A stretch of 54,921 nucleotides of DNA from Mogibacterium sp. (GTDB lineage: Bacteria > Bacillota > Clostridia > Peptostreptococcales > Anaerovoracaceae). The stretch lies in the NCBI GenBank assembly GCA_017432075.1, contig JAFRJV010000058.1:1-54921 (forward strand), in the 5' to 3' direction. The notes under the pieces are model-generated. The model worked only from the letters and a program-made list of their open reading frames with translations. It ran no database searches and had not been told where the DNA came from. This document shows, in pieces, positions 1 through 54,921 of the stretch (positions are counted from its first letter, which is position 1; each line of letters starts with the position of its first letter). The translations under genes and the position numbers were made by a program.

Positions 1-13
1 TGCACTCTCAGCC

Positions 14-132
<119 letters not shown>

Positions 133-318
133 TTTTTTATTTCTCGAATTTTAACACCGGCGACTCAGGGTTTTCTGCACAGCGGCAGCTCCGCATGTGA
201 TCAGCGAAACCCTTATTTTTTTACAAAAATAAGGATGCTTCTTTGTTTTTTAAAACATGTTTTTAAATTAATACAAAAATTAATACATCAATTTCAATCA
301 ACTGTTATGCTTCGGGAA

Positions 319-342
319 CTGAAAGTGATAAAATAGTTTCAG
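319..342. repeat. Inverted repeat upstream of the coiled-coil gene
   Basis: CTGAAA (319-324) and TTTCAG (337-342) flank a 12-bp AT-rich centre that contains a -10-like GATAAAAT. The 132-423 gap otherwise holds only AT-rich DNA after the 5S gene and no ORF I can support. The dyad sits where an operator overlapping a promoter would be, but I cannot assign a regulator. Confidence 0.3.
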
Positions 343-423
343 CAATACGGGTTGCGAATTTTTGGTGCGCCCGATGTTGGAAAACACCAATAAAATAACA
401 CTTGTTATAGAGAGGGAATTACG

Positions 424-2700
424 ATGAAAAAAGGATTAAGCATTCTTCTCATAGCAGCAGCGTTATTCGGCTTTTACGGCAGTGCCGTTAACCTGAATGA
501 CATTCTTGCTTGCAAAGACTATTGGGAGAAGGCAGGTGAGGAATCCACAGCAAACATGAACAAGCTGGAGGATGGACTTAACCAGCTCAAGGAAAATGAG
601 CAGGCATACCTCGATGGTAAGGATCAGGTAGCCGATGGTGAAAAAGCACTCGCAGACGGCGAAGAACAGTATGCACAGGGACTCGCAGATTACGAAGCAG
701 CTCCGGCAAAGCTTGCTGACGGTGAAAAGCAGATCGCTGAAGGTGAGGCTAAGCTCGCTGACGGATATGCACAGTACAATAAGGGTGTGAAGGACCTTGC
801 AGCAGGTAAGAAAGCTGCTAAGGTAGGCGAAAAGCAGCTCGCTGATCTTAACACTCTTATCGATGGAATCAACCAGGTAGTTGATGGTTATCCGCAATTC
901 AAAAATGGTTATAAAAAGCTTAGAGACGGAAGAACTGAAGATGTTCTCAAGAAAGTCCCTCAGCTCGCACCTACATTGGAGAAGGTTCAGACACTTCTTA
1001 CAGAAGCTAAAAATACTGATGCTCTCGGGAAACTCGGAGCTGCAAGCCAGACTCTTCAGACACAGGCTGCTAAAACCGGATTTACCAATAAAGACTACGA
1101 TGACTTTGATGCTGCTTTAAAGAATCTTAAAGATGCTTTGAATGCATGCTCTCCGGTCCTCGCAGCGATCGATGCAAAAGTTCTTGGTATAAAGGACGGA
1201 GTAGTATCTGACGGCATGACGCTTGAGCAAATTCAGGGCATGCTGAATACTGATAATGCTGAACTCGGACCGAAAGCAGTATATGCACAGGTAGCTGCAC
1301 AAATGGCTCAGGCAGGCATTACTGACGAGGCGGCTATCAAGGCACAGTACGCCAAGACGATAGCTTCTATGACCGAGGAGGAGATCGCCGGTGCCGGTCA
1401 GCAGATGAAACAGCAGATAGTTGAGAAGGTCCAGGGCTTTGCTGAGGCTAATGGTGCGGAACTTCAGACTCTTGTGAAAAACTTTGACGAAGATGAACTG
1501 ACAACTGTAGGTTCAATCGTTCAGAAAATCAATGGCGGGAATCCTGCTGATGTAGCAACAGCAATCGGTGATCTCAGAAGTGTTCTCGGAAATGTTCATA
1601 CAGCAATCGGCGGCTTCCAGACTATGATAACCGGTTACACTGCAGAAAAAACAGGAAAACTTTCACAGTGGATCGATGGATATGCTCAGATAACCAGCAA
1701 AGAAACTGCAAGTGGACAGAAAAAGCTTGTCGGCGGTGTTGCACAGATCATCGGCGGTGTACTGGCCAGCAAAAATGATGAACTGATCAATGGAATGAAT
1801 GCTGCGGCAAAGAAGGCAGGCTTCAAGCCGACTGACTATATTCCGGTAGCAAATTCGCAGCTCGCAAAAGACATGGCTTCTGATGCAAAGCTCGAAAACT
1901 TCTATAATGATATGAATAAGATCGAAGCCGGGTTCAAGGCAGTTCTGCCTGCTCTGAATAACAAGGCTAAAACCGGTGCATCTGACCTCGCGGCAGGAAA
2001 GAAAGCCATCAAGGAAGGTGAAAAGAAGCTTGCAGACGCAAGAAAGCAGCTTGCACAGGGCGAGAAAGACCTCGCAGCCGGTAAGGCTCAGCTTGCTCAG
2101 GGCAAGGCTGACTACGCAGCAGCTCCTGGAAAGCTTGCTGATGCAGAGAAGCAGCTCGCTGAAGGACGTCAGGCACTTGCCGATGGTAAAGCTCAGCTTG
2201 CTCAGTATGAAGACGGTGAGCAGCAGGTAAGAGACGGCCTTGCAACACTCGCAGGTACAGAAGCTGATCTCTCACTCAAGAGCATCCTGGACAGACTTAA
2301 TGGCGATGACGACTTCGACAATGGTGATAACCATCTTGAACTCGACGAAGGTCTTGCAGCAGTAGAAGTCGGCAGAGGCTATCAGGCTGAAGACGGCGTT
2401 CTCATCACAGACGAGATCATGGCAAGAGCGGTCGGCACAGGAGCTCTTCTCGGAGCAGGTGCTCTCGCAGTTCTCGCTGCTATACTGTCCTTCCTCAAGA
2501 AGAACAAAGGCGCAGGAGTCTTCGCGATCCTCGCAGCTGCAGCAGGTGCATTTGGCGCATTCTACGGTACAAATGCAGGTACATACTTCTCGGATATCGC
2601 CGGTTCTACAGCAGGCTCAGCAGCCTGGGTAGCTGCAGGTATCCTTGGAGCAGTAGCACTCGTACACGCAATTGTTCACTTCACTGCTAAGGAAGCATAA
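424..2700 (+). CDS. Secreted/membrane coiled-coil repeat protein (YhgE-like arms)
   Basis: The 758-residue product starts with a signal or anchor helix (residues about 4-22) and ends with three hydrophobic segments (about 670-755). Between them lie two arms rich in repeats of the type LADGEKQ/LAQGKAD (about 55-140 and 515-605). Such roughly 7-residue repeats are typical of YhgE/Pip-type membrane proteins and predict long alpha-helical coiled coils. The two arms share near-identical blocks (for example DLAAGKKA and ADYEAAP/ADYAAAP) in opposite order, which suggests they pair as an antiparallel hairpin. AGAGGGA 6 bp before the ATG supports the start. Two ABC exporter-like genes follow behind a terminator and a separate promoter, so a functional link is possible but unproven. 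The exact function is unknown. Confidence 0.75.
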   Translation: MKKGLSILLIAAALFGFYGSAVNLNDILACKDYWEKAGEESTANMNKLEDGLNQLKENEQAYLDGKDQVADGEKALADGEEQYAQGLADYEAAPAKLADGEKQIAEGEAKLADGYAQYNKGVKDLAAGKKAAKVGEKQLADLNTLIDGINQVVDGYPQFKNGYKKLRDGRTEDVLKKVPQLAPTLEKVQTLLTEAKNTDALGKLGAASQTLQTQAAKTGFTNKDYDDFDAALKNLKDALNACSPVLAAIDAKVLGIKDGVVSDGMTLEQIQGMLNTDNAELGPKAVYAQVAAQMAQAGITDEAAIKAQYAKTIASMTEEEIAGAGQQMKQQIVEKVQGFAEANGAELQTLVKNFDEDELTTVGSIVQKINGGNPADVATAIGDLRSVLGNVHTAIGGFQTMITGYTAEKTGKLSQWIDGYAQITSKETASGQKKLVGGVAQIIGGVLASKNDELINGMNAAAKKAGFKPTDYIPVANSQLAKDMASDAKLENFYNDMNKIEAGFKAVLPALNNKAKTGASDLAAGKKAIKEGEKKLADARKQLAQGEKDLAAGKAQLAQGKADYAAAPGKLADAEKQLAEGRQALADGKAQLAQYEDGEQQVRDGLATLAGTEADLSLKSILDRLNGDDDFDNGDNHLELDEGLAAVEVGRGYQAEDGVLITDEIMARAVGTGALLGAGALAVLAAILSFLKKNKGAGVFAILAAAAGAFGAFYGTNAGTYFSDIAGSTAGSAAWVAAGILGAVALVHAIVHFTAKEA

Positions 2701-2726
2701 GCTGATACAAAACAGAGAATGATATA

Positions 2727-2765
2727 CAGAGAGAGGTGCAGAATTGCACCTCTCTCTGAGTTTTT
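2727..2765 (+). terminator. Intrinsic terminator
   Basis: A perfect 14-bp stem (CAGAGAGAGGTGCA, 2727-2740, with 2745-2758) and a four-base loop are followed by AGTTTTT. It ends the coiled-coil gene and separates it from the ABC pair. Confidence 0.9.
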
Positions 2766-2795
2766 GGTAAAAAAACAGAATGACGTGCTCCTAAA

Positions 2796-2804
2796 TGTTA
2801 TAAT
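2796..2804 (+). promoter_or_regulatory. Extended -10 promoter for the ABC pair
   Basis: TGTTATAAT combines a perfect TATAAT (2799-2804) with an upstream TGN extension. No good -35 is seen, which fits an extended -10 promoter. It lies just after the terminator of the preceding gene and about 50 bp before the TTG start of the first ABC gene. Confidence 0.6.
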
Positions 2805-2852
2805 GACTTGGAGTGCGGCCTGCTTTGCAGGTCATAAACAGGGAGGGAACAA

Positions 2853-5237
2853 TTGTCTCATACGATTGAGTTAAGAAATGTTTCAAAATACTATGCTGAC
2901 GAAACCTCCGTCAACATGGGGTTTTCGCGTGTAGACCTTGACCTCGATATAGGTGAGTTTGTTGCCATCACAGGCGAGAGCGGCAGCGGAAAGTCAACGC
3001 TTCTCAATGTGATCAGCGGCCTTGACACCTATGAAGAAGGCGAGATGTTTGTATGCGGAGAAGACACGACTGCATACGGAACAGATGATTATGAGAGATA
3101 CCGGAAAACGTATATAGGCAATATTTTTCAGGATTTCAACCTGATAAACAGCTATACGGTTTACCAGAATATAGAAGTCGTGATGCTGCTTTCCGGGAAA
3201 AGCAGGAAAGACTGCAAAGAAAGTATCAATGCGCTGATAGAATTGGTCGGACTCACCGACCACCGCAATACAAAAGTGTCTAAGCTTTCCGGCGGGCAGA
3301 AGCAGAGAGTAGCTATTGCAAGAGCACTTGCAAAAAATGCACCTATCATAGTAGCAGATGAGCCAACAGGCAATCTGGACAGCACATCTGCCGATGCTGT
3401 AATGGAGACCCTTGCAAAAGTGTCCAAAGACAGACTTGTAGTGATCGTAACTCATAATTATGAGCAGGCTGAGCCGTATGTGACCAGAAAACTTACGATG
3501 CACGACGGCAGGATCATTGAAGATAAGAAGATCGTTCCGGCAGAGTCCGCAGAACCTTTAACTTATGAGGAGCTTTATGATTCTCTCAAGAAAGCAGCTA
3601 GCCTTGAGGGCCAAACAGACTCGGAAAACGAACCCGAGGCGGAGAGAATATCCGGCCGGTATGAATCAGTGATCCCCGGAAAAATGAAGAAGACTTCAGA
3701 GCTTAGACTGGGAGTGCGCAACACATTCAATCTGCCTTCCAAGTTCATTCTGCTGTTCATAGTATATTTCTTTGTCTCGACCGCAGTACTTGGACAGTAT
3801 GCGACAACAAAGAACAGCATGCATGAAAGCGACATACTGGGCAAGAATCCGTATTTTTCCAACACCAGCTCGGACAGGATGATCGTGAAAAAAGCTGATG
3901 AAAGCAGCTTCACCAATCATGATTTTGCTGAGATACAGAGTGTTCCTAATGTAAATACAATAATCAAAAATGATTTAGCGATTGACCGCGGTGTCAGTAT
4001 CAGCCTCGGTGACTTCTATGTTGACGGGCCGGTGGTCTCCACTGATCTGCTGAAGGAAGAAGATATCACATATGGGCATATGCCTCAGAATGATTACGAG
4101 ATAGTGATCAGGGTCGATTCAGCGACCAATGCTTTTATAAATGTTGCAAGTAACGGAAATGACTATATAGGAAGTATTGTATCGCTCACAGATATGGAGC
4201 AGATACAGACCTATGAGTTTTCCAAAGATATTAAAGTTGCCGGGATCATCCTGAACAGTGATCTTGGTGATGATGCGGATTATTCGATCTATGGTTACTC
4301 TACTATATATATGAGCGAAGCTGCATCCAGAGAGCTGCTTGTCGCAATGAGAGCGGCAGTATCAAAAACCGAGCTTAACTTTGGAGGTACAAGAGTCATT
4401 AACGATTACGGACGTGCAGTGTACTCTTCTCCTAATGTGCCTGAAGGCAAAGTCTACCTGTTTGAAAATCAGACATATTATTACGATGACGAAGATGTTA
4501 AAGGAGAAGACTTCGGACTGAAGGTATATAACAGATCTTTTGAATCCGAAGGGAAGTATGAGGTAGACAAGCTCATAACCCGGATAAATTGTTACAATCT
4601 GGTTGGAGTTCCGGTAGATGAGTATGAAGCATTTATAAATAGTGTATTCATCAACAACAAAGATTATATAAAGCTTTTTGACAAGGGATTTTATCAGGTA
4701 AGCGTATTTATGACCAACGAGCAGGAGTCTGATGAAACCCAGCAGGCGCTTAATGAAATGGGCTTTACAACACTGGCGCTGAAAGACTCTCTTACGGATT
4801 CTACCGGCGGCCTTGGGAAAATGCTTGATATAATGACTTATTTAAGGCTGGCTCTTGAGTTCATAATACTGTTCTTTATTGCTTATGCAGTCATAAGGCT
4901 GATAATGAGATCCCGGAATTCATACTACTCAACTCTCAGGATACTCGGCGCTTCTAAGAGCAACACAGCAAGCATTATAAGAACTGAACTCATACTGATG
5001 ATGATGATCGCCTATGCAGCGGACCTGCTGATCGTGCTGCTTGTAAACAAAGGCATTATTCAGGATATGACCGGATACGAGATGAGTGAGGTCACTAAAC
5101 TGCTGTACTATCTTACTCCTTTTGATTATGGCATACTTGGCGCTGTGCTTCTTGTCATGTCGCTGCTTATTGCTAACAGATACTCCAGGAATGTCTTCAC
5201 AATGAGTGCCATGAAGTCATTCAGAGAGGGGGTGTAG
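2853..5237 (+). CDS. ABC transporter, ATPase-FtsX permease fusion (first of pair)
   Basis: The 794-residue protein has an N-terminal ABC ATPase (about 1-235) with Walker A GESGSGKST (41-49), signature LSGGQKQR, Walker B with ADEPTGNLD and the H-loop THN. A permease follows: one membrane helix (about 296-315), a roughly 350-residue extracellular domain, and three helices at the C-terminus. This is the MacB/LolD-FtsX type of exporter or mechanotransmission protein. The start is TTG, chosen because GGGAGGG lies 5-10 bp upstream and no ATG fits. The stop is 3 bp before the next gene, which has the same architecture, so the two likely form a heterodimer. The substrate is unknown. Confidence 0.88.
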   Translation: MSHTIELRNVSKYYADETSVNMGFSRVDLDLDIGEFVAITGESGSGKSTLLNVISGLDTYEEGEMFVCGEDTTAYGTDDYERYRKTYIGNIFQDFNLINSYTVYQNIEVVMLLSGKSRKDCKESINALIELVGLTDHRNTKVSKLSGGQKQRVAIARALAKNAPIIVADEPTGNLDSTSADAVMETLAKVSKDRLVVIVTHNYEQAEPYVTRKLTMHDGRIIEDKKIVPAESAEPLTYEELYDSLKKAASLEGQTDSENEPEAERISGRYESVIPGKMKKTSELRLGVRNTFNLPSKFILLFIVYFFVSTAVLGQYATTKNSMHESDILGKNPYFSNTSSDRMIVKKADESSFTNHDFAEIQSVPNVNTIIKNDLAIDRGVSISLGDFYVDGPVVSTDLLKEEDITYGHMPQNDYEIVIRVDSATNAFINVASNGNDYIGSIVSLTDMEQIQTYEFSKDIKVAGIILNSDLGDDADYSIYGYSTIYMSEAASRELLVAMRAAVSKTELNFGGTRVINDYGRAVYSSPNVPEGKVYLFENQTYYYDDEDVKGEDFGLKVYNRSFESEGKYEVDKLITRINCYNLVGVPVDEYEAFINSVFINNKDYIKLFDKGFYQVSVFMTNEQESDETQQALNEMGFTTLALKDSLTDSTGGLGKMLDIMTYLRLALEFIILFFIAYAVIRLIMRSRNSYYSTLRILGASKSNTASIIRTELILMMMIAYAADLLIVLLVNKGIIQDMTGYEMSEVTKLLYYLTPFDYGILGAVLLVMSLLIANRYSRNVFTMSAMKSFREGV

Positions 5238-5240
5238 CGC

Positions 5241-7697
5241 ATGATCAGACTCGATAAAGTAAATAAGTACTTTAACAAGGGCAAGTCAAATGAGATCCAT
5301 GTCATAGATGATACTTCGATGACTCTGCCGGATAAAGGGATCTTTTGTATTCTTGGACCTTCCGGATGCGGAAAAACGACTTTGCTTAATGTTATTGGCG
5401 GGCTAGACCGCGTTGACAGCGGAACTATCACTGTCAATGATCAACCTATTACAAGACGCTCCTCCGACAGGATAGACAATATACGCAATGCGTCTTTAGG
5501 CTACATATTTCAGAATTTTAATCTGCTGGATGACAGGTCGGTGTTTGAGAACGTTGCTATAGCTCTCCGGATGACAGGCATAACTGATGATGCAACAGTA
5601 ACAAGCCGTGTCAGGTACTGCCTCGAAAAGCTGGGAATTGACCAATACAGAAACAGGCTTGCAGGTTCACTTTCAGGCGGTCAGCGCCAGCGTGTCGCGA
5701 TCGCAAGGGCGATCGTAAAGAACCCGGATGTCATTATCGCCGATGAGCCTACAGGAAACCTCGACAGCGCCAATACTCTTGAGATCATGAATATAATAAA
5801 GAAGATCTCAACTGACAGGCTTGTCATTCTTGTTACGCATGAACGTAAAATAGCAGAGTTCTATTCTGATCATGTTGCAGAGATCAAGGATGGAAAGATC
5901 GTTGATACATATAGTAACGACTCGTCCAGATTCCTTGATTATCAGCTCGATAATAAGATATATCTCAAGGACATTGAGATACATAAGCGACTCCTTAATG
6001 AAAACGTCAGCATCGATCTGTATAGCGATACGGACCGTAAGACGGATATAAAGCTGGTTATAAGGGACAACGTTATATACATCGATACCGGGGGTAAGTT
6101 AAACGTTGCAGATAATGGATCTAACGTACAGCTTATCGATGCTCACTATGAGGGCATGGATGAGACCTTTTTTGAAGGCAGTGACTTCGACTATAATGCG
6201 TTTCTCCCGTCCGGTTATAAGGCAAGGTATAGATCCTTATATAATCTGCCGAATATGCTTGCCGGCGGATGGAATGCTTTAAAACAATTCAAACGAATAA
6301 AGAAAATATTTCTTTTTGGCTTCGTTTTTGCTGCTATGTTTGCTTTTCTCGCAATAAGCAATGTATTCGGTCTGCTTGAAGTAAAACCGGTAGATTACAG
6401 AATGACAAACGGCAATTATATAACGATAGACAACACTGATGGGACAGAAGATCTGCTGGATCTGGTTGGAAGTCTTGAACAGGTCGCTTATGCTTTGCCG
6501 GGAGAGACAAGAGAGAGCGTAACGCTTCCGCTGGATGATTACGACCAGACTGTTTACGCAAGTGAAGATTTAGTGGTATCTGTTGTCTTGACAAGTATAC
6601 TGGATCCGGAAAAGCTGATAGCGGGAACTATGCCTGCAGATCCGCATGATGTTGTAATAGATAAGTTTATTGTGGATGCATTTCTGAGAGAGGACCTCGG
6701 AAAGATGGTCGGTCTTGATACGATGGAAGAATTTATCGGGAGGCGGATCAGAATTCCAAATCTGGAGGATTACCGGATAACAGGAATAGCAGATACTGAA
6801 TCCCCGTCCCTTTTTGTGGATCCGGGTCAGGCAATGTATATCCTGACTAATGCCGGTGACGCCAGTGATGATACTTCATTAGGATATGTCGAAGGCGAAG
6901 AGGGAGAAATAGACATTGTAAGGAGCGGCAAGGTCAAGGATCTTGATCTTGCGAAAGGTGAGATAAAAATAGAAAGCGGGCGTAAACCGCAAAAGGCCTT
7001 TGAAGTAATCGTCAATGTTTCAAACAAAGAAAGCATGAAGATAGGCAAGACTATCAGTACTGAGGTGGCCGGGGAGAATCTGAAAGTGGTTGGCTTTTAC
7101 ACCAGTGATATAGCTGACGATGATACTTATTATGTTCATGCAGATACTGTAAATAAGTATTATATAGGAAGGCAGAAAGAGATCTCGGTGTATGCACCGG
7201 ATACTGCACTTCTTAAATACATGCTCGACAAGGCAGGTGTTCCGTCCAGTGTAAATGATATCAGTGAAAGAGACACTTATATAAATGCTCACAGAAACCA
7301 GCTCATTTCTGCGATAGTCGTAGCCGCGGTCATAATCCTGATCTCACTTATAGAGATGTTCCTTATGCTGAGGTCATCATTCCTCTCAAGAATAAAAGAG
7401 GTGGGTATCCTCAGAGCAATAGGATTAAAGAAAGGCGATATTTACAAGATGTTCATTGGGGAAATACTTGTAATAACCTGTATAACGGCTCTTCCGGGTA
7501 TCGCAGTGATGTACCTTGGCCTGTCGCAGGTAGTAAAAACTACGTACTATTTACAGGGGCAGTATATGATCACACCTGCAATTGCTGCCATGACTTTCGG
7601 CTTACTGCTGATATTTAATCTATTTACAGGTATCCTTCCGGTGTTTGCAACATTGCGCAAGACACCGGCACAGATATTGGCCAGGACAGATATATAA
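5241..7697 (+). CDS. ABC transporter, ATPase-FtsX permease fusion (second of pair)
   Basis: The 818-residue protein repeats the layout of its upstream neighbour: ABC ATPase with GPSGCGKTT, LSGGQRQR, ADEPTGNLD and THE; one membrane helix near residues 353-375; a large external domain; and three C-terminal helices. The C-terminal block RIKEVGILRAIGLKKGDI is the cytoplasmic signature seen in FtsX-family permeases. A G-run before the ATG (5226-5231), inside the end of the preceding gene, can serve as ribosome binding site, so the two are translationally linked. An intrinsic terminator follows. Antimicrobial peptide or cell-wall related export is a common role for such pairs, but nothing here fixes it. 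Confidence 0.88.
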   Translation: MIRLDKVNKYFNKGKSNEIHVIDDTSMTLPDKGIFCILGPSGCGKTTLLNVIGGLDRVDSGTITVNDQPITRRSSDRIDNIRNASLGYIFQNFNLLDDRSVFENVAIALRMTGITDDATVTSRVRYCLEKLGIDQYRNRLAGSLSGGQRQRVAIARAIVKNPDVIIADEPTGNLDSANTLEIMNIIKKISTDRLVILVTHERKIAEFYSDHVAEIKDGKIVDTYSNDSSRFLDYQLDNKIYLKDIEIHKRLLNENVSIDLYSDTDRKTDIKLVIRDNVIYIDTGGKLNVADNGSNVQLIDAHYEGMDETFFEGSDFDYNAFLPSGYKARYRSLYNLPNMLAGGWNALKQFKRIKKIFLFGFVFAAMFAFLAISNVFGLLEVKPVDYRMTNGNYITIDNTDGTEDLLDLVGSLEQVAYALPGETRESVTLPLDDYDQTVYASEDLVVSVVLTSILDPEKLIAGTMPADPHDVVIDKFIVDAFLREDLGKMVGLDTMEEFIGRRIRIPNLEDYRITGIADTESPSLFVDPGQAMYILTNAGDASDDTSLGYVEGEEGEIDIVRSGKVKDLDLAKGEIKIESGRKPQKAFEVIVNVSNKESMKIGKTISTEVAGENLKVVGFYTSDIADDDTYYVHADTVNKYYIGRQKEISVYAPDTALLKYMLDKAGVPSSVNDISERDTYINAHRNQLISAIVVAAVIILISLIEMFLMLRSSFLSRIKEVGILRAIGLKKGDIYKMFIGEILVITCITALPGIAVMYLGLSQVVKTTYYLQGQYMITPAIAAMTFGLLLIFNLFTGILPVFATLRKTPAQILARTDI

Positions 7698-7716
7698 AAT
7701 ACATGATCTGTTACGC

Positions 7717-7744
7717 AGAGGCGGGAACTTCCCGCCTCTTTTTT
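7717..7744 (+). terminator. Intrinsic terminator
   Basis: AGAGGCGGG pairs with CCCGCCTCT around a five-base loop and is followed directly by a T-run (to 7744). It ends the ABC operon. Confidence 0.92.
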
Positions 7745-7899
7745 AATGCTCGAATAAGCAGCCTCATTTTGTGTACCGCGGGTTTGTGTGGAAATACTCA
7801 CACTACATTTTTTCCACGATAATCATCAGTATTCGACCTGTATCCTGCAATGGATGGCCGAAATCTCCCAAATGGCTGTAACCCTGTATTTTCAAGGCG

Positions 7900-7927
7900 T
7901 TGACAGCTGTTTTTCTGCGTGTAGAAT
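7900..7927 (+). promoter_or_regulatory. Sigma-A promoter of the pilus operon
   Basis: A perfect TTGACA (7900-7905), a 16-bp spacer and TAGAAT (7922-7927) give a near-consensus housekeeping promoter about 50 bp before the first pilus gene. Upstream, GTGTG/CACAC and GTGGAAA/TTTCCAC inverted repeats (about 7786-7816) overlap one another and could be a regulatory structure. Confidence 0.8.
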
Positions 7928-7981
7928 GGGGACATTCCGCCGGCGGGACCCAATCAACGGAGAATGAAAGGAACACACATC

Positions 7982-9769
7982 ATGCTAGAAAAATTGTCAT
8001 TGCTCATTCGATGTCGAAACTATTTGCTGATTGTTTTTTTGAGCCTGTTATGTCTGCTCATGGCAGATGTGATAACAGGAGGAGCTTATGCATCAACTGC
8101 CAACAGCATGTACAGCCTTTCAGGTGCTCAGTATCAGCTGTACACCGACAGTGCCTGTACTGCAAAGGCCGTAGCTGCAAACGGAAGTAATGCAATACTT
8201 ACCACTGATGAAAACGGAGATTCGAATGTGCTTGAGATAAAGCCGGGAACTTACTACGCCAGGGAGATCAAACCGTCCCGGGGATACAGGCTGGATGCCG
8301 AAGAGAGCGGAGCTGCCAGAGTTTATACCATTCAGGTAACTGCATCGAATACTGCGTCCAACCCTGCGGCCTTCACTTCAAGTGAGCCTCCGGTCTACGG
8401 TGTACCGGATTTTATGGTACACAAGACTGACCCGGCTGGAGCCTACGACTACACAAAGCTTCTCGGTGCGAAGTTCACGGTGAAATACTATGACGTTGAT
8501 GCCAGAGACAAGATCAGGGATGCTGAGCCGAAAGACCAGTGGATATTCGAGACGGTGAAAAAAGAAACACCGGATGGAACGTACATAGCCGGTTTCGACT
8601 GGCAGACAGATGAACCGGTCTCTTTCAGCCACGAGGGTACAGGCACATTTTATGAGGTCAGTGAAAACGGTGAGACAAAAAGAGTGCTGCCCCTCGGCTG
8701 GTTCACGATCGAAGAGGCCGAAGCGCCGCCGGGGTTCTGGCTCTCCGACAGGATATGCTACGGGCACGTATATCAGCCGACTGAGGGAGGTGATGCTGTA
8801 ACGGAGATCGAAGGAACGAGTGAAGATCCTAAACTGAAAAAGAATACTCTGGTATTCGTAAACAGGCCATATCCAAGCATAACTACGACCGCTTCTCTGC
8901 AGAACTGCAATCACGAGGTAAATGACATCATCACATACGAGAACCTGGTACCTGATGCGAACTACATGTTCAGAGGATGGCTTGTGGACACAGTGACAGG
9001 TGAGAAGGTTCCCGGTTCAGACGGAAGTGTTGCGCTTGAGGCCGGCTCAGAGACATCGGGACAGGTCGAAATGATACTCAGCACGGATGGCTATGATGAC
9101 ATGGAGGGTCACAGCCTGACTGCTTTCGAAGAGCTTTATCTGATCCGCAAAGAAGACGGGAAAGATACGGAGATTCCGATAGCAGAACATAAGGACATCA
9201 ATGACAGCAGCCAGACTGTGGAGATATTCCAGGATCTGAAGATAACTAAAAACGTTACGGGAAATCTCGGAGACCTGTCCAAGGTATTTGAATACACTGC
9301 GGAGTTCACCGGTCTCGTTCCCGGCAGGTCATATACGGTGGAGGGCTATGACGGGAAGGTCTTCAATGCAGATCAATCAGGGAACGCCACTATTCCACTG
9401 AAACTCATGGATGGCAGGAACATTACGATTAAAAAACTTCCAAAGGGTGCAAAATATCAGATCACGGAAGCGGCATCCGACCATGTGGCTGAATTCAAGG
9501 CGTTTTCAGAGGATATGGCGGATAAGGGCGCGAAGATCGTTCTGGCATCAGGCAGCAACGGAGAAGATGCTGCAAAGGAACTTTCGACAGCTCTTGAGAC
9601 AGTCGATATTTTCGACGGTACTGTTGTGATCGCATGGGAGAACAACAGGGATCTGGCTACGGTCACTGCGGTACAGTCATACCTCGGCATCTGGGCTCTT
9701 GCAACAGTATTAGTGCTTGCGGGAACAGCAGCACTGCTTATAAAACACACTGGATACGGACACGAATAG
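7982..9769 (+). CDS. SpaA/VaFE-repeat surface stalk protein
   Basis: The product has about 595 residues. The signal peptide runs through the GGAYA cleavage region. It begins almost at once with a SpaA-type prealbumin-like repeat (NSMYSLSGAQYQLY), followed by a second such domain, then a VaFE domain with TAFEELY and a C-terminal SSQTVEIF block. VaFE/T-Q ester domains of this kind can form an internal Thr-Gln ester bond. A last domain (KNVTGNLGDLSKVF onward) matches one in the next gene, and a C-terminal helix follows. There is no LPXTG; only a degenerate DLATVTA precedes the helix, and the tail is weakly charged. The ATG at 7982 is preferred over 7964 because GAAAGGA lies 9 bp before it. Confidence 0.85.
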   Translation: MLEKLSLLIRCRNYLLIVFLSLLCLLMADVITGGAYASTANSMYSLSGAQYQLYTDSACTAKAVAANGSNAILTTDENGDSNVLEIKPGTYYAREIKPSRGYRLDAEESGAARVYTIQVTASNTASNPAAFTSSEPPVYGVPDFMVHKTDPAGAYDYTKLLGAKFTVKYYDVDARDKIRDAEPKDQWIFETVKKETPDGTYIAGFDWQTDEPVSFSHEGTGTFYEVSENGETKRVLPLGWFTIEEAEAPPGFWLSDRICYGHVYQPTEGGDAVTEIEGTSEDPKLKKNTLVFVNRPYPSITTTASLQNCNHEVNDIITYENLVPDANYMFRGWLVDTVTGEKVPGSDGSVALEAGSETSGQVEMILSTDGYDDMEGHSLTAFEELYLIRKEDGKDTEIPIAEHKDINDSSQTVEIFQDLKITKNVTGNLGDLSKVFEYTAEFTGLVPGRSYTVEGYDGKVFNADQSGNATIPLKLMDGRNITIKKLPKGAKYQITEAASDHVAEFKAFSEDMADKGAKIVLASGSNGEDAAKELSTALETVDIFDGTVVIAWENNRDLATVTAVQSYLGIWALATVLVLAGTAALLIKHTGYGHE

Positions 9770-9780
9770 GAGGAAACGAT

Positions 9781-11556
9781 ATGAAAAAAAGAAAAGCGGG
9801 CATTCTGCTGCTGGCACTTGTTATGGTGCTTTCAATGGCAGCAAATGCGTTTGCGGTATCCGGAGCTGCCGACAGCGACAGCACGGACTATAACACTGAC
9901 AGAACAGGAAACAGTACTGAGATCAGACAGGACAATTCATCAGCTACAGGTACTATCAGGCTCGGAAAGATCCTGACGGTAAATCAAAAGGGGAAATTCC
10001 CGAATATCGAGGATTTTGTATATATGATCACACCGGTTGCCGCATGGGACAACGCCAACCAAAGCACTTCCAAAAGCGGAGAGATGATCCCGGCGTCAGA
10101 AATACCTATGCCTGAAACATCTGCAGCAAGTCATCATAATGTAAATGTCATAAGGCCGCAAACTAAGGCAGCAGCGCCATGGTCTGCGCTGGCAGCCATC
10201 GGAAATTTCAGGAATGCGTCAGAAGACAACACATCCGGTATTTACGGTGACAGCAACCATACATATGTGAACTCTGATTCGGAGAGCAATACAGAAAAGA
10301 TCGATGAGGGTATGCGAAGAACGAGGGTGACCGATGTGTCATTCAACTTCACAAAAGCAGGGTATTACATGTACAAGGTCGAGGAGGTTGGCTCAAGCCC
10401 GAATGGCAGCATCAGAGACCTTGGCGCACTGAGAAAAGATGTCGCAGGAGTGGACTACGACGACAATACATACTATGTAGTGTTCTATGTATGTAATAAA
10501 GAAGATGCGGGCGATACGATCGACGGTGTCTATGTGCACACGATAACATCATGGACAAACAGTACCGGTACAGACTACAGGCCTGACAACAGCATGAGAA
10601 CATCCGATGAGCTCGCGGATACACAGAAATGGCTCAATGACCTTATGCAGAGTCAGGATGTCGACAGCAAATACAGTACTGATTACGGTGATGGAGGGCA
10701 TGATGCAGAGCTCAATACCGGAAGAGTAGACAACAGCAGCAGCGGTGAATCGACTGTAACACACGATAACCTGGGCAAGGTAGGCATATCCACACCGGAG
10801 AATCCGAACTTTCTTGAAGCGTACAGAATGTGGAACGGGCAGATCACACATGATGTTGTCCTGAAGAAAAATGTAACGGGCAACCTTGGAGACCTGACTA
10901 AGGAATTTGTGTTTGAGGTCACGCTCACAGGACTTGAGGCTAATCAGACTTATACGACTGATGTGCCGGCTGTATCGACAGAGGACGTCACATCAGCAAA
11001 TGTAAAAATGTATGAAATGACCCCGGCAGCATCTCTTGCTGCAGATGGAAAGAGCTTCATCACAGACAGTACAGGCGCAGTCTCGTTCAAAGTGAACCTT
11101 AAAGATGACGACATCCTGGTTCTCAACTCCCTGCCAAGATCTGCATCGTATCAGGTAAAGGAGCAGGCATCAGATCATGTTGCGCAGTACAATATCGTAT
11201 CTTCAAATGCAGGTGGCGGAAATGATGATATTCCTGCTACAAGATTTGGGATCGCAAGCAGGGGACCGGTATTCACGGAAAAAGACCATACACCGGGAGG
11301 CACAGATGCGATCCACCTGGGCAAGGCAAATACGGATGCGAATGCTGAACTGTCAACAGAGACTGAGTTTGTAGACAGATATGATGAGACTGTGACCATC
11401 ACTTTCAAAAACAACAGGGATCTTGCGACGCTTACGGGCATCACGGGCCTGGACTATATGGTATACGCAGCTGCGTTCGCAGTACTCCTGGCAGCCGTAC
11501 TGATGATTGTCAGAAGACGGAGAGAATACGCTGAGGAGGATGAACTTACCGCATAG
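9781..11556 (+). CDS. Pilin backbone-type surface protein
   Basis: The product has about 591 residues with a clear signal peptide (MKKRK, then a hydrophobic core ending ANAFA). An N-terminal pilin domain beginning at TIRLGKIL resembles the FctA/Spy0128 isopeptide-forming type, including a GYYMYKVEE strand. The C-terminal domain (KKNVTGNLGDLTKEF onward) is homologous to the end of the previous gene. The C-terminus has a degenerate sorting region DLATLTGI, a helix and the positive tail RRRRE. AGGAGG lies 7 bp before the ATG at 9781; longer in-frame starts inside the upstream gene lack this. It is probably the polymerised shaft subunit. Confidence 0.8.
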   Translation: MKKRKAGILLLALVMVLSMAANAFAVSGAADSDSTDYNTDRTGNSTEIRQDNSSATGTIRLGKILTVNQKGKFPNIEDFVYMITPVAAWDNANQSTSKSGEMIPASEIPMPETSAASHHNVNVIRPQTKAAAPWSALAAIGNFRNASEDNTSGIYGDSNHTYVNSDSESNTEKIDEGMRRTRVTDVSFNFTKAGYYMYKVEEVGSSPNGSIRDLGALRKDVAGVDYDDNTYYVVFYVCNKEDAGDTIDGVYVHTITSWTNSTGTDYRPDNSMRTSDELADTQKWLNDLMQSQDVDSKYSTDYGDGGHDAELNTGRVDNSSSGESTVTHDNLGKVGISTPENPNFLEAYRMWNGQITHDVVLKKNVTGNLGDLTKEFVFEVTLTGLEANQTYTTDVPAVSTEDVTSANVKMYEMTPAASLAADGKSFITDSTGAVSFKVNLKDDDILVLNSLPRSASYQVKEQASDHVAQYNIVSSNAGGGNDDIPATRFGIASRGPVFTEKDHTPGGTDAIHLGKANTDANAELSTETEFVDRYDETVTITFKNNRDLATLTGITGLDYMVYAAAFAVLLAAVLMIVRRRREYAEEDELTA

Positions 11557-12280
11557 CGATATGAGCGAGAAGGAAGCACTATACGGAAAACTGAATATAC
11601 AGTTCCGCAGGTGGAGAAAGATAAACATATGGATCGACAGGATCCTTCTGTCGATCCTGCTTTTCCTGACAGCCTTTGTCGGATCGGGCCTGATCGACGG
11701 ATTCTTATTCCTTGAAGAGGGTATAGCAGGGGTCAGGTATCATAGTTTCGCTCAGCTCATGGAGATAAACCCGGACACGGTCGCGTGGCTTACCATGGAC
11801 GGTACACATATTGACCACCCGGTAGTGCGCAGCAGTGACAACTTTGACTATCTTGATAGAAGTTTCGAAGGGAAATTCTATGCCGGCGGAACTCTGTTCA
11901 TGGACAAGGGCAATCAGAGCTTTGAGGATCCATACTGTATCATTCACGGGCATCACATGGCCGGAGGAGCCATGTTCGGTGATCTGGGAAGGTATACCGA
12001 CCCGGGATTCTTCGCCAAAAATCAGAGCGGTACGCTTCTGACTCCTGCATATGACTACGACCTGCGGGTATTTGCTGCAGGCATATTCAATGCCTATGAC
12101 AGCATGATATATGGACCCGGTGAAAATGCACCTATGGAACATATACTTGAAAATGCAGTGAACCGCAGAAACATTGAATCCCCGGCGCAAGTCCTGGCAT
12201 TGTCTACCTGTCTTGACGACATGACTGACAACAGGGTGGTGGTGTTCTGTGAGCTGCTCAACAGGAGGCTGCATAGATAG
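11540..12280 (+). CDS. Class B sortase
   Basis: The product has about 246 residues with an N-terminal membrane helix and the sortase fold: the catalytic His in the IIHGHHM block, the Cys in LSTC and the Arg in NRVVVFCEL. The TLSTC...R spacing and overall length fit class B sortases, including those dedicated to pili. The start is unsettled. The ATG at 11540 touches an AGGAGG with no spacer and overlaps the pilin stop by 17 bp, while the ATG at 11561 has no good site. It probably cross-links or anchors the neighbouring pilins. Confidence 0.88.
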   Translation: MNLPHSDMSEKEALYGKLNIQFRRWRKINIWIDRILLSILLFLTAFVGSGLIDGFLFLEEGIAGVRYHSFAQLMEINPDTVAWLTMDGTHIDHPVVRSSDNFDYLDRSFEGKFYAGGTLFMDKGNQSFEDPYCIIHGHHMAGGAMFGDLGRYTDPGFFAKNQSGTLLTPAYDYDLRVFAAGIFNAYDSMIYGPGENAPMEHILENAVNRRNIESPAQVLALSTCLDDMTDNRVVVFCELLNRRLHR

Positions 12281-12284
12281 CAAC

Positions 12285-12818
12285 ATGGATAAAACATATT
12301 CAAATATAGAAAGGAAAAAGAGACTCATAAAGCAGCTCAGGCACGATGCGGTCATAAAAGTCGCCGGATCTGCGGCGGTTTTATTCATCACATTCAATTT
12401 TGTTTTCGGAATAACGCTTGCTCCTACAAATGACATGTTCCCTGCGATACACGAAGGAGATCTCATTGTCTATTACCGTCCGGGGAGGATCATTAACACT
12501 GATGTCGTGATATACGAAGCCCCGGGAGGCAGTTTGCAGATCGGACGCGTGGAGGGCACTCAGGCTGAGGCTGTAGGAAAGACAGACGGCGGGCTGCTCA
12601 CCATCAATGGGAATATACAGCCTGTACAGAAGAGAAGCGGGCTTTATGACGAGACTTACGCCGGAGAGAAAGACATCAGCGGTGAGATCGGAATCGGAGA
12701 GTTTCTTATACTCGGTGACAGCCGGGAAACGGCAACGGATTCGAGAACCTTTGGCCTGATCCGGCGCAAGGCGATAAAGGGCAAAGCGTTCACAATAGTA
12801 AGGAGAAGACCTTTATGA
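12285..12818 (+). CDS. SipA-like inactive signal peptidase I homologue
   Basis: The 177-residue protein has one N-terminal membrane helix and signal peptidase I boxes: NDMFPAIHEGDL (box B position), QIGRVEG (box D position) and GDSRETATDSRTFG (box E). At the catalytic Ser position it has Asp50 and at the catalytic Lys position Gly87, so it should not cleave peptides. Streptococcus pyogenes SipA, a pilus assembly factor, shows the same Asp/Gly replacement. This gene also sits between a sortase and a small pilin, so a chaperone-like pilus assembly role is likely. ATG 12285 is chosen because an AGGAGG lies upstream, although 16 bp away. Confidence 0.82.
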   Translation: MDKTYSNIERKKRLIKQLRHDAVIKVAGSAAVLFITFNFVFGITLAPTNDMFPAIHEGDLIVYYRPGRIINTDVVIYEAPGGSLQIGRVEGTQAEAVGKTDGGLLTINGNIQPVQKRSGLYDETYAGEKDISGEIGIGEFLILGDSRETATDSRTFGLIRRKAIKGKAFTIVRRRPL

Positions 12819-13420
12819 AGGATCATATATATAAAACAAGGGCGATTGCAGCAGCGCTTCTGGCGGCACTGATGATTTTCACTTCATACATACCGGCTAA
12901 AGTCTTTGCAAGCTCAAACATACCTGTGATCGTAGATATCCCTGTTACTTATATCGTAAACGGCAATGCGGAGATCGCAGGCGGTGATACGGTCACTCTG
13001 ACGGCAGATGATCCGTCATCACCCATGCCGGGTGGCACAGAGGGAGGCAAAAAGACGATCAATATAAGAAATGAGGGTACCTACAGCTTCGGTGACATCC
13101 GTTTTGATAAACCGGGTGTGCACTGGTATACGGTAACCCGGAACCTGACAAAGAGAAAAGGCGTGACCAAGGATGGGACGGTATACAAGGCAAAGGTGAT
13201 TGCTCTGAATGACGGCCATGGATATGTGCTCGCGTATAAAGAAGGAAGCGATGAGAAGAGTGAACTCGTGTATGAAGATAAAGTGGCTCCTGCAACAGGT
13301 GATGTCAGCAAGGTGCTGGGCTACTTAGTCATACTGATTGCCTCTGCGGTATCTCTTACGGCGCTTGCTGTATTCAGGGTATTCAATAAAAGAAGGAAGG
13401 TGCAGAATGGTTACGAATAG
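12815..13420 (+). CDS. Small FctA-like pilin with APATG sorting signal
   Basis: The product has 201 residues. It has a signal peptide, a single domain beginning IPVTYIVNGNAEIAGGD that resembles streptococcal pilin isopeptide-linkage domains (with PGVHWYTVTR near its end), then an LPXTG-like APATGD, a membrane helix and the tail KRRK. It is the only protein in the operon with a clear sortase motif. It overlaps the SipA-like gene by 4 bp (ATGA), and AAGGAGA precedes the start, so the two are coupled. It could be a basal or anchoring subunit, or a minor pilin. Confidence 0.82.
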   Translation: MKDHIYKTRAIAAALLAALMIFTSYIPAKVFASSNIPVIVDIPVTYIVNGNAEIAGGDTVTLTADDPSSPMPGGTEGGKKTINIRNEGTYSFGDIRFDKPGVHWYTVTRNLTKRKGVTKDGTVYKAKVIALNDGHGYVLAYKEGSDEKSELVYEDKVAPATGDVSKVLGYLVILIASAVSLTALAVFRVFNKRRKVQNGYE

Positions 13421-14351
13421 AAAAAGAGCTGTATGCATCATTGCTGTGTTGATGATATTGCTCCTTGGGATCCCGTCCTTTGCATCAAGCGGGATCGAAG
13501 ATGCTGAGAAGCAGGATCCCGAAACAATTGAAACAACGCAGCAGGAGGTGCAGGAAGAACTGAAAGCGGAAAATGAGTCTGAGACTGAGGATCCGCAAAG
13601 CATAGAGGATGACAGTCAAGCAGAGAAGACAACAGAGCCGGCAGACGTGGAAGCAAAAGAAGATACAGAACCTGAGTATGAGGATCCGGCACCTGTGGAA
13701 CAAACTCCGAAAATGAAAGCGGCGCCTTTGCTCAAAGCAGCATCGGGACTTCCTGCAAACAATACGAAGGTCAGTTATACTTCCGCAGGATCGCATCCGG
13801 TGAAGTTCACCGTACAGACCGGAGGAAATACTTTTAAAGGAACCTGTGCGACTCTGGGAGTAGACAATGCAAAGAGCGGAAAGGCGACTGTCAAGGTAAT
13901 AAGCAATAATTCCAAGATAGCAAAGCTCGTATACTATTACGGATATCAGAAAGGCTGGTGGCAAGGCGCAAACTCGACGAAAAAGGCCACGACTGTGATA
14001 GGGTTCACTGACAAAAATTGTACCGAGAACGCCAAGCAGTGTATCGAAGCACTGATACAGGTCGATAACATGGGCTGGAAAGCCTTCTGGGCGGCAAGAA
14101 AGGTCGGAAATTACAGGATGTACTCTACTGACGAGTTTATGAAGCAAATCAATAAACTGTACGTGCATACGGATGTGTCAAAAATAACGATCCCTGACAA
14201 TGTCGTTTTCGAGATGTTTCACGGAGAGACTTCATCTTCAAAGGTGCAGGACTTCTATGTGTGGAGGTACAGCGAGATCCCGCCTGTTACTGTTACCAAT
14301 GGTTTTGTCGCTGTGGAGAAAGTCTCGGGTGATGTGTCCATAACGGAATAA
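13407..14351 (+). CDS. Secreted thioester-domain-like adhesin head
   Basis: The product has 314 residues. It has a signal peptide (core CIIAVLMILLLG), a Glu/Asp/Thr-rich linker (about residues 30-105) and a C-terminal domain (about 110-300) whose layout resembles thioester-forming adhesin domains: FKGTC, KLVYYYGYQ, a Trp-rich segment and a final strand. The usual TQ-AIW motif is not intact, so thioester formation is uncertain. There is no sortase motif or membrane helix; the protein stops right after VEKVSGDVSITE, where related adhesins continue into a SpaA repeat. It starts at ATG 13407 (AGGAAGG 7 bp upstream) and overlaps the preceding gene by 14 bp. Confidence 0.65.
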   Translation: MVTNRKRAVCIIAVLMILLLGIPSFASSGIEDAEKQDPETIETTQQEVQEELKAENESETEDPQSIEDDSQAEKTTEPADVEAKEDTEPEYEDPAPVEQTPKMKAAPLLKAASGLPANNTKVSYTSAGSHPVKFTVQTGGNTFKGTCATLGVDNAKSGKATVKVISNNSKIAKLVYYYGYQKGWWQGANSTKKATTVIGFTDKNCTENAKQCIEALIQVDNMGWKAFWAARKVGNYRMYSTDEFMKQINKLYVHTDVSKITIPDNVVFEMFHGETSSSKVQDFYVWRYSEIPPVTVTNGFVAVEKVSGDVSITE

Positions 14352-14354
14352 TAT

Positions 14355-14384
14355 CTGTCAAAGAAAATGTTTGACAGAAGGTTT
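14355..14384 (+). terminator. Possible weak terminator after the pilus operon
   Basis: CTGTCAAA (14355-14362) pairs with TTTGACAG (14370-14377), followed by AAGGTTTT. The right arm contains the -35 element of the next promoter, so terminator and promoter overlap. The T-run is short and interrupted. Confidence 0.5.
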
Positions 14385-14399
14385 TGAACATGCTATTAT
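14371..14399 (+). promoter_or_regulatory. Sigma-A promoter of the ylxM-ffh operon
   Basis: A perfect TTGACA (14371-14376), a 17-bp spacer and TATTAT (14394-14399) form a strong housekeeping promoter. Confidence 0.85.
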
Positions 14400-14402
14400 A
14401 TG

Positions 14403-14443
14403 GCGGTGTGACCGGCAGGACCGGTCATGCCGCTGATATTTTT
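14403..14443 (+). promoter_or_regulatory. Hairpin at the 5' end of the ylxM-ffh transcript
   Basis: GCGGTGTGACCGG (14403-14415) pairs over 13 positions (two of them G-U) with CCGGTCATGCCGC (14421-14433) around the loop CAGGA. TGATATTTTT follows. The predicted transcription start is about 14406, so the hairpin forms the very 5' end of the mRNA. It could stabilise the message or act as an attenuator. Confidence 0.55.
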
Positions 14444-14456
14444 GCGGAGAAGGGCG

Positions 14457-14801
14457 ATGAAAGACGACATCGAAAGAGTTGAATACGCAAGCATGCTATA
14501 TGACTTTTACGGCAGCCTGCTGAGCGAGAGCCAGAATGAAATAATGGCGCTCTATCATGAAGACAACCTGTCTCTTTCGGAGATCGCCGAAGAACTCGGA
14601 CAGACACGCCAGGCCGTCCACTACACATTGAGGAAGGCCGAAAAGGCTCTCAAGTCATATGAGGAAAAGCTCGGGCTGGTTGCCTCATACAAAGAGAACC
14701 GTAAGCGTGCACAGAAAGCATACAAGATAATTGAATCTGCAGGTATGGCAGAGTCATATGCAGATGGACTGAAGCAAATAATAGAGCAAATAACAGAGTA
14801 G
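14457..14801 (+). CDS. ylxM: YlxM/p13-like SRP-associated DNA-binding protein
   Basis: The 114-residue helix-turn-helix protein carries LSLSEIAEELGQTRQAVHY, the sigma-70 region-4-like motif of the YlxM family. The family is encoded upstream of ffh and is linked to the signal recognition particle. The start at 14457 follows GGAGAAGGG; the longer in-frame start at 14427 falls inside the leader hairpin. It lies 4 bp upstream of ffh. Confidence 0.92.
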   Translation: MKDDIERVEYASMLYDFYGSLLSESQNEIMALYHEDNLSLSEIAEELGQTRQAVHYTLRKAEKALKSYEEKLGLVASYKENRKRAQKAYKIIESAGMAESYADGLKQIIEQITE

Positions 14802-14805
14802 AAAC

Positions 14806-16149
14806 ATGGCATTTGAAGGATTATCCGAAAAACTACAAGGTGCATTCAAGGACCTGAGAGGCCAGGGAGTGGTCTCCGAGAAGGACTTCAACGACGCTAT
14901 GCGTGTCGTCAAGATGGCTCTTCTCGAGGCAGACGTAAACTTCAAGGTCGTCAAGGGATTTGTTGAAACAATAAAAGAGAAGGCGCTCGGAGCCGGAGTT
15001 CTGAAGAGCCTGACTCCTGACCAGATGGTAATCAAGATCGTCAAGGATGAACTGGTCGACATGATGGGAGGTACAGCAAGCAAGCTGACATTCTCACCGA
15101 GCGGTTTCACGATCATTATGCTGGTAGGTCTTCAGGGTACAGGTAAGACTACTACCGCGGGTAAGCTCGCAGCATGGCTCAAGCAGACAGGCAAACATCC
15201 GATGCTGGCTGCCTGCGACATCTACAGGCCTGCAGCTATCGATCAGCTGGAGATAGTAGGTAAGGCGGTCAATACCCCGGTCTACGTCAACAGGGAGAGC
15301 CGTGATGCTGAACAGATCGCTTCTGAAGCTGTCAAAGAGGCTCAGAGACGCGGCTGCAACGTACTGATCATCGATACGGCCGGACGTCTTCAGATAGACG
15401 AGCAGCTCATGGACGAGCTTAAGATACTGAAGTGGTCCATCAGACCTCACGAGATACTTCTAGTAGTCGACGCTCTTACAGGTCAGGATGCTGTCAATAT
15501 CGCCGACGGTTTCAACCAGGCGCTCGGAGTTGATGGGATCATCATGACTAAGATGGACGGTGACTCAAGAGGCGGTGCTGCGCTCTCGGTAAAGGCTGTC
15601 ACCGGCAAACCGATCAAGTTCATGGGAACGGGAGAAAAGTACAATGCTCTTGAGCCGTTCTATCCTGACAGGATCGCGTCCAGAATACTCGGCATGGGCG
15701 ACGTTATGTCACTCATCGAGCAGGCAGAGAACGCCTTTGATGAAGAAGAGTCGCGCAAGCTCGAGGAGAAGATACGCCGCAATAAGTTTGACCTTGAGGA
15801 CTTCCTCGGTCAGATGAGGCAGATCAACAAGCTCGGCGGTCTTTCAAAGCTTATCGATATGATCCCGGGTATCTCTGCTGCACAGAAGAAGGACATCAAC
15901 TTTGAGCAGAGCAAGGCCGAGCTCAAAAAGTGGGAGGCTATTATCCTCTCGATGACACCTTTCGAAAGGGCAAAGCCAAATGTGCTCAACGCGTCGCGCA
16001 GAAAGCGTATAGCAGCGGGATCGGGCCATACGGTTCAGGACGTAAATCAGCTTATCAAGAAATATGAAGAGATGAAGAAGCTGACAAAGGTAATCGCTAA
16101 TCCGGATTCGAAAAAGGCGCGCAGCATGATGCGCAACCTCGGATTCTAA
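14806..16149 (+). CDS. ffh: Signal recognition particle GTPase Ffh (SRP54)
   Basis: The 447-residue protein has the N and G domains ([39 protein letters not shown]) and a C-terminal M domain (about 295-440) that binds SRP RNA and signal sequences. It targets nascent membrane proteins to FtsY and the SecYEG translocon. Length and motifs are typical. It is translated right after ylxM. Confidence 0.97.
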
Positions 16150-16189
16150 AAGATATAAAACTAATTTATTAATAAATGGAGGAACAAAA

Positions 16190-16432
16190 ATGGTAAAGAT
16201 CAGACTTAAGAGAATGGGAGCTCACAAGAAGCCTTTCTACAGAGTAGTTGTTGCTGACTCAAGAACACCGAGAAACGGAAAGTTCATCGAGGAGATCGGT
16301 ACATATGATCCGCTGAAGAACCCAAGTGAGATCATCATCGACAACGAGGCTGCAAAGAGATGGCTTGCTAACGGAGCTCAGCCTACTGATACAGTAAGAG
16401 CACTTCTCAAGAAGTCCGGCGCTATCGAATAA
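16190..16432 (+). CDS. rpsP: 30S ribosomal protein S16
   Basis: The 80-residue protein starts with the family signature [20 protein letters not shown], followed by [15 protein letters not shown]. It is a 30S assembly protein. GGAGGA lies 7 bp before the ATG. Its place between ffh and khpA-rimM-trmD is conserved in Firmicutes. Confidence 0.98.
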
Positions 16433-16443
16433 GGAGGCGCGGC

Positions 16444-16680
16444 ATGGGAAGTCTGGTAGAAGTAATCGCGAAAGCGCTGGTCACTAAGCCGGACGAGGTC
16501 CTTGTCACCGAAGAGACTGACGGAAGAGACATAATTGTCAAGCTCAAGGTAGCTGATGAAGATATCGGCAAGATCATCGGAAAGTCTGGAAGGATAGCTA
16601 AGGCGATCAGGACCGTGGTAAAGGCTGCGGCCATCAAGCAGAATCTCAGAGTGTCGGTAGAGATAGTTGAAGAAGACTGA
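16444..16680 (+). CDS. khpA: KH-domain RNA-binding protein KhpA
   Basis: The product has 78 residues and a single KH domain with the GxxG loop in IGKIIGKSGR. KhpA works with KhpB/Jag as an RNA chaperone and has been linked to cell division and elongation control in Firmicutes. AAGGAGG precedes the ATG. It overlaps rimM by 14 bp. Confidence 0.93.
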   Translation: MGSLVEVIAKALVTKPDEVLVTEETDGRDIIVKLKVADEDIGKIIGKSGRIAKAIRTVVKAAAIKQNLRVSVEIVEED

Positions 16681-17197
16681 TAAAACAAATGAGACGGTCT
16701 TAATAGGCAAAGTCGGAAGCCCTGTGGGGATCAAAGGCGAAGTCAGGATCACACTCTATGCGCAGGATTCGACCAATCTGAAGGAGGGCAAAGTCCTCCT
16801 TCTTGAGCGTGCGGGAAAAACGACTGAGGCCGCAATCAGGAGGATCAGATACCAGAAGGACAGACCGGTCGTGAAGCTTGAGGGTGTTGAAGACCGCAAT
16901 ACTGCCGAGGAGATCAGAGGCATGGAGGTCAGCATTTACGCCTCCGACCTGGAGGAACTGCCTGAAGGCGAACACTATGTGCGCGATCTGATCGGATGCA
17001 GGGTCATCGATACAACGGATGATAGGGAAGTCGGTATCCTCAAAGACGTAATACAGAACACCGCACAGAGCATCCTCGAAGTCGAGACAGCTGAGGGCAG
17101 GAGCGTTCTTATCCCTGCAGTTGATGCCTTCATGAGAGGCATCGATGAAGAGGCCGGTGAGATCAGAGTCGAGCTCATACCCGGTTTTTTGGACTGA
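16667..17197 (+). CDS. rimM: Ribosome maturation factor RimM
   Basis: The 176-residue protein begins with the conserved VLIGKVGSPVGIKGEVRI and ends with the PRC-barrel block VLIPAVDAFMRGID. It assists 16S rRNA processing and 30S head maturation through S19. The start is a TTG inside the end of khpA; no ATG or GTG gives a complete N-terminus. Confidence 0.94.
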   Translation: MKKTDKTNETVLIGKVGSPVGIKGEVRITLYAQDSTNLKEGKVLLLERAGKTTEAAIRRIRYQKDRPVVKLEGVEDRNTAEEIRGMEVSIYASDLEELPEGEHYVRDLIGCRVIDTTDDREVGILKDVIQNTAQSILEVETAEGRSVLIPAVDAFMRGIDEEAGEIRVELIPGFLD

Positions 17198-17198
17198 T

Positions 17199-17924
17199 AT
17201 GAAAATAAACATTCTTACGATCTTTCCCGACATGTTTGCGCCGCTTCGCATGAGCATGCTCGGAAGGGCGATAGACAACGGAATAATCGAGCTGAACGTC
17301 ACGGATATCAGGGACTATACGACTGACAGGCATAACCGTGTCGACGACACGCCTTACGGAGGCGGTGCCGGCATGGTGATGCAGGTTCAGCCTATACTTG
17401 ATGCGTTTGAAGCGAGCGGCTTCGGCGGTGATGTCATCTACATGTCGCCTCGAGGCGACATGCTTTCGGGTGACATGGCCAAAGAACTGTCGGAAAAGGA
17501 TGAAATCACGATCCTTTGCGGGCACTATGAAGGCGTGGATCAGCGCGCTCTCGACAGGCTCGGTGCGCGTGAGATCTCGATCGGAGATTATGTGCTGACA
17601 GGAGGAGAGCTGCCTGCCATGGTGCTGATCGATACGATGGCGAGGTTCATCGACGGCGTTCTTGCCGGAGATGAGTCAGTCAGCGATGAGTCTATATATT
17701 CCGGCCTGCTGGAATATCCTCAGTATTCAAAGCCGCGCGAGTATGACGGCGATGAGGTACCTGAGATACTGCTGTCGGGAAATCACGGCGAGATAGATCT
17801 CTGGCGCTGGGAACAGTCCCTTTCACTGACCAGAGAAAGACGGCCTGATCTCTTTGAGGCGTATGTGAAAAGCGAACCTGCACTCACAAAAAAACAGAAG
17901 GCGATTCTTGCAAAATACATGTGA
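17199..17924 (+). CDS. trmD: tRNA (guanine-N1)-methyltransferase TrmD
   Basis: The 241-residue SPOUT methyltransferase starts MKINILTIFPDMF and carries DDTPYGGGAGMVMQ, LCGHYEGVDQRA and the knot region EISIGDYVLTGGELPA. It makes m1G37 in tRNA. The ATG at 17199 overlaps nothing and lies 1 bp after the rimM stop. The usual next gene, rplS, is absent; a terminator follows instead. Confidence 0.97.
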   Translation: MKINILTIFPDMFAPLRMSMLGRAIDNGIIELNVTDIRDYTTDRHNRVDDTPYGGGAGMVMQVQPILDAFEASGFGGDVIYMSPRGDMLSGDMAKELSEKDEITILCGHYEGVDQRALDRLGAREISIGDYVLTGGELPAMVLIDTMARFIDGVLAGDESVSDESIYSGLLEYPQYSKPREYDGDEVPEILLSGNHGEIDLWRWEQSLSLTRERRPDLFEAYVKSEPALTKKQKAILAKYM

Positions 17925-17953
17925 TGCAAATTGCCACAAAATGTTGTTATTAG

Positions 17954-17995
17954 AAGACTTGCGAGTAAATATATGTTGTACCGCAAGTCTTTTTT
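17954..17995 (+). terminator. Intrinsic terminator after trmD
   Basis: AAGACTTGCG (17954-17963) pairs perfectly with CGCAAGTCTT (17982-17991), followed by TTTTG. The 18-base loop is long. The right arm overlaps the next promoter. Confidence 0.8.
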
Positions 17996-18005
17996 GTTGT
18001 ATAAT
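17976..18005 (+). promoter_or_regulatory. Promoter with almost no leader
   Basis: TTGTAC (17976-17981), an 18-bp spacer and a perfect TATAAT (18000-18005). The ATG of the next gene is at 18017, only 11 bp after the -10 element, so the mRNA leader is expected to be about 5 nt, with no Shine-Dalgarno sequence. Confidence 0.65.
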
Positions 18006-18016
18006 CTTTCTGAACT

Positions 18017-19279
18017 ATGGAAACCAATCGAAGAGGGCTATTTAACAAAAAGTGGATAGTTGCGTTCCTGGTATATATAGGACTTGTCGCATTGTGTTGT
18101 GTAGCGCTCTATGTCGTGCCTTCTGTCATCGGCATGTTCGAAAGGACCTATATAGCGGAACATGGCAAAATAGACGTCGCTGACGAGGTCTCTGCTTTTA
18201 TTGTGAGAGACGAAAGAGTGTATGTCGCAGGGCAGAAGAGCAGCATCAACCGGCTTGCTGACAGCAACAGGCTCGTAAATGCCGGCACAAAGGTCGTAGA
18301 GCTCACGCCGGTCAAGGACACTCTTGATCTGGAAGCTGAGAAAGAAGAAGCCGGGGCTGACGCTGAAACCAAAACAGATGACAAGAACGCGGCAGAGTCA
18401 AAAGACAAGGCCGGAACAGACGACACAAAAAAGGACAAGGATTCAAAGACTGAGTCCGGTGACGAAAAAAAGGACGATAAAAAGTCTGAACAAGGCGACA
18501 CCGAAAAGACTGAGGAGGCTGAAGCAGAGGACCCGAAAGCCGAAAGCCTGGGCAGATATTCAGGTATTATGGAAGATCTCGGCGAAGAGTATTCTGTTAC
18601 CGAAGACGGAAGTACGCGCACAGCAGGATATGTCAGCTATTATGTTGACGGGGCGGAATCCAGACTCAGCACCAAGGCGATAGAGAGCCTCAACTATAAA
18701 GACCTCAAGGAACTTACAGGACGCAAGGCGGTAAAGGTCCCGTCACAGAATTGCGGAAAGAACTACCCTGTATACAAAATAGTACGCAACAGAAAGTGGT
18801 ATCTCGTATACTACCTGAAAAAAGAAGAAGCGGCCAAGTATACGCAGGGAGAGACCGTATACATCGAAGTCAACGGTGAAAACGTACCGGTTACTGTAAG
18901 AGAGGTCAGGGACGAAGGGAAAAACACAAGGATCACGCTGACATGCAAGACATTCTTTGACGGATTCCTGGAGATCCGCAATCTCGACACAAAGGTCACC
19001 GTGGAGAGCGCCGAAGGTCTTGTGCTTGAGGACGGAAGCATAGTCGAAGCTCCGGACGGCAAGAGGGGCGTGTTTGTGGTCAATAAACTTGGACAGCACG
19101 TATTCACACCGGTCAGAACGAAGGCTGACGATGGAACGAAGTGCGTGGTCTACTCCGACATTTATGTCGATGAGGGCGGCAACTACGTTGAGACCATAGG
19201 TACTTATGATGAGATCATCGCAGAGCCGTCGGAAGAGGATATTGCGACTCTTAAGAAGGGCAGCAGCGATAAGAACTGA
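18017..19279 (+). CDS. HlyD-like membrane protein with acidic linker
   Basis: The 420-residue protein has one membrane helix (about 14-36) and an external domain resembling the HlyD/membrane-fusion proteins that Clostridia encode beside yggS-sepF. A Lys/Glu/Asp-rich low-complexity stretch (about 105-180) replaces the usual coiled-coil region. The C-terminal half has barrel-like beta strands (GETVYIEVNGENVPVTV). Its role is unknown; the neighbourhood suggests the cell envelope or division. It lacks a visible ribosome binding site and may be read from a near-leaderless mRNA. Confidence 0.65.
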   Translation: METNRRGLFNKKWIVAFLVYIGLVALCCVALYVVPSVIGMFERTYIAEHGKIDVADEVSAFIVRDERVYVAGQKSSINRLADSNRLVNAGTKVVELTPVKDTLDLEAEKEEAGADAETKTDDKNAAESKDKAGTDDTKKDKDSKTESGDEKKDDKKSEQGDTEKTEEAEAEDPKAESLGRYSGIMEDLGEEYSVTEDGSTRTAGYVSYYVDGAESRLSTKAIESLNYKDLKELTGRKAVKVPSQNCGKNYPVYKIVRNRKWYLVYYLKKEEAAKYTQGETVYIEVNGENVPVTVREVRDEGKNTRITLTCKTFFDGFLEIRNLDTKVTVESAEGLVLEDGSIVEAPDGKRGVFVVNKLGQHVFTPVRTKADDGTKCVVYSDIYVDEGGNYVETIGTYDEIIAEPSEEDIATLKKGSSDKN

Positions 19280-19286
19280 CAAAACA

Positions 19287-19985
19287 ATGACCATAGGTGA
19301 AAGATATAAGGAAGTAAAAAGACGGGCAGATGAAGCTGCTGTAAGAAGCGGCAGGGAACCCGCAGATGTGAAGCTTGTAGCGGTCACAAAGACGCACACA
19401 GCCCGTGAAATAAATGAGGCGATCGAAGCAGGTGCGACCGACATCGGTGAGAACCGCGTGCAGGAGCTTCTCGAAAAATACGATGATGTCAGTCCGGTCA
19501 GATGGCACCTTATAGGCCATCTGCAGACTAACAAGGTGAGGCAGGTGATAGACAGAGTCGTCATGATACACTCTGTTGATTCGCTGAAGCTCGCCCGCGA
19601 GATAGACAAGCGTGCTGCAGGAGCAGGCATCAGGATGGATGTGCTGATCGAGATCAATTCCGCAATGGAAGAGACAAAATCAGGCATAGCGGCATCCGAT
19701 CTCAAGCAGCTCGTAACGGAAATAACGGAAGAATGCTCCAATGTGAGGGTCTGCGGCATAATGTGCATACCGCCGATCGCAGCGGAGCCTGAAGATTCAA
19801 GGCCGTACTTCAGAGAGGCGGCAGAGCTCTTCGGTGAGATGAAGGGCTGGGAGCTTCCCGCGGAGAGATTCGCGCCTACTGAGCTCTCGATGGGAATGTC
19901 GGGAGATTTCGAGGTGGCTATCGAAGAGGGAGCAACAATAGTCAGAGTCGGCAGTTCGATATTCGGACCGCGCAATTACAGATAG
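19287..19985 (+). CDS. yggS: YggS family PLP-binding protein
   Basis: The 232-residue protein has the family signatures VKLVAVTKTH (PLP lysine), IGENRVQE, WHLIGHLQTNK and the closing LSMGMSGDFEVAIEEGAT. The family maintains pyridoxal 5'-phosphate homeostasis. ATG 19287 is preferred over the longer frame, which would run into the upstream gene; the intergenic gap is 7 bp. Its place before sepF is conserved in Gram-positives. Confidence 0.94.
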   Translation: MTIGERYKEVKRRADEAAVRSGREPADVKLVAVTKTHTAREINEAIEAGATDIGENRVQELLEKYDDVSPVRWHLIGHLQTNKVRQVIDRVVMIHSVDSLKLAREIDKRAAGAGIRMDVLIEINSAMEETKSGIAASDLKQLVTEITEECSNVRVCGIMCIPPIAAEPEDSRPYFREAAELFGEMKGWELPAERFAPTELSMGMSGDFEVAIEEGATIVRVGSSIFGPRNYR

Positions 19986-20001
19986 AGGAGGAAAAGGCAA
20001 A

Positions 20002-20547
20002 ATGGGTTTCATGGATAAAATGAAAGACCTGGTCGGAATCACAGATGAGTATGAAGACGACTACGACAGCATCTCTCAGGAAGAGATCGACGCTTACAAA
20101 AAAGAATTGAGAGGATCGTCTGCAGCTGCAGCCGCAGCTACTCCGGAACCGCCTCTCAGCACAGGCATCAGCCCGCTCGCATTCAGCGAGGTGGCGCCGC
20201 CGCATAAGTTCACCGAGAACAAGGAACCTGTGGACAAGGTTTCGCGCAATGACTCTGGCGCGTTCAAGATGGTGATAATAGAGCCGAAGAACATCGATGA
20301 GTGTCGTAAGCTGATCGACAATCTCAGAGCAAACAAGCCTGTGATCATCAATCTTGAAAAGGTCGAGACAGATCTCGCGCGCAAGATGTTCGATTTCCTC
20401 AGCGGAGCTACGTATGCTCTCAGAGGCAACATCCAGAGAATCAACCAGAACATCTACCTTTTTGCTCCTCATAATGTTAACATTAAGGCAATGGTAGACA
20501 GGGCTACAGAGGCCGGTAAATCAGCAAAAGAAAGTCCTTGGAAATAA
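20002..20547 (+). CDS. sepF: Cell division protein SepF
   Basis: The 181-residue protein has an N-terminal amphipathic helix (MGFMDKMKDLVG), an Ala/Pro-rich linker and the SepF domain with VIINLEKVE and RKMFDFLSGATYALRGNIQ. SepF anchors and shapes FtsZ rings at the membrane. AGAGGAGGAA precedes the start. Confidence 0.96.
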   Translation: MGFMDKMKDLVGITDEYEDDYDSISQEEIDAYKKELRGSSAAAAAATPEPPLSTGISPLAFSEVAPPHKFTENKEPVDKVSRNDSGAFKMVIIEPKNIDECRKLIDNLRANKPVIINLEKVETDLARKMFDFLSGATYALRGNIQRINQNIYLFAPHNVNIKAMVDRATEAGKSAKESPWK

Positions 20548-20607
20548 TCAGTTCCATTCAATAAATAAGTTAAGATAATTCAGCAGGAAAGATGAGGTAA
20601 AGACACT

Positions 20608-21291
20608 ATGATAATGCCGATTGATATTGATAAGAAAGAATTCAGCCGCGATAAGAAAGGTTATAACTCCAGAGAGGTAGACGAATTTCTGGACATTATT
20701 GTAGCCGACTACGAGAAGGTGCTCAACGACAACAGGTCAATGGCACATAAGATCAAAGCTCTTGAGAAGCAGCTCGAAGAGGCTCAGAAAGACGACAATG
20801 CAATGGTCGAGACTCTTGAGACGGCAAAGAAGCTGATGGCAGACATCTCGGCAAGTGCTGAGAGAAGAGCAGAGCTCATGATGAGAGACGCTGAACTCGA
20901 GGCAGAGAACATGCTTCTTGACGCAAAGGTAAACGTCAGAAAGATGAACGACGAGCACGAGATACTGAGCGCCAAAGTAAGAAGACTGAAAGACAATTTC
21001 CGCAAAATGCTCCAGGCAGAACTCGAGCGTCTTGATGGTGATGATTTCGACATCATCAGAGATCTTGCAGATGAAGTTGAGATCCCTGCAGCTGAAGAGC
21101 CTGTAGCAGAGCCAGCAGTCAGTTCTCCTACGATCGTTATGGATAAGGTTGCAGATGAGACGTCGGTTGCTGCAGATTTCAGCATCCCTTTCACAGACCT
21201 TGAGCACGCTACAGTATCCGATCTTTCTGATGGACTGAAGGCGATCGCAGAGGATGCTTCGGCTATCGATAACACCATCATCCTCAAGTAA
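20608..21291 (+). CDS. divIVA: DivIVA/GpsB-type coiled-coil protein
   Basis: The 227-residue protein has the DivIVA N-terminal membrane-binding module (FSRDKKGYNSREVDEFLDIIVADYEKVL), a long coiled coil (about 40-145) and an acidic C-terminal tail. It should recognise negatively curved septal or polar membrane and organise division or growth. It forms a yggS-sepF-divIVA unit with the two preceding genes. A second ATG two codons in is also possible. Confidence 0.9.
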   Translation: MIMPIDIDKKEFSRDKKGYNSREVDEFLDIIVADYEKVLNDNRSMAHKIKALEKQLEEAQKDDNAMVETLETAKKLMADISASAERRAELMMRDAELEAENMLLDAKVNVRKMNDEHEILSAKVRRLKDNFRKMLQAELERLDGDDFDIIRDLADEVEIPAAEEPVAEPAVSSPTIVMDKVADETSVAADFSIPFTDLEHATVSDLSDGLKAIAEDASAIDNTIILK

Positions 21292-21293
21292 TT

Positions 21294-21353
21294 GCATAAC
21301 GCAAATAAAAAACGCTTTACCGTGTGCGGTAAGGCGTTTTGTTATGCTTTTTT
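21294..21353. terminator. Bidirectional terminator
   Basis: AACGCTTTACCG pairs with CGGTAAGGCGTT around TGTG (21311-21338), nested inside an outer GCATAAC/GTTATGC stem (21294-21300 with 21341-21347). A/T runs on both sides serve the converging divIVA and dtxR-type genes. Confidence 0.9.
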
Positions 21354-21368
21354 ATCAGTCTGTGATTG

Positions 21369-21767
21369 TTATTCGAACTCGTAGTTGCCCAGCTTTTCTT
21401 CACTGCCTTCATTTATATAGTCACAGATAGCCACGTAAGTTTCATGTGATATAACATGTTCTATCTTGCATGCGTCCTCTTCTGCCTGCTCTTCACTGAC
21501 GCCGAGCTTTTCAAGGAATGCTGTCAGGGCTTTATGCCTTTCATATATCCTCTTTGCGATCTTGTATCCGGCAGGAGCCAGAGTAATAGGCCCGTTTGCA
21601 TTCATGTTGATATAGCCGCTTTCCCTGAGGCGTTTTACGGCATATGAAACGCTCGGCTTTGTAACACCGAGGTACTTCGCTATATCGATGGAGCGTATGT
21701 AGCCGTGCTTTTCCTGAAGCACGAGCATAGCTTCAAGATAATCTTCTGCGGATTGCTGTATTTTCAT
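21369..21767 (-). CDS. DtxR/MntR-family metal-dependent regulator
   Basis: The 132-residue protein has a winged helix-turn-helix (SIDIAKYLGVTKPSVSYAVKRL) followed by the DtxR dimerisation/metal domain with the HxxE-type helices (CKIEHVISHETY). It lacks the SH3-like third domain, as MntR does. Such proteins repress metal-uptake genes when Mn or Fe is plentiful. AAGGAGAA lies 6 bp before the ATG. It is divergent from the rubrerythrin gene, which may be a target. Confidence 0.88.
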   Translation of the reverse strand: MKIQQSAEDYLEAMLVLQEKHGYIRSIDIAKYLGVTKPSVSYAVKRLRESGYINMNANGPITLAPAGYKIAKRIYERHKALTAFLEKLGVSEEQAEEDACKIEHVISHETYVAICDYINEGSEEKLGNYEFE

Positions 21768-21808
21768 ATCCGTTTCTCCTTCTGTGCGGATCGCTTACTA
21801 TGGTCATA

Positions 21809-21837
21809 ACAATATCATATTCTATCGGTATATTCAA
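21809..21837 (-). promoter_or_regulatory. Promoter of the DtxR-family gene
   Basis: Read on the minus strand: TTGAAT (21837-21832), a 17-bp spacer and TATTGT (21814-21809). It lies about 40 bp upstream of the start codon. Confidence 0.5.
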
Positions 21838-21995
21838 TTAAGAAGAGGTTAACATTTTGTGACGTAAAAATCATATGAAATTGTACATAAAACGATGCAA
21901 GATGTGAACGGTTGTGGTAATATTACATCGTTGAGTAGAAGAGCAGGGATGCTCTGTCAAAGACAAATGATATCATTCCAAAGGAGGAAAAGATT

Positions 21996-22538
21996 ATGGC
22001 TAAATGGGTATGCAGTGTTTGCGGTTATGTTCATGAGGGAGACACACCTCCTGAAAAGTGCCCGGTATGCAAGGTTCCTGCAGAGAAGTTCATTAAGCAG
22101 GAAGAGGAGATGACATGGGCTGCTGAGCACGTTCTCGGCGTTGCACAGGGAGTGGATCCTGAGATCATCGCAGACCTCAGAGCTAATTTTGAAGGCGAGT
22201 GCAGTGAAGTAGGAATGTACCTTGCTATGTCCAGAGTAGCTTTCAGAGAAGGCTATCCTGAGATCGGTGAGTACTGGAAGACAGCCGCTTTTGAAGAGGC
22301 TGAGCACGCAGCTAAGTTTGCTGAGCTCCTCGGCGAGGTGCTGACAGACAGCACAGAGAAGAATCTCAGAATGAGAGTAGAGGCTGAGAACGGTGCTACA
22401 CTCGGAAAGTTCATGCTCGCTAAGAAGGCAAAAGAGCAGAACCTCGACGCTATTCATGACACAGTTCATGAGATGGCTAGAGATGAGGCAAGACACGGCA
22501 AGGCATTTGCCGGTCTGCTGAAGAGATACTTCGGCTAG
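21996..22538 (+). CDS. Reverse rubrerythrin (rubredoxin domain first)
   Basis: The 180-residue protein has an N-terminal rubredoxin-like domain ([12 protein letters not shown] with KCPVCK) and a C-terminal four-helix ferritin-like domain with the di-iron ligands in the [23 protein letters not shown] and DEARHGK helices. This order is that of the reverse rubrerythrins of Clostridia, which reduce hydrogen peroxide using NADH-linked donors. AGGAGG precedes the ATG. A GGGA-loop hairpin (21940-21955) lies in the leader. It is probably part of the oxygen-stress defence. Confidence 0.93.
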
Positions 22539-22543
22539 TAGAA

Positions 22544-22843
22544 ATGGCTGCTTTTTCAGAAGCATCATTAGAGAAAGCCACGAAAGCGTATGCAACGCTC
22601 TTAAGCGGTGGATCCAAACCGGAGCTTCCGTCCGTTTACATTTCGCCGGATAAGCTTGAGATTTATTTCGGATATGGAGAACGCACTTGGTTCACATATG
22701 ATTCCGAAACAAATGACTATTGTCATTGGATACGTGTTGAAAGACAACCGGACAGAGCCGAACACTTACCTGATGAGGAAACCGCAGTAGAAGAGTTTAT
22801 CAGTTACGCTTCATTGGTGAACATGGAAATATCAACGAATTAA
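22544..22843 (+). CDS. Small protein of unknown function
   Basis: A 99-residue acidic protein with an amphipathic N-terminal helix (SLEKATKAYATLL), a central beta-like segment with several aromatics, and an acidic C-terminal helix. It starts 5 bp after the rubrerythrin stop and so is probably co-transcribed; no strong ribosome binding site is visible. I do not recognise the family. A terminator follows, which supports it as the last gene of the unit. Confidence 0.6.
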   Translation: MAAFSEASLEKATKAYATLLSGGSKPELPSVYISPDKLEIYFGYGERTWFTYDSETNDYCHWIRVERQPDRAEHLPDEETAVEEFISYASLVNMEISTN

Positions 22844-22855
22844 GCTAATTGCTAA

Positions 22856-22890
22856 AGAGATTGTCATTTAATATGATGGTCTCTTTTCTT
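22856..22890 (+). terminator. Intrinsic terminator
   Basis: AGAGATTGTCAT (22856-22867) pairs with ATGATGGTCTCT (22873-22884), using three G-U pairs, followed by TTTCTT. It ends the rubrerythrin unit. Confidence 0.7.
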
Positions 22891-22922
22891 CTTGCCAATT
22901 GTCCAAAAAAAGCGGCAAGAAC

Positions 22923-22954
22923 TAAAATAAGACCTGCGGATTTCCGCAGGTCTT
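22923..22954 (-). terminator. Intrinsic terminator (minus strand)
   Basis: AAGACCTGCGGA pairs with TCCGCAGGTCTT; on the minus strand a TATTTT tract follows. It ends the YegP-like gene. Confidence 0.8.
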
Positions 22955-22968
22955 ACTGTCATTTCTTT

Positions 22969-23337
22969 CTATTCTTCTTCGAAGATCTCGGAATCTGCAT
23001 TCTTGCGGATACTTTCGATTCCGTTCAGGCAGCTTTTCTTAGCTTTGTAGCCTTCGCCTGTTGCAATGATCTCGCCGTTCTTCGCTTTGAGGCGGAATCT
23101 GAATTCTCCTGCCTTGTCAACATACACTTCGAACTTAGGGTGTTTGCACTTTTCGAAGCCTTCCACAGTCTGGTCTTCAACTGCAGCGACAGGAGCATTG
23201 GTCATTACGCTCTTGATGCCGTTGAGGCATGCTGCCTTTGTTGTGTAAACTTCTGAGTTTGCGATGATCTCGCCGTTGCCTGCCTTAAGGTCGAATTTGA
23301 CGCCTGTGGCAGTATTTTTAACTACATATTTCCCCAT
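22969..23337 (-). CDS. Tandem DUF1508 (YegP-like) protein
   Basis: The 122 residues form two copies of the DUF1508 domain: VKFDLKAGNGEIIANSEVYTTKAACLNGIKSV and FRFRLKAKNGEIIATGEGY followed by a matching Lys-Cys-Leu-Asn-Gly-Ile helix. The family is small and cytosolic, with no fixed function; some members appear in stress responses. Its promoter has TATAAT on the minus strand (23393-23388) with GGTTAACC and GTTAAC repeats just upstream (23401-23408, 23425-23430). Confidence 0.88.
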   Translation of the reverse strand: MGKYVVKNTATGVKFDLKAGNGEIIANSEVYTTKAACLNGIKSVMTNAPVAAVEDQTVEGFEKCKHPKFEVYVDKAGEFRFRLKAKNGEIIATGEGYKAKKSCLNGIESIRKNADSEIFEEE

Positions 23338-23454
23338 GGTATCGTTCCCCTTTCTCTGTCACGCTGCTTAAAACTGAGCCTGGGTATATTATACCATAAT
23401 GGTTAACCCTATAGTATTAGCAACGTTAACTAGAAAGGAGGGTGACGATAGCCA

Positions 23455-24369
23455 TCAGTAGAACTTCTTGCCAAGTGCGAGCTGAATCAGATCGGAAGCC
23501 AGCTGTCCGGTCTTGTTGCGCTCATCGAGTATAGGGTTGACTTCGACAAGGTCCATAGAGAGAAGCTTGCCGGAGTCAGCCAGCATCTCCACAGCAAGAA
23601 AGGCTTCTCTTGCGGTTATACCGTTCGGTACAGGAGTTCCCGTGCCCGGAGCGTACTCCGGAGTGATGGCATCGACGTCAAAACTGAGGTGTATGCCGAC
23701 AGTGCCTTCACCGGCTATCCGGATGGCATCCTTCATTACTTCATACATGCCGCGCCTGTCGATATCGCCCATAGGGAAGACGTTCATTCCGGCTTCTTTC
23801 ATGCGGGCGGCCTCGGGTTCGTCGAAATCGTGACCGCCTACCTGCACGCAGTGTGCTGTCGGAACGTAGTGAGGCTTCTGCCCGAAGTCCACCATGCTTG
23901 CCGGACCCCATCCGCATACAGCCGAGTAAGGCATGCCGTGCATGTTGCCGCTGAGGGTGGATTTGTCGTCATTCCAGTCCCCATGAGCATCGATCCAGAT
24001 CACGCCGATTTCGCCTTCCGGCTCATAATGTTTCGCTATTGCCGAGACACTGCCCGCAGCTATGCTGTGGTCGCCTCCGAGAACAAGAGGGAAGTGGCCT
24101 TCCGCAAGAGTAGCGTAAACTGCTTCATAAAGCTCCTTGTTGGTGGCATTCACCTGTTCATATCGGATCATGTGGCGCAGGCTCATCCCGTCAGGAGGAG
24201 GGATTATGTCGCCTTTGTCGCGGACCGTGTATCCCATCCGGCGGAGATCTTCCCTGACACCGGCGTAACGGATCGCCAGAGGCCCCATGGCAACGCCTTT
24301 CTGAGATGCGCCGAAGTCGATCTGCACCCCTATTATGTCTATATCTTTAGTCTTGTGAAGCTTGTACAT
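23455..24369 (-). CDS. rocF: Arginase
   Basis: The 304-residue ureohydrolase has the manganese motifs LGGDHS, DAHGDWN and SFDVDAITP, and the GVAMGPLAIRYAG opening typical of arginases. It hydrolyses arginine to ornithine and urea. AAAGGAGATGATC precedes the ATG. No ornithine pathway gene lies next to it. Agmatinase or formimidoglutamase are less likely given the N-terminal block. Confidence 0.9.
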   Translation of the reverse strand: MYKLHKTKDIDIIGVQIDFGASQKGVAMGPLAIRYAGVREDLRRMGYTVRDKGDIIPPPDGMSLRHMIRYEQVNATNKELYEAVYATLAEGHFPLVLGGDHSIAAGSVSAIAKHYEPEGEIGVIWIDAHGDWNDDKSTLSGNMHGMPYSAVCGWGPASMVDFGQKPHYVPTAHCVQVGGHDFDEPEAARMKEAGMNVFPMGDIDRRGMYEVMKDAIRIAGEGTVGIHLSFDVDAITPEYAPGTGTPVPNGITAREAFLAVEMLADSGKLLSMDLVEVNPILDERNKTGQLASDLIQLALGKKFY

Positions 24370-24391
24370 CTGATCATCTCCTTTGGGAAAA

Positions 24392-24420
24392 ATGATAACT
24401 GATTAACGGGTACAATACAA
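24392..24420 (-). promoter_or_regulatory. Promoter of arginase gene
   Basis: On the minus strand, TTGTAT (24420-24415), a 17-bp spacer and TATCAT (24397-24392) stand just upstream of the arginase ribosome binding site. Confidence 0.55.
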
Positions 24421-24497
24421 GGCGCAGAACAGGCCGGGATGCGGAAGACACAACGCAGGTTTGGATTAAAAAACAAAAAAGTTTGAAAAGAATATAA

Positions 24498-24539
24498 CAA
24501 TATATTGACACCATATAACGCTGTGACTACAATATATAG
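24498..24539 (+). promoter_or_regulatory. nrdD promoter with paired NrdR-type boxes
   Basis: TTGACA (24505-24510), a 17-bp spacer and TACAAT (24528-24533) form a strong promoter. Two near-palindromes of the NrdR-box type, CAATATATTG (24498-24507) and CAATATATAG (24530-24539), overlap the -35 and -10. Their centres are 32 bp apart, the three-helical-turn spacing known for NrdR box pairs. NrdR represses ribonucleotide reductase genes when dATP is high. The rest of the 24370-24689 gap holds the arginase promoter and the nrdD leader. Confidence 0.8.
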
Positions 24540-24564
24540 TGTTCGGAAAGGAACGCTATTTTTT
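24538..24564 (+). promoter_or_regulatory. Terminator-like hairpin at the start of the nrdD leader
   Basis: AGTGTTC (24538-24544) pairs with GAACGCT (24551-24557), followed by ATTTTTT. Given the promoter above, it forms at the extreme 5' end of the transcript, in a leader of about 150 nt. It could be an attenuator or a 5' stabiliser, or terminate transcripts from upstream. Confidence 0.4.
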
Positions 24565-24689
24565 ACGCCTTAAATCAGAAAGCGCGTGAAAGGCATGAAA
24601 AACAGGGCTTTTGGCGCCCCGGCACAGAAACAGATAATACTTAAGAAAGTCTATATATATAACCATAAAAAATTACGGAGAGAACGATC

Positions 24690-26966
24690 ATGAAAAGCAT
24701 TATCAAAAGAGACGGCAAGGAGATGCCGTTCGACGAGTCTAAGATCTTCAATGCCATCTATGCAGCCAACAAGGCAGTAGACGGCGAGAAGATGACGAGC
24801 ATCGACTTCACTTACCTCACTAAGAAAGTCGTAGAACAGCTCGACGGCGAGACATGCACTGTAGAACAGGTGCAAGATATCGTCGAGGCTATGCTCATCA
24901 AGTATGACTGGGAAAAGACCGCCAAAGCTTACATCCTTTACCGCGCTGAGCATGCAAAGATCCGTGAGGCTGAATCGGATCTGATGAACATCTACAACGA
25001 GCTCACTTATTCGTACTCGAAGGATGCTGACATCAAGAGAGAGAATGCCAATATCGACGGCGACACATCGATGGGCACCATGCTCAAGTATGGTTCGGAA
25101 GGTGCTAAGTACTTTGTAGACAACTACGTACTTCCGAAAGACATCGCTAAGGCTCATATCAACGGTGACATCCACATCCACGACAAGGATTTCTACATGC
25201 TCACCGAGACATGCTGCCAGATCGACCTGATCAAGCTCTTCAAGGACGGATTCTGCACAGGTCACGGCTACCTCAGAGAGCCGCAGTCGATCATGAGCTA
25301 TGCTTCACTGGCATGCATCGCGATCCAGGCTAACCAGAACGAGATGCACGGCGGCCAGTCGGTACCTAACTTCGACTATGCTATGGCACCGGGTGTCGCA
25401 AGAACATATATAAAGGAGTTCTTCTCGGCACTGACTGAGATCATTGCCGCAAAGCTCGACGCGGCTTATCCGGACGCAAAGGCCATTGCAGACAAGATCA
25501 AGGCTGAGGCACCTGCTCCGACACTTGCAACCAACGGTTCGTACGGCGAAGTGCTGGGCGAGTGGTTCGATAAGGCGGGCTGGGCCGGCGGACTCACAAG
25601 AGAGCAGCTGGTAAGATGCAGCGCACAGGCAGCAGAGGCAGCATGGGCAAGGACAGACAAGATGACCTACCAGGCAATGGAGGCTCTTATCCACAACCTC
25701 AACACCATGAACTCCAGAGCCGGCGCACAGGTTCCGTTCAGCTCGGTCAACTTCGGTACAGACACTACTCCTGAAGGCCGCATGGTCATCAAGAATTTCC
25801 TGCTCGCTACGGAGGCAGGACTCGGAAACGGTGAAACACCGATCTTCCCTGTATCTATCTTCAAGGTAAAAGAGGGCATCAACTACAACGAGGGAGATCC
25901 TAACTATGATCTCTTCAAGCTGGCGATCAGATGCAGCGCAAAGAGGCTGTTCCCTAACTTCAGCTTCCTCGACGCTCCTTTCAACAAGAAGTTCTACAGA
26001 CAGGGCGACTATAACACGGAAGTTGCTTACATGGGATGCCGTACGAGAGTAATGGCCAACAACTACGACCCTACAAAGGCTGTAGTATGCGGCAGAGGAA
26101 ACCTCTCGTTCACATCGATCAACCTGCCTAGACTTGCCATCGAGTCCAACAGAGACTTCGACGTATTCTACAAGAAGCTCGATGCCATGATGGATCTCGT
26201 TGCGAGACAGCTGCTCCACAGGTTCAAGATCCAGTGCAGCAAGAAAGGCCGCAACTATCCGTTCCTGATGGGACAGGGCATCTGGATCGACTCCGACAAC
26301 ATCGGACCTGATGACAGCGTTGCTGAAATACTCAAGCACGGCACGCTCTCGATCGGATTCATCGGACTTGCCGAGACCATGAAGGCTCTGACAGGCAAGC
26401 ATCACGGCGAAGATGAAAGAGCCAGAGAGCAGGCATTTGAGATCATCAAGCACATGAGAGCGGTCTGCGACAGGAAGAGCGCAGAGACAGGCCTCAATTT
26501 CACGCTTCTCGCTACACCTGCTGAGGGACTTTCCGGAAGATTCGTAAAGATCGACAGGGAAAAGTACGGCAAGCTGCCTGGGATCACAGACAGAGACTAC
26601 TACACCAACTCGTTCCATGTTCCGGTATATTATCCGATCGGAGCATTCGAGAAGATCGCCATCGAGGCACCTTATCATGACCTCACAAATGCCGGCCACA
26701 TCAGCTATGTTGAGCTTGACGGTGATACAGCGAAGAATCCTGAAGCTTTCGAATCTGTAATCAGATTCATGAAGGAAGCCGGCGTCGGATACGGTTCGGT
26801 CAACCATCCTGTAGACAGAGACCCGGTCTGCGGATACACGGGAGTCATCGATGACGTCTGCCCGAGATGCGGAAGACGCGAAGGCGAGCCTGTTACGATC
26901 GAGAGACTGAATGAGCTTCGCATGAGGTTCCCGAGTGTACCGGTACCATGCGACTGCAACCGCTAA
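24690..26966 (+). CDS. nrdD: Anaerobic ribonucleotide reductase NrdD lacking its glycyl-radical segment
   Basis: The 758-residue protein has an N-terminal ATP-cone (about 3-95) for dATP/ATP activity control and the class III reductase core, with NTMNSRAGAQVPFSS, RLFPNFSFLDAPFN and MGCRTRV (Cys450, the likely thiyl-radical cysteine). Near the C-terminus the zinc region is DPVCGYTG and CPRCGRREGE (Cys714, 724, 727). Asp711 stands where many family members have the first zinc cysteine, and CDC at 754-756 may supply ligands. The chain then stops: the R-x-x-GY glycyl-radical motif that ends other class III enzymes is missing and is found in the separate ORF 167 bp downstream. It reduces ribonucleoside triphosphates without oxygen. 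Confidence 0.95.
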   Translation: MKSIIKRDGKEMPFDESKIFNAIYAANKAVDGEKMTSIDFTYLTKKVVEQLDGETCTVEQVQDIVEAMLIKYDWEKTAKAYILYRAEHAKIREAESDLMNIYNELTYSYSKDADIKRENANIDGDTSMGTMLKYGSEGAKYFVDNYVLPKDIAKAHINGDIHIHDKDFYMLTETCCQIDLIKLFKDGFCTGHGYLREPQSIMSYASLACIAIQANQNEMHGGQSVPNFDYAMAPGVARTYIKEFFSALTEIIAAKLDAAYPDAKAIADKIKAEAPAPTLATNGSYGEVLGEWFDKAGWAGGLTREQLVRCSAQAAEAAWARTDKMTYQAMEALIHNLNTMNSRAGAQVPFSSVNFGTDTTPEGRMVIKNFLLATEAGLGNGETPIFPVSIFKVKEGINYNEGDPNYDLFKLAIRCSAKRLFPNFSFLDAPFNKKFYRQGDYNTEVAYMGCRTRVMANNYDPTKAVVCGRGNLSFTSINLPRLAIESNRDFDVFYKKLDAMMDLVARQLLHRFKIQCSKKGRNYPFLMGQGIWIDSDNIGPDDSVAEILKHGTLSIGFIGLAETMKALTGKHHGEDERAREQAFEIIKHMRAVCDRKSAETGLNFTLLATPAEGLSGRFVKIDREKYGKLPGITDRDYYTNSFHVPVYYPIGAFEKIAIEAPYHDLTNAGHISYVELDGDTAKNPEAFESVIRFMKEAGVGYGSVNHPVDRDPVCGYTGVIDDVCPRCGRREGEPVTIERLNELRMRFPSVPVPCDCNR

Positions 26967-26982
26967 TCAGACGGAAATACGA

Positions 26983-27015
26983 TTATCCACAGGGTTATCC
27001 ACAGACTTATCCACA
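26983..27015 (+). promoter_or_regulatory. Cluster of three DnaA boxes
   Basis: TTATCCACA occurs perfectly at 26983-26991, 26995-27003 and 27007-27015, all in the same orientation, with 3-bp gaps and an exact 12-bp period. This is the consensus DnaA box. The cluster lies between nrdD and the glycyl-radical ORF, about 50 bp upstream of that ORF's promoter. The last box also forms CCACA/TGTGG (27011-27026), a small inverted repeat. Confidence 0.85.
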
Positions 27016-27064
27016 AGATGATGTGGTATGCCATAAAATATACAACAATATACATTAATATTGC

Positions 27065-27093
27065 TTTACAAATCCCTATGCAGGGAATAAAAT
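27065..27093 (+). promoter_or_regulatory. Internal promoter before the glycyl-radical ORF
   Basis: TTTACA (27065-27070), a 17-bp spacer and TAAAAT (27088-27093). The spacer contains the inverted repeat TCCCT/AGGGA. Just upstream, CAATATACATTAATATTG (27046-27063) is an AT-rich dyad that faintly resembles an NrdR box. Confidence 0.6.
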
Positions 27094-27133
27094 GAGTGCG
27101 CACAAAAAGAAGAAATAATACGGAGGTGCCGGT

Positions 27134-27301
27134 ATGAATAATAAAGTCGTCAAGAATGTAAACGGTCAGGTCGGTGAAGGCGTTGGATTCGAGAGAATCA
27201 GAAGGATCACAGGATATCTCGTCGGAACACTCGACAGATTCAACAACGGCAAGAGAGCCGAGGTACAGGACAGAGTTAAGCACGGACTGTCCCACAACTA
27301 A
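27134..27301 (+). CDS. Stand-alone glycyl-radical subunit of the anaerobic ribonucleotide reductase
   Basis: The ORF has 55 codons. After a polar N-terminus of about 20 residues it reads RIRRITGYLVGTLDRFNN, then GKRAEVQDRVKHG. This is the C-terminal glycyl-radical segment that is normally fused to class III NrdD, with Gly27 (in RITGYL) as the radical site. The preceding nrdD lacks exactly this part. GGAGGT lies 6 bp before the ATG, a promoter precedes it and a hairpin follows, so it looks like an expressed gene and not a frameshift remnant. It probably docks into NrdD, and NrdG would place the radical on it. Whether this split form has been described I cannot tell. Confidence 0.88.
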   Translation: MNNKVVKNVNGQVGEGVGFERIRRITGYLVGTLDRFNNGKRAEVQDRVKHGLSHN

Positions 27302-27322
27302 TTGACCATCTGAATGCAAATG

Positions 27323-27358
27323 GCCGCCTGAACCGGAAAGCGGTGGGCGGCTATTTTT
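27323..27358 (+). terminator. Terminator or attenuator between the glycyl-radical ORF and nrdG
   Basis: GCCGCC (27323-27328) pairs with GGCGGC (27346-27351), with an inner CCG/CGG stem, followed by TATTTTT. nrdG starts only 20 bp later, so read-through must feed it or it has another promoter. This could lower nrdG relative to the radical subunit. Confidence 0.65.
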
Positions 27359-27378
27359 GTGAAAGAAGAGGTACTGCA

Positions 27379-27951
27379 ATGGTCGAGATGGACAAAAGCA
27401 AGGACAAAAGCAAAAAAATAAGAGTGTGCGGTATCGAACCGGAGTCGATAGTTGACGGACCTGGTTTCAGGTACGTGCTGTTCGTACAGGGCTGCCCGCA
27501 TCACTGCCACGGATGTCACAACCCGGAGTCGTGGGCTTTTGATGCCGGATACGACATGACAGTCAATGAGGTCTTTGAGGATATATGCGGCAGGCCATGG
27601 CTTCGCGGAGTGACTTTTTCCGGCGGAGAGCCTTTCGAGCAGGTGCCGGCGCTTCTGGACCTTGCGAAGAACATAAAGGGAGCAGGTCTCACTCTTATGA
27701 GTTACAGCGGCTATACGCTTGAAGAGCTTGAAGCGAGACATGATAAAGCGACCGATGAGCTTCTGGAAATGCTCGATATTCTTGTGGATGGTAGATATGA
27801 CGAGAAGCTGCGCAATCTGACTCTCGTGTACTGCGGATCCGAAAACCAGCGCGTTATTGATATGAAGAAGACAAGAATAGCGAGAAAGGAGGGAGACACC
27901 GGAATGGTGATCCCTTACAAGTCAGGATTCGATTTCGAGATAAAGATCTGA
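27379..27951 (+). CDS. nrdG: Anaerobic ribonucleotide reductase activating protein NrdG
   Basis: The 190-residue radical SAM protein has the CxxxCxxC cluster motif in GCPHHCHGCHNP and the TFSGGEPF SAM-binding motif. It uses a [4Fe-4S] cluster and S-adenosylmethionine to make the glycyl radical, here presumably on the separate 55-residue subunit. The start at 27379 follows GAAGAGGT; an upstream in-frame ATG at 27343 would begin inside the terminator hairpin. Confidence 0.94.
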   Translation: MVEMDKSKDKSKKIRVCGIEPESIVDGPGFRYVLFVQGCPHHCHGCHNPESWAFDAGYDMTVNEVFEDICGRPWLRGVTFSGGEPFEQVPALLDLAKNIKGAGLTLMSYSGYTLEELEARHDKATDELLEMLDILVDGRYDEKLRNLTLVYCGSENQRVIDMKKTRIARKEGDTGMVIPYKSGFDFEIKI

Positions 27952-27968
27952 CCATGGAGGCATCGTAA

Positions 27969-29150
27969 ATGAAACTCGAACTTGTAGCGACAGCGACATT
28001 CGGCCTCGAGGCAGTAGTAAGACGTGAGATCGAAGCGCTCGGTTATAAAGTAATAAAAACAGAAGACGGACGGGTCACGTATATGGGCGACGAGCGCGCC
28101 ATAGCAAGATCGAACCTGTGGCTGAGAACGGCGGACAGAGTATATGTGCGCATGGGTGAATTCAGGGCGACTGAATTCGAAGATCTCTTCCAGCAGACAA
28201 AGGCTCTGGAATGGGAGAGTATCATTCCGCTCGAAGGAGCGTTCCCGGTCGTGGGAGGATCGGTCAAATCAGTCCTCCACAGTGTTCCGGCCTGTCAGAA
28301 GATAATTAAAAAGGCAGTCTCAGTGAGGCTGTCCGAGTTTTATTGCAGGGAAATGATGCCGGAGACCGGCTCCGAGTACCGGATAAGGTTCATCGCCCAC
28401 AAGGATCAGTTTCTGCTGCTGCTTGATACCAGCGGTGCCGGTCTGCACAAGAGGGGATACAGGGTGCGTGACGTGGCGGCTCCTATGAAGGAGACTCTTG
28501 CCGCAGCACTCGTGCAGCTCAGCTTTTACAGAAAGGACCGGATCCTGGTGGATCCGTGCTGCGGCTCGGGGACCATCCCTATAGAAGCCGCCCTCATCGC
28601 GCGCAATATAGCGCCGGGCCTTGGGCGGTCATTCGCCTCTGAAGGCTGGGATATAACAGGCGTTGGCCTCTGGAAGGAGGAGAGGCGGCTGGCCTATGAG
28701 GCCGCCGACACGGGCGCGGACGGACCGCTTCACATAACAGCAATGGACATCGATCCGAGAGCCGTCCGCGCGGCAAAGGAAAACGCGGATGAGGCCGGCG
28801 AATCCGATGATATAGACATAGTGAAAATGGACATGACCGCATGGGAGCCCGGCGCGGGTATCCCAAAGGGCGCGTCGAAAGACGATCATGTCGTCGTCAT
28901 ATCCAACCTCCCATACGGCAAGCGTATCGGAAACGACGACTCCATCAAAGCCATATACGCGCATATCCGCACAATAATGGAGGAATGCCCTAACTGGTCC
29001 TTCTTTCTTATCACATCCGACAAGTCTCTGGAAAAAGAACTCGGACGTAAGGCGGACAGACGCAGAAAGTTGTATAATGGAACAATAGAAACGCAGTTTT
29101 ATCAGTACCACGGAGCCAGACCCGTAAAACGCGAGGTGAACCATGACTAA
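27969..29150 (+). CDS. THUMP-domain rRNA/tRNA methyltransferase (RlmL-like)
   Basis: The 393-residue protein has an N-terminal ferredoxin-like/THUMP region (about 1-165) and a class I SAM-dependent methyltransferase domain with DPCCGSGTIPIEAA and the catalytic-loop motif SNLPYGKRIG. Family members methylate a guanine N2 in 23S rRNA or tRNA. Here the usual NPPY reads NLPY, which is the common form in this subgroup or a minor variation. GGAGG precedes the ATG. It overlaps the next gene by 8 bp. Confidence 0.88.
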   Translation: MKLELVATATFGLEAVVRREIEALGYKVIKTEDGRVTYMGDERAIARSNLWLRTADRVYVRMGEFRATEFEDLFQQTKALEWESIIPLEGAFPVVGGSVKSVLHSVPACQKIIKKAVSVRLSEFYCREMMPETGSEYRIRFIAHKDQFLLLLDTSGAGLHKRGYRVRDVAAPMKETLAAALVQLSFYRKDRILVDPCCGSGTIPIEAALIARNIAPGLGRSFASEGWDITGVGLWKEERRLAYEAADTGADGPLHITAMDIDPRAVRAAKENADEAGESDDIDIVKMDMTAWEPGAGIPKGASKDDHVVVISNLPYGKRIGNDDSIKAIYAHIRTIMEECPNWSFFLITSDKSLEKELGRKADRRRKLYNGTIETQFYQYHGARPVKREVNHD

Positions 29151-30078
29151 AAAAGATTTCTACTATCCTTCGACAGACGGCAAAACACAGATACACGCTA
29201 TAAGATGGGAACCGGAAGGTGAGCCGAAAGCAATACTGCAGATAATCCACGGCATGGTCGAGTTCATAGACAGGTATGATGACTTTGCAAAATACCTCAC
29301 CGGGCACGGCTATCTGGTCACGGGCGAAGACCATATCGGCCACGGAGCATCGGTACAGTCCGATGAATACCACGGCTACTTCGGCGACGAGGGCAATGCG
29401 TGGGTAATTGCAGACATACATCGACTCAGAGAGATGATGCAGAAGGAATTCCCGGGTGTGCCTTACCTCATGCTGGGACACAGCATGGGATCGTTCCTGA
29501 TCAGACAGTATATCACCGAGAACGGAGCGGATTATGCTAAAGGACTCTCGGGCGTCATCATCATGGGAACAGGCTGGCAGCCGGCTCCTGTACTTGCAGC
29601 AGGCAAACTTGTCGCAAAGATGCTGGGAACCAAAAAAGTAGGCAAGCCGGCGAAGCTTATAGACGGAATGTCGTTCGGCTCGTATCTCAAGAAAATCGAG
29701 AATCCGCGCACCATTTCCGACTGGCTGACCAAAGATGAGAAGATAGTTGACTGGTACAGGAATGAGCCATGGTGCACATTCCACTTCACTCCGAATGCGT
29801 ACTATCACATGTTCAGCGGCATGCAGAAGGCCCACGACATCGAACGCATGAAGAAGCTTCCTGAAGGACTCCCTATCCTGATCACATCCGGTGCGGAAGA
29901 TCCTGTCGGAGCCTGGGGCGAAGGTGTTCGCAAGACTTTCATGGTCTACAGTGACAACACGAAGTGTGACGTCTCAATAAAGATCTACGATGATGACAGG
30001 CACGAGATCCTCAACGAGACTGACAAGGATCAGGTCTACGCAGACATGCTTGAGTTCCTGGACAGCTGCCTGAAGTAA
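29143..30078 (+). CDS. Alpha/beta hydrolase, monoacylglycerol lipase-like
   Basis: The 311-residue protein has the nucleophile elbow LGHSMGS, an early oxyanion-region HGMVEFIDRYDDFA, and a late acid/His pair (SGAEDPVG and DDDRHEILNE). This fits the serine-aminopeptidase S33 / lysophospholipase fold. It should hydrolyse an ester, possibly a monoglyceride or lysolipid. No signal peptide. The start overlaps the preceding gene by 8 bp. Confidence 0.87.
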   Translation: MTKKDFYYPSTDGKTQIHAIRWEPEGEPKAILQIIHGMVEFIDRYDDFAKYLTGHGYLVTGEDHIGHGASVQSDEYHGYFGDEGNAWVIADIHRLREMMQKEFPGVPYLMLGHSMGSFLIRQYITENGADYAKGLSGVIIMGTGWQPAPVLAAGKLVAKMLGTKKVGKPAKLIDGMSFGSYLKKIENPRTISDWLTKDEKIVDWYRNEPWCTFHFTPNAYYHMFSGMQKAHDIERMKKLPEGLPILITSGAEDPVGAWGEGVRKTFMVYSDNTKCDVSIKIYDDDRHEILNETDKDQVYADMLEFLDSCLK

Positions 30079-30096
30079 GGGCATCCCACATACCGG

Positions 30097-30864
30097 ATGG
30101 AATACGGCGCAGCTCTCATAACACGAATAATCACCGCTGCCGTTCTGGCCATATTATTTGGCAACGGCAGTGTTGTCGCGTTTAACCGCATAAAACCGCG
30201 CTGGTTCGAAGACTACGACGAGGATCAGTCGGGCACGGTACCGGGAGAGCCACGCAAGGTTCTTCCGCCAAAGCTTCTGGAGGCCGACAATGCAGGCCGC
30301 CAGAGGATCCCGAGCAGTCCGTGGAAGTATGCATTCACGGGATATTTTGCGATTACAGGCGTTTATCTGGCAATAAGGGGCGGGAGCCTCACATATGAGA
30401 TTTCGGTCCTCTGCGTGCTGTTTATCGTCCTTGAGATGGCGATGGCAGACCAGATGTACAGGATTGTTCCGGATGAGTTCAGCATAATGCTGGCGATATC
30501 CGCTGCGGCTTTTGTCCAGTACCATGAGAACTGGTGGGAGCCTGCTGCGGGAGCGGCGCTCGGGCTTGGGATCTCACTGGCGATACTGCTGCTGGGCCTG
30601 CTTCTGTTCAGAACGGGAAGCATAGGCGGTGCGGACATCAAGTTCTTCACCTGCATGGGCCTGGTGACCGGCAGGACGGGAATAGCCATCATATTTATAA
30701 TGACCACGCTGCTCTTTGCGGTCCACTCGGCAGTTCTGATAGCGGCAAAAAGGGGCAGCATAAAGGACAGGAACCCGATGCTTCCGTCGGCGTGTGCCGC
30801 GGTTACTGTATACTTCCTTTTCCTCTTCAATACGGGAGACATGCTTTTGCTGAATCTGTTCTGA
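30097..30864 (+). CDS. Prepilin-peptidase-like (A24) membrane protein
   Basis: The 255-residue protein has about seven hydrophobic segments. Two aspartates fit the A24 aspartic protease family: one in ADQMYRIVPDE and one in GGADIKFF (the GxGD position). The N-terminal zinc-cysteine and methylase region of bifunctional PilD is missing; a charged loop (about 35-70) lies there instead. No type IV pilin or secretion gene is nearby, so its substrate is unclear. It follows the hydrolase by 18 bp. Confidence 0.78.
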   Translation: MEYGAALITRIITAAVLAILFGNGSVVAFNRIKPRWFEDYDEDQSGTVPGEPRKVLPPKLLEADNAGRQRIPSSPWKYAFTGYFAITGVYLAIRGGSLTYEISVLCVLFIVLEMAMADQMYRIVPDEFSIMLAISAAAFVQYHENWWEPAAGAALGLGISLAILLLGLLLFRTGSIGGADIKFFTCMGLVTGRTGIAIIFIMTTLLFAVHSAVLIAAKRGSIKDRNPMLPSACAAVTVYFLFLFNTGDMLLLNLF

Positions 30865-30888
30865 TAACACAGGAGTTTCTCTTATATA

Positions 30889-31662
30889 ATGGGCGTGAAT
30901 GTACTGATCAAAATCGAATACGACGGCACGGATTTCAGCGGATGGCAAATACAGCCCGATGTCCGCACTGTGCAGGGCGAGATAGAGCATGTGCTCAGGT
31001 ACATTGCCGGCGAGCCAGTGCACATACACGGAACCAGCAGGACCGATGCGGGAGTGCATGCGCTCGGACAGTGCGCTACCTTCGAATGGAATTCGAACAT
31101 GCCCGTGGAAAAACTGCCTGAGGTGATGAACCGCAGGTTCGGTGCGGGAGGAGAAGGCAGAAGCGGAGCTCCCGGAGATATTCGCATCATATCTGCGGAT
31201 GTGATGCCTGATGATTTCCATGCGAGATACTCCTGCAAAGGCAAGACATACAGATATGTCATCGATAAGACAGGCGACATCTTCGTAAGGAACCGCGCTT
31301 TTCAGTATCCGGGAGCATCTGATCTGAACACGGATGCTATGCGCCGGGCGGCAGCTCACATAGTCGGAACTCACGATTTCAAATGCTTTGAGACAGCGGG
31401 AGGCACTCCGCGTGAGTCGACGGTGAGGACAGTCAGCAGACTCGATATAAGCGAAGATGAAAAGTCGATCGTGATCGAGATAACGGGCGACGGATTCCTG
31501 TATAATATGGTGAGGATCATCACGGGAACGCTCGTGGAAGCCGGCGCGGGCAAAAGGACGGCGGACAGCGTCCGCGAGGCAATAGAGAGCCGCGACCGTT
31601 CAAAAGCAGGGTTCACTTCGCCGCCGCAGGGGCTCTACCTTAAAGAGATATATTTCGAATAA
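30889..31662 (+). CDS. truA: tRNA pseudouridine synthase TruA
   Basis: The 257-residue protein opens with IEYDGTDFSGWQ and has the catalytic aspartate in GTSRTDAGVHALGQ, then YRYVI and GDGFLYNMVRIITGTL. It makes pseudouridine at positions 38-40 of tRNA. AGGAG lies 13 bp before the ATG, a wide spacing. Confidence 0.96.
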   Translation: MGVNVLIKIEYDGTDFSGWQIQPDVRTVQGEIEHVLRYIAGEPVHIHGTSRTDAGVHALGQCATFEWNSNMPVEKLPEVMNRRFGAGGEGRSGAPGDIRIISADVMPDDFHARYSCKGKTYRYVIDKTGDIFVRNRAFQYPGASDLNTDAMRRAAAHIVGTHDFKCFETAGGTPRESTVRTVSRLDISEDEKSIVIEITGDGFLYNMVRIITGTLVEAGAGKRTADSVREAIESRDRSKAGFTSPPQGLYLKEIYFE

Positions 31663-31678
31663 AACGACAGGAGATAAA

Positions 31679-32437
31679 TTGTACAAAGTCAGGATAGACA
31701 AATTTGAAGGACCGTTCGACCTTCTCATATACCTTCTCGAAAACGCGAGAATGGACATATATGACATAAAGGTCGCCGAGATAACGGAGCAGTATATCGG
31801 CTATCTCAAGGAAATGGAGGAGCTCAACGTTGAGGTCGATACCGAGTTTATAGTGCTCGCAGCTGTACTGATACGCCTGAAATCCCGCATGCTGCTGCCG
31901 AGGATAAACGAGGCCGGAGAGATCGAGATAGTCGAGGATCCGAGGATCGAGCTCAGGGGAAGGCTTCTCGACTACATGCGCATCAAGAAGGCTGCCGAAA
32001 TGCTGATGGCAGCCGAGGAGTACAACCTCGCGGTGCATGAAAAACCTGCCGAGGACATGTCCGTTTATCTTGAAAACCCTGACGAGATACTGCAGGTCAG
32101 TGACGAACAGATGGTGAACGCATTCATAATGTTCCTGACCCGCAAGCGGAAAGTAGAGGAAGTCACGAGACGCTACAGCAGGGTACGCCGCCGCAAGGAG
32201 ACCATAGAGACGCGTATCAGCGAAATGACGGAGCTCCTCGAAAAGAAGTTCAGAGAAGGAAACGGCAAGGTGCTCTTCAATGAGCTGCTGCCTGAGAAGC
32301 CGGACAGATACGACATCACTCTAAGCTTCATGTCGCTGCTCTCGATGATAAAGAATCAGGGCTACGACGCAGAGCAGAATGAGAACTTCGGCGAAATAAA
32401 AGTTATCAAGAGGGAGATCGCAGATGTACAGCAATAA
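31679..32437 (+). CDS. scpA: Segregation and condensation protein ScpA
   Basis: The 252-residue kleisin starts with the family signature FEGPFDLLIYLLENARMDIYDI and has the C-terminal winged helix ending near VIKREI. With ScpB and SMC it forms the bacterial condensin. The start is TTG: AGGAGA is well placed and no ATG matches the conserved N-terminus. It overlaps scpB by 14 bp. Confidence 0.95.
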   Translation: MYKVRIDKFEGPFDLLIYLLENARMDIYDIKVAEITEQYIGYLKEMEELNVEVDTEFIVLAAVLIRLKSRMLLPRINEAGEIEIVEDPRIELRGRLLDYMRIKKAAEMLMAAEEYNLAVHEKPAEDMSVYLENPDEILQVSDEQMVNAFIMFLTRKRKVEEVTRRYSRVRRRKETIETRISEMTELLEKKFREGNGKVLFNELLPEKPDRYDITLSFMSLLSMIKNQGYDAEQNENFGEIKVIKREIADVQQ

Positions 32438-33008
32438 AACGATGAAATCCGCGCTCGAGACCATGATGTTCATGTGGGGAGAGCCGCTCGAAGTAAAGGA
32501 TGCGGCTGAGGTACTTGAGGCAGACAAAAATGTAATAAGAGGACTGTTCCGGGAACTTCAGGCGGAATACGAGCAGGAGGGCAGAGGTATAAGGATACGC
32601 GAAGTCGATGACGCTTTCGGTTTCATTACATTGGCCGAGAACGACATTTTCCTCAAAAAGCTCTGCACCCCGGTAAGGGTCAGAAGGCTGTCGCAGGCTG
32701 CGCTCGAGGTGCTGGCCATCATAGCTTACCGCCAGCCGGTGACCAGATCGGAGATCGATTCCATCAGGGGCATAAAGAGCGAGCGAGTCATTGACGGACT
32801 TATAGACAAGGGTCTTATAGAAATATCCGGCAGGTCAGAGGGTGTGGGAAGACCGCTGATCTATGCGACAACAAAAGAGTTTCTGAAGAAGTTCGGATTC
32901 TCCTCGCTGAAAGACCTTCCGGAAGTACCGGAATACGAAGAGATGAGAAGGGAACGCGAAGAGGAAGGCTACGGCCAGATAGCGATAGATTTTGAGGAAA
33001 AGGAATGA
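32424..33008 (+). CDS. scpB: Segregation and condensation protein ScpB
   Basis: The 194-residue protein has two winged-helix domains with LSQAALEVLAIIAYRQPVTRSEI and GRSEGVGRPLIYATTKEFL. It binds the ScpA kleisin in the SMC complex. It overlaps scpA by 14 bp and rluB by 4 bp (ATGA), so all three are translationally coupled. Confidence 0.96.
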   Translation: MYSNKTMKSALETMMFMWGEPLEVKDAAEVLEADKNVIRGLFRELQAEYEQEGRGIRIREVDDAFGFITLAENDIFLKKLCTPVRVRRLSQAALEVLAIIAYRQPVTRSEIDSIRGIKSERVIDGLIDKGLIEISGRSEGVGRPLIYATTKEFLKKFGFSSLKDLPEVPEYEEMRREREEEGYGQIAIDFEEKE

Positions 33009-33709
33009 GAATAAATCAGTATATAGCGTCGGCGGGCGTTACGAGCCGCCGCAAGGCAGATGAGTTGATTGCAGATGGAAGAGTCAGGGTGAACGGAGCT
33101 GTCCTGACATCACCGGGATATCATGTGGAGGAAGGCGACATAGTGGAGGTCGACGGAGTGCGCATAACTCCGGCTGAGCGCAAGGTCTATTACCTGCTCA
33201 ACAAGCCGGCGGGCTATGTGACATCGACGGCAGACAAGGAGGGAAGACCTCTTGTTACGGAGCTCGTTCCGGATGACGTGAGAGTGTTCCCTGTAGGAAG
33301 GCTCGATCTCAACACCACGGGACTCCTGATACTCACAAACGACGGAGAGCTGTCGAATAAGCTGATGCACCCGTCTCATGAGTTCAGCAAGAGATATCTC
33401 GTAAGGGCTCAGGGCATAGTTACCAGAGCCGAAGCCGCAAGACTCGAGAAGGGTATAGATATAGGCGGATTCGTCACTTCACCGGCAGATGTGCATCTGC
33501 TCAAGCACGACCGTAACTCAACGCTTGCAGAGATAGTCATACACGAGGGCAAAAACCGCCAGGTGCGCCGCATGTTCAAGGCGATAGGTCATCCTGTGCT
33601 GGAGCTTTGCCGCACGGGACTCGGAAACCTTGAGATCGGCAGGCTGGCAGTCGGACAGTGCCGCAAGCTGAGCCCGGCCGAGGTGGAGCATCTCAAACGC
33701 ATATCTTAA
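33005..33709 (+). CDS. rluB: RluB-type 23S rRNA pseudouridine synthase
   Basis: The 234-residue protein has an S4-like RNA-binding domain (about 1-60) and the RsuA/RluB catalytic domain, with the aspartate in VGRLDLNTTGLLILTNDGE and the C-terminal GKNRQVRRMF motif. Placement after scpAB is standard in Firmicutes and matches the rluB group. It ends at a strong terminator. Confidence 0.94.
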   Translation: MRINQYIASAGVTSRRKADELIADGRVRVNGAVLTSPGYHVEEGDIVEVDGVRITPAERKVYYLLNKPAGYVTSTADKEGRPLVTELVPDDVRVFPVGRLDLNTTGLLILTNDGELSNKLMHPSHEFSKRYLVRAQGIVTRAEAARLEKGIDIGGFVTSPADVHLLKHDRNSTLAEIVIHEGKNRQVRRMFKAIGHPVLELCRTGLGNLEIGRLAVGQCRKLSPAEVEHLKRIS

Positions 33710-33717
33710 GAACATAT

Positions 33718-33746
33718 AAAAAGGAGCTTGATGCAAGCTCCTTTTT
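33718..33746. terminator. Bidirectional terminator
   Basis: GGAGCTTG and CAAGCTCC with a three-base loop are flanked by AAAAA and TTTTT, so the structure can end both rluB (+) and the liv operon (-). Confidence 0.92.
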
Positions 33747-33766
33747 CAGTGCATTTATTCCGGTGT

Positions 33767-34471
33767 TTATTCTCCGAGGTAAGCCTGCTGTACACGAGGG
33801 TCGTTGAGCAGTGCTTTTCCCGGACCGGCCATCGTTATGACGCCGGTCTCCATTACATATGCGTAGTCGGAGATCTCAAGAGCGGCCTTGGCGTTCTGCT
33901 CGATCAGCAGGATGTTCACGCCGTCCTCCCTGATCTTCTGGATTACTGCGAAGATGTCCTTGATGACCAGCGGAGCAAGTCCGAGAGAAGGCTCGTCGAG
34001 CATGAGCAGCTTAGGCTTTGACATCAGCGCTCTCGCAACCGCAAGCATCTGCTGCTCTCCTCCGGAGAGGGTAGCACCGAGCTGCCAGGTTCTGCCTGCT
34101 ATTCTAGGGAAGAGCTCGTATACCCAGTCTCTGTCCCTGGCGATCTCTGCCTTGTCCTTGCGCAGATATGCACCTGCTGCGATGTTCTCATCCACCGTAA
34201 GATCAGGGAAGATCCTGCGCCCTTCAGGGCAGAGGATTATACCTTCGCCTACTATGTCCTTAGTCTTGAGCGAGGTGATCTCGGTATCATCCCAGTAGAC
34301 ATGGCCGTCGCTCTTTGGCACCAGGCCCATGACCGATTTCAGAGTCGTGGATTTTCCGGCGCCGTTGGCACCTATAAGCGAGATTATCTTGCCGTCAGGT
34401 ACGTCGATGTCGATACCTCTGAGAGCGTGGATACCGCCGTAATGTACATTCAGATTTCTGATTGCCAGCAT
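33767..34471 (-). CDS. livF: Branched-chain amino acid ABC transporter ATPase LivF
   Basis: The 234-residue ATPase has GANGAGKST, the Q-loop region, the signature LSGGEQQML and LLMLDEPSLGLAP, which is typical for LivF. It energises uptake of Leu/Ile/Val or related amino acids together with LivG. It is the last gene of a five-gene operon and its start overlaps the livG stop by one base. Confidence 0.95.
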   Translation of the reverse strand: MLAIRNLNVHYGGIHALRGIDIDVPDGKIISLIGANGAGKSTTLKSVMGLVPKSDGHVYWDDTEITSLKTKDIVGEGIILCPEGRRIFPDLTVDENIAAGAYLRKDKAEIARDRDWVYELFPRIAGRTWQLGATLSGGEQQMLAVARALMSKPKLLMLDEPSLGLAPLVIKDIFAVIQKIREDGVNILLIEQNAKAALEISDYAYVMETGVITMAGPGKALLNDPRVQQAYLGE

Positions 34472-35322
34472 TATTCGTCACCTCCCAGATAAGCTTCAAT
34501 AACAGCAGGGTTGGCCTGGATCTCGGCAGGAGTGCCGTCAGCGATCTGGCCGCCGTAGTTGAGCACGTATATGTGTTCACAGATTCCCATGATGACCTGC
34601 ATATGGTGCTCGATCATCAGTATTGAAAGATCGAACTCATCGCGTATCCTTCCGATGAACTTCATGAGGTCGTCTGACTCCTGAGGGTTCATGCCTGCGG
34701 CAGGCTCATCGAGCAGCAGGATGGAAGGGTGTGTAGCGAGCGCACGCGCGATCTCGAGATGCCTCTGTTTACCGTAAGGCAGTGAGGTCGCCAGGTCATT
34801 CCTGTTTTCATAGAGGTCGACCTTGCGAAGCAGCTCTTCGGCCTCAGCCCTCATAGCGGCTTCTTCAGTTCTCGCTTTTTTGCTTCTGAATGTTGCTCCG
34901 AACACAGACTCGGTCTGGTTCATGTGCATTGCCACCATGACGTTTTCCATAACTGTCATGCCCTTGAAGAGTCTGATGTTCTGGAATGTACGCGCAACGC
35001 CCAGCTTTGTGACCTTGTCAGGAAGCATGGTGATAGCTTTAGTGTATTTACCCGCATTGCGGCCTTTGTAGGCGTCTTTCATCTTGCCCTGCGGGTGGTT
35101 TTCGATCACGACTTTGCCGTTGATCTCAACAGCGCCGTTTGTCGGCTCATAAACGCCGGTTATGCAGTTGAAAGCTGTAGTTTTTCCCGCACCGTTAGGG
35201 CCGATCAGACCGACTATCTCGTTTTTATGTACAACCAGATCGAGATTGTCTACGGCAACTACTCCGCCGAACTGCATGGTTATATCGGAGAGCCTGAGTA
35301 CTACTTCTCTGTTGTCCATCAC
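34471..35322 (-). CDS. livG: Branched-chain amino acid ABC transporter ATPase LivG
   Basis: The 283-residue ATPase has GPNGAGKTT, the LivG-type signature LPYGKQRHLEIARAL and LLLDEPAAGMNP. An insert (about 75-100) before the Q-loop is common in the LivG group. It overlaps livM by 4 bp. Confidence 0.95.
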   Translation of the reverse strand: MMDNREVVLRLSDITMQFGGVVAVDNLDLVVHKNEIVGLIGPNGAGKTTAFNCITGVYEPTNGAVEINGKVVIENHPQGKMKDAYKGRNAGKYTKAITMLPDKVTKLGVARTFQNIRLFKGMTVMENVMVAMHMNQTESVFGATFRSKKARTEEAAMRAEAEELLRKVDLYENRNDLATSLPYGKQRHLEIARALATHPSILLLDEPAAGMNPQESDDLMKFIGRIRDEFDLSILMIEHHMQVIMGICEHIYVLNYGGQIADGTPAEIQANPAVIEAYLGGDE

Positions 35323-36626
35323 TTGCCCTCCTTGTCGAATACTATTACGGTATCAGATACCTCCAGCGGGGTGAAAAGAGCCTCTCCCGAAGCTTTTCTT
35401 GCCTCGTTGGAAGCCTTTGCTTCTCTTGCCCTGCTTCTTGCTGCAGCGTTTGCGGCCCTTGCTTCACGCCTGGCCGCTGCCTTTGCCTTGCGTTTTGAAG
35501 GCCATGCCTTCAGATTTGCAGGAAGGTTTTTCAGACCCGAGATGAATTTATCCCAGCTGAATTCCTTGTCACCCATGATGCCGCGCGAGTAGAAGAGCAC
35601 GATCAGCATGATGAGTACGGCGAAGACGACTTTACGGAATCCCGGCCTCATGAACGATGCCGAAATACCGAGCCACTTTCCTGCGTCGAGACCTCTGAGC
35701 CACCATTCCGACGCAGCTGTGAACAGGAATGCGCCGATCACGGAGCCTGTGATGGAACCGATGCCGCCGATGACTACTATGAGAAGGATCTCGTAAGTCA
35801 TTACGGTGTTGAACGGGGTGGCGTTGATGGTGGTCTGGAACATCGCCAGAAGTGCGCCGCTTATGCCTGCAAAGAAGGAGGATATTACAAACGATATCTC
35901 CTTATGCTTGAAGAGGTTGATACCCATTGCCTCTGCTGCGATCTCGTCATCGCGGATAGCACGGAAAGCGCGTCCGTATGTTGAGTTGATCAGCAGCAGG
36001 ATGATTGCTATGCATATGCCCGAGATCAGAACAGGGAATATGGCGTTTCCGTATGTGGTGTACTTGCGAAGCACGTTCGATCCGTTTGTGACAGGACCGA
36101 GAGTGTTCCACTGGAAGAACGCTCTGAGGATCTCAGCGAAACCGAGCGTAGCGATCGCCAGATAATCTGACTTGAGCCTCAGCACCGGGATCCCGATGAG
36201 AAATGCTATTACAGCGACCAGAAGTCCTGCGCCGAGCATAGGGATCAGCATGCCCAGATAGTGACCGAATACTCCGAGGCTGCCCTCGAGTGATTCAACT
36301 ATCGACCATTTGATCACGCCGCCTTCAAAGTACTGATAAACGGCGTCATGCGAAGCGGCAGGGATGGTGAATATGGCGTAAGTATATGCGCCTATCAGCA
36401 TGAATCCGGCCTGGCCGAGCGAGAAGAGTCCGGTAAAGCCGTTCAGCAGGTTCATCGATGCTGCTACCAGCGCGTAAATGGATCCCTTTTCGATAACGGT
36501 GATAAGCATCTTCCAGGATGATCCCGGAGAAATCATGATATCTCCGAGATAAACCAAAACCAGGAACAGGGCGATCGCCGCTACGGAGAGAGCAGATTTG
36601 GTTTTCTTTTTCAGTGTAACTTCCAT
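35319..36626 (-). CDS. livM: Branched-chain amino acid ABC transporter permease LivM, with C-terminal extension
   Basis: The 435-residue protein has about nine membrane segments and the LivM permease loop (AFRAIRDDEIAAEAMGINL). After the last helix (ending near residue 345) it carries about 80 extra residues: a Lys/Arg/Ala-rich stretch (KAKAAARREARAANAAARSR) and a short acidic end. Most LivM proteins stop soon after the last helix. The tail is cytosolic and could touch the ATPases or nucleic acid. Confidence 0.92.
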   Translation of the reverse strand: MEVTLKKKTKSALSVAAIALFLVLVYLGDIMISPGSSWKMLITVIEKGSIYALVAASMNLLNGFTGLFSLGQAGFMLIGAYTYAIFTIPAASHDAVYQYFEGGVIKWSIVESLEGSLGVFGHYLGMLIPMLGAGLLVAVIAFLIGIPVLRLKSDYLAIATLGFAEILRAFFQWNTLGPVTNGSNVLRKYTTYGNAIFPVLISGICIAIILLLINSTYGRAFRAIRDDEIAAEAMGINLFKHKEISFVISSFFAGISGALLAMFQTTINATPFNTVMTYEILLIVVIGGIGSITGSVIGAFLFTAASEWWLRGLDAGKWLGISASFMRPGFRKVVFAVLIMLIVLFYSRGIMGDKEFSWDKFISGLKNLPANLKAWPSKRKAKAAARREARAANAAARSRAREAKASNEARKASGEALFTPLEVSDTVIVFDKEGK

Positions 36627-36635
36627 GGCGCCCTC

Positions 36636-37514
36636 CTATACCTTATCGATATTCTTCTCTCCGAAGAGTCCTGTAGGCTTGACCATGAGGATCACTATCA
36701 GGAGAACGAATGTGAAAGCGTCAGAGAATGTTGTCCAGCCGGCACCCTTGATGAGGTTTTCACAGATACCTATTACAAAGGCTCCGACTACGGCACCCGG
36801 TACAGATCCTATTCCTCCGAATACTGCAGCTACGAAAGCCTTGAGACCCGGCATGGCTCCCGACATAGGGTTGATGCCTGTGTAGTTGGAGAAGTAGAGT
36901 ACGGATCCGATCGCGGCGAGTCCGCAGCCGATCACGAATGTGACTGTGATGACTCTGTTGATGTCTATGCCCATGAGTGAGCTCGTCTCGAAGTCACGGG
37001 AAACTGCGCGCATCGCCATACCGATCTTTGTGTGCTTGATGAGCATTACAAGCAGGAATACGAGAACGATCGTCAGCACCGGAGTGATCACGGTGACCAT
37101 CTTGGTGGTAGCAGAGCCGATCTTTACCGTCTTCTGCAGGAAGCCGATCTCAGGATATGTCTTTGTGAGACCGCCGGTAATGTAGAGCGCAAAGTTCTGC
37201 AGCAGGTATGACACACCGATCGCAGAGATCATTATGGACATACGCGGTGCAGAACGCAGTGGCCGGTAAGCGACTTTTTCTATGGTTGTGCCGAGAACTA
37301 TCGCGAAGATTATTACCAGTATGACCGATGCCCAGAGAGGGAGCACGGTGATGAGGTAAACCATGATAAGTCCCGACCACATGAATACGTCGCCGTGTGC
37401 GAAGTTGATGAGCCTCAGGATACCGTAAACCATCGTGTACCCTATGGCTATCAGTGCGTATTGGCCGCCGACAGCTATGCCGGCGAGTATGTATGGTAAC
37501 CAGGTTTGTAACAT
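36636..37514 (-). CDS. livH: Branched-chain amino acid ABC transporter permease LivH
   Basis: The 292-residue permease has about eight helices and the LivH signatures INFAHGDVFM, MRAVSRDFETSSLMGID and KAFVAAVFGGIGSVPGAV. It is spaced 9 bp from livM. A hairpin lies between it and the binding-protein gene upstream. Confidence 0.95.
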   Translation of the reverse strand: MLQTWLPYILAGIAVGGQYALIAIGYTMVYGILRLINFAHGDVFMWSGLIMVYLITVLPLWASVILVIIFAIVLGTTIEKVAYRPLRSAPRMSIMISAIGVSYLLQNFALYITGGLTKTYPEIGFLQKTVKIGSATTKMVTVITPVLTIVLVFLLVMLIKHTKIGMAMRAVSRDFETSSLMGIDINRVITVTFVIGCGLAAIGSVLYFSNYTGINPMSGAMPGLKAFVAAVFGGIGSVPGAVVGAFVIGICENLIKGAGWTTFSDAFTFVLLIVILMVKPTGLFGEKNIDKV

Positions 37515-37533
37515 GTTTTGTCCCTTTTTTACA

Positions 37534-37562
37534 AAATCGCGGGAAGCCTCGCGGCTTCCCGC
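37534..37562 (-). terminator. Attenuating hairpin between livK and livH
   Basis: GCGGGAAGC pairs with GCTTCCCGC over nine positions around CTCGCG; on the minus strand GATTTTGT follows. It probably ends part of the transcripts, giving more binding protein than permease. Confidence 0.7.
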
Positions 37563-37620
37563 ATTTCTACTTTGTCAGAAGACCGTTGATCTCTGAAACT
37601 GTCCCTTGTCTATACCCGAA

Positions 37621-38802
37621 TTATTCTGCGGACTGTGTCTTTACGAACTCCCAGGCGCCTGTTTCGGTGTTGCATCTCTTTACGAATGCCTCAGTCTTAT
37701 TGGCGTCGCCTGTCTCGTTGAACGAAACGTCTCCGCATACCAGGCCGCTTACCTGAAGTGAAGGAAGTGCAGCGAGGATGTCAGCAGGATCAGTCGAGCC
37801 TGCAGCCTTCATTGCCTCGAGTGCTACGAAGTATGCATCATAGCCCATTGCTGTTACAGCTGCGAGGTCAGTGTTGCCGCCGTTGTTTGTCATGGCTGTT
37901 GAATCTTCTTCCATCCATGCCTTGATGCCTTCGTCGAAGTCAGGGTTTCCGCCTTCCTGATAGAAGGTAGTAACAGTGATGTCTACGTTCTTGCCCTTGG
38001 CAGCCTCTGTGATTACGTTGGAATCCCATGTGTCTCCTGCGAGGATAGGCATTCCGAGATCCTGAGCCTCAGCCTGGTCAATGATGAGTGCAGCAGCCTC
38101 TGTGGATACAGGTGCGAAGAATACGTCGCAGCCCTTGTTCTTGGCGTTTGCTACATAGGAAGTGAAGTCGGAGTTCTTGTCAGGGAACTGCTCTTCAACG
38201 ACTTCGCCGCCGTTTGCCTTGAATGCTTCTACGAAGTAGTTTACAAGTCCTACTGAGTAGTCATCGCCCAGCTTGGAGAGGCAGTAAGCCTTCTTACAGC
38301 CGCTGTCACTTGCGTAGTTAGCAAGAACTGTGCCCTGGAAAGGATCCAGGAAGCAGATCCTGAAGTACTGCTCACAGTCTGCAGTTACCTGAGGGTTTGT
38401 GCATGTAACGCCGATTGCAGGCATTCCTGCGTCAGCGAATACATCAGCAGCAGCGATCGATACGCCTGAACCGTATGATCCGAGAACGATGGATACGTTC
38501 TGTGATACGAGGTTCTGAGCTGCTGTTACAGCTTTGGAGTTGTCTGACTCGTTGTCTACGATAGCGAGCTCAACATTATACTCTTTATCGCCGATAGTGA
38601 CAGTAGGAGCCATCTTGTTAGCATACTGAATGCCGAGTGTCTCCTGCTTGCCGCCTGCACCGTTGTCTCCCGAAGCAGGTTCAAATACGCCGATCTTGAT
38701 GGTGTCTCCGCCGCCGGAGCCCGAATCTCCACCGCCGCCGCAGCCTGCGAGTGCCAGCATCGCGAGCATGAGAGAGAGTACCAATACCAGAATTTTCTTC
38801 AT
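37621..38802 (-). CDS. livK: Branched-chain amino acid substrate-binding lipoprotein
   Basis: The 393-residue protein has a lipoprotein signal with the lipobox LAGC (Cys about 21), a Gly/Ser linker, and a Leu/Ile/Val-type periplasmic-binding fold (IKIGVFEPASGDNG at the start and VLGSYGSGVSIAAADV in the binding cleft region). It is first in the liv operon. Its ribosome binding site is GGAGGAA. An AT-rich region with TATATT on the minus strand lies upstream but I see no clear -35. Confidence 0.93.
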   Translation of the reverse strand: MKKILVLVLSLMLAMLALAGCGGGGDSGSGGGDTIKIGVFEPASGDNGAGGKQETLGIQYANKMAPTVTIGDKEYNVELAIVDNESDNSKAVTAAQNLVSQNVSIVLGSYGSGVSIAAADVFADAGMPAIGVTCTNPQVTADCEQYFRICFLDPFQGTVLANYASDSGCKKAYCLSKLGDDYSVGLVNYFVEAFKANGGEVVEEQFPDKNSDFTSYVANAKNKGCDVFFAPVSTEAAALIIDQAEAQDLGMPILAGDTWDSNVITEAAKGKNVDITVTTFYQEGGNPDFDEGIKAWMEEDSTAMTNNGGNTDLAAVTAMGYDAYFVALEAMKAAGSTDPADILAALPSLQVSGLVCGDVSFNETGDANKTEAFVKRCNTETGAWEFVKTQSAE

Positions 38803-38824
38803 TTTGATTCCTCCATCTTAAACA

Positions 38825-38852
38825 TTTTCAGATGATACCGTACGTCTGAAAA
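38825..38852 (-). repeat. Inverted repeat in the livK leader
   Basis: TTTTCAGA (38825-38832) and TCTGAAAA (38845-38852) form an eight-bp stem around a 12-base loop just upstream of the livK ribosome binding site. It is a candidate operator or mRNA hairpin. Confidence 0.45.
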
Positions 38853-38929
38853 AGCCGTACAATATAATGTATAAAGTTAGTTAAGATTTTACACTAATTA
38901 TCCGTGAATTCAAGGCTGGCGAGAGCTTG

Positions 38930-38960
38930 AGAAAAGAAAAAGCGGCAGAATTCCGCCGCT
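38930..38960 (-). terminator. Terminator of the cytidylate-kinase-like gene
   Basis: On the minus strand AGCGGC pairs with GCCGCT and is followed by TTTTTCTTTTC. A second hairpin (CAGTCCG/CGGACTG, 38980-39000) lies just before it. The rest of 38803-39033 is AT-rich promoter DNA for livK. Confidence 0.8.
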
Positions 38961-39033
38961 CACGCACAAAGGACAATTTCAGTCCGTAATACGCGGACTG
39001 TGTTCATATAACCCGTACATTTGTGTTCTTTTC

Positions 39034-39678
39034 TTAGTATTCCAGATCCGACATAAGATCCTTGTCTTTGCCGCCCTTTATATACGCCTCTATTATGTCT
39101 ACTGCACCTTCGACTCCGGCACGGCTGGTGTTGATCAGAAGGTCATATTCATCGCGGCCGCCCCATTTGTTATCGGTATAAAACTCATAGTATCTGCGGC
39201 GCTGCTTGTCGATCTGCTTTACCTGTTTCTCTACAGTCTGGACATCAAAGAGATTTTCAGGCTCCATGGTATTGTGGATCTGCTGTTTTCTTCTGACTCT
39301 TTCTTCAAACGGAGCGAAGAGGAATATGCTGACATGGCGCTCTTCGGCAAGTATGTAGTCAGCAGCACGTCCTACTATGACACAGCTTCCCTTGGCCGCT
39401 ATCTCGCGGATTATGTTGAACTCTTCTTCCTGCACTTTGGCAAAAGGTGAGGTCTGGAACGTGTCGAATCCGGAGAACATATTGCTGAATGAAAAATCAG
39501 GAGCTTTCTCGTCGTTGTCGCGGATGTACTCCGTATTGTATCCTGTGTTTTGTGCAGCCATGGCTATGATCTCTTCGTCATAAAACGGTATTCCGAGCCT
39601 CTCTGCCAGGCGCTTTGCGACTTCATGTCCGCCGCTTCCGAATTCCCTGTCTATTGTTACGATGACTTTGTCATTCAT
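39034..39678 (-). CDS. Cytidylate kinase-like protein
   Basis: The 214-residue P-loop protein opens with VIVTIDREFGSGGHEVAKRLAE, the variant phosphate loop of the cytidylate-kinase-like family, and has GSCVIVGRAADYIL and RRYYEFYTDNKWG. True function is unsettled; members are widespread in Clostridia and only distantly related to Cmk. The start at 39678 has AAGGAGG upstream; the longer frame does not. Confidence 0.85.
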   Translation of the reverse strand: MNDKVIVTIDREFGSGGHEVAKRLAERLGIPFYDEEIIAMAAQNTGYNTEYIRDNDEKAPDFSFSNMFSGFDTFQTSPFAKVQEEEFNIIREIAAKGSCVIVGRAADYILAEERHVSIFLFAPFEERVRRKQQIHNTMEPENLFDVQTVEKQVKQIDKQRRRYYEFYTDNKWGGRDEYDLLINTSRAGVEGAVDIIEAYIKGGKDKDLMSDLEY

Positions 39679-39723
39679 TTCGATCCTCCTTGTCTCTCTG
39701 CTGTCTAATTGTACCACGCTATC

Positions 39724-40959
39724 TCAGTTTTGAGATGTTATTTCTTCGATGAAAGCGTCCATGTCTGCCGTGGATGGGAAGATGGCTCTCGCATTGTCAT
39801 CGCGTCCGCCACCCTTGCCGCCGAAGCTTTTTACTTTTTCCTTAACTATGGCTCCGCATTTGCGCTCCCCTGTGGAAGACAGCAGCAGGCATGTATGCGA
39901 TTCAGGCTGCCTCATGATCAGGAAGAGGCCGGGAACTTCGTTTACGACTGAGAAGCCGAGCTTAAGAAGGTCATCGGCATTAAGGATATCCGAGCTGTAA
40001 ACATAACCGGATGCACCTGCGTTTACAGCAGAGGCGAGGATCTTTTCCTTCTCGGCATCTTTGATATATGCTGTCATTTCCGCGAGCCTCGCCTTGAGCG
40101 AGGAGATGTTGTCTGCCTCGGCATCGAGTCTGCTCAAAAGATCGGAAGGGGAGCAGGAGTAACGCCTTGCTGCTTCCGAGAGTATTTTTGAGTCGGTGCT
40201 GAGTTTTTCGAGTGCGGCTTTTCCGCAGTCGAAAAAGATGCGGTTCATGCCCTTGTTAGGCTCGCGTTTGTATATGGCAAGCAGTCCGACTTCGGATGAC
40301 CTTGCAGGGTGTGTTCCGCAGCAGGCTATGCAGTCATACGGGTCATCGAGGTCGCCGACAGTCACTACGGAAACTCTGCCGTCGTGAGGCACCTGCTTGC
40401 GCACAGGAAGCGCAAGTGATGACTCATAATCATCGAACCAGGTGACCGTAACCGGAAGATCAGCCCAGATCGCTTCGTTGACAGTGTGTTCTGCAAGATC
40501 GAGTTCTTCATCCGTAAGCAAGCGCCCGCCGAGATCGATGTCTATTGTGATGTATTCGTCACCCATGTGGAATCCCTTGTTGACTCCGCCGAAAAGTGAG
40601 TCCATGGTACCGCTCAGCATGTGCTCGCCGCAGTGACGCTGCATGTTCCTGAAGCGCAGATCACGGTCGATACTCAGTAAGACCCTGTCACCGACGCTGA
40701 AAGTACCCGCAGGGGCGCCGGTGATATGCCATACATCGCCCGTGAGAGACTCATCAAACGCACGGCTTATTTCAAACATCTTCTGCGAGTCGATCAGAGA
40801 TACACTTCCAGTGTCTGAGGGCTGGCCTCCGCCTTCGGGATAGAACACCGATTCATTGCAGGCGATGACATCCATACCGTTCTTCTCGCGTATGGCTGTG
40901 ACTACAGCCTCGTTTCCGGCAGCATATGGGTCGCTCTGATATATCCTTTTTGTGACCAT
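39724..40959 (-). CDS. Alanyl-tRNA editing protein (AlaX-L type)
   Basis: The 411-residue protein has the threonyl/alanyl-tRNA synthetase second-additional domain with zinc motifs RHCGEH (HxxxH) and CCGTHP (CxxxH), a helical linker, and a C-terminal DHHA1 domain (SFGGKGGGRDDNARA). It removes serine or glycine wrongly attached to tRNA-Ala. The start at 40959 is supported by AAAGGAAT; the longer frame extends through non-coding DNA. Confidence 0.9.
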   Translation of the reverse strand: MVTKRIYQSDPYAAGNEAVVTAIREKNGMDVIACNESVFYPEGGGQPSDTGSVSLIDSQKMFEISRAFDESLTGDVWHITGAPAGTFSVGDRVLLSIDRDLRFRNMQRHCGEHMLSGTMDSLFGGVNKGFHMGDEYITIDIDLGGRLLTDEELDLAEHTVNEAIWADLPVTVTWFDDYESSLALPVRKQVPHDGRVSVVTVGDLDDPYDCIACCGTHPARSSEVGLLAIYKREPNKGMNRIFFDCGKAALEKLSTDSKILSEAARRYSCSPSDLLSRLDAEADNISSLKARLAEMTAYIKDAEKEKILASAVNAGASGYVYSSDILNADDLLKLGFSVVNEVPGLFLIMRQPESHTCLLLSSTGERKCGAIVKEKVKSFGGKGGGRDDNARAIFPSTADMDAFIEEITSQN

Positions 40960-41270
40960 ATTTATTCCTTTCCGATGTTTCACGCGTTTCACAAAATCGA
41001 ACAAAATCGCGTGCCATAAAAAAACTGAAATATGTGGATAAATCCTGTTGACACAAGGAAAAAATCGTTTCAAACGTTGAAATTTCAACGAATCAGCACT
41101 TGGAGTTTTCCACATGTATAAGTGGAAAAGATTGTATACGATTTTTCAAAACCTTGTGGAAAAGTCGCAAACCTTGCAAATTAAGGCTTTCCTGTTTTGT
41201 TGAAAAAGCTGTGGCAAAAAATCGAACAAAATGTGAAGATGCACTATTTTTGTTTTTTTAAAAAACCTGA
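40960..41270. promoter_or_regulatory. AT-rich gap with DnaA boxes and palindromes
   Basis: This 311-bp gap lies between two minus-strand genes and has no ORF I can support. It holds TGTGGATAA (41033-41041, a perfect DnaA box on the minus strand), TTTTCCACA (41106-41114) and TGTGGAAAA (41155-41163), each one mismatch from the box. It also has the perfect 16-bp palindrome CGTTGAAATTTCAACG (41075-41090) abutting CGTTTCAAACG (41066-41076), a hairpin TTTTCCAC/GTGGAAAA (41106-41129), a CACGCG/CGCGTG inverted repeat (40981-41013), and a 15-bp direct repeat AAAATCGAACAAAAT (40993-41007 and 41218-41232). Confidence 0.6.
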
Positions 41271-42563
41271 TCAGTCACCTTCGGGTTCGACCATGTCATC
41301 GAACATTACTCCGGCCGCACCGCACAGTGTCTGGAAGATAGGTGTGTCCATGCGGTACCTTCCCTTGGTGCTTATGAACGGGGAATACAGCGAAAAAATG
41401 GTGGCGTCATCGAGCATCGAGATGTATCTGAGCTCGTTGCTCATCAGTATCAGCTCGCCGGCTATCGAAAGGAGGGCAAAGCCGTAAACATCGTCATTGA
41501 GCTTGTACGACGAAGAGTCTACATGCGAATTATCTCCCTTGTAAGCGGTATACAGCCATCCGTTCGGCACTGCCATCTGTGTGGAATTGGCGAACGGGCC
41601 AATATACTTAGGATCAAAGCCCCTGATCATTTCATCCTTGCAGTCAAAGACGGTCAGGAACTCGGATCTGCCGACCTGCATGGCAGCTTCATAATCCGAA
41701 AGCTTTATTACTGAGCCTACCTTTATATCCGTTACCAGAGGATTTTTAGCGCGGTGGTTTCCGTTCAGCCAGATAACGAGTGTGTAATGATAGTACGCAT
41801 CCCTTGCAAGAGTGGTAAGGCGGCAGCGGAAAGGGAAAGAGAATCTGTCCTCCGGAGCATCCTTTTTCCTGTCACTTCTCTCGATATCACACTTGACCAG
41901 CGTCTGTATGCCGGGAGCGGTAAGTTCGCAGTCGCGCAGATCGTTCATGTTCATGGTCGAAAGATACGATGCTGCGGCGAAGTCACTGTCGACCAGCCTC
42001 ATAATAAAATAGTTGATAGTCTCATATGCCGAGAGCTTGAGCGGTGAAGTGGTTTCGATCGCGTCTCTGCTGCTGCAGTCTGCAGATGTTATGCCCCTGC
42101 AGTTAAGCGCGTCCTGCATCAGTCCGAGGCGGAACCTTGCGTAAGCGCGGAACTCTTTGTTCTCCTCGTTATCGTATTCACGGGATACGTCTTCAGAGGC
42201 AAGAGGCAGAGCGTCTTCTATGAGCCTCAGCATGCATGCCTCATCGATGCTTTCAAGCTGACCGCCCATGACGGAGACGAAGTGGTTCCAAAGAGCCGTC
42301 ATTTCTTCCTTCTTTTCGGCAAAGTCTTCATTACCCGGTGTACAGATGAATTCCTTATACTCATCGATGCCGTACTCGGAATAATCGAGATGCATCACCT
42401 GATACATGCGCTCCCGCCTGTCGGCCTTGCTGCGCCAGGTCACTTTAAGAGCTACGACTCCCATGAGCCTCGTGCATACAGCGCGGCAGGACTCAAAGTC
42501 GAACTCTTTGAAATGATCGTATTTTACGGATTGCTTTCCATGTATAAGTTTCAGTTCAGCCAT
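41271..42563 (-). CDS. Conserved-looking protein of unknown function
   Basis: A 430-residue soluble, mostly mixed alpha/beta protein without signal peptide or membrane helices. I do not recognise any family motif. It is cysteine-containing and slightly acidic, and base composition and codon use look like its neighbours. No ribosome binding site precedes the ATG; instead a -10 element ends 7 bp before it, so the mRNA may be leaderless. It is divergent from the SAM-riboswitch-controlled metK and shares the intergenic space with it. Confidence 0.6.
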   Translation of the reverse strand: MAELKLIHGKQSVKYDHFKEFDFESCRAVCTRLMGVVALKVTWRSKADRRERMYQVMHLDYSEYGIDEYKEFICTPGNEDFAEKKEEMTALWNHFVSVMGGQLESIDEACMLRLIEDALPLASEDVSREYDNEENKEFRAYARFRLGLMQDALNCRGITSADCSSRDAIETTSPLKLSAYETINYFIMRLVDSDFAAASYLSTMNMNDLRDCELTAPGIQTLVKCDIERSDRKKDAPEDRFSFPFRCRLTTLARDAYYHYTLVIWLNGNHRAKNPLVTDIKVGSVIKLSDYEAAMQVGRSEFLTVFDCKDEMIRGFDPKYIGPFANSTQMAVPNGWLYTAYKGDNSHVDSSSYKLNDDVYGFALLSIAGELILMSNELRYISMLDDATIFSLYSPFISTKGRYRMDTPIFQTLCGAAGVMFDDMVEPEGD

Positions 42564-42569
42564 GCATCA

Positions 42570-42578
42570 AGTATAACA
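42570..42578 (-). promoter_or_regulatory. Extended -10 element giving a leaderless start
   Basis: On the minus strand TGTTATACT (42578-42570) is a TGN-extended -10. Transcription would start at or next to the A of the ATG (42563). It overlaps the -35 zone of the divergent metK promoter. Confidence 0.5.
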
Positions 42579-42586
42579 GATGAGAC

Positions 42587-42614
42587 TTGACTTTGCATAC
42601 GGCGGGGATATAAT
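42587..42614 (+). promoter_or_regulatory. metK promoter
   Basis: TTGACT (42587-42592), a 16-bp spacer and TATAAT (42609-42614), directly upstream of the SAM riboswitch. Confidence 0.75.
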
Positions 42615-42621
42615 AAGTACG

Positions 42622-42731
42622 TCCTTATTAAGAGCGGAGGAGGGAATGGGCCCGATGATCCCGCGGCAACCTCACAGGAAGTGAAGGTGCCAATTCCCAC
42701 GGGGCGAAGGCCATGCTCCGGCAGATGAGGA
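42622..42731 (+). ncRNA. SAM-I (S-box) riboswitch
   Basis: The leader carries the S-box signature in order: CTTATTAAGAGCGGAGGAGG, GGGCCCGATGATCCCGCGGC, AACC and GGTGCCAATTCC, closed by a P1 stem of CCTTAT (from 42623) with ATGAGG (to 42730). It binds S-adenosylmethionine and turns off expression through the terminator that follows. Confidence 0.92.
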
Positions 42732-42739
42732 TCTATGGT

Positions 42740-42769
42740 TCTCTCTGCGTGCGGCAGGGAGATTTTTTT
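42740..42769 (+). terminator. Riboswitch-controlled terminator
   Basis: TCTCTCTGC pairs with GCAGGGAGA (one G-U) and is followed by seven T. This is the expression platform of the S-box riboswitch, 36 bp before the metK ATG. Confidence 0.9.
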
Positions 42770-42805
42770 ATGGCCTAGATATAATGAAAGGATCATAAAC
42801 AGAAA

Positions 42806-43990
42806 ATGAAAAAACTATTCACATCCGAATCAGTCACTGAGGGTCATCCGGATAAGCTGTGCGATCAGGTATCTGACGCCATCCTCGATGCGATTCTGGC
42901 GCAGGATCCTAATGCGCACGTTGCATGCGAATGCGCTGCAAAGACTGGCTTCCTCATGGTATTCGGCGAAGCCTCGGGAAATTTTGACGTCGACTACGAA
43001 GCGATCGCACGCAAGGTGATCTGCGATATCGGATATGACAGTGAAGACGCTTGCTTTGACGGCAATAACTGCAGAATAATCGTTCATATGGAAGAGCAGT
43101 CGGCCGACATCGCAATGGGAGTCAATGAGTCCTTCGAGGCAAAGGAAGGACTTGAGAGTGATGAGCTCGCCTTTATAGGAGCAGGCGACCAGGGCATGAT
43201 GTTCGGATATGCCATAAAAGAGACCGAGGAGCTGATGCCGATGTCAGTCAAACTGGCTCACGTGCTCGCCCTGAGGCTTACTGCGGTCAGAAAGGACGGT
43301 ACACTGCCTTACCTCAGACCTGACGGAAAGACACAGGTAACTGTCGAATACAACGATGGAAAGATCACAAGAATAGACACTATCGTAGTATCGACCCAGC
43401 ACAGCGAGGATGTAACACTTGAGCAGCTCCGCTCAGATATTCTGACTCATGTGATCGCGCCGGTGGTTCCTGCAGAGCTAATAGATGAGAAAACAAAATA
43501 CTATATCAACCCGACCGGAAGATTCGTTATCGGCGGCCCTATGGGAGACTCCGGTCTCACGGGACGCAAGATCATAGTTGATACTTACGGCGGGCATTCA
43601 TCGCACGGCGGCGGTGCTTTCTCGGGCAAGGATCCAACGAAAGTGGACCGTTCGGGTGCATATATGGCACGCTATATTGCCAAGAACATCGTGGCTGCGG
43701 GGATCGCAGAGGAGTGCGAGGTGCAGCTGGCATACGCGATAGGAGTTGCTGAACCTGTTTCGGTATGTGTTGATACATTCGGTACGGGAAAACTCGATGA
43801 GGAGCAGATAGCCGGTCTGATAAAGGAACATTTCGACATGCGTCCGGCTGCCATCATCAAAAAGCTGGAACTCAATAAGCCGCAGTACAGAGAACTTGCT
43901 GCCTACGGACAGATGGGAAGGACCGCTCTCGGTGTAAAGTGGGAAGAGACAGACAAGGCGGACGAACTCAGAAGAGCAGCAGGCTGTTAG
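42806..43990 (+). CDS. metK: S-adenosylmethionine synthetase
   Basis: The 394-residue protein has [32 protein letters not shown] and [19 protein letters not shown], all standard for MetK. It makes S-adenosylmethionine from methionine and ATP, and is feedback-controlled by the riboswitch in its leader. SAM also feeds NrdG and the methyltransferases in this window. Confidence 0.98.
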
Positions 43991-43999
43991 GAGAAAAGA

Positions 44000-44503
44000 A
44001 TGTCACATTTCGAAAAGGTATCTTTTGAACAATGGAAGGCTGACTGCGGAGTCAAGGGGCTATCTGACAGCGGTCTAAGGGAGTGGTATGATGCAATAAA
44101 ACTTCCGAAACAGGCGACTGCTGCATCGGCAGGATGCGATTTCTTCATGCCTTTCAGTCTGAACTTTGAGGGCGGAAGCAGCTTCAGGATCGCGACAGGC
44201 GTGCGCTGGGTATGCGATGAAGAGGAGGGCAGAGACAAGGTGCTCCTCGTGATGCCGAGAAGCGGACTCGGATTCAGATATGGCATCAGACTGTCAAACA
44301 CGGTTGGTGTCATCGATGCGGATTACTGTGATTCTGACAACGAAGGGCATATCATCGTGAGCCTCGTGAACCCGTCAGATCAGACTGTGCTGCTTGGAGA
44401 AGGCAAGCCTTTTGCGCAGGGCATAGTCGTGAGATATGAGGTGCCGGACGGAGCAGAGTCTGAAGACTCGCGCAACGGCGGATTCGGAAGCACGGACAGA
44501 TAG
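44000..44503 (+). CDS. dut: dUTPase
   Basis: The 167-residue protein shows the trimeric dUTPase motifs in order: ATAASAGCDF, MPRSGLGFRYGI, NTVGVIDADY, GKPFAQGI and the C-terminal NGGFGSTD. About 40 extra N-terminal residues precede motif I. It hydrolyses dUTP to dUMP. With dCMP deaminase downstream it supplies the dTMP precursor dUMP. AGGAGA precedes the ATG, 9 bp after metK. Confidence 0.93.
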   Translation: MSHFEKVSFEQWKADCGVKGLSDSGLREWYDAIKLPKQATAASAGCDFFMPFSLNFEGGSSFRIATGVRWVCDEEEGRDKVLLVMPRSGLGFRYGIRLSNTVGVIDADYCDSDNEGHIIVSLVNPSDQTVLLGEGKPFAQGIVVRYEVPDGAESEDSRNGGFGSTDR

Positions 44504-44516
44504 TCCGGGGGCAGAA

Positions 44517-45830
44517 ATGGAAAAAGAGACAAGAAGAGCGGATGTTGTGATAGTGGGCGGCGGCGCATCGGGACTGGCAGCGGCCATAGAACTGGGGATG
44601 AAGGCCCCGGGCCTTGACGTGCTGGTCATTGAGAAGATGCCTGAGCCGGGGCGCAAGATACGCGCAACCGGAAGCGGCCGCTGCAATATAAGCAACACCG
44701 GCGCTGCCGGATTCAGCCGCATAATGGAGTTCTTCAGGGAGATAGGGCTGGTCACCAGGACTTATGAAAACGGGCTCGTCTACCCTTACTCTGAATCTGC
44801 GGCGGATGTTACTGCGCTCCTGACTGAGCGCGCGGCATCGCTTGGTGTGAGATTTGCGTGCGGGGAAGAACTCATGACGGTAAAATACCTGCCTGCATCT
44901 CTCGCTTTTGACGGAGCTCCGGAAGGCAGAAATATCTTCATGCTTGAATCGGTGATAAAAGACCGTGACGGACTCAGAAGCATAAGAACTCATGCGCTGT
45001 ATGTCATACTTGCCATGGGAGGCAAAGCCGGTCCGACTTTCGGAACCATAGGCGACGGGTTCAGGATCGCCAGAAATCTGGGTCACAGCATAGTGACTCC
45101 TGTGCCGGCTCTTACCGGAATAGAATGCGACGAGTGGGACGAAAGAAGTGAACCGTGCGGCATAACGCTGGGCGGTACAAGAAGCACAGGCGTGGTATCA
45201 CTGTTTAAGGATCCGGATGAAGTCTTCGGCGAAGGAACAAAAGTGTTTGAAGAGGCGGGAGAGATACAGTTCACTAAATACGGTCTCTCGGGGATCTGCA
45301 TCTTCAATATGACAAGACATATGAGATATGACAGGCGCGCAGGCGAGAGCCTTGATGAGTTCCTTGTTAGGGTCGATCTGTTCCCTGACGGCGACATCGC
45401 AGAATACATACGCGACAGGCAGAAGGGCAGCTTTGCGGACACTCCTGCCGGGGAGATCCTCCGTACCGTGCTCAAAGAGCCGCTTGCTGATTATGTGATC
45501 GCGTCAGCGGATAACGGCCCGGACGAAGACGGCAGGATACTCGCGGACAGACCGCTTTCGTCACTAAGCGATGAAGAGGTGCTCGCGATAGCTGATCACG
45601 TGCACGCCCTTGAGTTCCATCCTCTGCGCATACGCGGATGGAACGATGCTCAGGTGACGATGGGCGGGGTATCTCTTGATGAAATAAATGAAGCGACTTC
45701 AGAGTCGCTTCTCATAAAAGGCCTTTATATTACAGGTGAGCTCGCTGACAGGGATTACCAGTGCGGCGGCTACAACCTGAGCAATGCCTGGCTCACAGGT
45801 CTTGCTGCTGCGGACGATATCGTTCAATGA
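44517..45830 (+). CDS. HI0933-family flavoprotein
   Basis: The 437-residue protein has an N-terminal FAD-binding motif VVIVGGGASGLAAAIEL, then GRKIRATGSGRCNISN, and a C-terminal YNLSNAWLTGLAAADDI. This is the HI0933/YhiN-like NAD(P)/FAD oxidoreductase family, whose substrate is unknown. The start at 44517 lies 13 bp after dut; the longer frame would overlap dut. Its 3' end overlaps the converging flavoprotein gene by 38 bp. Confidence 0.9.
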   Translation: MEKETRRADVVIVGGGASGLAAAIELGMKAPGLDVLVIEKMPEPGRKIRATGSGRCNISNTGAAGFSRIMEFFREIGLVTRTYENGLVYPYSESAADVTALLTERAASLGVRFACGEELMTVKYLPASLAFDGAPEGRNIFMLESVIKDRDGLRSIRTHALYVILAMGGKAGPTFGTIGDGFRIARNLGHSIVTPVPALTGIECDEWDERSEPCGITLGGTRSTGVVSLFKDPDEVFGEGTKVFEEAGEIQFTKYGLSGICIFNMTRHMRYDRRAGESLDEFLVRVDLFPDGDIAEYIRDRQKGSFADTPAGEILRTVLKEPLADYVIASADNGPDEDGRILADRPLSSLSDEEVLAIADHVHALEFHPLRIRGWNDAQVTMGGVSLDEINEATSESLLIKGLYITGELADRDYQCGGYNLSNAWLTGLAAADDIVQ

Positions 45831-47370
45831 TGTGCCACGCAGCTCTGATGCCGTCACAGGCGGCAGAAGTGATGCCTCCGGCGTAACCCGCGCCTTCACC
45901 GGCAGGGTATACGCCTTTTATATTGCTTTCACCATGCTCATCCCTGACTATCCTTACAGGAGATGAGCTTCTTGTTTCTACAGCCGTTACCACCGCAGAC
46001 GGATCATCGTACCCATGTATCTTTCGGGCGAAATCCGGCACAGCCTCTCTGATAGCTTCCGCGGCAAAGTCAGGGAGCGATCCTGTGACTTTTGCAGCTT
46101 CCGGTGCTCCGCTGAGGAAGGCATCCATACTGCAGGCCGGAGCAGTGAAGTCGCTGCCCCCGTTGATGAAGGCAAGCTTCTCGTATTTTTCCTGGAATCT
46201 CACTCCCGCAAGAACATCGTCGCTTCCGAAGTCATCAGTTCTGACATCGCAGAGTATGCCGCTGTTCGCTGTTCCGCTGTCGCGTTTTCTGTTGCTCATG
46301 CCGTTGACGCAGAGCTCGCCGTCCTTTGTGCTGCAGACAACGACCTCTCCGCCCGGACACATGCAGAATGAATAAACTCCGCGGCCTTTTGATGCCCTGT
46401 AATTGATCCTGTAGTCGGCTGGCGGAAGCTTTCCGATGTTTTCACGGCCGTATTGTGCCTCGTCAATCAGCTTCTGAGGGTGTTCCATGCGAACGCCTAT
46501 CGAGAAAGGCTTCTGCTGCATGCACAATCCTGAGGCATTTATCATGGAAAAGGTATCACGCGCACTGTGACCGATGGCCAGTATGAGAGCATCGGTTTCA
46601 ATACGCTCAGATGCAGAGGCATCTTTTCTTACAATGTCGACAGCAGTCAGGCGGCCGTCTTCGATCACGAGTGATTCCAGTTTAGTGTCAAAGAGGATCT
46701 CCCCGCCAAGGCTTTCTGTCTTTTCCCTTATTTTTACGATAACCGTGCGCAGCACGTCAGTTCCTATGTGCGGCTTGGCGAGATACATGATGTCATCTCC
46801 GGCACCGGCATCGCGGAACTCCTTCAGCACTTCGCGTATGAGGCTGTCTTTTATACCCGTTCCGATCTTGCCGTCTGAAAAAGTGCCGGCTCCGCCTTCA
46901 CCGAAGAGCATGTTGGCTTCCGGGTCGAGGACTCTGTCTTTTCTGAAACGGTCGACTGCTTCGATCCGACCTTCCATAGCTGGACCGCGCTCCAGCACGA
47001 GCGGGCGGTAGCCTGCTTTCGCCAGCTCAAGAGCAGCGAAGAGGCCTGCGGGACCCATGCCGACAACTACCGGACGGGAACCGAGTATTTTACTGCCGGG
47101 AGCAGGCGACAGAGGACGCTCGCTTTTATCGTCTGCAATGCTTATATCCGAAGAAAGCTTTTTCGGGATGCGGAGTTTTTTATTCACAGAGAAATCGACC
47201 GTATACACAAACTGTATATACGGTTTCTTTCTGCTGTCCACCGACTTGCGACGGACTTCAAAGTCCATGATATCAGAGACCGGAATGCGGAGCTTCGCTG
47301 CTGTGACAGCCGGAAGCTCTGACATCGGAACGTCAATATTGGTTTTTATTCCCTTGAACCTGTATCTCAT
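45793..47370 (-). CDS. FAD-dependent dehydrogenase-like flavoprotein
   Basis: The 525-residue protein has a ferredoxin-like N-terminal region (about 1-90), an FAD-binding motif VVVGMGPAGLFAALELAKAG, MLFGEGGAGTFSDGK and a late GEGAGYAGGITSAACDG. It belongs to the large uncharacterised FAD-dependent dehydrogenase group (COG2509 type). It follows the dapB-like gene by 10 bp in a minus-strand operon; no clear ribosome binding site. Its end overlaps the converging HI0933-type gene. Confidence 0.88.
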   Translation of the reverse strand: MRYRFKGIKTNIDVPMSELPAVTAAKLRIPVSDIMDFEVRRKSVDSRKKPYIQFVYTVDFSVNKKLRIPKKLSSDISIADDKSERPLSPAPGSKILGSRPVVVGMGPAGLFAALELAKAGYRPLVLERGPAMEGRIEAVDRFRKDRVLDPEANMLFGEGGAGTFSDGKIGTGIKDSLIREVLKEFRDAGAGDDIMYLAKPHIGTDVLRTVIVKIREKTESLGGEILFDTKLESLVIEDGRLTAVDIVRKDASASERIETDALILAIGHSARDTFSMINASGLCMQQKPFSIGVRMEHPQKLIDEAQYGRENIGKLPPADYRINYRASKGRGVYSFCMCPGGEVVVCSTKDGELCVNGMSNRKRDSGTANSGILCDVRTDDFGSDDVLAGVRFQEKYEKLAFINGGSDFTAPACSMDAFLSGAPEAAKVTGSLPDFAAEAIREAVPDFARKIHGYDDPSAVVTAVETRSSSPVRIVRDEHGESNIKGVYPAGEGAGYAGGITSAACDGIRAAWHIIERYRPQQQDL

Positions 47371-47380
47371 CGATTATATT

Positions 47381-48181
47381 TCATAGGCCCATGGATTCAC
47401 GGATGCCGTAGAGTCCTACAGGCTTTCCGACCATCCATCTGCATGCGTTGACTGCGCCTTTTGCACAGCCTTTCCAGTTGAGGCAGTGATGGGTGATCTC
47501 GAGACGTTCACCCTCGCCGAAGAAATATACCGTATGGCTTGACGGCGTGTCACCGCCGCGGACTGCGTGGAAGGTGACTTTGCCTTTCTCGCGCGGATGG
47601 CGGCCGAGCGGCCTGCCATATACGGCATCGTCGACGAGGTCGACGCCGACCGCTTCGCCCATGGACTCGATAAGCTCGCGGGCGGTGCCGCTCGGCGCAT
47701 CGAGTTTGGTGTTGTCGTGCATGTCGATGATCTCGATATCCGTATCATCATAGAGATCTTTCGCGGCGTCCATAAGGAGCTTTCTCATCACGTTTACCAT
47801 GCGGTCTGTGTTGGCTGCTATCATGATAGGGATCTCGGCAGCCACTGCTTCAAGGCGGGCACGCTGTTCCGCATTGAACCCGGTCGTGCCTACTACAAGA
47901 GCCTTTTTATGTTTCAGACAAGCATCGAGCACTTCCATGCCCAGCTCTACTGTCGAAAAATCACAGACTACATCAGCACCGTCGATAACCGATTCTATAT
48001 CATCGACTACCGGCGCGCCGACTGTTTTGCCGATCATAGCCACTTCACCGATGTCCTTCCCGATGTAGTCCCTGCCTTTAGGGCCTATGCCGGCAACTAT
48101 CTCCACATCATCCCTCGACGCGGCATCGGCAACGATAAGTCCGGCCATCTTGCCGCGCGGAGCTGTAATGATCATCTTCAT
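47381..48181 (-). CDS. dapB: Divergent dihydrodipicolinate reductase (DapB-like)
   Basis: The 266-residue protein aligns with DapB along its length: VVGTTGFNAEQ, KLDAPSGTA and LEITHHCLN. Several key places differ: the N-terminal nucleotide loop is TAPRGKMA instead of GxxGRMG, the HHxxK motif reads HDNTK, and the AANFSVGVN block reads AANTDRMVN. It may still reduce hydroxy-tetrahydrodipicolinate for lysine and peptidoglycan, or have moved to another substrate. No other lysine gene is in the window. Confidence 0.8.
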   Translation of the reverse strand: MKMIITAPRGKMAGLIVADAASRDDVEIVAGIGPKGRDYIGKDIGEVAMIGKTVGAPVVDDIESVIDGADVVCDFSTVELGMEVLDACLKHKKALVVGTTGFNAEQRARLEAVAAEIPIMIAANTDRMVNVMRKLLMDAAKDLYDDTDIEIIDMHDNTKLDAPSGTARELIESMGEAVGVDLVDDAVYGRPLGRHPREKGKVTFHAVRGGDTPSSHTVYFFGEGERLEITHHCLNWKGCAKGAVNACRWMVGKPVGLYGIRESMGL

Positions 48182-48199
48182 ATAAGGCTTCTCCTTTTC

Positions 48200-48691
48200 C
48201 TATTTTGCAACCTTGAAGTCAAGCACCAGCTGCTCGATGTCAGGATGCATCTGTGTCAGTTTGACGCCTGCGGTTTTAAGCATCAGTTTGGATGCCTGCG
48301 TGGACGGCGTATCGGCGTACTTGTCTGAGAGATATATGACTTCCTTTATACCCGACTGGATGATCGCTTTGGCGCATTCGTTGCAAGGGAAGAGCGCTAC
48401 ATAGATCCTTGATCCGCTGAGATCCTTGCCTGACGCGTTCAGTATGGCGTTGAGCTCTGCATGCACCACGAAAGGATACTTTGTGATCTCACCCTCGCGG
48501 TCCCACGGAAACTCATCATCCGAGCAGCCCTTCGGGAAACCGTTGTAGCCTGTCGTCAGTATGACATTGTTTTTATCCACTATACAGGCTCCTACCTGAG
48601 TGTTAGGGTCCTTGCTCCTCTTTGCGGCAAGAATGGCAACTCCCATGAAGTACTCGTCCCATGAAATATAATCTTCTCTTTTAGTTACCAT
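48200..48691 (-). CDS. Deoxycytidylate deaminase
   Basis: The 163-residue zinc deaminase has HAELNAILN and PCNECAKAIIQSG, plus the DPNTQVGACIVD and GYNGFPKG blocks of dCMP deaminases. It converts dCMP to dUMP. It heads a minus-strand operon with the dapB-like and flavoprotein genes. A TTGTAA and TAGTTT pair, 16 bp apart on the minus strand, may be its promoter. Confidence 0.92.
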   Translation of the reverse strand: MVTKREDYISWDEYFMGVAILAAKRSKDPNTQVGACIVDKNNVILTTGYNGFPKGCSDDEFPWDREGEITKYPFVVHAELNAILNASGKDLSGSRIYVALFPCNECAKAIIQSGIKEVIYLSDKYADTPSTQASKLMLKTAGVKLTQMHPDIEQLVLDFKVAK

Positions 48692-48798
48692 GATAACCTC
48701 CGAAACTCCGGCGGTGTGCCGGACATAAACTATCCATTTGATGTGATTTTACAACCGGCAGGGCCTTGTTATCAAGCCCGCCGGGAAGGGCAGTGGAC

Positions 48799-48828
48799 TT
48801 GAAAGAACAGCCTCCGGAGTGTTAAAAT
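48799..48828 (+). promoter_or_regulatory. Promoter of the DUF2207-typA region
   Basis: TTGAAA (48799-48804), an 18-bp spacer and TAAAAT (48823-48828), about 38 bp before the TTG start. Confidence 0.6.
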
Positions 48829-48865
48829 ACCAATAACTATGGCTTCATAAAGGATTAACGATAAA

Positions 48866-50725
48866 TTGAACAAAATAACAGGAACAAACAGAAATAAAAG
48901 CAGCAAAGCACACAAGACGGTGTTCGTCATTCTGGCACTCATCGTTTTAGCATTTTCGTTCGCATTACCGGTGTTTGCAGGTCCGGGAAACGTTGAGCCT
49001 GCTGTCCCTGCCAACACGGTGGGTATACAGGGAGGAGCGTTCGAGGTCACTGACTACGACATGACCGCAGAAGTGGGCAAGGATCATACATATACTGTTG
49101 AAGAAAAAATAAGCGTAAATATCCCTGACAAGCTTCAGAGTGTGGAGTTTGCGATACCGAGCGGTAATTTCCGGATAGGCGAGATCGAGGTGGAAAATGC
49201 ACTATATGAGGCAAAGACCGCCTCAGAGGCAAGCCGGATAGTGATATCCGATCCGGAGAAGCTCACAAAGGGGTCTCATGTCTATACTATCAAATACAGG
49301 ATTCGCGAATACCGGGATCATGACGATTCGAAAGACATGTTCTACTTCAATGTGCTCCTTCCTGAATGGAAGCAGCCGATAGGAAAGGTATCGATCAAGG
49401 TCAGTTTCCCTGATGATTTCCCGTTCGATGACATGCAGTGTTATGCCGGACAGTTCGGAGTCCAGGACGCAAACAACAAGATCAAATTCAAAGCAAAAGA
49501 GTCAAAGCACACTGTCAGCGTCAAGGGGGAGATGATCCCTGAGAACTTCGGTATCACACTTAAGGCCCAGCTGCCGGATGGATACTGGGAGAAAACACTT
49601 GATGGGAGCTGGTCGATAACTGCTATCACGCTCATCATGACCGGCTTCACGCTCATCCTTCTGATACTGTGGCTCATCGGAGGCAGAGACCCGAAAGTCA
49701 AGAGGAAGGAAATCGTGACTAAGCCTGTAGAGGGACTTACGCCGGTAGAACTGGGATACATATTCAACAGCGAGGTACGAACGAGAGACGTACTTAACCT
49801 GATATTGCAGTTTGGACAGAAAGGTTATCTCACGATAAGTGAATATGAACCTAAACGCTACAGGCTGATAAGACGCAAATCACCGGTAGATGAGGAGAGA
49901 ATGTACCGTAATGCTTTCAGGATCCTCTTCGAAGACGTATATGAAGACAGACCACTGAGCATGGATAAAATCGGACCAAGGATCGAAAAGATCAGGGCCG
50001 TGATCACCGATGACGTTGCAGCCGGATTTACTGCGAGTGAGAGCCTGCCGTTCACACCACTATCGCGTGTATTCAGGGCAGTAGGCGCCGCTCTGCTGGG
50101 TATCGGACTCGGACTTTCGGCCATGTTCTCATACTACTATGACTACAAGACACCGAACTATGTCGAGGCGATTCTGGTAGCTGCTGCCGGTGCAGCCGCA
50201 GCTCTCCTGCTCTGCAAAGCAATAGATGACAGAGACTCATCGTCTGCAGATTCGCGCAGATACGCAGAGTTACTTGCCACCATGATATTTGCGCTTCCTG
50301 TGATTTACACGGTATTCAGAGTCGTCATGAACACAGGAAAGCCATACGCGGCAATTCCGATGATAGCCGCATCGGGAATCGCGGAATTCCTCATCATTAT
50401 CATGAGAGCGAGGGGCAAGGAGAACGCGGTTATTGTAAACAGAGTGCGCCGCCTGAGGCATTTCATTTCTCATCCGACTCCGAAGGAGCTTCTTGAGAAT
50501 CATCTGGCGGACAGTGATTATTACTACGATATGCTGCTTTACGCTCTGGCATTCGGAGCTGAGGAAGCATGGGCGATATCATTCCTGACCCTGGATGTGC
50601 CTGAGCCGGAGTGGTATTCCGACGATATCGAGGGGCATGCATTCTCCAACCTCAGGGTCGCTCCTACAACTATCGATTATGCAAGGGATCTAAGATCATT
50701 CATCAGAACATTTGACAACAATTAA
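48866..50725 (+). CDS. DUF2207 membrane protein
   Basis: The 619-residue protein has a signal peptide (core VFVILALIVLAFSFALPVFA), an external beta-rich domain (about 40-245) of the DUF2207 type, a membrane helix (about 250-270), a cytosolic winged-helix-like region (GYIFNSEVRTRDVLNLILQ), further helices (about 400-515), and a C-terminal domain ending DLRSFIRTF. Function unknown. The start is TTG with AAGGA 11 bp upstream. It probably shares a transcript with typA, 10 bp downstream. Confidence 0.88.
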   Translation: MNKITGTNRNKSSKAHKTVFVILALIVLAFSFALPVFAGPGNVEPAVPANTVGIQGGAFEVTDYDMTAEVGKDHTYTVEEKISVNIPDKLQSVEFAIPSGNFRIGEIEVENALYEAKTASEASRIVISDPEKLTKGSHVYTIKYRIREYRDHDDSKDMFYFNVLLPEWKQPIGKVSIKVSFPDDFPFDDMQCYAGQFGVQDANNKIKFKAKESKHTVSVKGEMIPENFGITLKAQLPDGYWEKTLDGSWSITAITLIMTGFTLILLILWLIGGRDPKVKRKEIVTKPVEGLTPVELGYIFNSEVRTRDVLNLILQFGQKGYLTISEYEPKRYRLIRRKSPVDEERMYRNAFRILFEDVYEDRPLSMDKIGPRIEKIRAVITDDVAAGFTASESLPFTPLSRVFRAVGAALLGIGLGLSAMFSYYYDYKTPNYVEAILVAAAGAAAALLLCKAIDDRDSSSADSRRYAELLATMIFALPVIYTVFRVVMNTGKPYAAIPMIAASGIAEFLIIIMRARGKENAVIVNRVRRLRHFISHPTPKELLENHLADSDYYYDMLLYALAFGAEEAWAISFLTLDVPEPEWYSDDIEGHAFSNLRVAPTTIDYARDLRSFIRTFDNN

Positions 50726-50735
50726 GGGACTATAA

Positions 50736-52622
50736 ATGGCAGACAAACAGAAGATTATTAACATAGCGGTAATAGCACATGTAGACGCGGGAAAATCAAC
50801 ACTTGTTGATGCGCTTCTCGCACAGTCACATGTATTCAGAGATAACGAGCAGATAGTAGACTGCGTGATGGACTCCGACGCCATTGAAAGAGAACGCGGC
50901 ATCACGATCTATTCAAAAAACTGCTCAATAATGTACAAAGACTACAAAATCAACATTGTCGACACACCGGGACACGCGGACTTCAGCTCGGAAGTCGAGC
51001 GTATCATGAAGACTGTGGACACGGTAATACTGCTGGTAGACTCCAGCGAAGGACCGATGCCGCAGACGAGGTTCGTCCTCAGCAAGTCGCTTGCGCAGGG
51101 CATAAACCCTATCCTGTTCATCAACAAGATCGACAAGAAGGACGCGCGCATTGACGAGGTGGTCGACGAAGTCTACGAACTGTTCATGGACCTCGAAGCC
51201 AATGATGACCAGCTGGATTTCCCGATTCTTTACGGAATTGCCAGACAGGGCATTGCAGTCAACGATCCTTCGGAGGTAGAGGGTATCCAGATAGGTGAAG
51301 GTGCTGCAAAGATCCGCAAATCGCCAAAGGGATACGGCGGACTCAGCATAGAGCCTCTGCTCGAGTGCATCACAAAACATTGCGATCCGTATCCGGACAC
51401 GGACGATGAGCCGCTTCAGCTCCAGGTATCGACGCTCGCGTACGACGACTACATAGGCAGACTGGGGATCGGCAGGATCACCCGCGGCACCATAAAGGAA
51501 GCACAGATGGTATCCGTCACCAGAGGAGACGGCAGTGTTACCAAAAACAAGATCAACCAGATATTCGTATACAGAGGACTCAGCCGTACCGTAACAGCGC
51601 AGGCGGGTTCCGGCGATATCGAGGTTGTATCGGGTATTCCTGACATCTCGATAGGCGACACGATATGCGATCCCGATCATCCGGAGTCGCTCGGAACCAT
51701 TAGCATAGAAGAACCGACACTTTCGATGAACTTCATGGTCAATACTTCGCCGTTTGCCGGCAAGGTCGGCAAGTACGTTACGTCGAGACATATCAAGGAC
51801 AGGCTTGAAAAGGAACTCGAGGTAAACGTCGGACTTCTGGTGGAACCGACTGATACGACGGATTCCTTCAAGGTTTCGGGCAGAGGTGAATTGCATCTCT
51901 CGATCCTTATTGAGAACATGCGCCGCGAAGGGTATGAGCTTGCGGTATCCAAACCGGAAGTCGTTATCAAGCGCGGACCTGACGGTGAGAAGCTCGAGCC
52001 TGTGGAAGAGGTAGTGGTGAGCGTGCCTGACGAATATACAGGACCGGTCATCTCGAAACTCAACATGCGCAAAGCTCTCATGACTGCTATGATGTCCGAA
52101 GGCAACGGATATTCCAGGATCATTTTCACCGCTCCGACGAGAGGCCTCATGGGATACCGCTCGGAGTTCATCAATGACACCCGCGGAGAAGGCACCATGG
52201 TGAGACGCTTCAGCGGTTTTGAACCGTGGAAAGGTGAGATCCAGGGCCGCATCAACGGAGTTGCCGTTGCTCAGGAAGAAGGCAACTGCACAGCATACGC
52301 CATTTTCACCATCCAGGAGAGAGTGCAGATGTTCGTGAAACCGCAGGATCACGTATATGAAGGTCAGCTTGTGGGCATGAACGCAAGATCGGATGACATG
52401 GTGGTAAATCCTTGCAGAGCCAAGAAGGCCACAAACATGAGAGCTGCAGGTTCTGACGAAACCATTAAACTGACACCTCCTCGCACGTTCACCCTCGAAG
52501 AGGCACTGGAATTCATCGACGATGACGAGCTTGTGGAAGTGACACCGACAGATATCCGTCTCCGTAAAAAACTCCTCACGGAGCTTGAGAGGCGTAAATA
52601 TAACAACCGCATGAACAGGTAA
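50736..52622 (+). CDS. typA: Translational GTPase TypA/BipA
   Basis: The 628-residue GTPase has HVDAGKSTLVDALL, RERGITI, DTPGHADF and NKIDKKDAR, followed by EF-G-like domains and a C-terminal TypA domain. It binds ribosomes and aids assembly and stress adaptation. The ATG lies 10 bp after the DUF2207 stop with GGGA as a weak site. Confidence 0.97.
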   Translation: MADKQKIINIAVIAHVDAGKSTLVDALLAQSHVFRDNEQIVDCVMDSDAIERERGITIYSKNCSIMYKDYKINIVDTPGHADFSSEVERIMKTVDTVILLVDSSEGPMPQTRFVLSKSLAQGINPILFINKIDKKDARIDEVVDEVYELFMDLEANDDQLDFPILYGIARQGIAVNDPSEVEGIQIGEGAAKIRKSPKGYGGLSIEPLLECITKHCDPYPDTDDEPLQLQVSTLAYDDYIGRLGIGRITRGTIKEAQMVSVTRGDGSVTKNKINQIFVYRGLSRTVTAQAGSGDIEVVSGIPDISIGDTICDPDHPESLGTISIEEPTLSMNFMVNTSPFAGKVGKYVTSRHIKDRLEKELEVNVGLLVEPTDTTDSFKVSGRGELHLSILIENMRREGYELAVSKPEVVIKRGPDGEKLEPVEEVVVSVPDEYTGPVISKLNMRKALMTAMMSEGNGYSRIIFTAPTRGLMGYRSEFINDTRGEGTMVRRFSGFEPWKGEIQGRINGVAVAQEEGNCTAYAIFTIQERVQMFVKPQDHVYEGQLVGMNARSDDMVVNPCRAKKATNMRAAGSDETIKLTPPRTFTLEEALEFIDDDELVEVTPTDIRLRKKLLTELERRKYNNRMNR

Positions 52623-52692
52623 TCATGCGATAAAAAGGGGAAACGAAGCGACAGAGATCAGCTATATCAGATACCGAAAGGAGAATCTAAAA

Positions 52693-53760
52693 ATGAAAAT
52701 TCTTGTAATCAACCCTGGCGCTACTTCGACCAAGATCTGCGTATTCGAGGACGAAGAAGAAGTGATGCGCGTCGGCATCGACCACGATGCTTCCGAGATC
52801 GCAAAATATCCGCACGTGGTAGATCAGGCACCGTTCAGAAAGGCTGCGATCCTTGAGACCATCGAAAAGAACGGATATAAGCTTGAGGACTTCGACGCTA
52901 TCTGCGGAAGAGGCGGACTCTTCAAGCACATCCCGTCAGGCACATACAAGGTAAATGATGCAGTTATCCACGATATCGAGAATCCTCCTTACGGAGAACA
53001 TGCAGCCAACCTCGGTGCATATATCTCAAAAGAACTGGCTGACTCTGTAGGCATTCCTGCATTCTTTGTCGATCCTGTATGTGTAGATGAAATGGAGCCG
53101 CTTGCAAGATACTCCGGCCTCGGACTGGAAGGTTTCGAGAGACAGTCATTCTTCCACCCACTCAACCATAAGTCTGTAGCACGCAAAGCTGCAAAGCATC
53201 TTGGCAGGGCTTACGAAGAACTTAACCTGATAGTATGCCACCTCGGCGGTGGAGTTTCCGTAGCTGCACACAAGAAGGGCAGAGTAGTCGATGTCAACAA
53301 TGTTAAGGATGATGGTGCCATGGGCATGGACAGAGGCGGAGCTCTCCCTGCTAACGCACTCGTAAACCTCTGCTTCAAGGAAGGCATGACTAAGGCTGAT
53401 GTAAAGAGAATAATCGGGCAGGAGGCCGGCGTGTACTCGTATACAGGCACAAAGGACTTCAGAGATGTTGAGAATGCTGCTTTCAATGATGGAGACGAGA
53501 AGATGCTGATGGCTTTCAAGGCTATCGCATATCAGCTTGCAAAGGATATCGGCGCAATGTCGGCAGTACTTCGCTACAACGTAGACGCTATCATATTCAC
53601 GGGCGGAATGGCTTATTCAGAGAGATTCTGTGATGAGATCGCTTCTTATGTCAGCAAGATCGCTCCGATCATGAGATTCCCTGGCGAAGAGGAGATGAGA
53701 GCACTTGCAGAAGGCGCCCTCAAGGCACTCAGAACAGGACACTGGGAAATTTACGAATAG
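52693..53760 (+). CDS. buk: Butyrate kinase
   Basis: The 355-residue acetokinase-family protein opens VINPGATSTKICVFEDEE and has CHLGGGVSVAAHKKGR and AIIFTGGMAYS. It turns butyryl phosphate and ADP into butyrate and ATP, the energy-yielding last step of butyrate fermentation. The usual partner ptb is not next to it here. AAAGGAGAA precedes the ATG. Branched-chain acyl kinase activity is a known alternative. Confidence 0.95.
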   Translation: MKILVINPGATSTKICVFEDEEEVMRVGIDHDASEIAKYPHVVDQAPFRKAAILETIEKNGYKLEDFDAICGRGGLFKHIPSGTYKVNDAVIHDIENPPYGEHAANLGAYISKELADSVGIPAFFVDPVCVDEMEPLARYSGLGLEGFERQSFFHPLNHKSVARKAAKHLGRAYEELNLIVCHLGGGVSVAAHKKGRVVDVNNVKDDGAMGMDRGGALPANALVNLCFKEGMTKADVKRIIGQEAGVYSYTGTKDFRDVENAAFNDGDEKMLMAFKAIAYQLAKDIGAMSAVLRYNVDAIIFTGGMAYSERFCDEIASYVSKIAPIMRFPGEEEMRALAEGALKALRTGHWEIYE

Positions 53761-53778
53761 GTATATTGCCTGAATAAT

Positions 53779-54750
53779 ATGACACGGGATAAGAAAAAGC
53801 GCCCTTCGGGGCGCTTCATCTCAATATTGGCACTGATAATCATGATCTGCTCCGCAGGTCTGTCTTCTGCTGAAACTTCCGACATTACTTACTATGATTC
53901 CGAAAAAAAAGCGGCAGCAGAACTGCGTGAGCACATGAGGCTTCGTGACGAAACCGCTACGATAGGACTGATGGGCAGCGTAGATCAGAAAGGCCTCCAG
54001 AAGACTATCGGAAGGCTTGTAAAAAAGGCCGTAGCTCATACAGGAAAATCCGACGAAGGGGATTACATAGGATTTCAGTATGCTTCGTATGAAGGCCATG
54101 CCCGGACAACATATGTGGGATCTTCTCCTGCGATGGAGATAGAGTATACGCTGTCATATTATGACGACGCTCAGCAGGAAGCAGAAGTGGATGAAAAAGT
54201 CGGTCAGATCATCGAAAGTCTGGAGCTTGATGAGAAGACTGATTATGAAAAGATCACTGCGATCCACGATTATATATGCGACAATGTCGATTTTGAGGCT
54301 GCTGAAAAAGGCGGTGATACCGTAAGAACGGCATATGGCGCACTGATCGAAGGCAAGGCGGTATGTCAGGGGTATTCGGTCAGTCTTTACAGACTGCTTC
54401 TGGAGGCAGGAATAGACAACAGGATCATATTCGGAAAAGGTCTTTCTGAAACAGGAGAATCCGGAGCGCATACGTGGAACATAATTGAACTGAACGATGA
54501 CTACTATTATATTGATGTGACATGGGACGATGTCGGATCTCAATATAAGTACTTTATGGTACCTGCCGAATCCGGCTTTGAGAATTCTCATATTGCTGAT
54601 GAGAGCTATGATGACGATTTCTTCGAAGAGGATTACCCGATGTCAGATGATGCGTATAAAGACGAAGCTGTCGGACTGAAAGGCAAAATACTGAAAATGG
54701 TGAAGGCTTTGGTGAGTGGGATAAAGAGTCTGCTTTCGCGGAATAACTAA
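53779..54750 (+). CDS. Secreted transglutaminase-like protein
   Basis: The 323-residue protein has a signal peptide (core ISILALIIMICSAGLSSA) and a transglutaminase/cysteine-protease-like domain: Cys in GKAVCQGYS, His in AHTWNII and Asp in YYIDVTWDD. The C-terminus has an acidic stretch and a short amphipathic helix. Bacterial members are often peptidases or protein modifiers at the cell surface. No ribosome binding site is visible before the ATG, and a strong hairpin lies in codons 7-13. Confidence 0.85.
   Translation: MTRDKKKRPSGRFISILALIIMICSAGLSSAETSDITYYDSEKKAAAELREHMRLRDETATIGLMGSVDQKGLQKTIGRLVKKAVAHTGKSDEGDYIGFQYASYEGHARTTYVGSSPAMEIEYTLSYYDDAQQEAEVDEKVGQIIESLELDEKTDYEKITAIHDYICDNVDFEAAEKGGDTVRTAYGALIEGKAVCQGYSVSLYRLLLEAGIDNRIIFGKGLSETGESGAHTWNIIELNDDYYYIDVTWDDVGSQYKYFMVPAESGFENSHIADESYDDDFFEEDYPMSDDAYKDEAVGLKGKILKMVKALVSGIKSLLSRNN
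53797..53816 (+). promoter_or_regulatory. UUCG-loop hairpin in the start of the transglutaminase gene
   Basis: AAGCGCCC pairs perfectly with GGGCGCTT around TTCG. It looks like a terminator stem of buk but lacks a T-run (CATCTC follows) and lies inside the next coding region. Confidence 0.6.
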
Positions 54751-54767
54751 TTTTCATATACTTTCAG

Positions 54768-54796
54768 TTGCAAACAGATACCCGATGTGTTAACAT
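54768..54796 (+). promoter_or_regulatory. Possible tRNA promoter
   Basis: TTGCAA (54768-54773), a 17-bp spacer and TAACAT (54791-54796), about 38 bp before the tRNA. CCCGAT/ATCGGG (54781-54802) is an inverted repeat over the -10 and could also end the preceding gene. Confidence 0.4.
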
Positions 54797-54833
54797 AATC
54801 GGGCTGACATAATAATCAATAATAATTAGCCGT

Positions 54834-54921
54834 GGAGGATTGACCGAGTGGCTAAGGAGCCTGATTGGAAATCAGGTAAGGCGTAACAGCCCCGTGGGTT
54901 CGAGTCCCATGTCCTCCGCCA
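54834..54921 (+). tRNA. tRNA-Ser (GGA anticodon)
   Basis: The acceptor stem GGAGGAT pairs with GTCCTCC (last pair G-U), the anticodon stem CCTGATT...AATCAGG presents GGA, a long variable arm typical of tRNA-Ser follows, and GGGTTCGAGTCCC forms the T arm. CCA is encoded at 54919-54921, the end of the window. Confidence 0.96.

Follow-up and report, generated by a model that had tools for sequence, protein, structure and literature searches.

A class III ribonucleotide reductase encoded in two parts, with its glycyl-radical loop very probably supplied in trans

The class III ribonucleotide reductases known to us so far carry their radical on the catalytic chain. A locus of Mogibacterium sp. raises the question of whether this must be so. 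In the window, which is the whole 54,921-nucleotide stretch of DNA analyzed here, nrdD lacks the glycyl-radical segment, and a short open reading frame (ORF) downstream encodes it. Is this a broken gene or an enzyme made in two parts? An initial annotation had read the locus as separate catalytic and radical chains. Our sequence comparisons support that reading, and we consider it highly likely that this is a working class III reductase in two parts, with the radical loop supplied in trans.

RESULTS

NrdD and a 55-residue protein are complementary parts of one family

The coding features are as follows.

24690..26966, + strand: nrdD, catalytic subunit of 758 aa with ATP-cone, barrel, finger-loop Cys450, and Zn-region Cys; glycyl-radical segment absent (PF13597, PF03477, Cys positions)
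26871..26963, + strand: replacement C-terminal tail GRREGEPVTIERLNELRMRFPSVPVPCDCNR, 3' of the Zn region, with C-x-C at its end, standing where the radical segment would be
27134..27301, + strand: small glycyl-radical protein of 55 aa, FERIRRITGYLVGTLDRFNN, radical Gly27 (PF13597 533-562)
27379..27951, + strand: nrdG, radical-SAM activase, start codon picked by eye (TIGR02491)

In profile searches, NrdD matched PF13597 (NRDD) over positions 1-531 of 562 (633 bits) and had an N-terminal ATP-cone (PF03477, 68.2 bits). The finger-loop cysteine is residue 450, within MGCR, in a column that is invariant across 19 aligned NrdDs. The Zn-region cysteines are residues 714, 724, and 727, and the chain stops 31 residues past the last of these, with no RxxGY motif anywhere on it. 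This is what the initial annotation had described (an end about 30 residues past the Zn cysteines, without R-x-x-GY), and its residue numbers for Cys450 and Gly27 were both recovered from the sequence. The 55-aa ORF, said there to encode the radical segment, carries RITGY and matched PF13597 positions 533-562 (33.5 bits; curated cut-off, 26.2). Therefore, the two ORFs are complementary parts of the same profile, and the split of NrdD and its radical segment at this locus is confirmed. The nrdG frame, scanned from 27343, scored 149.1 bits against TIGR02491 (cut-off, 126.1).

The 55-aa protein is small and stands alone, and its glycyl-radical domain is of the NrdD type. NrdD (PF13597) was the sole profile past its cut-off, and no pyruvate formate-lyase (PFL)-type family matched at E values up to 1. 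The only strong matches of the pieces scanned against Pfam, NCBIfam, and PHROGs were to the C-terminal end of NrdD families; the rest were scattered and weak. One weak match (E 0.021) was between a cellular type B piece and a 75-position PHROGs family of unknown function, which the window piece and four viral pieces did not match.

The small gene has its own predicted expression signals

The signals around the two genes are as follows.

24495..24542, no strand assigned: NrdR-type box pair TAACAATATATTGACA, 16-bp spacer, CTACAATATATAGTGT, upstream of nrdD (summed score, 1.70)
26983..27015, + strand: three exact DnaA-type boxes TTATCCACA with a 12-nt period, in the spacer (exact matches)
27011..27058, no strand assigned: NrdR-like box pair CCACAAGATGATGTGG, 16-bp spacer, CAACAATATACATTAA, before the small ORF (summed score, 1.39)
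27065..27093, + strand: small-gene promoter TTTACA-N17-TAAAAT (sequence pattern)
27122..27127, + strand: ribosome-binding site GGAGGT of the small ORF (sequence)
27316..27360, + strand: hairpin in the gap from the small ORF to nrdG; the 3' side continues into TATTTTTG (folding)

The spacer between NrdD and the small ORF is 167 nt long and has 2, 3, and 2 stops in its three frames (the first count includes the NrdD stop). This bears out the 167-bp gap with no frame restoring a fusion that had been annotated. The GGAGGT and separate promoter annotated for the small ORF were both present. GGAGG precedes the small ORF in 24 of 25 genus loci, the exception being L023, and the -35/-10 pattern is also visible across the aligned genus spacers. 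The annotated downstream hairpin was present as well and folds stably (-24.7 kcal/mol, z -3.64); a simple terminator scan did not call it on the + strand.

NrdR boxes were scored with what we take to be their consensus, against a background of 300 segments of 170 bp drawn at random from the window (median, 1.02; 95%, 1.22; maximum, 1.70). The pair upstream of nrdD equaled the background maximum, and the pair before the small ORF exceeded the 95% level. Several relatives have better matches before the small ORF, and some have none. TTATCCACA, presumably the DnaA box, occurs 5 times in the window versus 0.36 expected, and 2 or 3 such sites (exact or one-mismatch) are found in 12 of 25 genus loci. 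The available text of one report gives 15-16 bp as the common spacing within NrdR box pairs (PMC12051234). Judged by these predictions, a promoter, a ribosome site, and NrdR-like boxes belong to the small gene itself and are conserved.

The split is conserved in the genus, where it is probably the working reductase

The split was kept in 25/25 complete genus loci, counting that of the window. The small ORF had dN/dS values of 0.03-0.17 in 11 of 12 pairs (NG86), with the remaining pair saturated. The replacement NrdD tail had equal length and closely similar sequence in all 25 loci, always with the C-x-C end, and related tails occur on other split NrdDs. By these measures, the small ORF and the NrdD tail are under purifying selection across the genus. 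Given the 25 loci and the low dN/dS, the split is not due to chance.

Each of the 25 genus genomes with a complete copy had one NrdD match. The initial annotation had named a full-length second nrdD as an objection to its reading; none was found in the source genome (83% complete) or in the 24 others. Two more genus genomes, G031 and G034, have distant NrdDs only. In the relative G005 (99% complete), PF13597 found a single tail-less NrdD, two radical pieces, and a fragment that was not significant (E 0.036). A class I/II reductase (PF02867) was absent from 14 of 15 genus genomes examined. Because that absence goes together with the split in all 25 loci, this two-part enzyme is probably the reductase in use and probably also the sole one.

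Could the gene instead be decayed, with its radical tail lost, the small ORF a relic, and the cell living on another reductase or imported deoxynucleosides? The source genome is incomplete, and the remaining one of the 15 genomes, G218, does have a second reductase. We nevertheless judge decay to be very unlikely, because of the purifying selection on 25 split loci, the missing class I/II enzyme, the maintained promoter and Shine-Dalgarno (SD) sequence of the small gene, and the recurrent changes of state described below.

The split recurs beyond the genus, and the radical piece can be unlinked from NrdD

Many bacteria of the gut and rumen have this split as well. The initial annotation had suggested looking among Clostridia for tail-less NrdDs with a neighboring small ORF. 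Such pairs were found in 108 of 117 genome loci, and no locus was fused; these loci were selected by the motif of the small protein, so the ratio is not a frequency. NrdG was also adjacent in 84 of the 108. Spacers among split loci ranged from 0 to 304 nt. With any ATG ahead of the motif allowed, 82/108 small ORFs had an ATG with a strict SD sequence versus 41/1804 internal ATGs. A permissive rule gave 106/108 versus 12.1% of the 1804.

A tree test rejected a single split clade (p=7.8e-5). Therefore, the split or fused state has changed repeatedly. Genome G398 has an operon of fused NrdD, a stand-alone piece, and NrdG, which is possibly an intermediate. Of the two trees, one (a quick tree used in place of a mixture-model one) placed G398 as sister row to the clade of the window; the larger tree did not.

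We also analyzed 23 chosen genomes. NrdD was tail-less or frayed in 14, and a stand-alone piece was present in 14/14, which is not a frequency because 6 of them had been chosen for an already found piece. In 9 of the 14, the radical piece was on a different contig from NrdD.

These genomes bear on a reading in which the small protein is merely a spare part or regulator, and a tail-less NrdD obtains its radical elsewhere, for example straight from NrdG or from a cysteine in the replacement tail. The invariable C-x-C end in the genus would suit this, as would the coexistence of an intact NrdD with a stand-alone piece in 21 of the family's 28 type-B-positive genomes. However, the piece was kept in every tail-less or frayed case among the chosen genomes, and 39 of the 108 replacement tails have no cysteine. 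We give this reading as little credence as decay.

Rejoining of the frames into a normal NrdD, by programmed frameshift, stop readthrough, ribosome bypass, or protein trans-splicing, is less probable again. It is suggested by 20 complete loci in which both frames are in phase with one stop between them. It is opposed by the stop codons present in every frame of the window spacer, the variable spacer length, and the SD sequence ahead of the small ATG, and by eye the short tail and small ORF are unlike intein halves. Furthermore, because NrdD and piece are unlinked in nine genomes, neither frameshift, readthrough, nor misassembly can explain the split; the initial annotation had likewise argued that a single frameshift is insufficient. 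An assembly or annotation artefact is the least probable explanation of all: most of the genomes are metagenome bins, but 25 genus loci agree, the isolates Massiliimalia timonensis (L125) and Bacterium 1XD42-1 (L080) are also split, and the unlinked pieces sit on long contigs, so the joining error that the initial annotation had raised against itself is untenable. Pseudogene, assembly error, frameshift, readthrough, and trans-splicing were therefore rejected on conservation, spacer stops, and unlinked pieces.

Radical pieces also occur as extra copies and in viral records

The source genome has four further stand-alone NrdD radical pieces. Their conjugation-like neighbors gave only weak TrbC/TrbL matches below cut-off in one search and none at E values up to 0.001 in another. 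Among 52 whole records of viral contigs, 50 had the piece only, 2 had a split NrdD, and none was fused. Some phage neighbors of radical pieces had no PHROGs match.

DISCUSSION

In the two-part enzyme that we propose, NrdD would give the barrel, the allosteric ATP-cone, the Zn region, and the thiyl Cys450, and the 55-aa protein would give the glycyl-radical loop in trans. NrdG would install the radical on Gly27, probably with the small protein seated on NrdD, as we infer from YfiD. The radical would then shuttle between Gly27 and Cys450 as it does in fused NrdD. The replacement tail of NrdD is probably the dock for the small protein, whose loop would reach into the barrel from the outside. If oxygen cut this loop, 55 residues of synthesis could replace it. 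Complex formation, radical transfer, exchange, and oxygen repair are all inferred here.

The barrel, ATP-cone, finger-loop Cys, Zn region, NrdG, and RITGYL-type motif are common to known class III NrdD/NrdG systems, such as Prevotella copri NrdD (PDB 8p23). The differences are that the radical loop here comes from a gene of its own and that about 30 new residues stand at the end of NrdD in its place. As small autonomous glycyl-radical proteins, the closest likenesses are the PFL spare parts YfiD/GrcA of E. coli and the phage-borne Y06I of T4, and parts of this type are activated by the activase of the parent enzyme (PMC8683613, available text). The window piece differs in having an NrdD-type rather than a PFL-type domain. 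Also, the NrdD of the window lacks a radical tail, which would make the piece an obligate subunit, beyond any role as a repair part. The analogy is strengthened by the pieces that occur beside intact NrdD and alone in viral records. In the available text of the same source, YfiD-activated truncated PFL equals the wild type in activity, but with PFL cut back to residue 695, YfiD binding is below detection and activation is 32-fold lower (PMC8683613). Therefore, a lost tail can harm docking unless this is compensated.

Other reductases come in pieces, too. The class II enzyme NrdJa/NrdJb shares its chain between two genes (PMC9669993, available text). NrdA of Aeromonas phage Aeh1 is a natural fission that keeps its function, but it is a class I enzyme split by a homing-endonuclease insertion in one phage (PMC3653736, available text). 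The same text lists six split phage nrdD genes, including that of phiAS4 in three pieces, with introns, inteins, or unexplained breaks, and it describes no autonomous radical subunit (PMC3653736). In the available text of the open-access PMC literature, we recognized no report of a class III reductase whose radical sits on a protein of its own.

In fused NrdD, dATP feedback acts through mobility of the glycyl-radical domain. We suggest, with a little less than even confidence, that phages and probably conjugative elements carry the radical part alone to seize or revive the host NrdD, for example by reloading enzyme that oxygen has cut or by providing a loop not subject to this feedback, and that in many anaerobes the class III reductase is a two-component enzyme with an independently regulated, interchangeable radical subunit.

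A detachable radical subunit would make the layout of the anaerobic enzyme more like that of class I. It would allow cheap replacement of the oxygen-sensitive part, and radical exchange between proteins would become directly testable. Whether glycyl-radical enzymes besides PFL have spare parts is a question posed in print (PMC8683613, available text), and the split NrdD bears on it. Phage-borne pieces would be an unrecognized auxiliary gene for DNA precursor supply, and a radical part on so tiny a separate piece may be open to replacement or hijacking by cells or viruses.

The class III reductase is divided immediately ahead of its radical segment

The window reductase is a class III enzyme, divided immediately ahead of its radical segment.

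24690-26966: NrdD, 758 residues, Pfam NRDD (PF13597) positions 1-531 of 562 plus an ATP-cone
27134-27301: small radical ORF, 55 residues, Pfam NRDD positions 533-562, 33.5 bits (curated cut-off, 26.2)
Next gene after the small ORF: NrdG

These complementary Pfam halves bear out the initial annotation, which had read the locus as a split NrdD with a separate radical ORF. NrdD carries the finger-loop cysteine (Cys450) and the small ORF the radical glycine (Gly27). NrdD retains its Zn region and then continues into a new 31-residue tail. The 167-nt spacer between nrdD and the small ORF has stops in all three frames, and nine relatives encode a radical piece on another contig than NrdD. Therefore, the claim that one frameshift cannot explain the split also stands.

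Conservation and probable need in the genus

We searched 60 genomes, including the window's own, for NrdD; 36 were from its genus. Complete copies of the window-type NrdD were found in 25 genus genomes, all ending at residue 756 to 758. Partial copies were present in five (G001, G007, G012, G032, and G033) and only distant NrdDs in two (G031 and G034), and four of the 36 gave no NrdD match (G002, G009, G010, and G019). The small ORF is downstream of NrdD in all 25 complete copies, with GGAGG ahead of it at 24 loci, and the NrdD tail is near GRREGEPVTIERLNELRMRFPSVPVPCDC in all 25. By the NG86 method, dN/dS was 0.03 to 0.17 for the small ORF in 11 of 12 pairs (the remaining pair was saturated) and 0.02 to 0.13 for the tail (6 unsaturated pairs of 12). 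The tail terminates in C-x-C at all 25 loci (26949-26957 in the window), and at least two tail cysteines occur at 51 of the 108 split loci in the motif-selected set described below. These cysteines might have a redox role like that of class I/II tails.

Gene content suggests that the split reductase probably has to work in these cells. PF02867, which covers the class I/II reductase barrel, was not found in 14 of the 15 genus genomes examined, including the window's own (83% complete); the one genome with it was G218. A second full-length nrdD, which the initial annotation had named as evidence against its reading, was not found either, each of the 25 complete copies being the sole NrdD match in its genome. 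A PF13597 search of G005, a 99% complete genome, returned a single tail-less NrdD along with two radical pieces and a fragment that was not significant.

Distribution of split loci

The initial annotation had proposed a search for tail-less NrdDs with neighboring small ORFs. We used a DNA pattern for G[EK]GV.FERIRRITGY of the small protein, which gave at least 117 genome-contig stretches. A tail-less NrdD adjoins the small ORF in 108 of the 117 listed, which is not a prevalence because the loci were picked by the small-protein motif. NrdG is also adjacent in 84 of the 108. None of the 117 has a fused (one-chain) NrdD, and nine have no NrdD within the stretch, some because the contig ends. Judged by record title, the 108 loci were from Bacillota (88), Fibrobacterota (10), Mycoplasmatota (5), three other phyla (1 each), and unassigned genomes (2); most are from MAGs, so assignments to unusual phyla may reflect mis-binning. 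Among the isolates are Massiliimalia timonensis (L125) and Bacterium 1XD42-1 (L080). Median small-protein length in the 107 loci with an ATG is 55 residues, and the start lies 0 to 304 nt (median, 25) beyond the NrdD stop codon. Of the 108 small ORFs, 82 have an ATG with a strict SD versus 41 of 1,804 internal ATGs, a comparison that somewhat favors the small ORFs because any ATG ahead of the motif was accepted. In evenly drawn samples, a profile built from 18 stand-alone pieces matched 52 of 147 genomes of the class and 70 of 149 of the phylum, mostly in frames long enough for a fused NrdD.

Eggerthella phage EL753P1 (L070, 3741-7175) also encodes an NrdD without the radical segment; its downstream piece matched in two parts and so may be frameshifted. 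In genome G353 (L307), NrdD is in several broken frames, from sequencing error or as a pseudogene.

Radical pieces encoded away from NrdD

We searched 23 chosen genomes more closely with PF13597. Six were picked because a stand-alone piece was known beside or without a complete NrdD; the rest had a truncated NrdD match, were genus-mates of those, belonged to the window's genus, or were fused comparisons. The NrdD radical segment was missing or frayed in 14. Each of these 14 has a stand-alone piece, which scored above the curated cut-off in 13 and below it in G505 (21.9 bits). The piece is on a different contig from the tail-less or frayed NrdD in nine of the 14, five of them from one genus (g25), in which NrdD stops soon after the Zn region. 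Pieces on other contigs cannot be accounted for by frameshift, readthrough, or misassembly. In G485 and G589, the piece immediately precedes NrdG, apart from the tail-less NrdD. A second NrdD is also present in G589, G205, G255, and G418. The G205 NrdD (L320, 980-3262) has a frayed radical motif, FERVKRITGYPVGGMESLQ, followed by a stop. It has perhaps been caught mid-decay, with a stand-alone piece elsewhere in that genome.

Beyond the window's contig, its genome encodes four more short pieces (L033, L034, L035, and L036), one of which (C83) is marginally below the family cut-off. Three adjoin related conjugation-like genes, with weak, sub-threshold matches to TrbC and TrbL, and the fourth adjoins an enoyl-CoA hydratase gene.

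A longer stand-alone piece (type B; about 85 to 105 residues) has an additional N-terminal domain, for which neither Pfam nor NCBIfam gave a match above cut-off. Of 70 genomes from the window's family, 28 encode this piece (E below 1e-34), and the same search found a fused NrdD in 21 of these 28. This spare-part arrangement resembles YfiD beside intact pyruvate formate-lyase (PFL). The N-terminal domain is common to phage and cellular copies (L340-L419); phage copy L342 is 61% identical to a cellular one over 82 residues.

Viral contigs

All 70 viral stretches found by a pattern scan have the piece; two also have NrdD (L199 and L248) and three have NrdG (L199, L218, and L241) in the stretch. 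In the best 80 of 332 related stretches from a profile scan, the piece is stand-alone in all 80, and three have NrdD and NrdG nearby. We examined 52 whole records (24 of the 70 and 28 of the 80). Fifty have the piece only, two have a tail-less NrdD and the piece, and none has a fused NrdD; this set, which was not dereplicated, may consist partly of fragments. In L218 and L241, NrdG adjoins the piece with no NrdD in the whole record. In L241 (9332-11154), NrdG and the piece are followed directly by a reverse-transcriptase-like ORF (YADD by eye). Some contigs have the piece inside a lysis cassette (L238, L236, L203, and L342), the order in L238 being piece-holin-endolysin-terminase. Homologues of lysin/holin queries are within 2.5 kb of the piece in 13 of the 70 stretches.

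Regulation

Boxes were identified with the usual consensus sequences. The window has five exact DnaA-type boxes versus 0.36 expected.

26983-27015: three exact DnaA-type boxes with a 12-nt period, in the spacer between nrdD and the small ORF

Two or three such boxes, exact or with one mismatch, are present at 12 of the 25 genus loci and absent from 13. Ahead of nrdD is a pair of NrdR-like boxes spaced 16 bp apart (score, 1.70), and a weaker pair precedes the small ORF (1.39), against a background with a 95% value of 1.22 and a maximum of 1.70. In the 23 spacers taken singly, the best NrdR-like box did not exceed shuffles in some (for example, L017 and L024). The candidate boxes, together with a conserved promoter, suggest that the gene for the radical subunit is under reductase-type control of its own. 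PMC12051234 gives 15 to 16 bp as the common spacing of NrdR box pairs. Elsewhere in the window are a 5S rRNA (17-133), a SAM riboswitch (42622-42731), and a tRNA (54834-54918).

Evolution of the split

Tree topologies indicate that the split/fused state changed repeatedly. A tree of 153 NrdD bodies (94 split and 59 fused) has at least 13 state changes, 8 forced by starred branches, and a quick mixture-model tree of 58 rows (34 split and 24 fused) has 8, of which 5 are forced. An AU test rejected a single split clade (p=7.8e-5), a result that does not distinguish fission from refusion. The AU test likewise rejected a tree in which NrdDs of the window's genus group with the remaining NrdDs from the family (p=1.7e-5), so horizontal acquisition of the split operon by the genus is probable. 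The G398 operon (fused NrdD, stand-alone piece, NrdG) is a possible intermediate; in the 58-row tree it is sister to the window's clade, and in the 153-body tree it lies elsewhere.

Proposed mechanism

Docking, activation, radical exchange, and repair are steps that we infer for the split enzyme. In the most likely mechanism, the small protein would dock on NrdD and be activated there by NrdG, and the radical would pass between Gly27 and Cys450 in the manner of the fused enzymes. Truncated PFL binds YfiD poorly, but its activity after activation with YfiD equals that of the wild type (PMC8683613); the new NrdD tail may offset such weak docking. The fused Prevotella copri NrdD has a mobile radical domain, and dATP inhibits it via that mobility (PMC11226230). 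Such mobility makes a separate radical loop mechanically plausible.
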